Part shown: positions 1 to 49,743 of the stretch, piece by piece
Layout: each line of letters begins with the position of its first letter
Position numbering within the stretch: position 1 is the first letter of the stretch
Assembly (NCBI GenBank): GCA_029778235.1
Contig: JAKOQS010000007.1
Coordinates: forward strand, 1 to 49,743
Direction of reading: 5' to 3'
DNA: 49,743 nucleotides
From: Chloroflexota bacterium
GTDB lineage: Bacteria > Chloroflexota > Limnocylindria > Limnocylindrales > CSP1-4
Position numbers and translations under genes: made by a program
Notes under the pieces: model-generated
Seen by the model: the letters and a program-made list of their open reading frames with translations, nothing else
Told to the model about the DNA's origin: nothing
The model's database searches: none

Positions 1-17
1 AGACGAACGAGGATCCG

Positions 18-131
18 TTGAAGGTTCGAGCATCCGTCAAGGCCCGCTGCGACAACTGCAAGGTCATCCGTCGACACGGGACCGTGATGGTCATCTGCAC
101 CAATCCCAAGCACAAGCAGCGGCAGGGCTGA
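18..131 (+). CDS. rpmJ: 50S ribosomal protein L36
   Basis: A 37-residue protein starting at TTG, with the purine-rich AGGA five bases upstream. It is a structural component of the large ribosomal subunit. It has the zinc-ribbon (C+) ligand set Cys11, Cys14, Cys27 and His32, and the length matches the family exactly. It sits three bases before rpsM, its usual neighbour in the spc/alpha operon. The TTG start is chosen because the protein then begins MKVRASVK, the normal N terminus of L36. Confidence 0.95.
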
Positions 132-134
132 TCC

Positions 135-506
135 ATGGCACGCATCGCCGGCGTCGACATCCCGCGCGAGAAGCGGGTGGAGGTCGCGCTCACGTACATC
201 TTCGGGATCGGCCTCCCGACCGCCCAGAAGATCCTCCAGCAGACGAACGTGAACCCTGACACCCGGGTGCGCGACCTCACGGAGGACCAGGTCAACCGCC
301 TGCGCGAGCTCATCGACCGCCGGTACAAGGTCGAGGGCGACCTCCGACGCGAGGTCGCGCTCAACGTCAAGCGGCTCATCGAGATCGGCTCGTACCGGGG
401 CCTGCGGCACCGCCGCAACCTCCCCGTGCGGGGCCAGCGGACGAAGACGAACGCTCGCGCCCGGCGCGGTCCCAAGCGGACCGTCGGCGCGCGCCGCAAG
501 AAGTAA
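135..506 (+). CDS. rpsM: 30S ribosomal protein S13
   Basis: A 123-residue primary protein of the small-subunit head, contacting 16S rRNA and the P-site tRNA and bridging to the large subunit. The N terminus [21 protein letters not shown] and the basic C-terminal tail ending [12 protein letters not shown], which reaches toward the tRNAs, are typical. It starts three bases after rpmJ and is followed by rpsK in the conserved alpha-operon order. Confidence 0.98.
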
Positions 507-524
507 GAGGAAGTACCCCCAGGG

Positions 525-920
525 ATGGCTGACCGCAAGCGCGCCCCGAAGCAGCGCCGCAAGGAACGCAAGAACGTGCCCAGCGGGCACGTCCACGTCC
601 TCGCGAGCTTCAACAACACGATCGTCACGATCACCGACCCCACCGGCCACGTCGTCGCGTGGGGCTCGGGCGGGATCGCCGGGTTCAAGGGCTCGCGCAA
701 GAGCACGCCCTACGCCGCGGCGCTCGCGGCTGACGGTGCGGCGCGCCGGGCGATGGAGCACGGGATGCGCCAGGTCGAGGTCTTCGTGAAGGGCCCCGGT
801 GCCGGGCGCGAGCAGGCGATCCGGTCGCTCCAGGCCGCCGGCCTCGAGGTGACCGCGATCACCGACGTCACCCCGATCCCGCACAACGGCTGCCGCCCGC
901 CCAAGCGGCGCCGGGTCTGA
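525..920 (+). CDS. rpsK: 30S ribosomal protein S11
   Basis: A 131-residue platform protein of the 30S subunit. The segments [19 protein letters not shown] (about residues 24-42) and the C-terminal [18 protein letters not shown] are family signatures. The extreme N terminus is a basic tail ([14 protein letters not shown]). It lies 18 bases after rpsM and 16 before rpsD. Confidence 0.98.
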
Positions 921-936
921 GCGAGGTCAGTCCACG

Positions 937-1563
937 ATGGCCCGTTACACCGACTCCGTCTGTCGCCTCTGCCGCCGGGAGGGCGCCAAGCTCTTCCTGA
1001 AGGGCGAGCGCTGCTACACCAAGAAGTGCGCCTTCGAGCGCCGTCCCTCTCCTCCCGGCCAGCACGGCGTCCGCCGGCGCAAGATGGGCGACTACGGCAT
1101 CCAGCTGCGCGAGAAGCAGAAGGTCCGCCGCGTCTACCGCGTGCTCGAGAAGCAGTTCAAGAACTACTTCGAGGTCGCGGAGTCCCGGCCGGGCGTGACC
1201 GGCGAGAACCTCCTTCGCCTCCTCGAGCTGCGCCTCGACAACGTCGTCTACCGGATGGGCCTCGCCCGCTCGCGCGACCACGCGCGACAGCTCGTCGGCC
1301 ACGGCCACTTCGCCGTGAACGGCCGGGCCACCAACATCCCGTCGTTCCAGCTCAAGCCGGGCGACAGGGTCGAGGTCCGCGAGTCGCGCCTCTCCCGCGA
1401 GCCGTTCAAGCTCGCCAAGGAGACGATCCGCTCGCACCAGGCTCCCGAGTGGCTCGCCGTCGACCCGGTCAAGCTCGCCGGGACCGTCCTCGTCCCGCCG
1501 CGGCGCGACCAGATGCCGATGGAGCTGAACGAGCAGCTCGTCGTCGAGTACTACTCGAGGTGA
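937..1563 (+). CDS. rpsD: 30S ribosomal protein S4, zinc-binding form
   Basis: A 208-residue primary 16S rRNA-binding protein that nucleates 30S assembly and, in several bacteria, autoregulates the operon. The N-terminal ribosomal S4 domain carries Cys9, Cys12, Cys26 and Cys31, a zinc-finger (C+) arrangement. The central part has the S4 RNA-binding domain ([26 protein letters not shown]). It ends with the typical VVEYYSR. L36 is also a C+ paralogue, so both retain zinc. Confidence 0.98.
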
Positions 1564-1567
1564 CGCG

Positions 1568-2578
1568 GTGATCGAGCTGGACATCCCGCAGATCGAGCCG
1601 GTCGCCGAAGACGACCGCCACGCCCGGTACGAAGCCGCCCCGCTCCCCGCGGGCTACGGCGTCACGCTGGGCAACGCGCTCCGGCGCGTGCTCCTGTCGT
1701 CGCTCGAGGGCGCGGCCGTGACCGCGATCCAGATCCGCGACGTCTACCAGGAGTTCTCCACCATCGCCGGCGTGAAGGAGGACGTCACCCAGATCGTCCT
1801 CAACGTGAAGAAGCTCCGCCTCAAGAGCTTCGCCACGCACCCGGTCCAGCTCCGGCTCGAGAAGGCCGGCGCGGGCCCGGTGACCGCCCGGGACATCATC
1901 GAGAACGCCGACGTCGAGATCGTCAACCCGGACCTCGTCCTGATGACGATCGACGCCGACGACGTGCGCATCGACATGGACCTGACCGTCGAGCGCGGCG
2001 TGGGTTACCAGGCCGCGGAGCGACCCGAGGCTCCGCCGATCGGCGTCATCGCCGTGGACGCGATCTTCACGCCCGTGCGGAAGGTCAACTACACGGTCGA
2101 GAACACGCGCGTCGGCCAGATGACCAACTTCGACAAGTTGACGCTGGACATCGAGACCGACGGGACGATCACGCCCGAGGAGGCGCTCTCCAAGGCCGCG
2201 GACATCCTGATCCGCAACCTCCAGCTGTTCTCGACGATCGGCATGGCGGCCCTGCCTGCGGAGCGGTCCGCCAGCTCGGCCCCGCAGCTCCCGCCCAACA
2301 TGCTGGACATGCCCATCGAGGAGCTCGACCTCCCGATGCGCGCGTACAACAGCCTGAAGCGCAACAACATCGTCAAGGTCGGGCAGCTGCTCCAGCTCTC
2401 CGATGACGACCTGCTCCGGATGCGCAACTTCGGCAAGAAGTCGCTCGACGAGATGAAGGAGCGGCTCCGGATGCGCGGGTTCATCCTCCCGGAGTCCGAC
2501 GATGAGGCCGACGCCGAGGACGTCGAGGACGTGATCGACGTCGAGCTCGACGACGACTCGTTCGAGGAGGAGGACTGA
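1568..2578 (+). CDS. rpoA: DNA-directed RNA polymerase subunit alpha
   Basis: A 336-residue subunit that scaffolds RNA polymerase assembly and contacts promoter DNA and activators. The N-terminal dimerisation domain is recognisable at GYGVTLGNALRRVLLSSLEGAA, and the C-terminal helix-hairpin-helix domain at NNIVKVGQLLQLSDDDLLRMRNFGKKSLDEM. The start is GTG, four bases after rpsD. The last 25 or so residues form a strongly acidic tail (DDEADAEDVEDVIDVELDDD) beyond the normal CTD end, whose role is unknown. Confidence 0.98.
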   Translation: MIELDIPQIEPVAEDDRHARYEAAPLPAGYGVTLGNALRRVLLSSLEGAAVTAIQIRDVYQEFSTIAGVKEDVTQIVLNVKKLRLKSFATHPVQLRLEKAGAGPVTARDIIENADVEIVNPDLVLMTIDADDVRIDMDLTVERGVGYQAAERPEAPPIGVIAVDAIFTPVRKVNYTVENTRVGQMTNFDKLTLDIETDGTITPEEALSKAADILIRNLQLFSTIGMAALPAERSASSAPQLPPNMLDMPIEELDLPMRAYNSLKRNNIVKVGQLLQLSDDDLLRMRNFGKKSLDEMKERLRMRGFILPESDDEADAEDVEDVIDVELDDDSFEEED

Positions 2579-2580
2579 CC

Positions 2581-2934
2581 GTGGCCCATCGCGTCGACGG
2601 GCGCAAGCTCAGCCGCAAGCAGGGGCCGCGGCTCGCCCTCTACCGCAACCTGGTCGTCTCCGTCCTCCGGTACGAGAAGGTCAAGACCACCGAGGCCAAG
2701 GCCAAGGAGGTCCGCCCGCAGGTGGAGCGGATGATCACGCTCGCCAAGCGCGGAGACCTGACCGCTCGCCGGGCCGTCATCGCGGCGCTCCCCGATGAGC
2801 CGCTCGTGATCAACAAGCTCTTCGACGAGATCGCGCCGAAGTACGCGGACCGGACCTCCGGGTACACCCGGATCGTCCGCGTCGGCCAGCGACAGGGCGA
2901 TGCCGCCCCGATCGTCCAGCTCGAGCTCGTCTGA
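2581..2934 (+). CDS. rplQ: 50S ribosomal protein L17
   Basis: A 117-residue large-subunit protein near the peptide exit tunnel. It has the expected KLSRKQGPRLALYRNLVVSVL near the N terminus and DRTSGYTRIVRVGQRQGDAA near the C terminus. The start is GTG, two bases after the rpoA stop. It is the usual gene after rpoA. Confidence 0.98.
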   Translation: MAHRVDGRKLSRKQGPRLALYRNLVVSVLRYEKVKTTEAKAKEVRPQVERMITLAKRGDLTARRAVIAALPDEPLVINKLFDEIAPKYADRTSGYTRIVRVGQRQGDAAPIVQLELV

Positions 2935-2938
2935 CGCA

Positions 2939-3727
2939 GTGAAGCGCGCCCGAGAGGGCGCCCCCGTGCGGTACCGCGCGCGGGTCGAATACGACGGGAC
3001 CGACTTCTCGGGCTCCCAGGCGCAGGCCGGGACCCGGACGGTCCAGGGGGAGCTCGAGGCCGCGCTCGCGGCCCTCTCCGGCGGACGCCGGGTGAGGGTC
3101 GACGCGGCCGGGAGGACCGACGCGGGGGTCCACGCGACCGGACAGGTGATCGCATTCACCTACGCCGGACGCCTCTCCGCGACGGAGCTGGCACGGGCGT
3201 TCGACGCCCTGCTCCCGCCGGATGTCGCCGTCCGCGACCTCCGACGCGTGCCGGCCGGGTTCCATCCGCGCCACGACGCTCGCTACCGGGAGTACCGGTA
3301 CAGCGTGTGGAACGGACCTCGCAGCCCGCTCCGCGAGCGGACGGCGCTCTGGATCAAGGTCCCCCTCGACACCGCGGCGATGGCGCGGGCGGCGTCGGCC
3401 CTCGAGGGCCGACACGACTTCCGGGCCTTCGGCGCGGCGGACCGCGGGACGGTCCGGACCCTTCACCGGGTCCGGGTCCGGCGGGACGGCCACCTCGTGA
3501 CGATCGACGTCCGGGGTGACGCCTTCCTCCGCGGGATGGTCCGCAGGATCGTCGCGGCGCTCCTCCTGGTGGGGCGCGGCGAGACGGAAGAAGCGGCGGT
3601 CGGCGCGGCGCTCGCGGCGCGGCGACCGGCGTTCGGCGGGGCGAGTGCCCCGGCGAAGGGACTCTGCCTGCGGCGGGTCGCCCTCGGGCGGCCGGCCGGC
3701 GATGGGATGAGGAACGAGGAACGATGA
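2939..3727 (+). CDS. truA: tRNA pseudouridine(38-40) synthase
   Basis: Converts U38, U39 and U40 of tRNA anticodon arms to pseudouridine. The catalytic aspartate lies in the [12 protein letters not shown] motif, and the C-terminal [19 protein letters not shown] segment is typical. The frame is open further upstream to an ATG at 2900 inside rplQ, which would add a serine run of no known role. I prefer GTG at 2939, four bases after the rplQ stop, giving 262 residues, the family's normal size. The stop overlaps the rplM start (ATGA). Confidence 0.93.
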
Positions 3728-4155
3728 ACTCGAAGACCTACACGCTCAAGGGGAGCGAGATCGAGCGACGCTGGTACGTCGTCGATGCGACGGACGAGAC
3801 GCTCGGCCGCCTCGCGTCCCGCGTTGCGCGCGTCCTCGAGGGCAAGCACAAGCCCACGTTCACGCCCAACCTCGACTCCGGCGACCACGTCATCATCGTG
3901 AACGCCGCGAAGGTGGCGGTCTCGCGCGACAAGCTCGAGTCCAAGCTCTACCGCCGCCACAGCGGATATCCGATGGGCTACAAGGAGGAGACGCTCGGCC
4001 ACCTCCTCGCCCGGCGACCCGAGGAGGTCATCCGGCGGGCGGTGAAGGGCATGCTCCAGCACAACAAGCTCGGCACGCAGCAGCTGCGCAAGCTCAAGGT
4101 GTATGCGGGTCCTGAGCATCCCCACGAAGCGCAGAAGCCCGAGCCGCTCGGCTGA
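3724..4155 (+). CDS. rplM: 50S ribosomal protein L13
   Basis: A 143-residue early-assembly protein of the 50S subunit. Recognisable segments are [21 protein letters not shown], then [20 protein letters not shown], and finally [10 protein letters not shown] with [18 protein letters not shown]. It is translationally coupled to truA by a 4-base overlap and followed by rpsI, its constant partner. Confidence 0.98.
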
Positions 4156-4172
4156 TCAGGAGCAACGCACAG

Positions 4173-4571
4173 ATGTCGAACCTCGGCTATCACGAAGGGA
4201 CCGGCCGGCGGAAGACCGCCGTCGCGCGCGTGCGCCTCATGCCCGGCGAAGGCGAGATCGTCGTGAACGGTCGGTCGCTGGATCAGCACTTCGGCAACGC
4301 CGTGAGCGAGTCCGAGATCCGCATGCCGTTCCGTGTGACCGGGACCGAGGGCCGCTACAACGTCATGATCAAGGTCGAGGGCGGCGGCGTGAACGGTCAG
4401 GCCGGGGCCATCCGCCACGGCATCGCACGGGCGCTCCTCGACGTCGACGCAGACGCGAACCGCGTGCCGCTCCGCCAGGCCGGCCTGCTCACGCGCGACC
4501 CGCGGATGAAGGAGCGCAAGAAGTACGGGCTCAAGCGAGCCCGGAAGGCGCCGCAGTACACCAAGCGCTGA
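4173..4571 (+). CDS. rpsI: 30S ribosomal protein S9
   Basis: A 132-residue small-subunit protein whose C-terminal tail reaches the P-site tRNA. The start [17 protein letters not shown] and the end [25 protein letters not shown] are diagnostic. The final lysine-arginine is the universally kept tip. It is the last gene of the ribosomal block, and a GC-rich hairpin follows. Confidence 0.98.
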
Positions 4572-4597
4572 CCCCCACGGACCTGGCCGGGACCGGA

Positions 4598-4629
4598 CCG
4601 GGCGCGGCCGGGATCCTCCCGGCGCCCGG
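4598..4629 (+). terminator. GC-rich hairpin after rpsI
   Basis: The arms CCGGGCG...CCGGGA and TCCCGG...CGCCCGG pair around a three-base loop, with a small bulge on the left arm. It lies between rpsI and the next gene and would end the ribosomal operon. There is no U-tract, so the call rests on position and pairing only. Confidence 0.4.
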
Positions 4630-4647
4630 CCGCACCTACGGGGTGGG

Positions 4648-5697
4648 ATGACCGACCAGCTCTTCGACCGCTACAAGGACGCCCTCCGGGCGGGCCACGT
4701 CGCGGTGCTGCGCGGGCGCCTCGACGAGGCGCTCGCCGCCTACCGGGACGCCGAGCGCATCGCCCCGGACCGGCCGCTCCCGCACACCAGCCTCGGCGGC
4801 GTCCTGCTCGACCTCGGCCGCGTGGACGAGGCCCTCGAGGAGCTGCGGCTCGCCCTGGAGCTCTCGCCGCGCGACGAGGGCGCCCTGCTCGGGCGGGCCG
4901 AGGCGCTCGGTCGCGCCGGCCGGCGGTCCGAGGCTGCATCCACGCTCGACACGCTCGCCGAGGTGCAGGAGGCCGCGGGCCGCCACGCCGACGTCGTCGA
5001 CACCCTCCAGCGCGCCCTCGTCCTCGAGGAGCGCGTGGGCCGACGCCGCCGCTACCAGGCAGCGGTTCGGGACCTGCGCGTCGCCAGTGGCGGCCGGCTC
5101 TCCGAGGGAGCCTCCAGCCTGGCCCGGCCCCTCGCCGAGCCCGCGCCGATCGCTGAGCCGGATGCGGTCCCGGGACCCGAGGCGGGCGACGGCGCCCTCG
5201 GCCTCGACGCGGGTCCGGCGGCCAACGCGCCGTCCGCCCAGGAGTCCGGGCCCGCCGACGCCGGCGCTCCGAGCGAAGAGACGGCCGAGCCCTCGGGGCC
5301 CGTGGCTCCGGCGGAGCCCGCGGAGCCCCCGGACCCCCGGTCGACGGGCGAGCGACTCGTGGCGACGGCCGAGGAGGCGGCTGCCCGGGGCGACGGGGCG
5401 ACGGCTCTCGAGGCTTACCGTGAGGCGGCCCGGGTCTTCGACGAGGCCGGCCTGCCCATCGCCGCCCTCGACGCGTGCCGCGAGGCCCTCGCCCTGGCCC
5501 CGGGGGACGTGGACGTGCATCTCCGGTACGCGGCCATCTACCGGTCGAAGGGCTGGCGGGAGATCGCGGCGAACCGGATCGCGAGCATCCTCCGGCTCGT
5601 CGACCTCGAGGGCGACGTCGAGGGCAGGGCCCGGATCTGCGCTGTCATCGCCGAGACGTATCCCGACGACGAGCGCCTGTCGGCGCTGTGCGCCTGA
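4648..5697 (+). CDS. TPR-repeat protein with Pro/Ala-rich linker
   Basis: A 349-residue soluble protein of unknown role. About four tetratricopeptide repeats occupy residues 8-130 (GRLDEALAAYRDAERIAP, GRVDEALEELRLALELSP). A Pro/Ala/Glu-rich linker follows (about 155-230), then a second TPR block (GDGATALEAYREAARVF; ALDACREALALAPGDVDVHLRYA). No signal peptide or membrane segment is visible. TPRs mediate protein contacts. Its position just before cdaA may mean a shared function, but cdaA appears to have its own promoter. Confidence 0.85.
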   Translation: MTDQLFDRYKDALRAGHVAVLRGRLDEALAAYRDAERIAPDRPLPHTSLGGVLLDLGRVDEALEELRLALELSPRDEGALLGRAEALGRAGRRSEAASTLDTLAEVQEAAGRHADVVDTLQRALVLEERVGRRRRYQAAVRDLRVASGGRLSEGASSLARPLAEPAPIAEPDAVPGPEAGDGALGLDAGPAANAPSAQESGPADAGAPSEETAEPSGPVAPAEPAEPPDPRSTGERLVATAEEAAARGDGATALEAYREAARVFDEAGLPIAALDACREALALAPGDVDVHLRYAAIYRSKGWREIAANRIASILRLVDLEGDVEGRARICAVIAETYPDDERLSALCA

Positions 5698-5740
5698 GCC
5701 CGCCAGGGACGCCGCGGGCGGGCGCCCGGGAACCCGATGC

Positions 5741-5758
5741 TAGACTCGTGACGGGATG
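5741..5758 (+). promoter_or_regulatory. Promoter -10 element for cdaA, probably leaderless
   Basis: TAGACT at 5741-5746 is preceded by TGC, giving an extended -10 (TGCTAGACT). Nine bases separate it from the cdaA ATG. Transcription would start within about 0-3 bases of the start codon. No Shine-Dalgarno sequence is present. Confidence 0.6.
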
Positions 5759-6712
5759 ACGTTCATCGAGTCCATCCTCGGACAGATCACGCTCACGACG
5801 CTCCTCGACATCGGCATCACGGCGCTCCTCATCTACTGGCTCTTCAGCCTGATCCAGGGGACGCGCGCGGTGCGGCTCGTCATCGGCGTGGCCGTGCTGA
5901 TCCTCGTCTATGCGCTGGCGCAGCTGTTCGACCTGCGCCTGCTGTCGCAGATCCTGCAGACCGGGGCGGTCGTCGGCCTGTTCGCGCTGGTCGTGATCTT
6001 CCAGCCCGAGCTCCGTCGCGCCCTGGAGCGGATCGGCCGCGTCGGATCCCTCGGATGGCTCGTGTCACCCGGGGAGGCGCGCGTGGCGGACCGCGTCGCG
6101 TCCACGGTCGCGGCCGCGGCAGCCCGGCTGGCGGCGCAGCGGACCGGGGCGCTGATCGTGCTCGAGCGCGAGACCGGCCTCGGCGAGTTCGCGGAGACGG
6201 GGGTCCCGCTCGATGCCGAGCTCACGATCGATCTCGTGTGCACGATCTTCGTGCCTCGGACCCCCCTGCACGACGGCGCCGTCATCGTGCGCGGCGAGCG
6301 GATCGTGGCCGCCGGCGCCACCCTGCCGCTCGCCGAGCTCACCGTGCAGCCCGAGCGGATCGGGACGCGGCACCGGGCGGCCCTCGGGATCACGGAGCAG
6401 ACCGACGCGGTGGTCGTCGTCGTCTCCGAGGAGACCGGCCGCATGAGCCTCGTCGAACGGGCGCGCATCGTCCGCAACCTCGACGAAGGCGCGCTCGCGA
6501 GCGCACTCGCCGCGCTCCTGCGGCCGGGTAGCGGCCGCAGCGCTGGCGTGCTCGCCGGGCGCGCGCGGACGGCCACGTTCTCTCAGGCGCGGTTCCAGGC
6601 CATCCCGCGCCGCGGCAGGCGGTCCGGATCGCAGGACGAGGGCGAGCCCGAGGCCGCGGCCCCGGCCCCCGACGAACCGGCGACGGCGACCGCGGGCGGC
6701 GGGCCCGGATGA
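5756..6712 (+). CDS. cdaA: Membrane-bound diadenylate cyclase CdaA
   Basis: Makes cyclic di-AMP from two ATP. Three transmembrane helices lie at about residues 14-34, 39-59 and 66-84. The DAC (DisA_N) domain follows with both catalytic motifs: LHDGAVI (DGA at 173-175) and GTRHRAAL (RHR at 205-207). The C-terminal 60 residues are a low-complexity Arg/Ala/Pro extension not needed for catalysis. The cdaA-cdaR-glmM order is the conserved one first studied in Firmicutes, where CdaR and GlmM modulate CdaA activity. The stop overlaps the cdaR start. Confidence 0.95.
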   Translation: MTFIESILGQITLTTLLDIGITALLIYWLFSLIQGTRAVRLVIGVAVLILVYALAQLFDLRLLSQILQTGAVVGLFALVVIFQPELRRALERIGRVGSLGWLVSPGEARVADRVASTVAAAAARLAAQRTGALIVLERETGLGEFAETGVPLDAELTIDLVCTIFVPRTPLHDGAVIVRGERIVAAGATLPLAELTVQPERIGTRHRAALGITEQTDAVVVVVSEETGRMSLVERARIVRNLDEGALASALAALLRPGSGRSAGVLAGRARTATFSQARFQAIPRRGRRSGSQDEGEPEAAAPAPDEPATATAGGGPG

Positions 6713-7983
6713 GGGCGGTCGCCGAGTTCGTCGTCCGGAACTGGCCGCTCAAGCTCGCGGCCATCCTGCTCGCCGTCGCGCTGTACGCCGGGGTCGTCGT
6801 GTCGCAGAGCGCGCGCACGTGGCCGGGTCGCGTCCCCATCGAGCCGCTGAACCAGCCGGCGAGCGTCTTCATCCTCGAATCACTCCCGGATGTGACCTCG
6901 ATCCGCTACCTCGCCCCGGTCGATGCCGCGAACCGGATCTCGAGCGCGAGCTTCACCGCATCGGTGGACCTCGGCGGCATCGACCCGCGCACGACCGACG
7001 GGTTCGCCTCCCTGCCCGTCGTGGTCACGGCCACAGACCCGCGCGTCCAGGTCGTGGACTACGTCCCGCAGCGGATCCAGGTGCGCGTCGATCCGCTCGT
7101 CGACACGATGGTCCCGGTCGAGGTGGACCGTGGGACGCTGCCCGACGGGCTCATCGCCACCGACCCGGGCGTGGAGCCGGCGACCGTCACGGTCACAGGC
7201 CCCAGGTCGCAGGTCACGCAGGTCGTGGCGGCGATCGCCCGGGTCCGCGTCCAGCCGGCGGGGCTGGACATCGACCAGCAGGTGGACCTCGTGCCCGTCG
7301 ATGCCCGGGGCGACGAGGTGGCGCAGGTGGACCTGAGCCCGCCGTCCGCGCGGGTGCGCATCGACATCTCGAGCCAGTCCACCACGCGGACGCTCCCCGT
7401 GGCCTCGAGCGTCCAGGGCCAGCCCGCGGACGGCTACGAGGTGACGGGGACCTCGGTGGACCCCGCCGTCGTGACCGTGCACGGCGATGCGGGGACTCTC
7501 GCCGGCTTGACGGTCGTCCCGACGAAGCCGGTGAGCATCGACGGCGCGAAGGCCGACGTCGTCCGGAAGGTCGCCCTGGTGCCGCCCGACGGCGTGACGC
7601 TCGACGTGACGTCGCCGGTGACCGTCACGGTCGCGGTCGCCGAACGCGAGGGGACGCGGACGCTGACGGCGGGCGTCGTCCTGGACGGGGTCGCACCCGA
7701 CCTCACGTACGCCCTCGCGACCGGCTCCGTCCTCGTCACGCTCGGCGGGCCGGTGACATCGCTGGACGCGATCGATGCCACGGCGTTCACGGTGAGCGTG
7801 GACGTCTCCGGCCTCGCGCCCGGATCGCACGTGGTCCCGGTGACGGTGGACGTACCTGACGGGCTCACCCTGGTCTCCGTGACGCCGGCACGCGTCGCGA
7901 TCCAGGTGCTCGCGCCTCCTCCCACGCCCAGTCCCACACCCACCCCTCAGCCGCCGACGCCCGAGCCGTCGCTCGGCCCGTGA
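6709..7983 (+). CDS. cdaR: YbbR-domain regulator of CdaA (CdaR)
   Basis: A 424-residue protein with one N-terminal membrane anchor (about residues 10-28, WPLKLAAILLAVALYAGVV). Several extracytoplasmic YbbR repeats of about 80 residues follow, each marked by a V.V.VxG pattern (EPATVTVTGPRSQV, DPAVVTVHGDAGTL). It ends in a Pro/Thr-rich tail (PTPSPTPTPQPPTPEP). In studied bacteria CdaR binds CdaA and tunes c-di-AMP synthesis. It is coupled to cdaA by an ATGA overlap. Confidence 0.93.
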   Translation: MRAVAEFVVRNWPLKLAAILLAVALYAGVVVSQSARTWPGRVPIEPLNQPASVFILESLPDVTSIRYLAPVDAANRISSASFTASVDLGGIDPRTTDGFASLPVVVTATDPRVQVVDYVPQRIQVRVDPLVDTMVPVEVDRGTLPDGLIATDPGVEPATVTVTGPRSQVTQVVAAIARVRVQPAGLDIDQQVDLVPVDARGDEVAQVDLSPPSARVRIDISSQSTTRTLPVASSVQGQPADGYEVTGTSVDPAVVTVHGDAGTLAGLTVVPTKPVSIDGAKADVVRKVALVPPDGVTLDVTSPVTVTVAVAEREGTRTLTAGVVLDGVAPDLTYALATGSVLVTLGGPVTSLDAIDATAFTVSVDVSGLAPGSHVVPVTVDVPDGLTLVSVTPARVAIQVLAPPPTPSPTPTPQPPTPEPSLGP

Positions 7984-7996
7984 CCCGGAGGTCCGC

Positions 7997-9331
7997 GTGA
8001 CTCGTCTCTTCGGCACCGACGGGATCCGTGGGGTCGCCAACGTCGACCTGACGCCCGCGCTCGCGTTCGCGCTCGGGCGGGCGACCGCCCGCCGCCTGGC
8101 GGGCCCGGGCGGCGCGATCGTCGTCGGGCGCGACACTCGCCGTTCCGGCGACATGTTCGCCTCCGCCATCGCGGCAGGCGCGGCGAGCCTCGGCGCCGAG
8201 GTCCACCTGGCGGGGGAGATCCCCACGCCCGGCCTCGCGTTCATCGTCGCGGACGGCGCGTATGCCGCGGGGATCATGGTGTCGGCGTCCCACAACCCCG
8301 CGGAGGACAACGGCCTCAAGGTCCTCGACGGACGCGGCATGAAGCTCGACGACCGCGTCGAAGACGAGATCGAGGCGCTCATCGACGGGTCGGATGCGCT
8401 CGACGGCGTGCGGAACGAGGCGATCGGGTGGATCCGGGATCGCTCCGACGACCTGCGCGCACGATACGTCGCCCACCGGTCGGCGCTCGCATCGGGCTTC
8501 CGGTCCGGCCTCCACGTCGTCGTCGATGGCGCCAACGGCTCCGGCTCCGCCGTCGCCGGCAGGATCCTGGCCGCGTCGGGTGCGCGCGTGGATGTGGTCC
8601 ACGACCGGCCCGACGGCATCAACATCAACCTCGGGTGCGGTGCGACCGACCCCGCGTCCCTGGCCGACGAGGTCGTCGCGCGCGGCGCCGACCTGGGCTT
8701 CGCGCTCGACGGCGACGCGGACCGGTGCGTCGCGGTGGACCGGTCCGGCCGCGTCGTGGACGGCGACCAGCTCATCGGCCTGCTCGCGCTCGACCGCATC
8801 GGGCGGGGTGCGCTCCCGCATGGCCGCGTCGTGGCGAGCGTGCTGTCGAACGGTGGCCTCGAGGCGGCGCTCGAGTCGGCCGGGGGAAGCCTGGTGCGCA
8901 CGCCCGTCGGCGACAAGTACATCCTCGAGGGGATGCTCGCGAACGACGCCGCGCTCGGCGGCGAGAAGAGCGGGCACGTGATCTTCCGGGAGCTCTCGTC
9001 CACCGGCGACGGGATCGTCACGGCGGTCGAGGTCCTGCGCGTGGTCAGCGCCTCGGGCGGGTCGATCGCCGACCTCGCGGCGCGGATCCCGCTCTTCCCG
9101 CAGGTCCAGCGGGCCATCCGCGTCCGCCACAAGGAGCGGTGGGAGACCGACCCAGCGATCGTGGCCGCCGTCGACGACGCCAGGTCTCGACTCGGGCCGG
9201 CAGGGCGCATCCTGGTGCGCCCGTCCGGCACCGAGCCGGTCCTCCGGATCATGGTCGAGGGACCGGACGCCGGGCTCGTCGCGTCGCTCGCCGACGGCAT
9301 CGGGGCGCTCGCGGAGGAGCGTCTACACTAG
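7997..9331 (+). CDS. glmM: Phosphoglucosamine mutase
   Basis: Interconverts glucosamine-6-phosphate and glucosamine-1-phosphate for UDP-GlcNAc synthesis. Every key motif is present: the phosphoserine loop SASHNP (Ser98), metal-binding DGDADR, sugar-binding GEKSGH and phosphate-binding RPSGTEP. The length of 444 matches the family. The start is GTG with GGAGG five bases upstream. It is third in the cdaA-cdaR-glmM unit; in other bacteria GlmM binds and inhibits CdaA. Confidence 0.98.
   Translation: MTRLFGTDGIRGVANVDLTPALAFALGRATARRLAGPGGAIVVGRDTRRSGDMFASAIAAGAASLGAEVHLAGEIPTPGLAFIVADGAYAAGIMVSASHNPAEDNGLKVLDGRGMKLDDRVEDEIEALIDGSDALDGVRNEAIGWIRDRSDDLRARYVAHRSALASGFRSGLHVVVDGANGSGSAVAGRILAASGARVDVVHDRPDGININLGCGATDPASLADEVVARGADLGFALDGDADRCVAVDRSGRVVDGDQLIGLLALDRIGRGALPHGRVVASVLSNGGLEAALESAGGSLVRTPVGDKYILEGMLANDAALGGEKSGHVIFRELSSTGDGIVTAVEVLRVVSASGGSIADLAARIPLFPQVQRAIRVRHKERWETDPAIVAAVDDARSRLGPAGRILVRPSGTEPVLRIMVEGPDAGLVASLADGIGALAEERLH
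9324..9329 (+). promoter_or_regulatory. Candidate -10 element (TACACT) for glmS
   Basis: TACACT overlaps the glmM stop codon and lies about 52 bases before the glmS ATG. It could give glmS its own leadered transcript; a GGAGG-type Shine-Dalgarno sequence lies between. There is no convincing -35 box. Confidence 0.35.
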
Positions 9332-9381
9332 CCGGGGCCCAGAGACGGGCGGTCACGGAAGCGGGAGGGAGCCGTCCGGGC

Positions 9382-11217
<1,836 letters not shown>

Positions 11218-11221
11218 CGAG

Positions 11222-11743
11222 ATGGGCATGGACGGGCCGCCGCCCGGCACCACGGAGCTCGGCATCGACATCGTCCGTGTGTCTCGCCTCCAGGCCGCGC
11301 TCGACCGATTCGGCGCCCGGTTCATCGCGCGCGTCTGCACGCCCGCGGAGGCACGCTACGTCCGCGGCCGAGCGGAGACGCTCGCCGGCCGCTGGGCCGC
11401 GAAGGAGGCCGTCAGCAAGGTCCTGGGGCTGGGGGTCCGCGGCATCGGGTGGCGCGACATCGAGATCGAACGCCTGCCCACCGGACAGCCCTCGGTCGTG
11501 CTGCACGGGCGGGCGGCATCGCGCGCGGAGCAGCTCGGGATGGCGACGATCTCGCTGTCGATCAGCCACGAGGACGAGTTCGCCGTGGCGATCGCGTACG
11601 GCGTCCGGACCGCGGCGGGACGGTACGTCTTCCCGCCGGACATCGACCAGAGGATCGACGAGCGCGAGCGCGCGCTGCTCGCACGGATCGAGCGGGTCCG
11701 CGCGCTTCACGCGGAGCTCCGGGCCGCGGAGGAGGCGTCGTGA
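11222..11743 (+). CDS. acpS: Holo-[acyl-carrier-protein] synthase with C-terminal extension
   Basis: Transfers 4'-phosphopantetheine from CoA to acyl carrier protein. The motifs ELGIDIVRVSR and GRWAAKEAVSKVLG (magnesium and CoA binding) are intact. It has 173 residues against about 120-130 usually. The extra 45 or so residues form a charged, probably helical tail (DIDQRIDERERALLARIERVRALHAELRAAEE). It begins four bases after glmS, and its stop overlaps the nnrD GTG. Confidence 0.92.
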   Translation: MGMDGPPPGTTELGIDIVRVSRLQAALDRFGARFIARVCTPAEARYVRGRAETLAGRWAAKEAVSKVLGLGVRGIGWRDIEIERLPTGQPSVVLHGRAASRAEQLGMATISLSISHEDEFAVAIAYGVRTAAGRYVFPPDIDQRIDERERALLARIERVRALHAELRAAEEAS

Positions 11744-12771
11744 GCGGGCATGGTCGCGATGCTGCGCCGGCGCCGATCGACGAGCGCGTCGCCGCCGCCC
11801 TGCTGCCCCCGCGTCCTGCCCGCGGCCACAAGGGCACCTTCGGCAAGCTCCTGGTCGTCGCCGGATCCCTCGACTACGCGGGCGCGGCGCTCCTCGTCTG
11901 CCGCGCGGCCGGGCGTGCCGGCGCGGGGCTCGTGACGCTCGCGGTCCCCGAGTCGCTCCAGCCCCTCTTCGCGGCCAAGGTCGAGGAAGCCACGACGATG
12001 GCTCTCCCCGAGGACGACGTGGAGGAGGTGGACCCCGAGCCCGCCCTCGCGATGGTCCTCGATCACGACCACGACGCGCTCGTGATCGGCCCGGGTCTGC
12101 GGGCTGCCCTCGCGACCGGCGACCTCGTCCGCGGGATCCTCGCGGTCGGCGGCGACCCGGACCCCGCGCCCGCCGTCGTCGATGCCGAAGCCCTCCGGTC
12201 GCTCGCGTCGGAGGACGGCTGGTGGGAGGGGATCCGTCGCCCATCGGTCCTCACGCCGCACACCGGCGAGTTCGCGCGGCTGCGCTCAGCCAGCGGGGTC
12301 GAGCCGGGCGCGGACGGCGACCTGATCGACGACGACGACGCGCGCGCCGCCGCGGCGTCCGACGCGGCGCGGGCATGGGGCCAGGTGGTGGTCCTCAAGG
12401 GCGCGCGGACGGTCGTCGCATCGCCGGACGCGGGCGTCGCCGTGGCGCCCTTCGAGAACCCGGCGCTCGCGAGTGGTGGGACGGGTGACGTGCTCGCCGG
12501 GACCATCGGGGCGCTGCTCGCGCAGGGCCTTGCGCCATACGATGCCGCCCGCCTCGGCGTCCACCTGCACGGCGCGGCGGGGGAGGCGGTCCGCCATCGC
12601 ATCGGGGACGCAGGCCTCCTCGCGTCGGATCTGCCACTCGAGATCGTGCTCGCCCGCCGGCGACTCCAGGAGCGGGCCGACCGTGAGGCGCGCGGAGCGC
12701 GGATCGGGTTCGGTGCCGAGGGCGGCCGGCGCGAGGCCGCCGCCCAGGACGGGACGCCGCGCGAAGCATGA
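11740..12771 (+). CDS. nnrD: ADP-dependent NAD(P)H-hydrate dehydratase
   Basis: Repairs damaged (hydrated) NADH and NADPH. It is a ribokinase-like fold with GHKGTFGKLLVVAGS at the N terminus and the catalytic GGTGDVLAGTIGALLAQG near residue 247. Many bacteria fuse this to an NnrE epimerase domain. Here only the dehydratase half is present (343 residues), so the epimerase is elsewhere or absent. GTG at 11740 overlaps the acpS stop (GTGA), and the end overlaps alr. Confidence 0.93.
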   Translation: MSGHGRDAAPAPIDERVAAALLPPRPARGHKGTFGKLLVVAGSLDYAGAALLVCRAAGRAGAGLVTLAVPESLQPLFAAKVEEATTMALPEDDVEEVDPEPALAMVLDHDHDALVIGPGLRAALATGDLVRGILAVGGDPDPAPAVVDAEALRSLASEDGWWEGIRRPSVLTPHTGEFARLRSASGVEPGADGDLIDDDDARAAAASDAARAWGQVVVLKGARTVVASPDAGVAVAPFENPALASGGTGDVLAGTIGALLAQGLAPYDAARLGVHLHGAAGEAVRHRIGDAGLLASDLPLEIVLARRRLQERADREARGARIGFGAEGGRREAAAQDGTPREA

Positions 12772-14018
12772 CGGCCGACCCCCCGATCGCCCGGCGCCTC
12801 GCCGACGCAGGCCTGCCGATGCTCCCGCGGACGGCGTGGCTGCGGGTGGACGGAGACGCGCTCGTCGCCAACCTGGCCGTCCTCCGGACGCTCGCCGGGC
12901 CCGGGGTCGCGGTGCACGTCGTGGTCAAGGCGGACGCGTACGGACACGGCGCCGTGCCCGTCGCGCGCATCCTGGAGGGCGCGGGGGCAGACGGGTTCTG
13001 TGTCGCGTCGCTCGACGAGGCGCTCGAGCTCCGCGCGGGCGGCGTCCGCGCCTCCCTGGTGGTCCTGTACGCGGTGCCCGCGGAGCACGCCGCGGAGGCG
13101 GCCAGGCTCGACATCGACCTCACCGTCGCCGACGACGTCCTGCTCCGCCGGACGCTCGAGGCGATCGCCGACGCGCGCGCCGCGGGGGCGCTCCGACGGC
13201 GCGTCGGCCTCCATCTGCAGGTGGAGACGGGTCTGGGCCGCGACGGCGTGGGCATCGCGGCCGTCGCACAGGCGGCACGGGCGATCCGCGCCACGCCCGG
13301 GGCGAGGCTCGCCGGCGTCTGGTCGCACCTGGCCGCGCCTGCCGACGCGGCGAGCGCCCGCCGGCAGGCCGACGCGTTCGCGGAGACGACCGGTCGCCTT
13401 GCGGCGGCGCGGATCACGAGGACGCGGCGGCACCTGGCGGCGAGCGGGGCCGTCCTCGCGGCGTCGGCCCCATCGCACGAGGCGGTCAGGGTGGGGATCG
13501 CGGCGTTCGGGATCGCCCCCGACGCCGTCGTCGGAGACCCGCGGATCCGCGGGCGCCTCGCGCTCCTCCGGCCCGCGGCGTCGCTGCACGCCCTGCCGGT
13601 CCGCGTCGCCGACCTCCCACCTGGGCACGGGGTCGGCTACGGTCCCTCGTTCGTCACGGTCCGCGAGAGCCGCATCGCCACGCTTCCCCTCGGGTACGCC
13701 GACGGATGGCGGCGGGCGTTCGAGGGTGCCCCGGTGCTCGTCCGCGGCCGGCTCGTCCCCACCGTCGGCCGCGTCTCGATGGATTCCGTCACGGTCGACG
13801 TGACGGAGGTCCCCGGCCCGCCGGTCACCGTGGACGACGAGTTTGTCCTGCTCGGCCGCCAGGGATCCGCGGAGGTCGGCATCGAGGACCTGGCGCGCCG
13901 GGGCGACACGATCGCCTACGAGGTCATCGCCGCGCTCGGCCGACGCCTTTCCCGGGTGTACGATTCGATCTCCGGCACCGGGACGATCCGGACGCTCATG
14001 GGGGAGGTCCGGCGATGA
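12768..14018 (+). CDS. alr: Alanine racemase
   Basis: A PLP enzyme making D-alanine for peptidoglycan. The PLP lysine is Lys54 in VVKADAYGHGAVPVA. The second catalytic residue, tyrosine, is in the GVGYGPSF segment near residue 290, and TLPLGYADGWRR and VGRVSMD are also conserved. It has 416 residues with a short N-terminal extension. It overlaps nnrD and the macro gene by 4 bases each. Confidence 0.96.
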   Translation: MTADPPIARRLADAGLPMLPRTAWLRVDGDALVANLAVLRTLAGPGVAVHVVVKADAYGHGAVPVARILEGAGADGFCVASLDEALELRAGGVRASLVVLYAVPAEHAAEAARLDIDLTVADDVLLRRTLEAIADARAAGALRRRVGLHLQVETGLGRDGVGIAAVAQAARAIRATPGARLAGVWSHLAAPADAASARRQADAFAETTGRLAAARITRTRRHLAASGAVLAASAPSHEAVRVGIAAFGIAPDAVVGDPRIRGRLALLRPAASLHALPVRVADLPPGHGVGYGPSFVTVRESRIATLPLGYADGWRRAFEGAPVLVRGRLVPTVGRVSMDSVTVDVTEVPGPPVTVDDEFVLLGRQGSAEVGIEDLARRGDTIAYEVIAALGRRLSRVYDSISGTGTIRTLMGEVRR

Positions 14019-14539
14019 CGCGCCTCCAGGCATGGCACGGCGATATCTGCGACCTCGAGGTGGACGCGATCGTGTCGCCCGCCACGGGCGCTCTCTGGAT
14101 GTCGGCCGGCGTCGGGGCGGCGATCAAGAAGCGCGGCGGTGACGCCATCGAGATCGCCGCCGTGCGCCAGGCGCCGATCGCGGTCGGCCAGACCGTCGTG
14201 ACGCCCGCCGGTGCGCTCCTCGCCCGGCACGTGATCCACGCGGCGACGCTCGAGGCGGCGCATCGGACGACACCCGAGACGGTCGCGACGGCCGCCCGGA
14301 GCGCGGTTCGTCGTGCGCAGGAGATCGGCGCCGTCTCTCTCGCGCTGCCGGCCCTCGGCGCGGGCATGGGCGGGCTCGATCCGGAGACCTCGGCCGGTGC
14401 GACCGTGGGGGCGGTCCGCGACGCGCTCGCCGACGCACCGGGGATCCGCCGAGTCATCTTCGCGCTTCGTGACGCGGAGACGTTCGTCGCGTACCGTGAC
14501 GAGATCGAGCGGACCGAGTCAGCGGCCGGTCCGCCATGA
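14015..14539 (+). CDS. Macro-domain protein with altered NxAN motif
   Basis: A 174-residue single macro domain, the fold that binds ADP-ribose or its derivatives. It begins with the family's GDICDLEVDAIVSPATGALWMSAGVGAAIKK. The usual asparagines of the NAAN loop read S-P-A-T here. The glycine loop LPALGAGMGGLDPE and the HVIHAATLE strand are kept. Ligand and catalytic ability are unclear. It is translationally coupled to alr and to the following small gene. Confidence 0.88.
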   Translation: MTRLQAWHGDICDLEVDAIVSPATGALWMSAGVGAAIKKRGGDAIEIAAVRQAPIAVGQTVVTPAGALLARHVIHAATLEAAHRTTPETVATAARSAVRRAQEIGAVSLALPALGAGMGGLDPETSAGATVGAVRDALADAPGIRRVIFALRDAETFVAYRDEIERTESAAGPP

Positions 14540-14826
14540 GCTTCCGGCCGGAGCACTACGAGGAGGAGCGAGCGGAGCTCGTGGAGCGCGTGGCCCGCGA
14601 GATCCACCTCCGGGGACTGACGGCGTCCGCCGTCCACTTCCTCGAGGCCAGCCGCCCGGAATCCGGCCTCACCGGGAGTGCGATGCTCTTCTTCGACCCT
14701 GTCCTGCGCCAGGTCTTCGGCAGCGGCCACGTCCCCGTCGTGGCCATCCTCGCGGACGAGGAGGGGATCGATCAGCTCATCGACCGCCTCATCGAGCTCG
14801 ACGAGGAGGAGGGCTGGGAGGCCTGA
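14536..14826 (+). CDS. Small acidic protein, function unknown
   Basis: A 96-residue soluble protein rich in Glu/Asp at both ends (HYEEERAELVERVARE; EGIDQLIDRLIELDEEEGWE) with a central hydrophobic, probably beta segment (GSAMLFFDPVLRQVFGSGHVPVVAILAD). No recognised motif, cysteine or membrane helix. It overlaps the macro gene by ATGA, so it is almost certainly translated and is the last gene of this operon. Confidence 0.75.
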   Translation: MSFRPEHYEEERAELVERVAREIHLRGLTASAVHFLEASRPESGLTGSAMLFFDPVLRQVFGSGHVPVVAILADEEGIDQLIDRLIELDEEEGWEA

Positions 14827-14869
14827 CCTCGCCCGGCCGCCCGGCCCGACCCGGAGGGCGCATGGCGGG

Positions 14870-14885
14870 TAGGATTCCGTCGGTG
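14870..14885 (+). promoter_or_regulatory. Leaderless promoter of the MutL-like gene
   Basis: TAGGAT at 14870-14875 lies seven bases before GTG at 14883. This spacing places the transcription start at or next to the start codon, and no Shine-Dalgarno sequence is seen. It also decides the start, since the frame is open far upstream. Confidence 0.6.
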
Positions 14886-16478
14886 AGCAGCGCAGCGGAC
14901 GTCCGGATCGCCGTCGAGGAGGGGACCGCGACGGTGGCCGCCTCCCTCCTCGCCACGTTCGATGGCCGGTGGCGTCTCGTGGCATCCGAGGCCGCGCCGG
15001 CACCGGTCGGCGCGGACGCCCTCATCGCGCGCCTGGTCGGCGCCGCCAGGGCCGCGGATCCCGTCCTCGCCCGGCATCTTCCCACCCCGGCGCGTGCGGT
15101 CGACCTGCCGCGGATCGCCTCGCGAGGCGCGCCCGCCCCGGCGGCCGCGATCGTCGCCGCCTCCGAGCGCCAGTCGACCGCGCTCGCGTCCGCGGTCCGG
15201 TCGGCAGGCTTCGTCGTCCGCAAGCCCGCCGGTGCGCCGGACCTGCTCGGCGCGCTGGCGGCGGCCCTGGCGCCGGACGTCACCGTCGTCGTCGCCGGGA
15301 GCGGCCCGAAGCCGACGTCGGACGAGCGCGGCGTCGCCGATGAGATCCTCGCCGCGATCATGGCGATCGCCGCCCGGCGGCCGGAGGTCTCGTTCGTGGT
15401 CGCCGGGCCGCTCGCGGCGCGGATCGCCGCGCCGGACGTGCGTGCGCGGACGTCGGTGGTGGACGAGGCGCCGGAGGTGGACGGCGGCCTCGCGCTCCGC
15501 GAGACGCTCCTCGAGCTCGCCCTCCCGCACGACCACACTCGGCGCGGGATCGTGGCCGCGGCCCGCGAGGTCGCGCTGCTGCTCGAGCTCCGCGTGGAGG
15601 TCGTCGAGGTGGGCCACGCCGCCGGCCTGCGGATGACCGCGTGGCCGGCGGGCGAGGGCGCGACGAGCACCGACGCCCGCGTCGCCATGCTCGCCGATGG
15701 CGCGCTCGTGCCTCCCGACCCGGCCGACGAGGTCGTCGACGCGATCGCCGCTTGGTCCCCGGTCGCGCTCGACCGGGTCCGGCTCCGCGATCGGCTGGTC
15801 GAAGCCTACGAGAAGCCCTGGGGGGACCTGGACGGTGAGGGCGCCGCGCTGGTCATCGCCGCAGCCCGGGCCGCGGTCGAGCGGACGACCGCCGCGACGC
15901 CGGACCTCGAGTCCCTCCCTGCCGCGGATCTGCTGATCGCGGCGGGCGGTGCGTGGGCCGACGCTCCCCCGCCGGCGGTCGCGCTCGCGCTCGTGGACGT
16001 GGCGCGGCGGGCCGGGGCGATGCAGCTCGGCCTGGACCATGCCCGGCTGCTGGGTCCGCTCGGCCTCGTGGAGGACCCCGACGAGCGACGGGCGCTCATC
16101 GCCGGTGCCTTCGACGACATCGTGCTGCCTCTGGGTACGGCGATCGTTCCCCGTGGCGTCAGGGCGTCGCGCGCGTCGGCAGGCCACCTCACCCTGACGG
16201 TGGACGGATCGATCACGACGTACATCGAGCTGGAGGCCGGCGGGATCCACCTCGTCGACCTGCCACCCGGCGCGACCGGGATCGCACGCCTCGCCGCGCG
16301 CGACGCGATGGACCTGGGCGTCCGTGGCCGCGAGTTCGAGATCCCCGTCACGGGCGGCCTCGGGGGTCTCCTCGTCGACATGCGCGACGTCCCTCTCCGC
16401 CTGCCCTCCCGTCCCGACCGGCGCCGCGAGGCGCTCGCCGCATGGCAACGGCCCCTGTGGCCGGACGCCGACCGATGA
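14883..16478 (+). CDS. Degenerate MutL-like (ASKHA-fold) protein
   Basis: A 531-residue soluble protein. The opening (RIAVEEGTATVAASLLATFDGRWRLV) resembles the phosphate-1 strand-turn-strand of the MutL/GlmL glutamate-mutase accessory family, but the usual D-x-G-S/T is replaced by VEEGTA. VTVVVAGSGP, VSFVVAGPLAARI and VVEVGHAAGLRMTAW follow; the C terminus (GITGIARLAARDAMDLGVRG-like, GGLGGLLVDMRDVPLRLP) matches Chloroflexi proteins annotated as glutamate mutase L, from memory. No mutase subunit is nearby. It overlaps the next gene by ATGA. Family assignment is an inference. Confidence 0.6.
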   Translation: MSSAADVRIAVEEGTATVAASLLATFDGRWRLVASEAAPAPVGADALIARLVGAARAADPVLARHLPTPARAVDLPRIASRGAPAPAAAIVAASERQSTALASAVRSAGFVVRKPAGAPDLLGALAAALAPDVTVVVAGSGPKPTSDERGVADEILAAIMAIAARRPEVSFVVAGPLAARIAAPDVRARTSVVDEAPEVDGGLALRETLLELALPHDHTRRGIVAAAREVALLLELRVEVVEVGHAAGLRMTAWPAGEGATSTDARVAMLADGALVPPDPADEVVDAIAAWSPVALDRVRLRDRLVEAYEKPWGDLDGEGAALVIAAARAAVERTTAATPDLESLPAADLLIAAGGAWADAPPPAVALALVDVARRAGAMQLGLDHARLLGPLGLVEDPDERRALIAGAFDDIVLPLGTAIVPRGVRASRASAGHLTLTVDGSITTYIELEAGGIHLVDLPPGATGIARLAARDAMDLGVRGREFEIPVTGGLGGLLVDMRDVPLRLPSRPDRRREALAAWQRPLWPDADR

Positions 16479-17512
16479 GCGATGCACGCCCCGCCGCGCG
16501 CATCGCGAGCGGCCTCGACCTGGTGGTCGTGCGCCCGCTCACGGTGACGGCGCCGCTCCTCCGATTCCCGCTCGCACCGGGTGATCGGCCGCTCGTGCTC
16601 GACGGAGAAGAGGTCGCGGCGGGGACGACGCTCGCGCGGCGCTATCGCGACGTCCACGTGGAGGTCTTCCCGCGCCCCGAGGGATCGCTCCGCGCGTCGC
16701 CCGCGCCGGGTGCCTGGTGGCCCGGCACCGAGGCCGGCCGCGCCCGCGGCCGCGGGCGTCGCGGGACGCCGCCCGGCGAGATCCTCTTCGACGTGGGCGA
16801 TCGCTGGCACGTGGCCGTCGGCGAGCACGAAGAGGCGCTCGACGCGCCGGCCGACGGTCGGATCGATCACGTCCTGCCCGGGTCCGGGATCTCCCTTCAC
16901 GCCGCCGGCGCGGGGATCCCGGGGGTGGCGGCCGTCGGGGGACCCAGCCGCGGCCGGCTCGTGACATTCCCCCCGGACGCCGACCTGCGGACCGGGGCGC
17001 TCGACGTGGGGCTCGCCGGCGCGATCGTCGCGGTCGGCGCCCGAGTGGATGCCGAGACGCTCACCCGCTGCCGGGCGACCGGGCTCCGCGGGGTCGTGGT
17101 GGCGAACCTGTCGGACAAGGAGCGCCGCGACTTCCTCGCGTCCGAGGCGCGGCAGCGCGCCGGCTACCACGGGCTGGCACCGTTCGCGGTGCTCATCCTC
17201 GACGGCGCCGTCCGGCGCCCCATCGCCACGCCCGTCCGGTCGCTGCTCGAGAGCATCGACGGCCGCGAGGTCGCGATCGTCGGCGACCCGCCGATGCTGG
17301 TCTTCGACGCGAGCGGGGTCGCCCTGCCCGAGATCCCCGCCGACCTCGTCCGCATCGCCAGCGGACCCGCCGCGGGGCGCGAGGGCACCTGGGTCGGCGA
17401 CCTCGGGATCAGGCGGTTCCGCGCGGGTGTCCGCCTGCGTGCCGGCCTCGTCCGACTCGACGATGGCAGCGAGGTCGCCGTCCCGCTCGCCGACCTCGAG
17501 CGGTTCGCGTAG
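16475..17512 (+). CDS. Conserved protein with KOW-like C terminus, partner of MutL-like protein
   Basis: A 345-residue soluble protein. An N-terminal beta-rich part (PLLRFPLAPGDRPLVLDGEEV) is followed by a central glycine-rich stretch (IDHVLPGSGISLHAAGAGIPG) and LAGAIVAVGARVDAETLTRCRATGLRGVVVANL. The C-terminal 50 residues (VRIASGPAAGREGTWVGDL...VRLRAGLVRLDDGSEVAVPLADLERF) look like a KOW/SH3-like barrel. It is coupled to the MutL-like gene by 4 bases. I recall the pair as adjacent in Chloroflexi but cannot verify this here. Function unknown. Confidence 0.65.
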   Translation: MSDARPAARIASGLDLVVVRPLTVTAPLLRFPLAPGDRPLVLDGEEVAAGTTLARRYRDVHVEVFPRPEGSLRASPAPGAWWPGTEAGRARGRGRRGTPPGEILFDVGDRWHVAVGEHEEALDAPADGRIDHVLPGSGISLHAAGAGIPGVAAVGGPSRGRLVTFPPDADLRTGALDVGLAGAIVAVGARVDAETLTRCRATGLRGVVVANLSDKERRDFLASEARQRAGYHGLAPFAVLILDGAVRRPIATPVRSLLESIDGREVAIVGDPPMLVFDASGVALPEIPADLVRIASGPAAGREGTWVGDLGIRRFRAGVRLRAGLVRLDDGSEVAVPLADLERFA

Positions 17513-17522
17513 CCTCAGTGGC

Positions 17523-17540
17523 GCCCCTCGCGCGGGGGGC
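17523..17540 (+). terminator. Short GC hairpin before tsaE promoter
   Basis: GCCCC and GGGGC pair around an 8-base loop just after the KOW-like gene and just before the TACGCT element. It fits the end of one transcription unit and the start of the next. The stem is short and there is no U-tract. Confidence 0.35.
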
Positions 17541-17550
17541 CGGGGGCGTG

Positions 17551-17565
17551 TACGCTCCGGCCGTG
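17551..17565 (+). promoter_or_regulatory. Leaderless promoter of the tsaE operon
   Basis: TACGCT (17551-17556) lies exactly six bases before GTG at 17563, so transcription would begin at the G of the start codon. No Shine-Dalgarno sequence is present. Confidence 0.6.
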
Positions 17566-18030
17566 CCCACCACCGATGACGTCGTCGTCGAGACGCGCGA
17601 CCCGGCCGAGACGCGGGCGCTCGGATCGCGCCTGGCGGCGGTCGCCCACCCGGGCGACGTCATCGCGCTGACCGGGGACCTTGGAGCCGGCAAGACGGAG
17701 CTGGCGAAGGGGTTCGGCCGCGGGCTGGGCGTCACAGACGTGGTCTCGTCGCCGAGCTTCGTCCTGATGGCGGAGCACGCAGGACGGCTCCGCCTCTTCC
17801 ACCTCGACCTCTATCGGCTCGATGGGCCGGAGGCGGCGATCGCCGCGGGCCTGCTCGACGAGCGGGAGGTGGAGGGAGTCACGTTGATCGAATGGGCGGA
17901 GCGCCTGGGCGGCGAACTGCCGCTCCGACGGCTCGAGATCCGGATCGAGACGCTCGCCGACGACGCCCGCCGGATCACACTCCACGCCACCGATGTCGCT
18001 CATCGTCGCTACCTCGAGGTCGCGCGATGA
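17563..18030 (+). CDS. tsaE: tRNA t6A synthesis ATPase TsaE
   Basis: A 155-residue P-loop ATPase of the TsaBDE complex that puts threonylcarbamoyl on A37 of ANN-decoding tRNAs. Walker A is GDLGAGKT (residues 38-45). The SSPSFVLMAEH and FHLDLYRL segments and the WAERLGGELP end are typical. The frame is open upstream through the previous gene. GTG at 17563 is chosen from family length and the promoter hexamer. Its stop overlaps the tsaB start. Confidence 0.95.
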   Translation: MPTTDDVVVETRDPAETRALGSRLAAVAHPGDVIALTGDLGAGKTELAKGFGRGLGVTDVVSSPSFVLMAEHAGRLRLFHLDLYRLDGPEAAIAAGLLDEREVEGVTLIEWAERLGGELPLRRLEIRIETLADDARRITLHATDVAHRRYLEVAR

Positions 18031-18713
18031 ACGACCGCAGCGGGTGCCTCCTCGCGATCGACACCGCGACCTCGATCGCCCACGTCGTGCTCTCCGACCT
18101 CGACGGAGCAGTGCTCGCCGCCGACGCCTGGGCGGCCGGCCATCGGCATGGCGAGGAGCTGCTCGGGCGCATCGCCAGTCTGCTGGCGTCCGCGGGCGCG
18201 ACGCGGACAGCCCTCGCGGGCATCGTCGTGGGCCTCGGCCCGGGGGCGTTCACCGGCCTGCGCGTCGGGATCGCCACGGCGAAGGGCCTCGCCTCCGGCC
18301 TCGGCCTGCCGATCGCGGGCGTCGGCTCCGGTGCGGTGCTCGCGGCCGCGGCGGTCGCCGTCGGTGTCGCGCCCCCGGATGCCGACGTCGCGGTGCTCCT
18401 GCCCGCCGGGCCGTCGGAACGGACGCTCGACCTGCACGGCCGCGCGGTCCGCCTCACCGCGGGCGAGGAGCCCGACCTCCCGCCGGGGACGACGCTCGTC
18501 GCCGTGGACCTCGACGGCCGTGCGCCCGCCGACGCGCTCGCTCGCGGGGAGGCCGCCCGCCGTGGGTTCGCCGCCGCGCTCGCCCGTGCCGGGTCGGACC
18601 GGATCCGCGCGGGTGGCGATGACCTCGCCCGTCTCGTGCCCGAGTACGTCACGCCGCCGCGCGGCATCGCCGCGCCCACCGGGGAGGTCGCATGGTCGCG
18701 CACCCGGGGCTGA
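18027..18713 (+). CDS. tsaB: tRNA t6A synthesis protein TsaB
   Basis: A 228-residue ASKHA-fold protein that dimerises with TsaD. It starts CLLAIDTATSIAHVVL and has the signature GLGPGAFTGLRVGIATAKGLA (about residues 70-90). It lacks the metal-binding histidines of TsaD, as is normal. The ATG overlaps the tsaE stop, and the last 22 bases overlap rimI. Confidence 0.95.
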   Translation: MNDRSGCLLAIDTATSIAHVVLSDLDGAVLAADAWAAGHRHGEELLGRIASLLASAGATRTALAGIVVGLGPGAFTGLRVGIATAKGLASGLGLPIAGVGSGAVLAAAAVAVGVAPPDADVAVLLPAGPSERTLDLHGRAVRLTAGEEPDLPPGTTLVAVDLDGRAPADALARGEAARRGFAAALARAGSDRIRAGGDDLARLVPEYVTPPRGIAAPTGEVAWSRTRG

Positions 18714-19360
18714 GGCTGCAGATCCTCCCGATGCACGTGGACGATCTGCCGGCGGTCCACGTGATCGAGCGGCAGAGCTTCACCACGCCGTGGCCGCCGC
18801 AGGCGTATCGCTCGGAGCTCGAATCCAACGACCTCGCGCACTACCTCAGCGCGTGGCTGGGCGGCAGGATCGTCGCCTACGCCGGGATGTGGCTCATGCT
18901 CGACGAGGCCCACATCACCACCTTCGCCGTGGACCCGGCGTGGCGCCGCCGCCGGATCGGCGACCGGCTGCTCATGGCGCTCCTGGACCTCGCGATCGCG
19001 CGGGGGGCACGGGACGCCACCCTGGAGGTCCGCGTCTCGAACATCGCGGCCCGGCGGCTCTACGAGAAGTTCGGGTTCCGCCCGATCGGCATCCGCCCGC
19101 GCTACTACACCGACGACGGCGAGGACGCGCTGGTGATGACCACGCCCCCGTTCTCGGAGACCGCGCTGACCCGCCGGCTCGACCGCCTCCGCGCCTGGGT
19201 CGCGACCCTGCCCGAGCCGGATGAGAACGGCGCCGCGGATGAGGCGACGCCCGCCCCCGGGGAAGGCACCGGTGTCGAGTCCGTCGGCCTGGCGCCGGAC
19301 CACGCGGCGACGAGGCGGGAGATGCCGGATCGCGGGCGTGCGACCGAGGCGGACCCGTGA
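18692..19360 (+). CDS. rimI: GNAT acetyltransferase, RimI type
   Basis: Probable N-alpha-acetyltransferase (in E. coli RimI acetylates ribosomal protein S18). The GNAT core is residues 8-150: acetyl-CoA loop VDPAWRRRRIGDRLL, then LEVRVSNIAARRLYEKFGFRPIGIRPRYY. A 65-residue low-complexity C-terminal extension brings it to 222. GGGGAGGT lies just before the ATG, supporting this start even though it overlaps tsaB. The position between tsaB and tsaD is conserved in many bacteria. Confidence 0.9.
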   Translation: MVAHPGLRLQILPMHVDDLPAVHVIERQSFTTPWPPQAYRSELESNDLAHYLSAWLGGRIVAYAGMWLMLDEAHITTFAVDPAWRRRRIGDRLLMALLDLAIARGARDATLEVRVSNIAARRLYEKFGFRPIGIRPRYYTDDGEDALVMTTPPFSETALTRRLDRLRAWVATLPEPDENGAADEATPAPGEGTGVESVGLAPDHAATRREMPDRGRATEADP

Positions 19361-20424
19361 GCCGTGGCATCGTCCTCGCGATCGAGTCCAGCTGCGACGA
19401 GACCGGGATCGCGCTCGTGGCCGACGGACGGCGGGTGCTCTCGTCGGTCGTGGCGAGCCAGGTCGCGCTCCATGCGCCGACCGGCGGGATCGTGCCCGAG
19501 GTCGCGGCCCGCGCGCACCTGCGGTGGATCGTCCCCACGCTCGAGGAGGCCTGGGCGGGCGCGGGGGTCGGATGGGACGACGTGGACGCCGTGGCCGTCA
19601 CCGCGGGCCCGGGCCTCGCGGGCTCGCTGCTCGTCGGGATCAACTTCGCCAAGGCGCTCGCATGGGTCCACGACCGCCCGCTCGTCGGCGTGAACCACCT
19701 CGAGGGACACCTGTACGCGGCGTGGCTCCAGGATCCCGACGCGCCGGACCGGCCCGAGCCGCCCGTGCCGGCCCTGGCCCTCATCGTCTCGGGCGGGCAC
19801 ACGTTCCTGTCGGTGACGCGCGCCGACCTGCGGCACGAGCACCTGGGCGGCACGGTGGACGACGCGGCCGGCGAGGCGTTCGACAAGGTGGGCCGTCTCC
19901 TCGGGCTCCCGTACCCGGGCGGCCCGGCGATCGCGCGCGCCGCGGAGCGTGCCGTGCGTCGCGACGTCCGGTTCCCGCGCGCATGGCTGCCCGGGACCGA
20001 CGACTTCAGCTTCTCGGGCCTCAAGACCGCCGCTCTGCGGACGGTCGCCGAAGCCCGCGCGGCCACCGGGATCGCCGCCGACGACCGCACCGCGCACCTC
20101 CCGGCCGACGTGGTCGCCGAGCTCGCGTGGGGGTTCCAGGATTCGGTCGTGGATGTCCTCGCGACGAAGACCGTCCGCGCCGCCGAGAGGGTGGGCGCCG
20201 CCTCGATCGTGGTCGGCGGCGGCGTGGCCGCGAACGCCGCCCTGCGGGCGCGCCTCGCGGGCGAGGCGGAGGCGCTGGGGATCCCGCTCGTCGTGCCGGC
20301 GCCCGACCTGTGCACCGACAACGGCGCGATGATCGGCGCGGCGGGCGCTCGGCGGTTCGCCGCCGGCGCGCACGCCGGGCTGGACCTGGACGCGCGCCCC
20401 ACGTGGCCGCTGGGCGCCCCATGA
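19357..20424 (+). CDS. tsaD: tRNA N6-adenosine threonylcarbamoyltransferase TsaD
   Basis: The catalytic subunit transferring threonylcarbamoyl from TC-AMP to A37 of tRNA. The metal ligands His114 and His118 lie in VNHLEGHLYA, with the C-terminal aspartate in CTDNGAMIG. AIESSCDETGIAL, IVSGGHTFL and VVGGGVAANAALR are the ATPase-fold motifs. It has 355 residues. The GTG start overlaps the rimI stop (GTGA), and its stop overlaps rsmA. Confidence 0.97.
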   Translation: MSRGIVLAIESSCDETGIALVADGRRVLSSVVASQVALHAPTGGIVPEVAARAHLRWIVPTLEEAWAGAGVGWDDVDAVAVTAGPGLAGSLLVGINFAKALAWVHDRPLVGVNHLEGHLYAAWLQDPDAPDRPEPPVPALALIVSGGHTFLSVTRADLRHEHLGGTVDDAAGEAFDKVGRLLGLPYPGGPAIARAAERAVRRDVRFPRAWLPGTDDFSFSGLKTAALRTVAEARAATGIAADDRTAHLPADVVAELAWGFQDSVVDVLATKTVRAAERVGAASIVVGGGVAANAALRARLAGEAEALGIPLVVPAPDLCTDNGAMIGAAGARRFAAGAHAGLDLDARPTWPLGAP

Positions 20425-21413
20425 GCAGCCAGGTCCACGTCGATCCGGCCGCCGTCCGGCGGGCGCTCCGCGAGTCCGGGACGCATGCGCGGAGGTCGCT
20501 CTCCCAGAACTTCCTGGTGGACGTCGACGCCCTCGAGGCGATCGTCCGCGAGGCGGCACCCGCGCCCGGCCGCCGTGTCCTCGAGGTGGGGCCGGGGCTC
20601 GGCGTCCTGACCGGCGCTCTCGTCGACGCCGGCGCGGCCGTCGTGGCCGTCGAGCTCGACCCGGCGCTCGCACGGCGCCTTCGCGGCGCGCTCGCAGGCG
20701 CGATCGCCCGCGGCGAGCAGGACCCCGCGGCGCCGCGGACCCTGCGGCTCGTCGAGGGGAACGTCCTGGACGTCGACGTGGCCGGCCTGGTCTCGCCGCC
20801 GTACGACGTCGTGGCCAACCTCCCGTACCACATCACAAGCCCGGTCCTGCATCTCCTTCTCGGCGGGTCGCCGCGCCCGGAGCGATGCGTCCTGATGGTC
20901 CAGCGCGAGGTCGCGGAACGGGTCGCCGCGCCGCCGGGTCGCATGAGCTACCTCTCGGTCTTCGTGCAGTACCACGCGGGAGCGCGCGTGGCCCTGATCG
21001 TGCCGCCGGCGTCGTTCGAGCCCGCCCCGTCCGTGGACTCGGCGGTCCTGGTGCTCGACGTCCGGCCCGCGGACGACCCGCGCAGGCTCGATGCGGCTGC
21101 GGAGGACGACCTCTGGCGCCTCGTGCAGGCCGCGTTCCGCGAGCGGCGCAAGATGATCCACAACGTGCTCGCACGCCAGCTGCCGCTGCCCGCGGACCGC
21201 GTGGCCGCGGCGCTGGCGCAGGCCGGCATCGCCGCCGACCGGCGGCCGCAGACGCTCTCGGTGGACGAGTGGCTGGCGTTGCGCGCCGCGCTCGGGCCCC
21301 TTGCCCAGGACCGCCGCGGGAGGCGCGCGGGCGATCCACCGGCCGAACCGGAGCCGGACGAGCGGGGCGGCCCCGACCCGGCCGGCGACGCGGGGGAGTG
21401 GAGCGCCCGATGA
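20421..21413 (+). CDS. rsmA: 16S rRNA (A1518/A1519) dimethyltransferase
   Basis: Dimethylates two adjacent adenosines in the 3' hairpin of 16S rRNA during late 30S assembly (KsgA). SAM motif I is EVGPGLGVLTGALVDAGA, the catalytic NLPYHITSPVLH motif IV is intact, and SLSQNFLVD marks the N terminus. It has 330 residues with a charged tail after residue 295. ATGA overlaps on both sides link it to tsaD and ispE. Confidence 0.96.
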   Translation: MSSQVHVDPAAVRRALRESGTHARRSLSQNFLVDVDALEAIVREAAPAPGRRVLEVGPGLGVLTGALVDAGAAVVAVELDPALARRLRGALAGAIARGEQDPAAPRTLRLVEGNVLDVDVAGLVSPPYDVVANLPYHITSPVLHLLLGGSPRPERCVLMVQREVAERVAAPPGRMSYLSVFVQYHAGARVALIVPPASFEPAPSVDSAVLVLDVRPADDPRRLDAAAEDDLWRLVQAAFRERRKMIHNVLARQLPLPADRVAAALAQAGIAADRRPQTLSVDEWLALRAALGPLAQDRRGRRAGDPPAEPEPDERGGPDPAGDAGEWSAR

Positions 21414-22414
21414 GCGGCACCCCGGCGATCCGGCTCGCGCACGCCAAGCTCAACCTCACGCTCGCGGTCCTCGGCCGGCGGTCGGACGGGTATCACGCGC
21501 TCCACTCGGTGATGGTCCCGGTCGGCCTGTCCGACCGGCTCTCGGTCGCTCCCGCGATCGGCGCCGCGGACACGCTGCACGTGGACGGCGCGGACTGCGG
21601 TCCGGAGGCCGACAACCTGGTCCTGCGCGCGATCGCGGCCGCCCGCGCCGCCGTCCGGGCCGAGGCGGGACCGGCCGCCCCGACGGGCCCGCTCGCCGCG
21701 CGGCTCGAGAAGCGGATCCCGGTCGCGGCCGGGCTCGCCGGCGGCAGCAGCGACGCCGCCGCAGCGCTCGAGGCTGCGCTCGAGGCCTGGGGGACGCCGC
21801 TCTCGCCGGCCGGCAGGCTCGCGGCCGCGGCGTCGGTCGGGTCCGATGTCGCGTTCTTCGGCGCGGGAGGCTGGGCGCTGGTGGAGGGACGCGGCGAGCG
21901 GGTCGAGCGGATCCCGTCGGTGCGCGGCCCCGCGCCCTGGGCCCTGCTCGTGACGCCCGCCGTCGCGGTCTCGACGCCCGCGGTCTTCGCCGCGTGGGCG
22001 GCCGGCGCCCGCGCGGCGGGTCACGGCGCGGCCGCCGCGGCGTCGCGCCACCTCGCCGACGAGCTCCGAGCGGGGATGACGGCCCGGGCGCTCATCGTCC
22101 GTGCGGGGATCCTCGCCCACGCCAACGACCTGATGCCCGCCGCCCAGCATGTCGTCCCCGCGCTCGTCGCGTTCCGGCGCGGCCTCATCCGCACCCTGGG
22201 CACGGCCGTCGGGCAGTCCGGATCGGGACCCACCGCGTGGGTCATCTATCCTTCACGGGAGGACGCGGACGCCGCGGCGGCCGCGGTCCGCGACGCGCTC
22301 GCCGATGGGCGGGTCACCGCCCCGGGCGACGCGCCGCCGGCCGTGCACGTCGCGCCGCTCGTCCTGGACCGGCCGGATGCCCAGGATCCCGGCCACGGAG
22401 GGAGCGACACGTGA
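21410..22414 (+). CDS. ispE: 4-diphosphocytidyl-2-C-methyl-D-erythritol kinase
   Basis: A GHMP kinase of the MEP isoprenoid pathway, phosphorylating CDP-ME. Lys13 is in AHAKLNLTL and the ATP loop is PVAAGLAGGSSDAAAAL (about residues 104-120). GSDVAFFGAGGWALVEGRGE and the late QSGSGPTAW motif are also typical. It has 334 residues. It shows that this organism makes isoprenoid precursors by the MEP route. Overlaps rsmA and ridA by 4 bases. Confidence 0.95.
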   Translation: MSGTPAIRLAHAKLNLTLAVLGRRSDGYHALHSVMVPVGLSDRLSVAPAIGAADTLHVDGADCGPEADNLVLRAIAAARAAVRAEAGPAAPTGPLAARLEKRIPVAAGLAGGSSDAAAALEAALEAWGTPLSPAGRLAAAASVGSDVAFFGAGGWALVEGRGERVERIPSVRGPAPWALLVTPAVAVSTPAVFAAWAAGARAAGHGAAAAASRHLADELRAGMTARALIVRAGILAHANDLMPAAQHVVPALVAFRRGLIRTLGTAVGQSGSGPTAWVIYPSREDADAAAAAVRDALADGRVTAPGDAPPAVHVAPLVLDRPDAQDPGHGGSDT

Positions 22415-22797
22415 CGCAGCGACACGCCATCTCGGCCAGCGGGGCACCCGCCGCGCTCGGCCCGTACAGCCACGCCATCGGATACGGGGACCTCGTGTTC
22501 TGCTCCGGCCAGCTCGGCCTGGACCCCGCGAGCGGAGAGCTCCTCGACGGGGTCGAGGCCCAGGCGGAGCGGGCGCTCACGAACCTGCTCTCGGTCCTCG
22601 ACGCCGCCGGGCTCAGCCCGGCGGACGTGGTCAAGACGACGATCTTCCTCGCCGACATGGCCGACTTCCCGAAGGTGAACGCCGTGTACGGCCGGTTCTT
22701 CCCCGAGCCCTTCCCGGCGCGCTCGACCGTCCAGGTGGCTGCCCTCCCGAAGGGCGGACTCGTGGAGATCGAGGCCATCGCGGCGGGTGGGCGCTAG
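22411..22797 (+). CDS. ridA: RidA family enamine/imine deaminase
   Basis: A 128-residue RidA (YjgF/YER057c/UK114) protein, which hydrolyses reactive enamines formed by PLP enzymes. SASGAPAALGPYSHAI, GQLGLDP and the catalytic arginine region PARSTVQVAALPKGGLVEIEAIA are present. The GTG start has GGAGGGAG upstream and overlaps the ispE stop. Possible substrates are unknown. Confidence 0.95.
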   Translation: MTQRHAISASGAPAALGPYSHAIGYGDLVFCSGQLGLDPASGELLDGVEAQAERALTNLLSVLDAAGLSPADVVKTTIFLADMADFPKVNAVYGRFFPEPFPARSTVQVAALPKGGLVEIEAIAAGGR

Positions 22798-22808
22798 GTG
22801 CCCGCGCG

Positions 22809-24323
22809 ATGAGCGGCGAGCCTGACGGCAGCCCCGCCGGCGGCGGGCCCCCGATCCCGGGCCCGCGTCGCGCACCGGCCGGCCAGGCGGCAGCGCGACG
22901 CACCACCACGGTGGCGGTCGTCCTGGCCGCCGGGCTCGGGACCCGCATGAAGTCCCACCTGCCCAAAGTCCTGCACCCGCTCCTCGGCCGGCCGATGCTC
23001 GCGTACGTGCTGAGCGCTGCGGAGGAGGCCACGGGGACGCGGCCGCTGGTCGTCTACTCGCCGCCGACCGAGAAGGTCCGCGAGACGTTCGCGTCGGTCG
23101 CCGACTTCGTGCTGCAGGACGAGCCGCGCGGCACGGGCGATGCCGTCCGGTGTGCTCTCGCGGCCCTGCCGCCCACGACGACGGACGTGGTCATCCTCAG
23201 CGGCGATGTCCCGCTCGTCCCGCCGCCGCTGATCGCCGAGCTGGCGGAGGCCCGCCGGTCGGACGGCGCGGTCATGACGCTCGTGACGTTCGAGGCGATG
23301 GACCCCGGCCGGCTCGGCCGTGTGGTCCGCGACCCGGACGACGACGACGCCGTGCTCCGCATCGTCGAGGTGAAGGACGCGACGGCGGACGAGCTGATGG
23401 TGGTCGAGGTCAACGCGGGGCTCTACGCGTTCGACGCCGATTGGCTCCGGTCCCGGATCGGCGCCCTCCGCCCGTCGGCGGCCACCGGCGAGCTGTACCT
23501 GACGGAGCTCGCGGCCCTCGCACGCGCCGACCGCCGACGTGTCACGGCCTTCCTGGTCGACGACGACGGCACGCTCGCGGGGATCAACGACCGGCAGGAC
23601 CTCGCGGACGCGGCCTCCCTGATGGGCGAGATCATCAACGTGGCGCACATGCGCGCCGGCGTCACGATGGAGGATCCATCCACCGCGTACGTGGACGCGA
23701 CCGTGGAGCTCGCGACCGACGTCGTCCTGGAGCCCAACGTCATCCTCCGCGGGGCCACCCGGATCGGTGAGGGCACGCGCATCGGCGCCGGGACGCGCAT
23801 CGTGGACAGCGTCGTCGGGCGCGACTGCGTGATCGTGGCGAGCGTCCTCGAGGAGGCCGAGGTCGAGGACGAGGTCCGCATCGGGCCCTTCGCGCACCTG
23901 CGGCCTGGCGCGTCCATCGGGCGTGGAGCCCGGCTGGGCAACTACGCTGAGGTCAAGAACAGCCGCATCGGGCCCGGCGTCCAGCAGCACCATTTCAGCT
24001 ACATCGGCGACGCCGAGGTGGGGGAGAGGACGAACATCGGGGCCGGGACGATCACCGCGAACTACGACGGGCGGCGCAAGCACCGGACCACGATCGGGGC
24101 CCGGGCCTTCATCGGGTCGGACACCATGCTCGTGGCGCCGGTGACCGTCGGAGACGACGCCCGGACCGGCGCGGGGTCGGTCGTGACCCATGACGTGCCC
24201 GCGGGGATGGTCGCCGTCGGCGTGCCGGCGCGGCTCCGCGAGCCGAGGCCGGCCAGCGAGGGCGATGTCGCGCGCGACGTGCCCGCCGCCAGCGACCCGG
24301 GGCCGCCCGGCACGGAGCGCTGA
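22809..24323 (+). CDS. glmU: Bifunctional GlcN-1-P acetyltransferase / GlcNAc-1-P uridyltransferase
   Basis: Makes UDP-GlcNAc from glucosamine-1-phosphate. The N-terminal uridyltransferase has VVLAAGLGTRMKSHLPKVLH (about residues 38-57) and EPRGTGDAV. The C-terminal left-handed beta-helix has GAGTRI repeats and the catalytic ERTNIGAGTITANYDG. It has 504 residues, with about 35 extra Gly/Pro-rich residues at the N terminus and a 25-residue tail. With glmS and glmM this completes the whole pathway within the window. Its stop overlaps the next ATG (TGATG). Confidence 0.96.
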   Translation: MSGEPDGSPAGGGPPIPGPRRAPAGQAAARRTTTVAVVLAAGLGTRMKSHLPKVLHPLLGRPMLAYVLSAAEEATGTRPLVVYSPPTEKVRETFASVADFVLQDEPRGTGDAVRCALAALPPTTTDVVILSGDVPLVPPPLIAELAEARRSDGAVMTLVTFEAMDPGRLGRVVRDPDDDDAVLRIVEVKDATADELMVVEVNAGLYAFDADWLRSRIGALRPSAATGELYLTELAALARADRRRVTAFLVDDDGTLAGINDRQDLADAASLMGEIINVAHMRAGVTMEDPSTAYVDATVELATDVVLEPNVILRGATRIGEGTRIGAGTRIVDSVVGRDCVIVASVLEEAEVEDEVRIGPFAHLRPGASIGRGARLGNYAEVKNSRIGPGVQQHHFSYIGDAEVGERTNIGAGTITANYDGRRKHRTTIGARAFIGSDTMLVAPVTVGDDARTGAGSVVTHDVPAGMVAVGVPARLREPRPASEGDVARDVPAASDPGPPGTER

Positions 24324-25660
24324 TGGGATCTCTGACCGAGCTGGCGATCGTCGTCGGACTCACACTGCTCGCCGGGATCTTCGTGGCGGCGGAGATCGCG
24401 CTCGTGTCCGTCCGGCGGAGCCGGGTCGATCAGCTCGTGGACGAGGATCGCCGGGGGGCTGCGCGGGTCCGGCGGCTCATCGAGGATCCGGGCCGCTTCC
24501 TCGCGGTCATCCAGATCGCCATCACGTTCATCGGCTTCCTCTCCTCGGCCGTCGCCGCCGTCTCGCTGACCACCGGCCTCAGCGAGGCTCTCACCGGCGC
24601 CGGCGTGCCCACCGCGACGGCAGAGGCGATCTCCCTGGTGGTCGTCACCGTCCTCCTCTCGCTCTTCTCGATCGTCGTCGGGGAGCTCGTGCCCAAGGCG
24701 CTCGCGCTCGCCTACCCCGATCGCACGAGCCTCCTGCTCGCGGGGCCGGTGGACATCCTGGGCCGCCTTCTCGCCCCGGTCGTGGCGCTCCTCACCGGGC
24801 TGACCCGGGTCATCGTGCGGCCGTTCGGTGCGCACACGACCCGCGAGGCCCAGATCACCGCGGACGAGCTCAAGCTGATCGTGGAGCGCGGGGGCGAGCA
24901 GGGGATCCTCGAGGCCGAGGAGGAGCAGATGATCAACGCGGTCATCGAGCTCGGCTCGCGGCGCCTGCACGAGGTGATGATCCCCCGCATCGACATCGTG
25001 GGCCTCCCGGTGACCGCGACCTTCGCCGAGGCCGTGGACGCCATCGTGAGCGAGGGTCACAGCCGCATCCCCATCTACGAGGAGTCGATCGACGAGGTCG
25101 TGGGGATCCTCTACGCGAAGGACCTGCTGCGCATCCTGCAGCAGCCGCAGGACCGATGGCCGGAGATGCGGACGATCCTGCGGCCGCCGGTCTTCGTGCC
25201 CGAGTCGATGTCGATCGACGACCTGCTCCACGAGTTCCAGCGCCGCAAGGTGCACCTGGCGATCGTCCTGGACGAGTACGGCGGGACCGCCGGGCTCGCG
25301 ACGATCGAGGACCTGCTCGAGGAGATCGTGGGCGAGATCCAGGACGAGTACGACACCGAGGAGCCGATGGTCGTCCGGCTGTCCGACGATGAGGCACGGA
25401 TCGACGGACGCGCGGACGTCGGCGACCTCGCCGAGACCTTCGGCATCGAGATCGAGCTCGAGGACGAGGACGAGTACGACACGGTCGGCGGCCTGGTCTT
25501 CCACCGCCTGGGCGACGTCCCGCGGCCGGGGGACGAGGTCCGGGTCGACGGCCTGACGATCACCGTCGAGTCGGTGGACGGGCGGCGCGTGGACAAGGTC
25601 CTCGTCGTGCGACGCAGGGCGGAGGACGACGCGCCGGGCGAGGACGACGCCGAGCGCTGA
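24323..25660 (+). CDS. CNNM/CorC-type transporter (DUF21, CBS pair, CorC_HlyC)
   Basis: A 445-residue membrane protein often annotated hemolysin. The N-terminal DUF21 domain has helices at about residues 3-28, 55-85, 98-120 and 140-165, with the GELVPKALALAYP signature. A CBS pair follows (about 205-325: MIPRIDIVGLP, GHSRIPIYEESIDEVVGILYAKDLL, VHLAIVLDEYGGTAGLATIEDLLEE). The C-terminal CorC_HlyC domain ends VESVDGRRVDKVLV. Relatives export magnesium; function here is inferred. It is the last gene of the tsaE operon. Confidence 0.92.
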   Translation: MGSLTELAIVVGLTLLAGIFVAAEIALVSVRRSRVDQLVDEDRRGAARVRRLIEDPGRFLAVIQIAITFIGFLSSAVAAVSLTTGLSEALTGAGVPTATAEAISLVVVTVLLSLFSIVVGELVPKALALAYPDRTSLLLAGPVDILGRLLAPVVALLTGLTRVIVRPFGAHTTREAQITADELKLIVERGGEQGILEAEEEQMINAVIELGSRRLHEVMIPRIDIVGLPVTATFAEAVDAIVSEGHSRIPIYEESIDEVVGILYAKDLLRILQQPQDRWPEMRTILRPPVFVPESMSIDDLLHEFQRRKVHLAIVLDEYGGTAGLATIEDLLEEIVGEIQDEYDTEEPMVVRLSDDEARIDGRADVGDLAETFGIEIELEDEDEYDTVGGLVFHRLGDVPRPGDEVRVDGLTITVESVDGRRVDKVLVVRRRAEDDAPGEDDAER

Positions 25661-25726
25661 GCGGTCGCGGGGGCCGCCGGGGGCAGCCGGGCGGTCGAGA
25701 GCTGGGGGCCGCGCGCGGCCGCGGCG

Positions 25727-25739
25727 GGGGCTCCGCCCC
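25727..25739 (+). terminator. GGGGC-tcc-GCCCC hairpin between convergent genes
   Basis: A perfect 5-bp stem with a three-base loop inside a very GC-rich 117-base gap. It separates the plus-strand transporter gene from the minus-strand prenyl synthase and could terminate both. There is no U-tract on either strand. Confidence 0.45.
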
Positions 25740-25777
25740 GGCGCCGCCCGGTGGCGGCCGGCGCCGAGCGCCGCGCG

Positions 25778-26797
25778 TCAGGCGCTGATGACGCGGACGA
25801 CGATCTCCTCGAGCTTCGCCCGGGCAGCCTCGTCCACGTTCGGGACGGCCGCCATCTCCGCGAGGGCCTCGTCACGGTACCGGCGCGCGGCCTCGCGGGC
25901 GAACGCGCGCGCGCCGGCGCGCTCCAGGATCGCGACCGCCTCGGGGAGGTCCGCGGGCGCGGCCTCCGCGCGCGCGTAGATCTCGGCCAGGCGGGCACGG
26001 TCGGCGGCGTCCGCGTTCTCGAACGCGTAGAGGACCGGCAGGGTCTTCTTGTGCTTCGCGATGTCCGATGGCTCCTTGCCCGTGGACGCGGACTCGCCCC
26101 AGATCCCCAGGAGGTCGTCGTTGAGCTGGAACGCGACGCCCAGGGCCCATCCCAGGCGGCGATAGCGCTCGATCGTCTCCTCGTCGTCGGTCGCGAGGAG
26201 CGCCCCCGCCTCCACCGACGCGCTCACCAGCGCGGCCGTCTTCCGCCCGATCATGTCGAGGTAGAGGTCCACGGGGACGATCTCGTCGGCCTCGCTCGTC
26301 GCGATGTCGATGTACTGACCCTCGCACAGGGTGAGGCACGTCCTGTCGTAGAGGCGCATGAGGCGCAGGACCTTGGCGTCGGAGAAGCCGAGGTCGGTCA
26401 GGCGGTGCAGCGCGATCCGGCTGATGGCGAAGATCGCATCGCCCGTGTTGATGGCCTGCGGGATCCCGTGGAGCGCCCAGATCGTGGGCCGGTGCCGCCG
26501 CTCCAGGTCACCGTCCTCGATGTCGTCGTGGACGAGGCTGAAGTTGTGTCCGAGCTCCACGGCGGCCGCGCCCGGCAGTGCACGGGCATGCTCGCCGGCG
26601 ATCGACATGTACGCGAGCAGGCCCAGCAGCGGGCGCATGCGCTTGCCCGCCGGCGCACCGGTGCCGTCGAGGCCCAGGTGGTAGCGGATCATGTCGTAGA
26701 GGCCGCGCGTGGCGGGGTCGTCCTCGCTGTCGCCCAGGACGCGGAGGATCTCCGCCTCGGTGTCGCGGATGAGCGCGTCGATGTCGGGGGATGTCAC
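25778..26797 (-). CDS. Polyprenyl (probably geranylgeranyl-type) diphosphate synthase
   Basis: A 339-residue trans-prenyltransferase condensing IPP onto allylic diphosphates. GKRMRPLLG (residues 51-59) binds IPP, and the first aspartate-rich motif is SLVHDDIEDGD (DDIED at 91-95). The second reads FQLNDDLLGIWG, the DDxxG variant seen in some GGPP synthases. HKKTLPVLYAF follows. Chain length cannot be read with confidence. The start is GTG at 26797, six bases after a TATCAT hexamer, although the frame is open to 26947. Confidence 0.92.
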   Translation of the reverse strand: MTSPDIDALIRDTEAEILRVLGDSEDDPATRGLYDMIRYHLGLDGTGAPAGKRMRPLLGLLAYMSIAGEHARALPGAAAVELGHNFSLVHDDIEDGDLERRHRPTIWALHGIPQAINTGDAIFAISRIALHRLTDLGFSDAKVLRLMRLYDRTCLTLCEGQYIDIATSEADEIVPVDLYLDMIGRKTAALVSASVEAGALLATDDEETIERYRRLGWALGVAFQLNDDLLGIWGESASTGKEPSDIAKHKKTLPVLYAFENADAADRARLAEIYARAEAAPADLPEAVAILERAGARAFAREAARRYRDEALAEMAAVPNVDEAARAKLEEIVVRVISA

Positions 26798-26809
26798 CGG
26801 CCGATGATA
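26795..26809 (-). promoter_or_regulatory. Leaderless promoter of the prenyl synthase
   Basis: TATCAT (minus strand, 26809-26804) lies exactly six bases before the GTG at 26797. Transcription would begin on the start codon. No Shine-Dalgarno sequence. Confidence 0.6.
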
Positions 26810-26912
26810 CCGTGCGGCCCGCTCGCCCCGACCGGCCGCCGCACCTGCTCCCGGCGCTCCGCGGCGGGTCGTGGCCCCGGCCATTCGCCGCCCCGGGGCG
26901 CGCGCACGGTGG

Positions 26913-26927
26913 TACGGTCGGCCCGTG
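26913..26927 (+). promoter_or_regulatory. Leaderless promoter of recO
   Basis: TACGGT (26913-26918) lies six bases before GTG at 26925. The arrangement mirrors the divergent prenyl-synthase promoter about 100 bases away. No Shine-Dalgarno sequence. Confidence 0.58.
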
Positions 26928-27848
26928 CCCGAGCGCCGCCTGTTCACGACCGACGCGATCGTCCTGTCCCGCTTCGACTACGGAGAGGCCGACCGCGTGC
27001 TCTCGCTCCTGACGCCCGGTCACGGCAAGGTGAAGGTCATCGCGAAGGGGATCCGGCGGCCGACGAGCCGCCTGGGCGGGAGCCTGGAGCCGCTCGCCGA
27101 GCTCCGCGTCGCGCTCGTCCGGGGCCGGACGTTCGACGTCGTCACGCAGGTCGCCGTCCTCCACGCCTGGCTCCGGCTGCGGGACTCGCTCGAGGCCACC
27201 GCGACGGCCTGGTACGCGGCCGAGCTCGCCGACCGGTCCCTGGAGGAGCGCCACCCGGCCGAGCCGCTCTATGCGCTCCTCCGCCGGACCTACGAGCTGC
27301 TCGATGTCGGCCTCGCGCCGTCACGCGCGGCACGGTGGTACGAGATGCGCCTCGCCGACGAGCTGGGCCAGCGGCCCGAAGTGGACCGGTGCGTGGAGTG
27401 CGACCGGCTCGTGGAGCCCGACGAGCGGGTCCGATGGGTCCCAGCGCTCGGTGGCATCGTCTGCGCCCGGCACCCCGGCCCTGGCCACCTCGAGGCCGGG
27501 ATCTCCACCGGAGCCCTGCGGGTCCTCAAGGCGTACCAGCGCATGGACGTGGAGGCGATCGCCGCGCTTCGGCTCCCTGCCGGGGTGGAGCGCGAGGTGG
27601 AGGGAGCCATGCGATCCTTCCTCGCCTACGCCCTCGAGCGCGAGCCCCGCTCACGGCGCTTCCTCGACGAGGTGCGCACGACGACCGCCGCCGCCGCCGG
27701 ATCGCGAGTCGACACGGACCGGCCGGACGACACGGACCGGCCGGATGACACGGACCGGCCGGATGACACGGACGGGCCGGCGCCTGCCGCCGAGTCGGCT
27801 CGTGACGGCGGCCCCCTCCCGCGCCGCCATCAGGAGGAGCACCGATGA
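26925..27848 (+). CDS. recO: DNA repair protein RecO
   Basis: A 307-residue RecF-pathway protein that helps load RecA onto SSB-coated gaps. The N-terminal OB fold starts FTTDAIVLSRFDYGEADRVLSLLTPGHGKV. A zinc-finger-like set Cys156, Cys159, Cys180 and His183 (CVECDR; IVCARH) is kept. The C terminus carries about four copies of a six-residue DTDRPD repeat, absent from typical RecO. The frame is open upstream to 26871; GTG at 26925 is preferred. Its stop overlaps the next gene. Confidence 0.93.
   Translation: MPERRLFTTDAIVLSRFDYGEADRVLSLLTPGHGKVKVIAKGIRRPTSRLGGSLEPLAELRVALVRGRTFDVVTQVAVLHAWLRLRDSLEATATAWYAAELADRSLEERHPAEPLYALLRRTYELLDVGLAPSRAARWYEMRLADELGQRPEVDRCVECDRLVEPDERVRWVPALGGIVCARHPGPGHLEAGISTGALRVLKAYQRMDVEAIAALRLPAGVEREVEGAMRSFLAYALEREPRSRRFLDEVRTTTAAAAGSRVDTDRPDDTDRPDDTDRPDDTDGPAPAAESARDGGPLPRRHQEEHR
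27711..27782 (+). repeat. 18-bp tandem repeat x4 in recO
   Basis: Four consecutive copies of an 18-base unit, GACACGGACCGGCCGGAT, the first and last slightly diverged. It is in frame, so each copy adds D-T-D-R-P-D to the RecO tail. Copies 2 and 3 are identical, which suggests recent slippage. Confidence 0.9.
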
Positions 27849-28261
27849 TCGACACCACCACCGCCTCGGGCGCGCGCGCGATGGAGCGCCTGCGGACCGA
27901 GCTGATCGCGTGGCTCACCACGGTGGCGCCCGACGGCCAGCCGCAGAGCTCCCCTGTCTGGTTCCTGTGGGAGGACGGCGAGATCGTCGTGTGCAGCCTC
28001 GCCACCACGCCGCGGGTCCGAAACGTGCGTGCGAACCCGCGCGTCGCGTTGAACCTCAACAGCGACGTCGTGGGCGGCGACGTCGCCACGCTGGAGGGCG
28101 GGGCCAGGGTCGAGGGGACCGAGCTGGCGGCCGCGACGGAGGCCGCCTACCGGGCGAAGTACGACGCGAAGATCGACGAGTACGGCTGGACCTGGGAGTC
28201 GTTCCGTCGCGACTACCCGCTCGTCATCCGGATCCGGCCGACCCGCGTCCGCATCTACTGA
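27845..28261 (+). CDS. PPOX-class probable F420-dependent oxidoreductase (Rv3369-like)
   Basis: A 138-residue split-barrel flavin/deazaflavin-binding protein. The segments LIAWLTTVAPDGQPQSSPVWFLW, RVRNVRANPRVALNL and the end DYPLVIRIRPTRVRIY match the Rv3369 subgroup of the pyridoxamine 5'-phosphate oxidase superfamily, thought to use F420. This hints at F420 in the organism but does not prove it. It overlaps recO by ATGA. Substrate unknown. Confidence 0.85.
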   Translation: MIDTTTASGARAMERLRTELIAWLTTVAPDGQPQSSPVWFLWEDGEIVVCSLATTPRVRNVRANPRVALNLNSDVVGGDVATLEGGARVEGTELAAATEAAYRAKYDAKIDEYGWTWESFRRDYPLVIRIRPTRVRIY

Positions 28262-28397
28262 CGCGTCGAGCCGCGACCGCGCCGCCCCGGCCCACAGGGC
28301 GCCCGGGTCCACGCCCCGCCCCGGCCCCGCCCCGTCTCGTCGGGCGGCCCAGGCCGCGCGGCTCCGCACGGCCCGCCCCGTCGGACCAGGTGCGCGA

Positions 28398-28413
28398 CTA
28401 TCGGCAGCGATAG
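28398..28413 (+). promoter_or_regulatory. Palindrome CTATCG-gcag-CGATAG, candidate operator
   Basis: A perfect inverted repeat with 6-base arms and a 4-base spacer, 71 bases before the HTH-nuclease-like gene at 28484. The core TCGGCAGCG recurs at 28450-28458, closer to the gene. An HTH protein could bind here to regulate itself, but this is inferred from position only. Confidence 0.45.
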
Positions 28414-28423
28414 GGCGCAAAGA

Positions 28424-28441
28424 CGCGACGCCCGCGTCGCG
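28424..28441 (+). promoter_or_regulatory. Second inverted repeat CGCGACG-cccg-CGTCGCG
   Basis: A perfect 7-base-arm inverted repeat 43 bases before the HTH-nuclease-like gene. It may be an operator or a transcribed hairpin. It is made only of G and C plus one A/T pair per arm, so chance is more likely than for the neighbouring palindrome. Confidence 0.3.
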
Positions 28442-28471
28442 CGCGATGGTCGGCAGCGCATCCGCGAATCG

Positions 28472-28486
28472 GATGATCGCGCCATG
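28472..28486 (+). promoter_or_regulatory. Weak leaderless-type -10 (GATGAT) for the first HTH-nuclease-like gene
   Basis: GATGAT (28472-28477) is six bases before the ATG at 28484, the same geometry as the TANNNT promoters, and keeps the critical A2 and T6 positions. No Shine-Dalgarno sequence is visible. Confidence 0.35.
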
Positions 28487-29395
28487 GACGACGTGCGCCT
28501 GCGTCGGGCGATCCGAGCGATCCGACTCCATCGACGGCTCCGCCAGGTCGACCTCGCGCGGATCTCGGGCCTCAGCCAGGCGACGATCTCGGACGTCGAG
28601 CGCGGGCACGCGGGAACGCTGTCGCTTCGCTCGGTCCGTGCCATCGTGGCGGCGCTCGGCGCGGACGCGAGCGTCGAGATCCGCTGGCGGTCCGGTGACG
28701 TCGATCGGCTCCTCGATGAGCGCCATGCCGCGCTCGTCCGGGCGGCCGTCGATCTGCTCGTGCGGCGCGGCTGGCGCGTGGCCACCGAGGTCACCTACTC
28801 GCACTACGGGGAGCGCGGCGCATACGACGTGCTCGCTGTCCACGAAGTCGCGGGGCTTGCGCTTGCGGTCGAGGCGAAGACGCGCCTCGTGTCGCTGGAG
28901 GCGACACTCCGCAAGCTGGACGAGAAGGTCCGCCTCGCCCCGAAGGTAGCCGCCGATCGGTTCGCCATGCGGCCGCACTCCGCGATCCCCATGCTCGTAC
29001 TCCCCGAGGGGACTGCGTCGAGGCGGTCGGTGGCGATGCACGACGCGATCCTCCGCCGAGCCCTGCCGGTCCGCGGCGCGGCGGCACGGGCGTGGCTCGC
29101 CGCCCCGGACGCGACCGCTTCCGGGATCCTGCTCGTGGTGACGCCGAGCCGCACGGGCGGCACGGGCCCGGCGGGCGGGGCAGGCCGAGCCCGGCGGTCG
29201 GGGCGGGCGGGGCCCGGCGGCCTCGGCCTGGAGCGCCGACCCCCCGACCCCCGCGTATCAACCCTGGGACTGCGGGAAGTGTCGCCCGCCGGGAGGGCGT
29301 GGCCGATCGAGCACGGGCGTCGCCAAGTGGACCACCACCCGAGGCCCCCGGCTGATACGCGGTGGCCCGGCCCGGTCTCGCAGTCCGGGGAGTGA
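28484..29395 (+). CDS. XRE-family HTH fused to PD-(D/E)XK nuclease-like domain (copy 1)
   Basis: A 303-residue protein. Residues 4-62 form an HTH_3 domain (RQVDLARISGLSQATISDVERG). Residues 76-155 look like a PD-(D/E)XK fold: RLLDERHAALVRAAVDLLVRRGW, then HYGERGAYDVLAVH (Asp115) and LALAVEAKTRL (Glu130-x-Lys132), with Glu102 as a possible fourth residue. The last 80 residues are low-complexity Gly/Arg/Pro. A paralogue lies on the other side of glyS. No methylase or toxin is nearby. Whether it cuts DNA or acts as a regulator is unknown. Confidence 0.8.
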   Translation: MDDVRLRRAIRAIRLHRRLRQVDLARISGLSQATISDVERGHAGTLSLRSVRAIVAALGADASVEIRWRSGDVDRLLDERHAALVRAAVDLLVRRGWRVATEVTYSHYGERGAYDVLAVHEVAGLALAVEAKTRLVSLEATLRKLDEKVRLAPKVAADRFAMRPHSAIPMLVLPEGTASRRSVAMHDAILRRALPVRGAAARAWLAAPDATASGILLVVTPSRTGGTGPAGGAGRARRSGRAGPGGLGLERRPPDPRVSTLGLREVSPAGRAWPIEHGRRQVDHHPRPPADTRWPGPVSQSGE

Positions 29396-29405
29396 TGCGC
29401 GGTGG
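29251..29405 (+). repeat. TGATRCGCGG boxes at the end of copy 1
   Basis: TGATACGCGGTGG (29353-29365) and TGATGCGCGGTGG (29393-29405) are direct copies 40 bases apart. The inverted form CCGCGTATCA is at 29251-29260. A second pair, GGACTGCG (29267-29274) and CGCAGTCC (29379-29386), is also inverted. They lie in the 3' end of the HTH-nuclease-like gene, just before the glyS promoter. Confidence 0.6.
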
Positions 29406-29407
29406 GT

Positions 29408-29439
29408 CCCTGCTCGTCGCCCGCTGCAGCCGAGCAGGG
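29408..29439 (+). terminator. 9-bp hairpin after the first HTH-nuclease-like gene
   Basis: CCCTGCTCG pairs perfectly with CGAGCAGGG around a 14-base loop, 12 bases after the stop codon. The following glyS promoter element at 29475 fits a terminator here. No U-tract. Confidence 0.55.
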
Positions 29440-29471
29440 CGCCGCCTCACGCCGGGGCCGCACTCCCGCTC

Positions 29472-29480
29472 TGCTACCAT
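29472..29480 (+). promoter_or_regulatory. Extended -10 promoter (TGCTACCAT) of glyS
   Basis: TGC precedes TACCAT, the same extended -10 as at cdaA and at several minus-strand genes here. Transcription would start near 29487, leaving a leader of about 20-60 bases, too short for a T-box riboswitch. Confidence 0.5.
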
Positions 29481-29545
29481 CCGCGGGCACCCTCATCCCG
29501 CGAGCGGGCATGCCACGCCCGAGCGCCATCCGGAGCGTCACCCCT

Positions 29546-30985
29546 GTGAGCGATCCCGCCCCGACCCTTCCCCGGCACGCCCGCGACGTGCTGGACCCCA
29601 CCACCGACCCCGGTCCGGCCGTCGCCGAGCTGGACACCATCGTCGGCCTCTCCAAGCGCCGGGGGTTCATCTACCCGAGCTCGGAGATCTACGGCGGCAT
29701 CAACGCGGTCTGGGACTACGGCCCGCTCGGCGTCGAGCTGAAGAACAACGTCAAGCGCGCCTGGTGGAGGGCGATGGTCCAGGAGCGCGACGACATCGTC
29801 GGTCTCGACTCCGGGATCCTGATGGCGCCCCAGATCTGGATCACGTCGGGGCACGTCGCGGAGTTCAGCGACCCCCTCGTCGAGTGCCGCGACTGCCGCC
29901 GGCGGTATCGCCTCGACGAGCTCCCGGGCGCGGAGGACCTGGCCCAGTCGGACCTCCGGGACCCCGGCATCATCGAGCGCCTCGGCCTGCGCTGCCCGGC
30001 CGACGACGGCGAGCTGAGCCCGCCCCGCCGCTTCAACCTCATGTTCAAGACGTTCATGGGGCCCGTCGAGGAGGAGGCCGCCGAGATCTACCTGCGGCCG
30101 GAGACCGCCCAGGGGATCTACGTGAACTTCCGGAACGTGAAGGAGACCAGCCGGAAGAAGGTCCCCTTCGGGATCGCCCAGATCGGCAAGGCGTTCCGCA
30201 ACGAGATCAGCCCGGGCAACTTCGTCTTCCGGATGCGCGAGTTCGAGCAGATGGAGATGCAGTTCTTCGTCCACCCGGATCGCGCGGCGGAGCATTTCGA
30301 GGAGTGGCTCCCGCGCCGCCGGGCGTGGTACGAGGCCTACGGGGTCACCCCCGCCCGTCTCCGGACCCGCGAGCATGCGCCGGACGAGCTCGCCCACTAC
30401 GCGAAGAAGGCCGTGGACGTCGAGTACCGCTTCCCGTTCGGGTGGAAGGAGCTCGAGGGGATCCACAACCGCGGTGACTGGGACCTCGGCCGACACATGG
30501 AGGCCTCGGGCGAGAACCTGGAGTACTTCGATCCGGCGACCGAGGAGCACTTCATCCCCTGGATCGTCGAGACCTCTGCCGGCGCCGACCGCGCGGCCTT
30601 CACCTTCCTCCTCGACGCGTATCGGGAGGAGGAGGTCCGCGGCGAGAAGCGCGTCGTCCTGGGGCTGCACCCGGACCTCGCCCCATACAAGGTCGCGGTC
30701 CTGCCGCTCCTCAAGAAGCGTCCCGAGATCGTCGAGATGTGCCACCGCATCAAGTCCGACCTCCAGCGCGACGTGATGGCCGTCTACGACGACACGGCCG
30801 CGATCGGCAAGCTCTACCGGCGACAGGACGAGATCGGCACGCCGTGGTGCGTGACGGTCGACGTCGACTCGCTCGACGACGGCGCCGTGACCATCCGCGA
30901 TCGCGATGCGATGACGCAGGAGCGCGTGAGCGCCGACCGCGTGCGCGAGGTGATCGCCGACCGGATTCGCGCCGCGCGACCGTAG
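29546..30985 (+). CDS. glyS: Glycyl-tRNA synthetase, homodimeric class II type
   Basis: Charges tRNA-Gly. This is the alpha2 form found in archaea, eukaryotes and many Gram-positives, not the alpha2beta2 form. RRGFIYPSSEIYGGINAVWDYGPLG, LRPETAQGIYVNFRNV, motif 2 FRNEISPGNFVFRMREFEQME and HNRGDWDLGRHME are present, and the anticodon-binding domain ends the protein. From GTG at 29546 it has 479 residues. ATG at 29510 (491 residues) is possible; starts further up precede the likely promoter. Confidence 0.95.
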   Translation: MSDPAPTLPRHARDVLDPTTDPGPAVAELDTIVGLSKRRGFIYPSSEIYGGINAVWDYGPLGVELKNNVKRAWWRAMVQERDDIVGLDSGILMAPQIWITSGHVAEFSDPLVECRDCRRRYRLDELPGAEDLAQSDLRDPGIIERLGLRCPADDGELSPPRRFNLMFKTFMGPVEEEAAEIYLRPETAQGIYVNFRNVKETSRKKVPFGIAQIGKAFRNEISPGNFVFRMREFEQMEMQFFVHPDRAAEHFEEWLPRRRAWYEAYGVTPARLRTREHAPDELAHYAKKAVDVEYRFPFGWKELEGIHNRGDWDLGRHMEASGENLEYFDPATEEHFIPWIVETSAGADRAAFTFLLDAYREEEVRGEKRVVLGLHPDLAPYKVAVLPLLKKRPEIVEMCHRIKSDLQRDVMAVYDDTAAIGKLYRRQDEIGTPWCVTVDVDSLDDGAVTIRDRDAMTQERVSADRVREVIADRIRAARP

Positions 30986-31172
30986 CGGGCGCTCTCCGGC
31001 GAACGCGACCCCGGGCGGCTCTCCGCGATGCCGACCAGGGCGGCGCTACGGTGGGTCCGAAGCGGTTCAGGCGCCGCGCAGGCGAACAGCGCGCCGCTCC
31101 CGGGCCCCCGGGGTGAGTGCCGGTCGAGCCGCCGGTGTGCCCCGGTCGATGCGGCCGCGGCACGATCCGGGC

Positions 31173-31958
31173 GTGGACCAGAGGCGTGTGGGCCGGGCGT
31201 TGCGGGTGCTGAGGCGGGCGCGGCGTCTTCGCCAGGCTGACGTCGCCACGGCTGCCGGCGTCTCCCAGTCCACCGTCTCGCAGATCGAGCTGGGTCGCTG
31301 GGACGCGATGTCCATGCGGACGCTGTGCCGGGTGTTCGACGCGGTGGAGGCCGACATCGACATGGGCGTCCGCTACCGCGGCGGAGAGCTCGATCGCCTC
31401 CTCGACGAGCGGCACGCATCGACGGCATCCGCCATGTCGTCTCTCCTGTCGTCCCGCGGATGGACCGTCACGCCAGAGGTCAGCTTCAACCACTACGGGG
31501 ATCGTGGCTCGGTCGACCTCCTTGCCTTCCATCCACCGTCGCACGTGCTGCTCGTGGTCGAGGTGAAGTCGGAGATCGCCTCCACCGAGGAGACGCTGCG
31601 GCGCCTCGACGTCAAGGCACGTCTCGGACGAACGATCGCCGGTGGGAGGCTTGGCGTCGAGCCGGTCAGCGTCGTCCGCCTCCTTGCGATCCGCGCCTCT
31701 TCGGCGAACCGGGACCGAGTCGCGCGCCTGGACCCGCTGCTCGGTCCGGCCTTCCCCCTCCGCGGTGGCCGGCTCACCGGATGGCTCCGCGCGCCGACGC
31801 CCCTCGAGGGTCGGCTGGCCGCCGGCCTCATGTTCGTCCGGGATACCGGCCGGGCCGGTCGGAATGAAGGTCCGAGGCCGAGGCGGCGTGCGACCCGCGG
31901 CACAGATCCTGCCGGTCGAGCGTGGACCGGCTCGTGTTGGACGTCGCCGAGGGGGTGA
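31173..31958 (+). CDS. XRE-family HTH fused to PD-(D/E)XK nuclease-like domain (copy 2)
   Basis: A 261-residue paralogue of the protein at 28484. The HTH (RQADVATAAGVSQSTVSQIELG) occupies about residues 5-57. The nuclease-like domain repeats the shared blocks RLLDERHAS, SRGWTVTPEVSFNHYGDRGSVDLLAFH (catalytic-type Asp) and LLVVEVKSEIAS (Glu-x-Lys), then EETLRRLDVKARL. The tail is basic and low-complexity. GTG at 31173 aligns with the start of copy 1; the frame opens further up at 31113. It is the gene after glyS, on the same strand. Confidence 0.8.
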   Translation: MDQRRVGRALRVLRRARRLRQADVATAAGVSQSTVSQIELGRWDAMSMRTLCRVFDAVEADIDMGVRYRGGELDRLLDERHASTASAMSSLLSSRGWTVTPEVSFNHYGDRGSVDLLAFHPPSHVLLVVEVKSEIASTEETLRRLDVKARLGRTIAGGRLGVEPVSVVRLLAIRASSANRDRVARLDPLLGPAFPLRGGRLTGWLRAPTPLEGRLAAGLMFVRDTGRAGRNEGPRPRRRATRGTDPAGRAWTGSCWTSPRG

Positions 31959-32073
31959 GTCGCTGTCGGAGCGTCCGCGGCACCGACGTGGCGGGTATTC
32001 CGGAAGTGCGCGACGGCAGCCGCCCCCCGCGGCCCCGGGCGGGCCCGTCGCCCGGCGTGGGCCGCGTGTGAGA

Positions 32074-32098
32074 GGAGCCCCGCCGTGGGCGGGGCTCC
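32074..32098 (+). terminator. Strong bidirectional terminator hairpin
   Basis: GGAGCCCCGCC and GGCGGGGCTCC form a perfect 11-bp stem with a GTG loop. It lies between the plus-strand HTH-nuclease-like gene and the minus-strand nfnB stop at 32135, so it can end both convergent transcripts. Confidence 0.8.
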
Positions 32099-32134
32099 GA
32101 AGGGTGCCTCGGGATGGCGCCTCGGCGCCCGCGA

Positions 32135-33661
32135 TCAGGCGGGGACGCCGACCTGCGCGAGGAGGTACTCGTCGATCGCATGGGCGGCGTTCTTGCCGTC
32201 GCCCATCGCGAGGATGACCGTGGCCGCTCCGCGGACGATGTCACCCCCGGCGAAGACGCCGGGCATGCTCGTCATCCCCCGCTCGTCGGTCTCGATGTAC
32301 CCGTACTTCGAGATCTTCAGCTCGGGGGCGGTGGCGGTCAGGAGCGGGTTCGACCGCGTCCCGATCGCGACGACGACCATGTCCGTCTCGAGGACGAACT
32401 CCGAGCCCGGGATCGGGATCGGACGCCGGCGGCCGGAATCGTCGGGCTCGCCGAGCTCCATCCGGATGCACTTCAGGCCCGTGACCCAGCCGTTCTCGTC
32501 GCCGAGGACCTCGACGGGCGCCGTGAGCATCTCGAAGATGACGCCCTCCTGCTCCGCGTGGTGGACCTCCTCCACGCGAGCCGGCAGCTCCTCCTTGCCG
32601 CGGCGGTAGACGATCGTCGACGTCGCCGCGCCCATCCGCATCGCCGTGCGGACCGAGTCCATCGCGACGTTGCCGCCGCCGACGACGGCGACGCGCTGCC
32701 CGTGGAGGACCGGCGTGTCCGTCCTGCCGGACCAGGCCCCCATGAGGTTCACGCGCGTGAGGTACTCGTTCGCGCTGTAGACGCCCTTGAGGTTCTCGCC
32801 GGGCACGTTCATGAAGACGGGAAGGCCCGCGCCGACGGCGATGAAGATCGCGTCGAACCGCTCCCGCAGCTCGGTGAGCGTCCACGTCTTGCCGATGATC
32901 GCGTTCGTCTCGATCTTCGCTCCGCGGGCGACGAGCCGGTCGACCTCCTGCTGGACGATGTCCTTGGGGAGGCGGAACTCGGGGATCCCGTAGATGAGGA
33001 CGCCCCCCGGCGCGTGGAAGGCCTCGAAGATGGTCACCTCGTGGCCGAGCGCGGTCAGCTCGCCCGCGGCGGTGAGCCCGGCCGGGCCGGACCCCACGAT
33101 CGCGACCTTGCGACCGGTGGGCTCATGGACGTCGAGGACGATGGCGCCCTCGTGCGTGTTCGCCCAGTCGGCGACGAAGCGTTCGAGCGCCCCGATGGCG
33201 ACGGCGGGCCCCTTCTTCGCGCGGATGCACCGGCCCTCGCACTGGATCTCCTGCGGGCAGACGCGGCCCGTGACGCACGGCAGGGCGTTGTCTGTGAGCA
33301 TGGATCGCGCCGCGCCGCGGACGTCGCCCTCCTGGAGCAGCTTGATGAAGCCCGGGATGTCCACCCGCACCGGGCAGCCGTCCATGCACGTCGGGTTCTT
33401 GCACTGGAGGCAGCGGTCGGCCTCGAGGAACGCGAGGGCCTCCGTGTAGCCGAGGTTGACCTCGGCGAAGTCGTGCGCGCGGACCTCCGCCGGGCGCTCC
33501 GGCATGCCGACGCGCTCGATCGCCATCCGCTCCCGGTTGGTGGGCGGTGCTGTCGTCGGATCGCCCGGGATGTGCGGGGGAAGGGGGGGAGCGCCGGCCT
33601 CATCCCTGTGGCCGGCGCCCGCGCGGGCCGACGGGACGGTCGGCTCGAGCGGTTCGCTCAT
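32135..33661 (-). CDS. nfnB: NfnB/GltD-like NAD(P)H oxidoreductase, Fe-S flavoprotein
   Basis: A 508-residue protein with an N-terminal double [4Fe-4S] domain: Cys84, Cys87, Cys92, Cys96 (CLQCKNPTCMDGC), then Cys129, Cys135, Cys141 and Cys145. An FAD site (VAIVGSGPAGLTAAGEL) and an NADP site (VAVVGGGNVAMDSVRTAMRMGA) follow. It resembles the small subunit of glutamate synthase, but no large subunit is nearby. Directly upstream and overlapping by ATGA is the NfnA-type partner, so an electron-bifurcating NADH-dependent ferredoxin:NADP oxidoreductase is likely. Sulfide dehydrogenase (SudA) is the alternative. Confidence 0.87.
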   Translation of the reverse strand: MSEPLEPTVPSARAGAGHRDEAGAPPLPPHIPGDPTTAPPTNRERMAIERVGMPERPAEVRAHDFAEVNLGYTEALAFLEADRCLQCKNPTCMDGCPVRVDIPGFIKLLQEGDVRGAARSMLTDNALPCVTGRVCPQEIQCEGRCIRAKKGPAVAIGALERFVADWANTHEGAIVLDVHEPTGRKVAIVGSGPAGLTAAGELTALGHEVTIFEAFHAPGGVLIYGIPEFRLPKDIVQQEVDRLVARGAKIETNAIIGKTWTLTELRERFDAIFIAVGAGLPVFMNVPGENLKGVYSANEYLTRVNLMGAWSGRTDTPVLHGQRVAVVGGGNVAMDSVRTAMRMGAATSTIVYRRGKEELPARVEEVHHAEQEGVIFEMLTAPVEVLGDENGWVTGLKCIRMELGEPDDSGRRRPIPIPGSEFVLETDMVVVAIGTRSNPLLTATAPELKISKYGYIETDERGMTSMPGVFAGGDIVRGAATVILAMGDGKNAAHAIDEYLLAQVGVPA

Positions 33662-34578
33662 CGGGACGCCTCCTGGAGGGCGGGCGCACCCCCGGCGGGA
33701 GCGTCCGAGCCGACCTCCGGCTCGGGAGCCGCGCCCGCGAGCTCCGCCATCTTGCGCACGTGGATCTGCTGCTGCCGCTCGAGTGCGGCCTGCTCGAACG
33801 ACCGGTAGGTGGAGAGCCGGTCGGCAAGCTCACGGAAGTCGACCGCGTGCGCGTCGAACTCCGGTCCGTCCACGCACGCGTACACGGTCTTCCCGCCGAC
33901 CGTCACGCGGCAGCCGCCGCACATGCCGGTCCCGTCCACCATGATCGCGTTCAGCGACGCCAGCGTCGGGACCCCGTACGGTTCCGTCATCGCGGAGACC
34001 GCCCGCATCATCGGGACCGGTCCCACCGCGTAGATCTCGTCCACCCCGCCGGCGTCAAGCGCGTCCTTCAGCGCGTCCGTGACGAAGCCGTGGCGGCCGT
34101 AGCTGCCGTCGTCCGTGCAGACGATGACGTCGCCGTAGCGGCGCAGCTCCTCCTCGTAGATGACCCACTCGCGCGACCGGCCGCCGATGATGCTCGTGAC
34201 CCGCACGCCCTTCGCCGCGAGCCCCTGGGCGATCGGGTGCACGACCGCGGTCCCCACGCCGCCGCCGACGCAGACCGCGTGGCCCGACTCGATGAGCTCC
34301 GTCGGGCGGCCCAGCGGTCCGGCGATGTCGGCGATCGAATCCCCGACCTCGAGCGCGACGAGGTCGCCGGTGCTCTTCCCGACGGACTGGATGACGAGCG
34401 TGATCGTGCCCGCCTCGGCATCGCCGTCGGCGATCGTGAGCGGGATCCGCTCGGCGCCGGGGCCCATGTGGACGATCACGAACTGGCCGGGCTTGCGGAT
34501 CTGGGCGATCCGGGGCGCCTCGACGACGAGCCGGGTGACGTTGGGCGAGAGCTGTGCCTTCTCGCGGACAGGGTGCAT
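33658..34578 (-). CDS. nfnA: NfnA-like FAD/NAD/[2Fe-2S] subunit
   Basis: A 306-residue partner of NfnB. A ferredoxin-reductase-like FAD domain comes first (RIPLTIADGD; AGPLGRP), then the NAD domain (VCVGGGVGTAVVHPIAQGL) and a C-terminal [2Fe-2S] site (DGTGMCGGCRV, then YACVDGPEFDAH). The last 30 residues are a variable tail. The frame is open to 34686, but ATG at 34578 follows GAGGA and starts at the conserved fold (MHPVREKAQLSPNV). It overlaps nfnB by 4 bases. Confidence 0.87.
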   Translation of the reverse strand: MHPVREKAQLSPNVTRLVVEAPRIAQIRKPGQFVIVHMGPGAERIPLTIADGDAEAGTITLVIQSVGKSTGDLVALEVGDSIADIAGPLGRPTELIESGHAVCVGGGVGTAVVHPIAQGLAAKGVRVTSIIGGRSREWVIYEEELRRYGDVIVCTDDGSYGRHGFVTDALKDALDAGGVDEIYAVGPVPMMRAVSAMTEPYGVPTLASLNAIMVDGTGMCGGCRVTVGGKTVYACVDGPEFDAHAVDFRELADRLSTYRSFEQAALERQQQIHVRKMAELAGAAPEPEVGSDAPAGGAPALQEASR

Positions 34579-34764
34579 CGGATCCTCGCGGTGGTGCTGT
34601 GTCGCGCCTATCGTGCCACCGATGCGCCGGGCCGACCTATTCCCTTTTGCGCATACATGAGTGGGCCGAATGTCACGCGGGCGCATGAGCGCGGGGCGGG
34701 CCTGCGCGCCTGCGCGCGTGCCCGCTCCTGCGCGGGTGCCGAGCCTTCGTGTGTGGCCGCCGGA

Positions 34765-35289
34765 TCACGCTGTCGCGGCGCCGTCCTTCCAGAAGACGGT
34801 GCCGAACAGGCCGATCGCGGCCATGTACAGGCCGAGGCCGACCGCCGTGAGGTAGAGCGCGTGCGTCAGGTCCGGGATGAGACCGAGCACGAGGGTGACG
34901 AGCGCGAGGACGAGGAGCACGAACGGGACCCAGAACGCAAGCGCTGCGGAGAGCACGATCCCCGCGCGCGACATCGTCGCCAACGTGGTGGCGACATCAG
35001 CCCGGTTCTCGGGCGCGCGCCCGTACACGACGACGATGGCCGCGAGCAGGACGAGCGCCGCGACGCTCGACGCGACCCACAGGTCGTGATCGGCGACGGG
35101 ATAACGGCCCGCGATGACCGGGACCAGGGCGACGATGACCACCCAGATCGCGATGGACATCACCCAGCGGATCGAGTTGACCTCGCCCACGTCCATCGAG
35201 GGGCCGGACCGGACGGCGATGAGCGCCCCGAACCCGACGAACACGCCGGCGATCCCGGCGAGCTGGAGCAGCAGGTCGGCGTCCTGCAT
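34765..35289 (-). CDS. Small integral membrane protein, function unknown
   Basis: A 174-residue protein with about five transmembrane segments: near residues 7-27 (LQLAGIAGVFVGFGALIAV), 38-60, 67-89, 103-130 and 143-165. It has no recognised catalytic motif. It ends FWKDGAATA. The start MQDADLLLQLAG is chosen because GGAGG lies nine or so bases upstream; the frame extends to 35379 with no hydrophobic or conserved content. It lies between two redox genes on the same strand. Confidence 0.7.
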   Translation of the reverse strand: MQDADLLLQLAGIAGVFVGFGALIAVRSGPSMDVGEVNSIRWVMSIAIWVVIVALVPVIAGRYPVADHDLWVASSVAALVLLAAIVVVYGRAPENRADVATTLATMSRAGIVLSAALAFWVPFVLLVLALVTLVLGLIPDLTHALYLTAVGLGLYMAAIGLFGTVFWKDGAATA

Positions 35290-35429
35290 CTCTCGCCGCC
35301 TCCGGAAGGCCGTCCCCGGTGGACGGCGAGGTCCCGCCGCGAGCGCGGGCTGCGCGTCGGAGCTGGCGCGTGTCGCCACGATGCCACCGCCCGGCCGCGA
35401 TGCGCCAGAGCCGGACGGACCCGCGATGC

Positions 35430-35451
35430 CCGCCGCCTCTCGGTGCGGCGG
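35430..35451 (-). terminator. Hairpin just after the ferredoxin-reductase-like gene
   Basis: CCGCCGC and GCGGCGG pair perfectly around an 8-base loop, four bases past the stop codon on the minus strand. It probably ends that transcript before the membrane-protein gene. No U-tract. Confidence 0.5.
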
Positions 35452-35455
35452 TGGC

Positions 35456-36268
35456 TCAGCCCGCGGCGGCGGGTGCGGTCGCGTCCTTGCCCTTCGGCCA
35501 GTAGAGCTCCTTCTTGACGTGAAACTCCGGGAAGCCGCGGTTCATGAGGACGCCCTCGACGTTGAGGATCATCTCCGGGTTGCCGCAGATGTAGACGACG
35601 GTGCGGTCCGGCCGCAGGCCCATGTCGCGGCAGACGTCTCCCATCACGGCCTCGACCCGCCCCGTGCGGCCCGCCCAGCCCGCGTTCCGCGGGTCCGACG
35701 GCCGGCTGACGGTGGGGACGTACCGGACCGGGTAGGTGCCGTCGCGCTCCCAGCCCTCCAGCAGGTCGCGGTAGCCGAGCTCGTCGGCGTACGAGACGCC
35801 GTGGAGGACGACCGTCTTCCGCGGCTTCTTCTGGGCGGCGGTCTCGCGGATCATCGAGATGAATGGCGCGATCCCGGTCCCGGTGGAGACGAACAGGTGC
35901 GTCCGCTTGTCCTCGGGCTCCAGCATGAACCTGCCCTTGGGACCCGTCATCCGCATCGGCTGGCCCTCCTCGAGCCGCCAGAGCAGCGTGGTGAAGCGGA
36001 TGATGGGGACCAGCCGGACGTAGAACTCGTAGCCGTCGGCGGCGTCGGACGGCGCGGACGCGACCGAGTACGGCCGTTGCCAGAGCTTGTCGTCGGCGAA
36101 GACGCCGATCGTCATGTACTGGCCGGGATCGAACCGGACCGGCTCGCCGTCGAAGCGGACCTTGAAGTACGCGAGGGTCTCGGTCTCGTCGCGGCGCTCG
36201 ACGATCCGCGCGTTGTAGCGCTCGTCCTCGCTCACGATGACGCGTTCGTCCGCGATCGGAAGTGACAT
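35456..36268 (-). CDS. fpr: Ferredoxin-NADP+ reductase-like flavoprotein
   Basis: A 270-residue FAD oxidoreductase of the bacterial FNR type. The FAD motif is WQRPYSVASAPSD, the nucleotide-binding loop is STGTGIAPFISMIRE, and VVYICGNPEMILNVEGVL and the terminal FHVKKELYWPKGK are family features. It probably moves electrons between NADPH and ferredoxin or flavodoxin. ATG at 36268 begins MSLPIADERV; the open frame further up (to 36511) covers the divergent promoter region and is not coding. Confidence 0.9.
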   Translation of the reverse strand: MSLPIADERVIVSEDERYNARIVERRDETETLAYFKVRFDGEPVRFDPGQYMTIGVFADDKLWQRPYSVASAPSDAADGYEFYVRLVPIIRFTTLLWRLEEGQPMRMTGPKGRFMLEPEDKRTHLFVSTGTGIAPFISMIRETAAQKKPRKTVVLHGVSYADELGYRDLLEGWERDGTYPVRYVPTVSRPSDPRNAGWAGRTGRVEAVMGDVCRDMGLRPDRTVVYICGNPEMILNVEGVLMNRGFPEFHVKKELYWPKGKDATAPAAAG

Positions 36269-36308
36269 GGCGTGCCTCGAGCAGGCGCCCCGGGCGGGCG
36301 ACGATGCG

Positions 36309-36320
36309 ACGAGCCTAGCA
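36309..36320 (-). promoter_or_regulatory. Extended -10 promoter (TGCTAGGCT) of the reductase gene
   Basis: On the minus strand TAGGCT (36317-36312) preceded by TGC gives an extended -10. The transcript would have a leader of about 40 bases. No clear -35 box. Confidence 0.5.
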
Positions 36321-36381
36321 CCGGCGTCGGGCTCGCGTCCGGCGGGTCCACGCCCGCTGCAGCCCGCCCGCGCGCGAGGCG

Positions 36382-36421
36382 TAGAATGCCGAAGGTCCGT
36401 ACCAACTGGACCGACCGGACC
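36382..36421 (+). promoter_or_regulatory. ppdK promoter and folded leader start
   Basis: TAGAAT (36382-36387) places the transcription start near 36394. From there GGTCC (36394-36398) can pair with either of two GGACC copies (36408-36412 or 36417-36421) that belong to a tandem GGACCGACC repeat. The two hairpins exclude each other. The Shine-Dalgarno GAGGAG lies before the ATG at 36480. Confidence 0.5.
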
Positions 36422-36479
36422 GACCCACAGACGCCCGCGCCCGCCCAGGGCGCCGTCCCGCCCACGAGGAGCCCGCCCG

Positions 36480-39296
36480 ATGGCCGACGCCCGCACCCAC
36501 CATGCCGCCAAGCGCTACATCTACGCCTGGGGCGGCGGCCGCGCCGAGGGTGACGGCACCATGAAGGACCTCCTCGGCGGCAAGGGCGCAGGCCTCGCCG
36601 AGATGACGAACGCGGGCCTCCCGGTCCCGCCCGGCTTCACCATCACCACCCAGGCCTGCAACGACTACTTCGCCGCCGGCAAGACCCTGCCCGAGGGGCT
36701 GTGGGACGACGTCGTCGGCGCGGTGAAGGAGGTCGAGAGCCTCACGGGCAAGGGCTTCGGGGATCCAGCGAACCCGCTCCTCGTCTCCGTCCGCTCCGGC
36801 GCGAAGTTCTCGATGCCCGGGATGATGGACACGGTCCTCAATCTCGGCCTCAACGAGCAGACCCTCGAGGGCCTCATCGCGCTGACCGGCAACGAGCGGT
36901 TCGGCTGGGACGCCTACCGACGGTTCATCGGGATGTTCGGGCGGATCGTCCTCGGGGTGGACGGGCGGCGGTTCGACGAGCCGCTCGAGGCGATGAAGGC
37001 CGCGCGCGGCGCGAAGGCCGACACCGACCTGACCGCCGACGACCTGCGCGCACTCGTGGCGACGTACGCCGGAGTCGTGGAGGCGGAGGCGGGGCGGCCG
37101 TTCCCGACCGATCCATACGAGCAGCTCGACCTCGCGATCAAGGCGGTCTTCGCGAGCTGGTTCGGCAAGCGCGCGAACGACTACCGCAACAGCCAGAGGA
37201 TCCCGCACGACCTCGGCACGGCCGTGAACGTCGTGACCATGGTCTTCGGCAACATGGGCGACGACTCGGGGACGGGCGTCGCGTTCACCCGCGACCCCAA
37301 CACCGGCGAGAAGGTGCTGTACGGCGAGTACCTCGTCAACGCCCAGGGCGAGGACGTGGTCGCCGGGATCAGGACGCCGGCGAAGATCAGCCACCTCGCC
37401 GACGAGATGCCGGCGTCGTACGCGGAGTTCCTCGCGATCGCGGAGAAGCTCGAGCGCCACTACCGCGACGTCCAGGACCTCGAGTTCACGATCGAGCGCG
37501 GCCACCTGTACATGCTGCAGACCCGCTCCGCCAAGCGGACCGCTGCGGCGGCCGTCCGGATCGCCGTGGACATGGTTGCCGAAGGCCTCATCACCGAGGC
37601 GGAGGCGGTGGCACGGATCGAGCCGGCGCAGGTGGACCAGCTGCTCCGCGATCAGTTCGACCCGGGCGCGCGCCGAGCAGCCACCCGGATCGCCAGGGGC
37701 CTCAACGCGTCGCCGGGCGCCGCGGTCGGCCGCGCCGTCTTCACCGCCGACGATGCCGTCGCGTGGGTGGCGCGCGGCGAGAAGGTCGTCCTCGTGCGCG
37801 AGGAGACCGCGCCGGACGACTTCCACGGGATGGCCGTGGCGCAGGGGATCCTCACCGCCCGCGGCGGCGCGACCTCGCACGCCGCGGTCGTGGCACGCCA
37901 GATCGGCAAGCCGTGCGTCGCCGGCTCGGCGGAGCTCCACGTCGTGGCCGACGCGAAGCACGCCCGCTCCAACGACACGAGCCTCGAGATCCACGAGGGC
38001 GACTGGATCAGCCTCGATGGCTCCACCGGCGAGGTCTTCGTCGGCGCGATCCCCACGGTCTCCGCGCGGTTCGAGGACCAGCCCGAGCTCCAGGAGGTCC
38101 TCCGCTACGCGGACCGGATCCGCCGGATGGGCGTCTGGACGAACGCGGACAAGCCCGAGGAGGCCGCCCAGGCCCGCAGCTACGGGGCCCAGGGGATCGG
38201 TCTCTGCCGGACCGAGCACATGTTCCGGGAGGGTGAGCGCCTCGAGATCGTGCGCGGTGCGATCCTCGTCGCCGCCAAGGCGACCCGTGCGAAGGAGCGC
38301 GTGGCGGCAGCGAACGCGGCGCTCGAGAAGGACGGCAGGCTGCAGACCGCCGCCTTCGATGCCGACGAGGCGGAGGTCGTCGCCGCGTTCGACGCCGCGA
38401 TGGCCAAGCTCGAGAAGCTCCAGCAGGGCGATTTCGAGGGCATCTTCCGCGCGATGGACGGGCTCCCCGTGGTCGTCCGCCTCATCGACCCGCCGCTCCA
38501 CGAGTTCCTGCCCAACCACGACGACGTGCTCGAGGAGGTCGTGCGGTTCCGGACGCTCGGCACGCCGGAGTCGGACCCCGCCTACGCCGCCGCGCGCGAG
38601 ATGCTCGTGGCCGTCAACTCGATGCGGGAGCAGAACCCGATGCTCGGGCTCCGCGGCGTCCGCCTCGGGCTCATGATCCCGGACTTCGTGAAGATCCAGA
38701 CCCGCGCGATCCTCAACGCCGCCATCGCCGTGCAGCGCGAGGGCGGGCACCCGATCGCCAAGATCATGATCCCGCTCGTCGGCCACACCAACGAGCTGAA
38801 GGAGGCCAGGCGGCTCCTCGAGGCTGAGGCCGTGAAGGTCGAGGAGACGGCCGGCGTCCACGTGGACTACAAGTTCGGCACGATGATCGAGATCCCGCGC
38901 GGGGCGCTCACGGCCGACCAGATCGCCGAGGACGCGGCGTTCTTCAGCTTCGGCACGAACGACCTCACCCAGATGACCTTCGGCTACAGCCGCGACGACG
39001 CCGAGGGCGGCTTCCTCCTCAAGTACGTCGAGACCGGCGTCCTCCCCGTCAACCCGTTCCAGACCCTCGACGACGCCGTCGCCGACCTCATGGGGATCGC
39101 CGTCGACAAGGGGCGCCGGACGCGGCCGGACCTCGAGCTGGGCATCTGCGGCGAGCACGGCGGCGACCCCGAGTCGATCCACAAGTGCGAGCGGATCGGC
39201 CTGGACTACGTCTCCTGCTCGCCGTTCCGCGTGCCGGTCGCCCGGCTCGCGGCCGCCCAGGCGGCGCTCACGGGAGCCGCCGAGCGAGACAAGTAG
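36480..39296 (+). CDS. ppdK: Pyruvate, phosphate dikinase
   Basis: A 938-residue enzyme interconverting pyruvate, ATP and phosphate with PEP, AMP and PPi. The N-terminal ATP-grasp domain starts LLGGKGAGLAEM. The phosphorylated histidine is about residue 467 in GGATSHAAVVARQIGKPCV, with the adjacent regulatory threonine kept. The C-terminal PEP/pyruvate TIM barrel has SFGTNDLTQMTFG and the active-site cysteine near residue 890 in GICGEHGGDP. A complete enzyme. It is divergent from the reductase gene and followed by a strong terminator. Confidence 0.97.
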   Translation: MADARTHHAAKRYIYAWGGGRAEGDGTMKDLLGGKGAGLAEMTNAGLPVPPGFTITTQACNDYFAAGKTLPEGLWDDVVGAVKEVESLTGKGFGDPANPLLVSVRSGAKFSMPGMMDTVLNLGLNEQTLEGLIALTGNERFGWDAYRRFIGMFGRIVLGVDGRRFDEPLEAMKAARGAKADTDLTADDLRALVATYAGVVEAEAGRPFPTDPYEQLDLAIKAVFASWFGKRANDYRNSQRIPHDLGTAVNVVTMVFGNMGDDSGTGVAFTRDPNTGEKVLYGEYLVNAQGEDVVAGIRTPAKISHLADEMPASYAEFLAIAEKLERHYRDVQDLEFTIERGHLYMLQTRSAKRTAAAAVRIAVDMVAEGLITEAEAVARIEPAQVDQLLRDQFDPGARRAATRIARGLNASPGAAVGRAVFTADDAVAWVARGEKVVLVREETAPDDFHGMAVAQGILTARGGATSHAAVVARQIGKPCVAGSAELHVVADAKHARSNDTSLEIHEGDWISLDGSTGEVFVGAIPTVSARFEDQPELQEVLRYADRIRRMGVWTNADKPEEAAQARSYGAQGIGLCRTEHMFREGERLEIVRGAILVAAKATRAKERVAAANAALEKDGRLQTAAFDADEAEVVAAFDAAMAKLEKLQQGDFEGIFRAMDGLPVVVRLIDPPLHEFLPNHDDVLEEVVRFRTLGTPESDPAYAAAREMLVAVNSMREQNPMLGLRGVRLGLMIPDFVKIQTRAILNAAIAVQREGGHPIAKIMIPLVGHTNELKEARRLLEAEAVKVEETAGVHVDYKFGTMIEIPRGALTADQIAEDAAFFSFGTNDLTQMTFGYSRDDAEGGFLLKYVETGVLPVNPFQTLDDAVADLMGIAVDKGRRTRPDLELGICGEHGGDPESIHKCERIGLDYVSCSPFRVPVARLAAAQAALTGAAERDK

Positions 39297-39316
39297 GGCC
39301 GCTCCCCGGAGCGAGC

Positions 39317-39348
39317 GAGAGCCCCGGGCCGAAGGGCCCGGGGCTCTC
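39317..39348 (+). terminator. Strong terminator hairpin after ppdK
   Basis: GAGAGCCCCGGGCC and GGCCCGGGGCTCTC make a perfect 14-bp stem with a GAAG loop, 20 bases after ppdK. It is symmetric and can also end the minus-strand small gene that stops at 39399. Confidence 0.85.
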
Positions 39349-39398
39349 TCGTGCCTCCCCGGCGGGGACGCGTGCCGGTGAGGCGGATGTGGTCCGCG

Positions 39399-39569
39399 TC
39401 AGGCGATCCGGACGGCGACGTCCATCCGGATCGGGCGCGGGATCGAGGCGCCGAGGCCGGCGCGGCGCACGACGCTCGCACGACCCTCGGCCTCGCGCCG
39501 CCGCTCGACGATGCCGCGGAACGGCTCAGCGCGGCGGATCGCGTCGATCAGGCTGTGGACCCGGTCCAT
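39399..39569 (-). CDS. 56-residue basic small protein, function unknown
   Basis: A short frame starting at ATG (39569) with a strong Shine-Dalgarno, GGGAGG, six bases upstream. It encodes MDRVHSLIDAIRRAEPFRGI... and ends IRMDVAVRIA. It is arginine-rich with one probable helix (residues 3-33), no cysteine, no signal peptide. It is bounded downstream by the ppdK terminator and upstream by a palindrome, and is the last minus-strand gene after the response regulator. I do not recognise it; the ribosome site is the main evidence. Confidence 0.6.
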   Translation of the reverse strand: MDRVHSLIDAIRRAEPFRGIVERRREAEGRASVVRRAGLGASIPRPIRMDVAVRIA

Positions 39570-39687
39570 CGGTGACCTCCCTTCCCCCGCGCTCGGTGTC
39601 GCGAGTCGATGGCATCAGCATCGGGCCGGCGCGCCTCCGCGGCAGTGGGCGCGGGTACGGGATCGTGCGGCGGGACGTACGCAGGAC

Positions 39688-39709
39688 GACATCGTCATCC
39701 GACGATGTC
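39688..39709 (-). promoter_or_regulatory. Perfect 9-bp inverted repeat, candidate regulator site
   Basis: GACATCGTC, a 4-base spacer (ATCC) and GACGATGTC form a perfect palindrome in the 208-base gap between the NarL-type regulator and the small protein gene. Its core CATCGTCATCCGACGA recurs with one change at 41001-41018 and in half at 45200. It may be an operator, or a terminator hairpin for the regulator mRNA. Confidence 0.5.
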
Positions 39710-39777
39710 CGGTGGTGCGACGACGTGGATCCGGGGGCCGTCCCCCCGATCCCGCAGGCGCCGGGGCCCGGCGCGCG

Positions 39778-40431
39778 TCAGGCCAGGTGGTGCTCGACCG
39801 CCCAGAGTGCGACCTGAGTGCGGCTCGCCAGGCCCAGCTTGCCGAGGATGTTGCTCACGTAGGTCCGCGCGGTCCGCTCCGTGATGAAGAGCTCGGTCGC
39901 GATCTCCTTGTTGCTCAGGCCGCGACCCAGGAGCCGCACGACGTCGCGCTCGCGATCGGTCAGCTGCTCGGAGCCGTCCGACTCGTCCTTCGGGCGACGG
40001 ATCCGCGCGGCGAGGAGCCGCGCCACCGCGGGGTCGAGGGGCATGTTGCCCTCGTACGCGCTGCGGATGGCGGCCGCGACCTCGTCGGCCGTGGCGTCCT
40101 TGAGGAGGTAGCCGGCCGCGCCGGCCTCCAGGGCGGCCGTGACCTTCTCCTCCTCGATGAAGCTGGTCATCGCCACGACCTCGGTCTCCGGCAGCTCCTC
40201 GCGGAAGCGGGCGATGGCGGTGATCCCGTCCATCCGGGGCATCAGGAGGTCCATGAGCACCACGTCGGGCGCGACGCGGCGCCCGACGGCCAGCGCCTCG
40301 CTCCCGTCGCCGGCCTCGCCGACGATCTCGATGTCAGGCAGCAGCTCGAGGAACGCGCGCAGGCCGCTGCGGACGACGACATGGTCGTCGACGAGCATGA
40401 CGCGGATCCGGGCGGGGGTCTGCTCCGTCAT
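39778..40431 (-). CDS. NarL/FixJ-family response regulator
   Basis: A 217-residue transcription regulator. The receiver (residues 9-125) has the acidic pair Asp15/Asp16, phospho-acceptor Asp61 (VVLMDLLMPRMDG), Thr89 and Lys111 (YLLKDAT), all intact. The LuxR-type HTH is at about 150-212 (LTDRERDVVRLLGRGLSNKEIATELFITERTARTYVSNILGKL). The likely partner is the HisKA_3 kinase at 41031-45140, the kinase class that pairs with NarL regulators. It has its own extended -10 promoter inside the end of the preceding receiver gene. Confidence 0.94.
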   Translation of the reverse strand: MTEQTPARIRVMLVDDHVVVRSGLRAFLELLPDIEIVGEAGDGSEALAVGRRVAPDVVLMDLLMPRMDGITAIARFREELPETEVVAMTSFIEEEKVTAALEAGAAGYLLKDATADEVAAAIRSAYEGNMPLDPAVARLLAARIRRPKDESDGSEQLTDRERDVVRLLGRGLSNKEIATELFITERTARTYVSNILGKLGLASRTQVALWAVEHHLA

Positions 40432-40494
40432 GGGCTCTCGCTGGCTGGGGGACGCCGCTCGGTCCGGCGAGGGGTCGGAGCGCGACGACGTCCC

Positions 40495-40944
40495 TCACGC
40501 AGACCTGCGGATTCTAGCACCGGGCCCCGGCTGCTCCGCCACGGCAGGGGCCGCGACGAGAGCGTGGATGCTCTCGACGAGGTCCGTGGGGCCGGCGGAC
40601 GGCGAGACGACCGAGACGTGCGGATCCCCGCCCAGGGCACGCTCGAGGGCGCTCGACCAGGCGAGGACGACGACGCGCAGCTCCGGCATGCGGACGCGCA
40701 GGCGCTCGATCAGCGCGATCCCGTCCGTCGCCTCGGGCAGGCGCGGATCGATGATCAGTGCGTCCGGGCGCGTCCCCGTCGTCAGCGCCAGCGCCGCGTC
40801 GGCGTGCGACGCACTCCCGGCCAGCTCGACGCTCGCATCACATGCAAGGAGCCCGGCGAGGCCGTCGCGGACCCGCCGATCCGCGTCCACCACGATGACG
40901 CGCGGACGGTGCTGGATGCGCCGGGTGTCGGGCTGCTCGCTCAC
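40495..40944 (-). CDS. Stand-alone, partly degenerate receiver-domain protein
   Basis: A 149-residue single receiver with no output domain. Asp20/Asp22 (VIVVDADRR) and the phospho-acceptor Asp66 (ALIIDPRLPEATDG) are present. The conserved lysine position reads Ser (SVVSPSAG, about 114), so signalling chemistry may differ. GTG at 40944 is preferred because a GATGCT hexamer lies six bases before it; GTG at 40980 is the alternative. It sits between kinase and NarL-type regulator and could be a phosphate sink or decoy. Confidence 0.8.
   Translation of the reverse strand: MSEQPDTRRIQHRPRVIVVDADRRVRDGLAGLLACDASVELAGSASHADAALALTTGTRPDALIIDPRLPEATDGIALIERLRVRMPELRVVVLAWSSALERALGGDPHVSVVSPSAGPTDLVESIHALVAAPAVAEQPGPGARIRRSA
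40511..40519 (-). promoter_or_regulatory. Extended -10 promoter (TGCTAGAAT) of the response regulator
   Basis: On the minus strand TAGAAT (40516-40511) is preceded by TGC, a near-ideal extended -10. It lies inside the 3' end of the receiver gene and gives a leader of about 70 bases. Confidence 0.6.
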
Positions 40945-41000
40945 GGGACGAGCATCGCGGGTGGGCGCCACGCCGGCCACGGACGCGCGACGACCGCTGC

Positions 41001-41018
41001 CATCGTCATTCGACGAGG
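41001..41018 (-). promoter_or_regulatory. Second copy of the CATCGTCATNCG palindrome
   Basis: CATCGTC-ATTC-GACGAGG matches 16 of 18 bases of the repeat within 39688-39709. It lies in the gap between the kinase stop and the receiver gene start, just upstream of the receiver promoter. Confidence 0.45.
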
Positions 41019-41030
41019 CGCGACCGTGGG

Positions 41031-44000
41031 TCAGACGGCATCCAGTGGGACCGTGACGACGATCCGCGTGCCACGCCGCCGCGGCTCCACGGCCATGGTC
41101 CCCCCGACGCGCTCCGCGCGCACCTTCATCGCCGCCAGTCCCAGGTGGCCGTCCGCCACCGCCTCCGGGTCGAAGCCGACGCCGTCATCCTCGACGGCCA
41201 GGCGGGCTCCCTCCGCGGTCCTGCGGACCTCGATGCGGACGGAGCGCGCCGACGCGTGCTTGACCGTGTTGTGCAGCGCCTCCTGCGCGATCCGGTACAG
41301 GGCGTCCTCCACGGGCAGCGGGAACCGGCCCAGGTCCTCGTCCGCATCCAGCACGACCGGGAGGCCGATCCGGCCCTCCACGGCCGCGACGTGCGTGCGG
41401 AGCGCCCGCACGAGGCCGTCCTCCGCGAGGCTGCCTGGGCGCAGCTCGAAGATGAGCGAGCGGATCTCCGCGAGCGCGTCCCGCTGAAGGTCCGCGAGCG
41501 TCCGGAGCCGCTCGCGGGCACGCGGTGGATCGTCGCCCATCAGGACCTCGATGCTCCGGATGACGAGGCCCATGGAGAAGAGCGCCTGGGTGACGGAATC
41601 GTGCAGCTCCCTGGCGAGGTGCGCTCGCTCCTCCGCCGCGGCGAGCTCTCCCGCCTGGCGGAGCAGCTCGTTCTCCAGCCTGTCGCGCTCGCTCAGGTCG
41701 CGGACGGCCCCGTGCGCGCCCGTGAAGACGCCGTCCTCGAAGATCGGGACCGCCGATGTCTCGGTGCGGAAGCTGCTGCCGTCCGCGCGGAGCAGCCGGA
41801 ACTCAAGTCGGAGCACCAGCCCGGGGTCTGCCGCGAGCCTGCTCCAGCCCCCCTGGGCCGTCGGGAGGGAGTCATCCGCGACGATGGCGGACCAGTGCAT
41901 GCCCACGAGGTCCCCGGGCGGCCGGCCGAAGAGCGCCTCCGCCGTGGCGCTCCAGAAGGTGAAGCGGCCGTCCGCATCCGCTCGCCAGATGGCGTCCGGC
42001 GAGGCCTGGACGAGGTGGCGGTAGCTGGCCTCCGACTCCCGCAGCTCCCGCTGGAGTCGCGCGCGCTCGGAGATGTCCCGGGCGGATCCGTGCATCCCCA
42101 CGAATGCGCCGTCGCGCGCGATCGAGGAGGCGGTCACCTCGTACAGGCGGCGGGTGCCGTCCTTCGCGATGAGCTCGAGGTCGGCCGAGAGCGTCTCTCC
42201 CGGGCGGGCTGCGAGCTCCGCCCACCGGGAGCCGCCCACGCGCCGCGACCCCTCGTCCACGAGGAAGGAGAAGTGGCGGCCCACGATCTCCGCCTGGGGC
42301 CAGCCCAGGAGCCGCTCGACCGACTCGCTGACGTAGGTGAAGACGCCGTTCGTGTCGGCCTGGTAGACGATGTCGGGCGAGTGCTCCACGAGGAGCCTGT
42401 AGCGCGATTCGGACGATCGGAGCCGCTCGTACAGGAGCGAGTTGGAGAGGGCGATCGCGGCGTGGTCGGCGAGGCCCTGGAGGCGCTCCAGGTCGGCCTC
42501 GCCGAACCTGTGCGGCTTCCGGTAGGAGACGGCGAGCGTCCCGATCACCTCGCCGCCGGGCGCGCGCAGCGGCGCGGCGGCCATCCCGCGCAGTCCCAGG
42601 CGTCGCGCGACCGCGGTGTCGTCCGGGTCGTGGGGGATCCGCGGGTCGAGGCGGTAGTCCTCCGTCCAGACCACCGCGTCCCGCCCGGCGGCGAGGCCGT
42701 TGATCCCCTCGTCGATGGGGAACTCCTGCGTCCGCAGCCAGGCGGATGTCCGCTCGGTCATGTCGCCGGCGACGACGACCGGGACGACGGCCGTGCGCGC
42801 GTCGTTCATCCGCGTCAGGTGGGCCCCGTCGGATCCGAGGAGTCGGCGTGCCTCGTCCACGACCTGCGCGAGCACGTGGCCGGGGTCGGCGAGCGCCGCG
42901 ATCCGCGCGGCGATCTCGCGGAGCGACCGCTCCGTTTCGACGCTCAGGGCCAGGTCCTCGCGCGACCGCTCGAGGTCCTCGATGAGGCGGGCATTGGTGA
43001 CCGCGATCCCGGCCTGGTCGGCGAGCGCGGACGCCAGCGCCATCCCCTCGACGTCGAATGCGCCGGGCCGTCGCGCGTAGACCTCGAGCGCGCCGAGCGG
43101 GCGGCCGTCCCCCACGATGGGCGCCGCGAGCATCGCCCGGATCCCGGCCGTCTCGATGAACGTGTCGGCGCTCGGGGTGTGGGCGAACGTCGTGTCCGTC
43201 GGGTAGTCGTCGGTCACCACGACCCGGCGCTGCGCCACCGCGCGCCCGGACAGGCCCTCCCCGATGGCGATCCGCTGCGTCCGGAGCCACGCGACGTCGG
43301 CGAACCGGTCCATCCCGGAATCCACCGCCCAGCCCAGCGTGCCGCTCTCCTCGTCCACGAGGTCGATGAGCGCGCCGTCGGCTCCCAGCACGCGGACCGC
43401 GGTGTCCACGGTGGACTTGAGCACGGTCCCCACGTCGCCGGCCGCCAGGATCTGCGACGCCAGCTCCCGGATCGCCCGTTCCGCCTCGGCGCGTCGTTCG
43501 AGCTGCTCACGCGACGCGGCCAGCTCCTCGACGAGTCGGCTGTTCGCGATCGCGATGGACGCATGCGTGGCGAGGGCCGCGAGCACCTCGCCGTCCTCGG
43601 CGTCGAACGCGTCGCGCCGCCGCGACACGACCGACAGCGCGCCGAGGGGCCCGCCCTCCGAGGGCAGCGGTGTGGACAGGACGGAGCGGACGCCGGTCGC
43701 ACGTGCGTACTGGACCGCGGAGTGGCGCCTCGAGAGCCGCGTCTCCGCGAGGAAGTCGCCCGTGAACACGGGCCTGCCCTCGAGCACCGCGCGCCCGGCG
43801 ATGCCCTCCCCGATGCGGAGCCCGCCCTCGCCGAAGTACCGCCGGTCGGCGTCGGCGACCTTCCCGGACGCGAACCCCCAGACGAGCTGGTCCCGGGCCT
43901 CGTCGTAGAGGTCGATGCGGGAGCCGTCGGCATCCAGGAGGCGCACGGCCTCATCGACGATCCGCTGGAGGATCTCGGCGGGGCTCCCGATCACCGAGAC

Positions 44001-45140
44001 CCGCGCCGCGATCTCCCGCAGCGCGTGCTCCCGGTCCACCCGGAGCGCCAGCTCGGCCCGCGACGTCCGCAGCTCCACGAGGCGGCGGGTCCCGCCGAGC
44101 GCCGTGGCGGCGAGCGTCGCCAGCGCCTCCGCGAGCTCGAGCTCGGGTGGGCCGAACGCGTCCGCGTGCGGCGAGGCGACGCTCAGGACCCCGAGCAGCT
44201 GGCCCTCGCCGATGAGCGGCGCCGCGGCCACCGACCGCAGGCCGGCGGACGTGACGATCTCGTCCGTGTCGGCATCGTGGGCGAACGTCATGTCGGACGC
44301 GTAGTCGCCGGTGGCGGCCGCGCGGCGCCGGCGGACCGCGAGACCCCAGACGCCCGGCAGCGGGCCCGGATCGGCGTGGCGCGCAAGGTCGGTCCGCCCC
44401 CGCGACCGGATGGGCCCGTCCGCCGGCGAGATCCACGACCAGCGGCCGTCGATCGGCTCGACCAGGTCAACGGACGCGACCGCCGCGCCGAGCAGCCGTC
44501 GCGTCTCCTCGACGATGTCGGCGAGGCTCTCCGCGGGGTCCGGCAGCGCGGCGATGCTCGCCGCCAGCTTGCGGAGCGTGTGCTCCACCTCCGTCCGGCG
44601 TGCCGCCACCTCGCGCTCGCGCGCGAGCTCATCGATCAGCCGCCGGTTGTCGATGGACGATGCGGCATGGTCGGCGAGCGCCCGGATGAGCGCCGCGTGT
44701 GCCTCGTCGAAGCCGCCGGGCTGCGACCGGTAGACGGCGAGGGCGCCGAGCGGGCGCCCCTCGACGGCCATCGGCGCGGCGATCATCGACCGGATCCCGA
44801 GCTCCGTGACCACGCGGTCCGCCTCCGGCGTGTGCCGGAACGACGGATCGGCCTGGTAGTCGTCGGTCGCTGCGACCCGCCCGCCCGCGATCGCATGGCC
44901 GAGGAGGCCGCGCCCGGGGTCCAGGTGCAGGTCGCGGATCCAGGCTCGTCCCGGCGTACCCCTGGTGACCCCGGCGTCCTCCGCGAACCGCAGTCCGCCG
45001 TCGGCCTCGTCCACGAGGTAGATGAAGCCGCCGTCGGCGCCGAGCAGGCGCGTCGCCTCCTCGACCGCGGCACGGAGGATCGCCCCGACCTTCGGGTCCG
45101 GGGTCGCGAGCGTGTCGCCGTCGCGTGCGTGCGTGTCCAC
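41031..45140 (-). CDS. Five-GAF, two-PAS cytoplasmic histidine kinase
   Basis: A 1369-residue sensor kinase with no membrane segment and no cysteine. GAF domains lie at about 17-167, 188-353, 375-537, 555-720 and 738-905, linked by charged helices (REIAAR-type). Each has a (T)xDY...G(I/L)R...AAP pattern. PAS domains are at about 910-1028 and 1034-1152 (SPDIVYQADTNGVF; SPDAIWRADADGRF). HisKA_3 has the phospho-histidine His1180 (ARELHDSVTQALF), and HATPase_c has EALHNTVKHA and DDGVGFDPE. GTG at 45140 follows a TATGCT promoter; the open frame beyond it is not coding. Confidence 0.93.
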   Translation of the reverse strand: MDTHARDGDTLATPDPKVGAILRAAVEEATRLLGADGGFIYLVDEADGGLRFAEDAGVTRGTPGRAWIRDLHLDPGRGLLGHAIAGGRVAATDDYQADPSFRHTPEADRVVTELGIRSMIAAPMAVEGRPLGALAVYRSQPGGFDEAHAALIRALADHAASSIDNRRLIDELAREREVAARRTEVEHTLRKLAASIAALPDPAESLADIVEETRRLLGAAVASVDLVEPIDGRWSWISPADGPIRSRGRTDLARHADPGPLPGVWGLAVRRRRAAATGDYASDMTFAHDADTDEIVTSAGLRSVAAAPLIGEGQLLGVLSVASPHADAFGPPELELAEALATLAATALGGTRRLVELRTSRAELALRVDREHALREIAARVSVIGSPAEILQRIVDEAVRLLDADGSRIDLYDEARDQLVWGFASGKVADADRRYFGEGGLRIGEGIAGRAVLEGRPVFTGDFLAETRLSRRHSAVQYARATGVRSVLSTPLPSEGGPLGALSVVSRRRDAFDAEDGEVLAALATHASIAIANSRLVEELAASREQLERRAEAERAIRELASQILAAGDVGTVLKSTVDTAVRVLGADGALIDLVDEESGTLGWAVDSGMDRFADVAWLRTQRIAIGEGLSGRAVAQRRVVVTDDYPTDTTFAHTPSADTFIETAGIRAMLAAPIVGDGRPLGALEVYARRPGAFDVEGMALASALADQAGIAVTNARLIEDLERSREDLALSVETERSLREIAARIAALADPGHVLAQVVDEARRLLGSDGAHLTRMNDARTAVVPVVVAGDMTERTSAWLRTQEFPIDEGINGLAAGRDAVVWTEDYRLDPRIPHDPDDTAVARRLGLRGMAAAPLRAPGGEVIGTLAVSYRKPHRFGEADLERLQGLADHAAIALSNSLLYERLRSSESRYRLLVEHSPDIVYQADTNGVFTYVSESVERLLGWPQAEIVGRHFSFLVDEGSRRVGGSRWAELAARPGETLSADLELIAKDGTRRLYEVTASSIARDGAFVGMHGSARDISERARLQRELRESEASYRHLVQASPDAIWRADADGRFTFWSATAEALFGRPPGDLVGMHWSAIVADDSLPTAQGGWSRLAADPGLVLRLEFRLLRADGSSFRTETSAVPIFEDGVFTGAHGAVRDLSERDRLENELLRQAGELAAAEERAHLARELHDSVTQALFSMGLVIRSIEVLMGDDPPRARERLRTLADLQRDALAEIRSLIFELRPGSLAEDGLVRALRTHVAAVEGRIGLPVVLDADEDLGRFPLPVEDALYRIAQEALHNTVKHASARSVRIEVRRTAEGARLAVEDDGVGFDPEAVADGHLGLAAMKVRAERVGGTMAVEPRRRGTRIVVTVPLDAV

Positions 45141-45155
45141 CGGACGCGCAGCATA
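45138..45155 (-). promoter_or_regulatory. Leaderless-type promoter of the histidine kinase
   Basis: On the minus strand TATGCT (45155-45150) is nine bases before the GTG at 45140. TGGACG sixteen bases further up matches four of six -35 positions. No Shine-Dalgarno sequence. Confidence 0.55.
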
Positions 45156-45199
45156 CGCGTCCCGCGGGGAGCGTCCACTGGGCGCACGCGGAGTGCCGG

Positions 45200-45211
45200 C
45201 ATCGTCATGCG
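45200..45211 (+). promoter_or_regulatory. Half-copy of the CATCGTCATNCG motif
   Basis: CATCGTCATGCG lies in the 123-base gap between the divergent kinase and HAD genes. It matches the left half and spacer of the palindromes at 39688 and 41001 but lacks the right arm. Confidence 0.35.
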
Positions 45212-45250
45212 TCCATGGCTCGACCGCCACCCTCGCGCCCCTGGCTCGTC

Positions 45251-45266
45251 TATCCTTCGCCCGATG
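45251..45266 (+). promoter_or_regulatory. Leaderless promoter of the HAD gene
   Basis: TATCCT (45251-45256) is seven bases before the ATG at 45264, so the transcript would start at or beside the start codon. No Shine-Dalgarno sequence. Confidence 0.6.
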
Positions 45267-46001
45267 ACTCCGCCTTCCATCGCCCCCACCGGCCCCCGCG
45301 ACCCCGCGCCCGGCGACGTCGTCGCCGCCGACCTGGAGGGGACGCTGACGGAGGGCGAGACGTGGCGCGGCCTTGGACGATGGCTCTCCCTCCACGGCCG
45401 GCGCGCCGCCTACCGCCGATTCCTCGTCCCCAGGCTCGCGCTCCTCCCGCTCGTGCGCGTGGGACTCGCCGACCGCCAGGACTTCCGTGACCGATGGATC
45501 CGGGACGTCGTCCGCCTCCTGGCCGGCATGGACCGCGCCGAGGTGGACGATGTCGCCGAGTGGATCGTCGAGGAGGAGCTCTGGCCGGCACGCCGCCCCG
45601 CGCTGCTCGGCGAGCTCGCCGCCGCGCGTGATGCGGGTGCGCGGGCGATCGTGGTCTCGGGGACGTACGTCCCGGTCCTCGACCGGTTCTGCGCGCGCGC
45701 CGGGCTCGAGGGGATCGGGACGCCGCTCGCGTTCGACGGTGAGGTCTTCACCGGCGGCCTGGCCGGGCCGGTGAACACCGGCCAGCGCAAGGTGGAGCGC
45801 CTGGCGCGGCGCATCGGGACGGCCCCGCTGTGCCGGGCCTATGGCGACTCGGCCGCGGACGCTGCCCTGCTCGGGGCCGCGGCGGATGCGGTCGCCGTCA
45901 CGCCGGACCCCGGCTTGACCCGCATCGCGCGCGCCCGCGGGTGGCGGATCGTCTCCGCGTCCGGCGCGGCCGTCACCGACGGCGCCCGCCGTCCGTCGTG
46001 A
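45264..46001 (+). CDS. HAD-superfamily (IB, phosphoserine-phosphatase-like) hydrolase
   Basis: A 245-residue predicted phosphatase. Motif I is VAADLEGTLTEGETW (nucleophile Asp, with Glu where the second Asp usually stands), motif II is IVVSGTYVPVL, the lysine is in NTGQRKVERL and motif IV is YGDSAADAALLG. A helical cap with RFLVPRLALLPLVRVG may be membrane-associated. It lies just before a cis-prenyltransferase, so a prenyl-phosphate or lipid-phosphate substrate is conceivable. The real substrate is unknown. Confidence 0.85.
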   Translation: MTPPSIAPTGPRDPAPGDVVAADLEGTLTEGETWRGLGRWLSLHGRRAAYRRFLVPRLALLPLVRVGLADRQDFRDRWIRDVVRLLAGMDRAEVDDVAEWIVEEELWPARRPALLGELAAARDAGARAIVVSGTYVPVLDRFCARAGLEGIGTPLAFDGEVFTGGLAGPVNTGQRKVERLARRIGTAPLCRAYGDSAADAALLGAAADAVAVTPDPGLTRIARARGWRIVSASGAAVTDGARRPS

Positions 46002-46056
46002 ACGGGTGGAGGCATGGCGTGACGGCGCGCCGCGCGCTCTTCGCTCGGAGGGACAC

Positions 46057-46956
46057 ATGACGCGACCGGAGAGGGGGCTGGCGGCGGACGCCACCGTGGA
46101 CGGTGCGGCCCGCGACGCGGGCGACGCGCTCCGCACGGCTCGCCGTGCGTTCGACGGCCTCGGGATCCGGCTCGCCGCGGTGGCGCTGCGGCCCGTGTAT
46201 GCCGTCTACCTGCGGCGCCTGCGCGCCGAGGTGGCCGCCCAGCCGGTCCCCGAGCACGTCGCCGTCATCATGGACGGCAACCGGCGCTGGGCGGCGCGGG
46301 CGGGCCACACGGACCCCGGCTTCGGGCACCGCGCCGGCGCCGAGAAGGCGCTGGAGCTCGTCGACTGGTGCGCGGAGACCGGCGTCCGCGAGGTCACGCT
46401 CTGGGCTCTCTCGCTGGAGAACCTCGGTCGGTCCGACGACGAGGTGGGGACCATCGCCGGGGTCGCGACCGACGCCCTGACCGCGCTCGCGACCGGCAGG
46501 CGTCGCACGCGCGTCCCCATCCGGCTGCGGGTGATCGGCCGGCGCGACGCTCTCCCCGAGACGCTCCGCGCGGCCGTCGAGGACGCAGCGGCGGTCTCGC
46601 GCGACGACGGCGCGATGACGGTGACGATCGCGCTCGGGTACAGCGGGCGCGACGAGCTGCTGGAGGCGTTCCGCGCGACGGTCCGCGACCTCGTCGCCGA
46701 GGGCGCCGAGCCCTGGTCGATCCCGGACGCGCTCACCGAGGGAGCCGTCGCCGCGCATCTGTACACGGTCGGCTCGTCCGACCCGGACCTGATCATCCGG
46801 ACGTCGGGCGAGATCCGGCTCTCGGGCTTCATGCCCTGGCAGAGCGTCTACAGCGAGTACTACTTCTCCGACGCGTACTGGCCGGCGTTCCGCGAGATCG
46901 ACTTCCTGCGCGCCATCCGCACGTACCAGCAGCGCCGACGTCGTTTCGGGCTCTGA
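46057..46956 (+). CDS. uppS: cis-prenyltransferase (UppS family, Rv1086-like)
   Basis: A 299-residue isoprenyl transferase adding cis units to allylic diphosphates, normally to make the lipid carrier for cell-wall precursors. Catalytic Asp is in VAVIMDGNRRWAARAG; ENLGRSDDEV, RTSGEIRLSGF and the end YWPAFREIDFLRAIRTYQ are conserved. The C terminus and the N-terminal amphipathic RPVYAVYLRRLRAEV resemble the mycobacterial Rv1086 short-chain subgroup, so product length is open. ATG at 46057 has GGAGGG just upstream; the frame opens at 46006. Confidence 0.92.
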   Translation: MTRPERGLAADATVDGAARDAGDALRTARRAFDGLGIRLAAVALRPVYAVYLRRLRAEVAAQPVPEHVAVIMDGNRRWAARAGHTDPGFGHRAGAEKALELVDWCAETGVREVTLWALSLENLGRSDDEVGTIAGVATDALTALATGRRRTRVPIRLRVIGRRDALPETLRAAVEDAAAVSRDDGAMTVTIALGYSGRDELLEAFRATVRDLVAEGAEPWSIPDALTEGAVAAHLYTVGSSDPDLIIRTSGEIRLSGFMPWQSVYSEYYFSDAYWPAFREIDFLRAIRTYQQRRRRFGL

Positions 46957-46962
46957 CGGACC

Positions 46963-46984
46963 TCCCCGAAGGTACCGACGGGGG
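46963..46984 (+). terminator. Weak hairpin after uppS
   Basis: CCCCG and CGGGG pair around a 10-base loop, a few bases past the uppS stop. It is short and has no U-tract. Confidence 0.25.
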
Positions 46985-47024
46985 ACGGACCGGCGGGTGG
47001 GGGCCGGACCGGGTCCTGCCGTCC

Positions 47025-47030
47025 TATGTT
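47025..47030 (+). promoter_or_regulatory. Candidate -10 (TATGTT) for the I42-like gene
   Basis: TATGTT stands out in a GC-rich gap about 65 bases before the ATG at 47096, which has its own GGAGG ribosome site. No clear -35 box. Confidence 0.35.
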
Positions 47031-47095
47031 CCTGCCACGCGGACGGGCCGCGAGACGGCCGCGCGGGGAGGGCCGGCGCGCCGGCAGGAGGCCCC

Positions 47096-48112
47096 ATGGG
47101 ACGCGCACCTCGCTCCTCGCGCCGAGCGGCGCGGCGGCGCGGGATCGGTGCGGTGCTGATCGTGCCCGCGCTCGTCGCGCCCGCGCTGACCGCCCTCCTC
47201 AGCCTGGCCGCGGCCGCTCCAGCCGCGGCGGCGGCCGGTGACAGTGACGTCACGCTCGCGGAGGACTCCTCCGGCTCCACCCTCGATCTCTCGGTCGAGG
47301 CGACCGCATCCGTCGTCCTCACCGCCAGCGGCGGGACCGGGTACGCGTGGCGGACCCTCCGGGAGCCCGACGCCGCCGTCATCCCGCCGCCGGCGGACGC
47401 GCCCTGGCCGTACGTGGTCGCCCAGGGCGACCTGCCCGGCTCGCCCGTGTCGTGGGTGTGGTACCTGGCGCCCGCGGCGCCCGGGACCACGACCCTCGCG
47501 GCCGGGCTCTTCCCGCCGGGCGCGGAGACGCCAGAGGCGACCTATCGGCTCGACATCGTGGTCCGCGACGGGTCGTCCGCCTCCGCGACCCTGAACGACG
47601 CCGCATGTGGCCGCATCGTCGCCGTCGACAGCGACGCGACCGTCGCGATCACGCTCCCCTCGAACGCCTCGACCGGGTACAGCTGGCGGGTCACGCAGGA
47701 GCCGGAGCCGTTCCTCGTGGCCGAGCCCGGCAGCGGCGACTACGCGGCGCCGCCGGCGGGGTCGCCGCCCGGCGCGGGCGGATCGCAGACCTTCGCGTGG
47801 CGCGCGACCGCTGCCGGCTCGACCGGGCTGCAGCTCGGCTACGTCCCACCGGCTGCCACGGCGCCGGAGACCACGTGCTCCCTCACGGTCGTCGCCGGCG
47901 CGCCCGTCCCACGGCCGCCGAAGCCGGGCGACGCCGCGGGAGGCTCGCCCGACGGCTCGCTCGGACCCTCTCCGCCGCCGACCGCGGCGGAGGCGCACGA
48001 GGACGGCGGGTTCTCCGGGCCGGGGTCCGTCGCGTTCGTGGTGCTCCTCGTGGCCGCGGCGGTCACGACGCCGGTGCTGGCGATCCGGCGGCGTCGCGCA
48101 CGGGGTGCCTGA
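47096..48112 (+). CDS. Exported, membrane-anchored protein with I42 (chagasin-like) fold
   Basis: A 338-residue protein with a signal peptide (basic start, hydrophobic 18-45, APAAAAA cleavage region) and a C-terminal helix (311-330) followed by RRRRARGA. Between them are two related beta domains: residues 50-157 (GGTGYAWR) and 165-268 (SNASTGYSWRV, then QTFAWRATAAGST). The second has the N-x-S/T-T-G-Y loop of the chagasin/I42 cysteine-protease inhibitor family, with Cys171 and Cys261 able to form a disulfide. The RPW loop is absent. A Pro-rich spacer precedes the anchor. Confidence 0.78.
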   Translation: MGRAPRSSRRAARRRGIGAVLIVPALVAPALTALLSLAAAAPAAAAAGDSDVTLAEDSSGSTLDLSVEATASVVLTASGGTGYAWRTLREPDAAVIPPPADAPWPYVVAQGDLPGSPVSWVWYLAPAAPGTTTLAAGLFPPGAETPEATYRLDIVVRDGSSASATLNDAACGRIVAVDSDATVAITLPSNASTGYSWRVTQEPEPFLVAEPGSGDYAAPPAGSPPGAGGSQTFAWRATAAGSTGLQLGYVPPAATAPETTCSLTVVAGAPVPRPPKPGDAAGGSPDGSLGPSPPPTAAEAHEDGGFSGPGSVAFVVLLVAAAVTTPVLAIRRRRARGA

Positions 48113-48172
48113 GCCCCGGGTCCCGGAACCTCGTTCAGACGAACGGCGGAGTGCCCACCGCCGGGAAGGGGC

Positions 48173-48208
48173 GTCGCGCGGGGCGGGCTCCAGGGCCCGC
48201 CCCGCGAC
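48173..48208 (+). terminator. Bidirectional terminator hairpin
   Basis: GTCGCG..GGGGCGGGC pairs with GCCCGCCCCGCGAC around a six-base loop, with a 2-base bulge. It separates the convergent I42-like and YbjN-like genes. Confidence 0.7.
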
Positions 48209-48217
48209 GGCGGCGCC

Positions 48218-48661
48218 TCAGCTCGACCGGTCGGCCATCCTGACCCCGCCGAATCGCGAGACGATCTCGTCGTCGTACTGGTCCGCGGTGGACGCGACCG
48301 CGAGGATCGAGGCCCGCAGCTCCTGCTTGGTGACGGTGGACCCCAGGATAGTGTGCTCGAAGAACGAGTCGCCCTCGCTGTCGATCCCGAAGGCGCCGAA
48401 CCGCATCTCGCCGTTGGCGTTCAGCAGGAACCGCCCGAGGTCGGCCGTCAGCTCCGTGCCCGTCGTGAGCCAGGAGCGCGTCGTGATCGTCGCGTCGTCG
48501 TCGCCCCACGCGGAGACCCAGGTCTGGACCCAGGCGGAGCCGAAGCGCACGCCGAACGTCGGCCGGTCGTCCCGTGGGGACGCCATCTCGCCGAAGAGCT
48601 CCTTCATCAGCGGCGCGACCTTCTCGTAGACCGCCTGCTGCGCGGGCGTCTGGAACTCCAT
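48218..48661 (-). CDS. YbjN-like / tandem alpha-beta fold protein
   Basis: A 147-residue soluble protein whose pattern (PTFGVRFGSAWVQTWVSAWGDDDATITTRSWLTTG; LGRFLLNANGEMRFGAFGIDSEGDSFFEHTILG) suggests the YbjN/type-III-chaperone-like fold. ATG at 48661 has a perfect AGGAGG five bases upstream. The A of the preceding gene's TGA is the first base of its ATG, so it is coupled to the Clp-like gene. Function unknown; the family assignment is tentative. Confidence 0.65.
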   Translation of the reverse strand: MEFQTPAQQAVYEKVAPLMKELFGEMASPRDDRPTFGVRFGSAWVQTWVSAWGDDDATITTRSWLTTGTELTADLGRFLLNANGEMRFGAFGIDSEGDSFFEHTILGSTVTKQELRASILAVASTADQYDDEIVSRFGGVRMADRSS

Positions 48662-49743
48662 CACGTCCTCCTTTCCGCGATGCCGCGGTCCGCCGCGGGG
48701 GCCGGCACCGCCTTCATGTCACCCTCCACGACGAGGCTCCCGTCACGCACCGTGACGTGGACCCGGGCGGAGACCCCGGCCTCCTCCGCCGCGTCGATCG
48801 CGTCGGCGACCAGGGGACCGAGCCCGTCGTCCAGGTAGCGCTCCCAGCGACGACCCTGTGTCCCGTCCGGACCTCGCGCCGCAAGGTGCGGCGCGACGGA
48901 CGGATCCCACTCGACGGCAACCCCGCGCTCCGCGAAGCGCCGCGCCAGCTCCGGCAGCAGGGTCCGCTCGATCCACGCCTCCCGCGAGCCGGCTCCGGGC
49001 GCCTGCTCGACCACGAGGTCCACCTCGTCGCCCAGCAGCACGCCGAGCAGCGTGCCCGGGTCCAGCGCAGTCCGGGTCGTGCGGCCGGGCAGGGCCGTGC
49101 CGGTCTCCTCACCCGTCCCCGCCGCATCCCCGGTGGCGAAGCCGATGGGGCGCCGCGCGGCCGCATCCGGCGCCGCGGCGAGCAGGACGACGGTCTCGGA
49201 CAGGTGGATCTGCCGTCCGGCACCGTCGGCGAGCGTCCCCGACGAGAGGGCGCGGCCCAGGACGTCCAGCACCACGGGGTGCGCGCGATCCACGTCCTCG
49301 ACGAGCACCGTGCATGCGCGCATGCGGTCGATCGCGTGGATCGGGAGGTCGTCGCTGTACCCGACGTAACCGGGCGGGGCGCCGACGAGCATGGCGACGT
49401 CGTGGTCCTGCGTCATGCGCCCCGCCTCGATCGTCACCACGCGGTCGGGCGACCCGAACAGCGCCTCCGCGATGACCTCGGCGAGCGCGGATGCGGCACG
49501 CGCCTGCTCGCCGGCGAGGAGGATCACCGCGTTCGGCCGCTCGCTGCGCATGTCGGCGCCACGCATGCCCACTCCGATCCGCTGCACGACCGCCTCGACG
49601 TCGGCCGCCATCAGCAGCCCGGTCGTCGAGAGGCGCGTCGCGAGGTCCGCGAGGCGCTCGTCCACGTCCGTCGGCAGCCCGGTCAGCCGCCGCCCCACGG
49701 CCTCCACGTCGGCAGCGGTGGTGGTCGACCCACCGGTCGCGAC
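48661..49743 (-). CDS. Clp-type AAA+ protein lacking Walker A (partial, runs off window)
   Basis: The visible 360 C-terminal residues match the linker and second AAA+ module of ClpB/ClpC: TAADVEAVGRRLTGLPTDVDERL, then LVGAPPGYVGYSDDLP (substrate-gripping pore loop intact). Where ClpB has G-x4-GKT it reads LLAGEQARAASALAEVIAEALFG, with no lysine. Walker B is VLVEDVDRAHP rather than DE. The C-terminal small domain is recognisable (DEVDLVVEQAP; ERTLLPELARRFAERG). This module probably cannot hydrolyse ATP. The N-terminal part lies beyond the window. Confidence 0.75.
   Translation of the reverse strand, partial: VATGGSTTTAADVEAVGRRLTGLPTDVDERLADLATRLSTTGLLMAADVEAVVQRIGVGMRGADMRSERPNAVILLAGEQARAASALAEVIAEALFGSPDRVVTIEAGRMTQDHDVAMLVGAPPGYVGYSDDLPIHAIDRMRACTVLVEDVDRAHPVVLDVLGRALSSGTLADGAGRQIHLSETVVLLAAAPDAAARRPIGFATGDAAGTGEETGTALPGRTTRTALDPGTLLGVLLGDEVDLVVEQAPGAGSREAWIERTLLPELARRFAERGVAVEWDPSVAPHLAARGPDGTQGRRWERYLDDGLGPLVADAIDAAEEAGVSARVHVTVRDGSLVVEGDMKAVPAPAADRGIAERRT

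Follow-up and report, generated by a model that had tools for sequence, protein, structure and literature searches.

The two proteins encoded on either side of the glycyl-tRNA synthetase gene (glyS) in the analysed stretch of Chloroflexota DNA (49,743 nucleotides, hereafter the window) are, with a probability of about 70%, solitary and probably active nucleases that combine a helix-turn-helix (HTH) with a PD-(D/E)XK domain and belong to a multi-copy family in the competence regulon of an uncultured Chloroflexota family. This reading rests on computed evidence, namely a fold prediction, catalytic residues that do not vary, purifying selection, and a promoter that the family has in common with comEA-comEC, comF and yraN, the box of this promoter being the main clue.

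Domain organization of the two proteins

A preliminary description had placed two paralogous HTH and PD-(D/E)XK-like proteins around glyS, and positions 28484-31958 indeed hold protein A, glyS and protein B in this order:

28484 to 29395, forward strand: protein A, with an XRE HTH (about residues 6-62), a PD-(D/E)XK domain (about 72-222) and a low-complexity C-terminal tail
29402 to 30985, forward strand: glyS, glycine--tRNA ligase; the limits are those of the open reading frame, the true start not being fixed
31173 to 31958, forward strand: protein B, with an XRE HTH and a PD-(D/E)XK domain; GTG start moved from 31113

The glyS product was identified as glycine--tRNA ligase by NCBIfam (E 1.9e-188). 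According to a BLASTP comparison, A and B share 105 of 273 residues (38% identity, E 4e-61), and all of the blocks listed earlier as common to them (RLLDERHA, RGW, EV, HYG.RG, VE.K and E.TLR.LD.K.RL) were found again. Both carry XRE-type HTH domains in Pfam, and the HTH is conserved across the family, with HTH_31 matching 63/63 members at E values up to 0.1. For the nuclease half, no Pfam or NCBIfam model attains its cut-off. Because of the family alignment and the promoter spacing, B probably starts at the GTG at 31173, giving a protein of 261 residues, and the listed GTG at 31113 is likely too early.

Predicted fold and catalytic residues

AlphaFold models of B and of the domain of A contain the predicted alpha-beta-beta-beta-alpha-beta core that the preliminary description had named as the structural check. 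Since a fold search with the whole protein returned mostly HTH chains, the domain was searched alone, and the best matches were XisH (Z 10.0), EndoMS (9.3), AF1548 (9.2), Upx (9.0) and Hjc (8.1), all of which we take to be PD-(D/E)XK proteins. Upx (E 6.6e-4) was also the sole PDB sequence match of the domain profile under E 0.7, while R2 retrotransposon endonucleases head the Foldseek matches. The residues concerned are located as follows:

28826 to 28879, forward strand: catalytic set of A, with D115 at 28826-28828, E130 at 28871-28873 and K132 at 28877-28879, from the sequence and a 63-row alignment
31413 to 31568, forward strand: invariant residues of B, with H81 at 31413-31415, E102 at 31476-31478, D115 at 31515-31517, E130 at 31560-31562 and K132 at 31566-31568

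All five residues are invariant in 63/63 aligned relatives, in an alignment without three short domains that were spurious, without the incomplete copies L054, L069, L025 and L070, and without L001 and L003, which are represented by the window rows instead. The family is under purifying selection, dN/dS ranging from 0.06 to 0.42 across the 18 pairs compared. The earlier suggestion had been of either nucleases or catalytically silent regulators, and had called for a conservation check on Asp115, Glu130 and Lys132. Because these three do not vary in any of the 63 rows, the silent option is unlikely for A and B, and the nuclease option stands with an intact D/ExK set and the predicted fold; judged from model and alignment, both proteins are probably catalytically active. 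A lineage-expanded family of transcription factors, in which the nuclease domain merely binds DNA, would account for the conserved HTH and for the loss of the ExK lysine in a more distant related subfamily, but it is very unlikely in view of the invariance of H81 and E102 together with the catalytic set.

Distribution and genomic neighbourhood

The family profile matches 99 of 107 genomes of what appears to be one Chloroflexota family, with up to 18 matches per genome, and the copies are dispersed and show high turnover. Where the surroundings of glyS were read, a copy lies beside this gene in 4/35 genomes, and two copies do so only in the genome of the window. The idea that flanking glyS is meaningful is thus rejected, as the pair is not kept at this gene across the Chloroflexota genomes whose glyS region was read. 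A partner gene accompanying the copies was looked for and not found: no neighbour cluster occurs at more than 7 loci, the family's own overlapping frames excepted and many loci having only a 1.5 kb flank. The statement that no methylase, toxin or antitoxin partner is present agrees with our scan, which found none among the four window neighbours covered (recO, PPOX, glyS and a Pyr_redox_2/Fer4_20 protein) or among 10 proteins representing the recurrent neighbours of other copies, of which 3 have no Pfam match. A mobile-element origin was considered by similarity and rejected, there being no match in plasmids or phages.

Could these genes encode selfish endonucleases of a homing-like kind, for which competence is the transmission window and which cut the empty allele once gene-bearing donor DNA has been imported? 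Occupied and empty allele pairs are present at syntenic places between congeners, so that occupancy by a single gene differs: the glyS-gltD interval is without a copy in G317, G058 and G318, and the recO/PPOX-glyS interval in G058 and G317. The dispersal of the copies, the apparent division of several of them between two frames (assembly errors aside), the R2 endonucleases at the top of the Foldseek list and the timing that a competence box would provide also fit this explanation. In the tree, A groups with the G318 copy from the same site and B lies in a clade with a G243 copy that is likewise downstream of glyS, but both groupings are equally well explained by descent and loss. Moreover, no insertion boundary or target site can be fixed, as the intergenic DNA is too diverged to place a junction, and none of the 18 pairs has a dN/dS as high as 0.5. 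We therefore regard selfish homing as unlikely.

A promoter box with 11-bp repeats

Most copies of the family are preceded by tandem 11-bp repeats with the consensus GATAAGCGGCC and then by a -10 element, the architecture being tandem TAAGC repeats, 5 bp and the -10. Boxes were called by the score of a position weight matrix (PWM), with thresholds of 8, 12 and 16. A score above 8 is reached by 98/108 family upstream regions and by 2/199 controls in-sample; since EM converged on background DNA as well, with a pattern found in 143/289 other controls, such in-sample counts alone prove little. In half-split tests the box was recovered in 45-48 of 54 family regions against 7-21 of 397 controls, and identity at lag 11, computed without any model, amounts to 0.369, the background being 0.286. 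The sequence nAnnnT follows exactly 5 bp past the box in 67/98 family copies (background 0.021), and an A at -11 together with a T at -7 was found in 58 of the 89 copies that start with ATG or GTG, compared to 189 of 11528 control ATG/GTG codons. Most family mRNAs are probably leaderless.

The exact pattern has 92 matches in 17 genomes and the reversed pattern 6. Of these, 70 site instances in the stretches covered have an open frame downstream, which at 14 of them is a family member, a share that is an underestimate because the stretches covered include few of the sites adjoining known copies. A repeat on the 3' side of some copies was rejected, since downstream 9-mers found in six or more flanks are enriched at most 11.4-fold, against 101.8-fold upstream.

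In the window, the element common to the DNA-uptake genes is present for B (16.2), whereas A scores below every threshold (5.1):

28441 to 28468, forward strand: degenerate box remnant of A, scoring 5.1 (under all thresholds) at -43, the usual register
28472 to 28477, forward strand: -10-like element of A, GATGAT; relative to the start codon, position -11 is A and position -7 is T
31108 to 31157, forward strand: 11-bp direct-repeat box upstream of B, scoring 16.2 with the PWM at -65; by eye, some four degenerate repeats are in register
31161 to 31166, forward strand: -10-like element of B, CACGAT; position -11 is A and position -7 is T

The box is weaker and has drifted in the window's own genus, where the other copies score 8.6-14.0, the comEA candidates 15.0, 9.1, 7.7, 14.6 and 11.5, and the surroundings of yraN exceed 12 in the right place only in G058 (13.6). 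The four genomes of this genus hold 1, 0, 0 and 1 exact matches. The single exact match in G000 (C173) has no convincing gene attached and was discarded. A PWM match at window position 21394 overlaps a start codon, presumably that of ispE, and was taken as chance.

The box before competence genes

The box model was trained on family upstream regions only and then applied to other genes. Among the 30 best matches for each gene, scores above 12 were found before comEA in 28, before comF in 22 and before yraN in 18, leaving 8 comF and 12 yraN upstream regions without a box at this threshold; the two comEA misses have 366 and 35 bp of upstream sequence. For glyS the count is 0/28, the window's own locus and the truncated one of G318 being left out of the 30. 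TAnnnT lies exactly 5 bp past the box at 28/28 comEA sites (L302 and L316 left out), compared to a background of 0.0006; the f3 comEA rows number 14/16, without L409 and L411, which are frame-broken or partial. A matrix trained on comEA is not fully independent because its sites were picked by the family matrix. None of the 28 comEA genes follows the leaderless-start rule of the family. In the one locus scanned, comEC (PF03772) follows comEA, and two genomes bring family and competence genes together: in G313 a distant family-type gene is immediately upstream of comF, and in G195 a family copy is divergent to it.

The box also precedes RhuM/Fic-like, BrnT, nucleotidyltransferase, UvrD-type helicase and peptidase S9 genes, which are not known for competence, and the regulon may therefore be wider. 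The helicase, together with EndoMS and Hjc among the fold matches, would suit a DNA-damage or general stress regulon with the nucleases acting in repair; this is distinctly unlikely, as the gene that most regularly has the box is comEA (28/30), with comEC following it.

Self-regulation offers another explanation, namely restriction or abortive-infection genes whose controller-type HTH binds the repeats of its own promoter, like a nuclease-fused restriction-modification controller. High turnover and multiple copies are in line with it, and so is HsdC of Mycoplasma, a controller protein paired with direct repeats of 11-bp period that overlap the promoter (PMC5282649). However, in the 95%-complete genome G031 the repeats score 22.4 in front of comEA and 19.4 upstream of yraN with no family member detected (33/70 candidates scored), and another protein most likely reads them. 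With no methylase or toxin/antitoxin partner among the 10 recurrent neighbours scanned either, we judge self-regulation improbable.

Proposed function and significance

Because most sampled members carry the promoter element of competence genes, the data suggest that the family works during DNA uptake. In the competence reading, which we prefer, a competence regulator would bind the repeats and induce the nuclease along with DNA uptake, and the HTH would bring the nuclease to particular DNA, which may be cut during transformation. The outcome could be restriction or processing of incoming DNA, or recombination promoted at chromosomal sites. As the copies are many, dispersed, and gained and lost, this would be an accessory rather than an essential layer of competence.

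For an uncultured group of Chloroflexota, the box provides a promoter mark of natural competence, found before comEA at 28 of its 30 best loci. It links a large and unnamed family of nucleases with DNA uptake and allows the regulon to be computed for related genomes. It also makes it possible to test directly if competence goes together with restriction or with the spread of selfish genes; if the latter were true, which we hold to be unlikely, the up to 18 dispersed genes of a genome would be active only during the entry of donor DNA, cut empty sites of the recipient chromosome and be copied in by transformation, making a homing system with natural competence as the mating event. No such regulon or family is described in the titles or abstract openings of the open-licence papers that our searches listed, a scope that mostly excludes subscription papers.

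Comparison with known systems

The family shares its predicted core and D...ExK set with the PD-(D/E)XK superfamily (XisH, EndoMS/NucS, AF1548, Hjc, Upx and the R2 endonuclease; Z 8-10 with the domain alone), and adds to it an N-terminal XRE HTH. YraN/UPF0102 (PF02021) has the same box in 18 of its 30 best loci, and PF02021 is weakly matched by 3/63 family members (best E 0.0026); it differs in having one match per genome in 96/107 genomes and no HTH in the two box-bearing examples scanned. Free-standing homing endonuclease genes likewise stand alone and have intergenic sites both with and without the gene, whereas here a PD-(D/E)XK domain is combined with an XRE HTH. The controllers of restriction-modification systems are similar in being controller-type DNA-binding proteins, in the 11-bp repeats of HsdC and in the leaderless mRNA of C.PvuII (PMC2997769). 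In contrast to them, no methylase is linked among the neighbours scanned, HTH and nuclease form a single fused protein, and the repeats are common to the family and the competence genes.

A predicted nuclease family with an intact active site

28484-29395, protein A, HTH plus PD-(D/E)XK domain
29402-30985, glyS
31173-31958, protein B, HTH plus PD-(D/E)XK domain

A and B are indeed paralogous, with identical residues in 105 of 273 alignment columns, and Pfam places an XRE-type HTH in both, as the preliminary description had it; for B, the GTG at 31173 is a better placed start than 31113. The C-terminal half of the two proteins reaches the cut-off of no Pfam or NCBIfam model. Of 63 members scanned, single ones gave weak Pfam matches to YhcG_C (7/63, best E 0.029), MmcB-like (5/63, 0.0038), HSDR_N_2 (4/63, 0.0034) and UPF0102 (3/63, 0.0026). 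AlphaFold models of B (pLDDT 83.9) and of the A domain alone (87.8) each run helix, three strands, helix, strand, the alpha-beta-beta-beta-alpha-beta core that would go with the proposed fold. In a fold search with the domain alone, where Z was at least 8 in 13 of 1000 aligned chains and values under 8 can reflect a common arrangement, XisH was matched with Z 10.0 (rmsd 3.0, 111-112 residues), alongside EndoMS (9.3), AF1548 (9.2), Upx (9.0) and archaeal Hjc (8.1); Foldseek ranked R2 retrotransposon endonucleases first (E 1.7e-4). Across 63 aligned relatives R14, H81, E102, G112, D115, E130 and K132 are invariant, and the proposed catalytic set D115, E130 and K132 is thus unchanged in every one. 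The A/B family is an intact HTH PD-(D/E)XK family of predicted nucleases.

The ExK lysine is lost in more distant relatives within the same genomes. In this HTH subfamily (in the window's genome, G000, C176 and C194:631; also loci L186 and L194-L197) it is replaced, for example in ELQSE, VEVWD and ECWNT, and these proteins are possibly inactive nucleases.

Distribution, turnover and selection

The family is matched by 23 of 301 genomes sampled across the phylum: 18 of the 20 from the window's taxonomic family, 3 from a second family of the same class (f3), and 2 elsewhere with weak matches (E 2.4e-5 and 4.0e-4). Of 107 genomes of the window's family, 99 have matches at E 1e-5, with up to 18 per genome, counts that take in the distant subfamily. 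There was no match in the collections of plasmids and phages searched.

The idea that the pair stays with glyS did not hold. The gene was found in 100 of the 107 genomes, and in the 35 whose surroundings were examined, some ending early at contig ends, a copy adjoins it in four: G000 (the only one with both sides), G243 and G319 (downstream, the latter copy split over two frames) and G318 (upstream). In the congeners G317, G058 and G318, gltD lies about 40-140 bp from the glyS match with no copy in between. In the tree, A groups with the same-site G318 copy (support 100/83), and B and the G243 copy fall together in a clade of four (95/93). At another site the copies of G000, G317 and G058 share 70-72% DNA identity, against about 83-86% for the flanks; G318 is empty there; its similar copy (72% identical to the G000 one) occupies a different site, which holds none in the other three. 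Copies are thus gained and lost and evolve fast. Despite this turnover, dN/dS was 0.06-0.42 in 18 of 18 pairs, some reusing one sequence and many with dS near 1, which argues for function.

Directly 3' of a family copy in G318 (L187 3950-4165, contig C68) lie tandem 70-bp repeats that contain an imperfect palindrome formed around CCCGGGCGAT; the copies in L042 and L220 likewise have similar motifs on their 3' side.

A tandem 11-bp repeat upstream of family copies

Nine-mer counts in 108 upstreams brought out words such as ATAAGCGGC, present in 9 upstreams and nowhere in the surrounding 359 kb. An EM model of the upstreams consists of two 11-bp repeats, consensus GATAAGCGGCCGATAAGCGGCC (hereafter the box), and scores >8 in 98/108 upstreams vs 2/199 controls; half-split training gave 45-48/54 vs 7-21/397. 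Caution is needed, as EM trained on background also converged, on a pattern found in 143/289 other background pieces and 18/108 family upstreams. With no model involved, the upstreams of copies have a lag-11 identity of 0.369 vs 0.286 in background, whose only periodicity is codon period 3 (0.33-0.35). A scan of 534 kb yielded 101 matrix matches >16, of which 80 lie on the strand of a copy and at most 140 bp upstream of it, and 17 in longer arrays slightly further upstream; of the remaining 4, one is the box belonging to a divergent comF. The box also precedes some members of the distant subfamily.

The 12 bases that precede the start contain a -10-like element, with A at -11 and T at -7 in 48/48 in-register copies and in 58/89 overall, vs 1.6% of control ATG/GTG codons. 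From this spacing we infer that the family mRNAs would be leaderless.

The box precedes competence genes

A search for the exact pattern RTAAGYN5RTAAGY gave 92 matches across 17 genomes, vs 6 for the reversed pattern. Besides family members the exact pattern precedes genes with SLBB + HHH_3, Pribosyltran, UPF0102 and Mg_chelatase + ChlI domains. From these domains we take the first, second and fourth to be comEA, comF and comM; the UPF0102 gene is called yraN.

Counting scores >12 from a matrix trained on family genes alone, 28 upstreams of the best 30 comEA loci (87 genomes match) carry the box on the gene strand, and none on the other strand or downstream; the two misses have just 366 and 35 bp of upstream sequence. 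For yraN the figure is 18 of the best 30 (96 genomes match), again with none on the other strand or downstream, and for comF 22 of the best 30 (90 genomes match), the sole reverse-strand match being in G195, where comF and a family copy are divergently oriented. Upstream of glyS 0/28 reach this score, and the sole downstream match is the family copy of G319. In f3, 9 of 14 comEA loci exceed 12. Conversely, a comEA-site matrix scores >8 in 56/108 family upstreams vs 1/397 controls. Exactly 5 bp past the box, TAnnnT stands in 28/28 comEA upstreams (background 0.0006) and nAnnnT in 67/98 family copies (background 0.021), so both share the same promoter geometry; by the start rule of the family, 0/28 comEA would be leaderless. 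The HTH PD-(D/E)XK family is thereby newly linked to competence through its promoter.

In the single locus scanned, comEC (PF03772) follows comEA. In L270 (G313:C88) the box, a distant family member and comF follow on one strand near a T2SSF pilus-assembly-type gene, which looks like one competence operon.

Limits of the regulon and its reader

The box has drifted in the genus to which the window belongs: upstream of B an array persists (16.2), upstream of A just a remnant (5.1), and the other copies of this genus score 8.6-14.0. The comEA candidates there score 15.0 and 9.1 (G000), 7.7 (G058), 14.6 (G318) and 11.5 (G317), and near yraN a score above 12 in the expected place occurs solely in G058 (13.6). 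The box also stands before genes without a known competence role (RhuM/Fic-like, BrnT, nucleotidyltransferase, UvrD-type helicase, peptidase S9), which may be further accessory members or may mean a regulon wider than competence.

One 5.8-kb stretch (L287, G314:C173:1-5791) has three box sites, each followed by one accessory gene, two for nucleotidyltransferase-domain proteins and one for a RhuM/Fic-like protein. In L237 (G179:C71) a BrnT-type toxin gene lies immediately downstream of an exact-pattern match. L264 (G315:C272) and L228 (G309:C23) hold box-preceded proteins of about 385 residues, alike by eye and with no Pfam match, which are possible new competence components.

In G031 (95% complete) no family member was detected (33/70 candidates scored in the 107-genome profile count), and the box is retained both before comEA (22.4) and upstream of yraN (19.4); in G292, likewise without a family match, comEA scores 12.8. 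The family HTH is therefore probably not the master regulator of the box genes.

Possible functions and known systems

By its promoter the family would function in transformation, and restriction, recombination processing and competence-timed homing are candidate roles. The passages of PMC2701414 consulted do not describe such a fusion of controller-type HTH and nuclease. A controller protein that binds (GTGTTAN5)2, an 11-bp direct repeat overlapping a promoter, is shown in PMC5282649.
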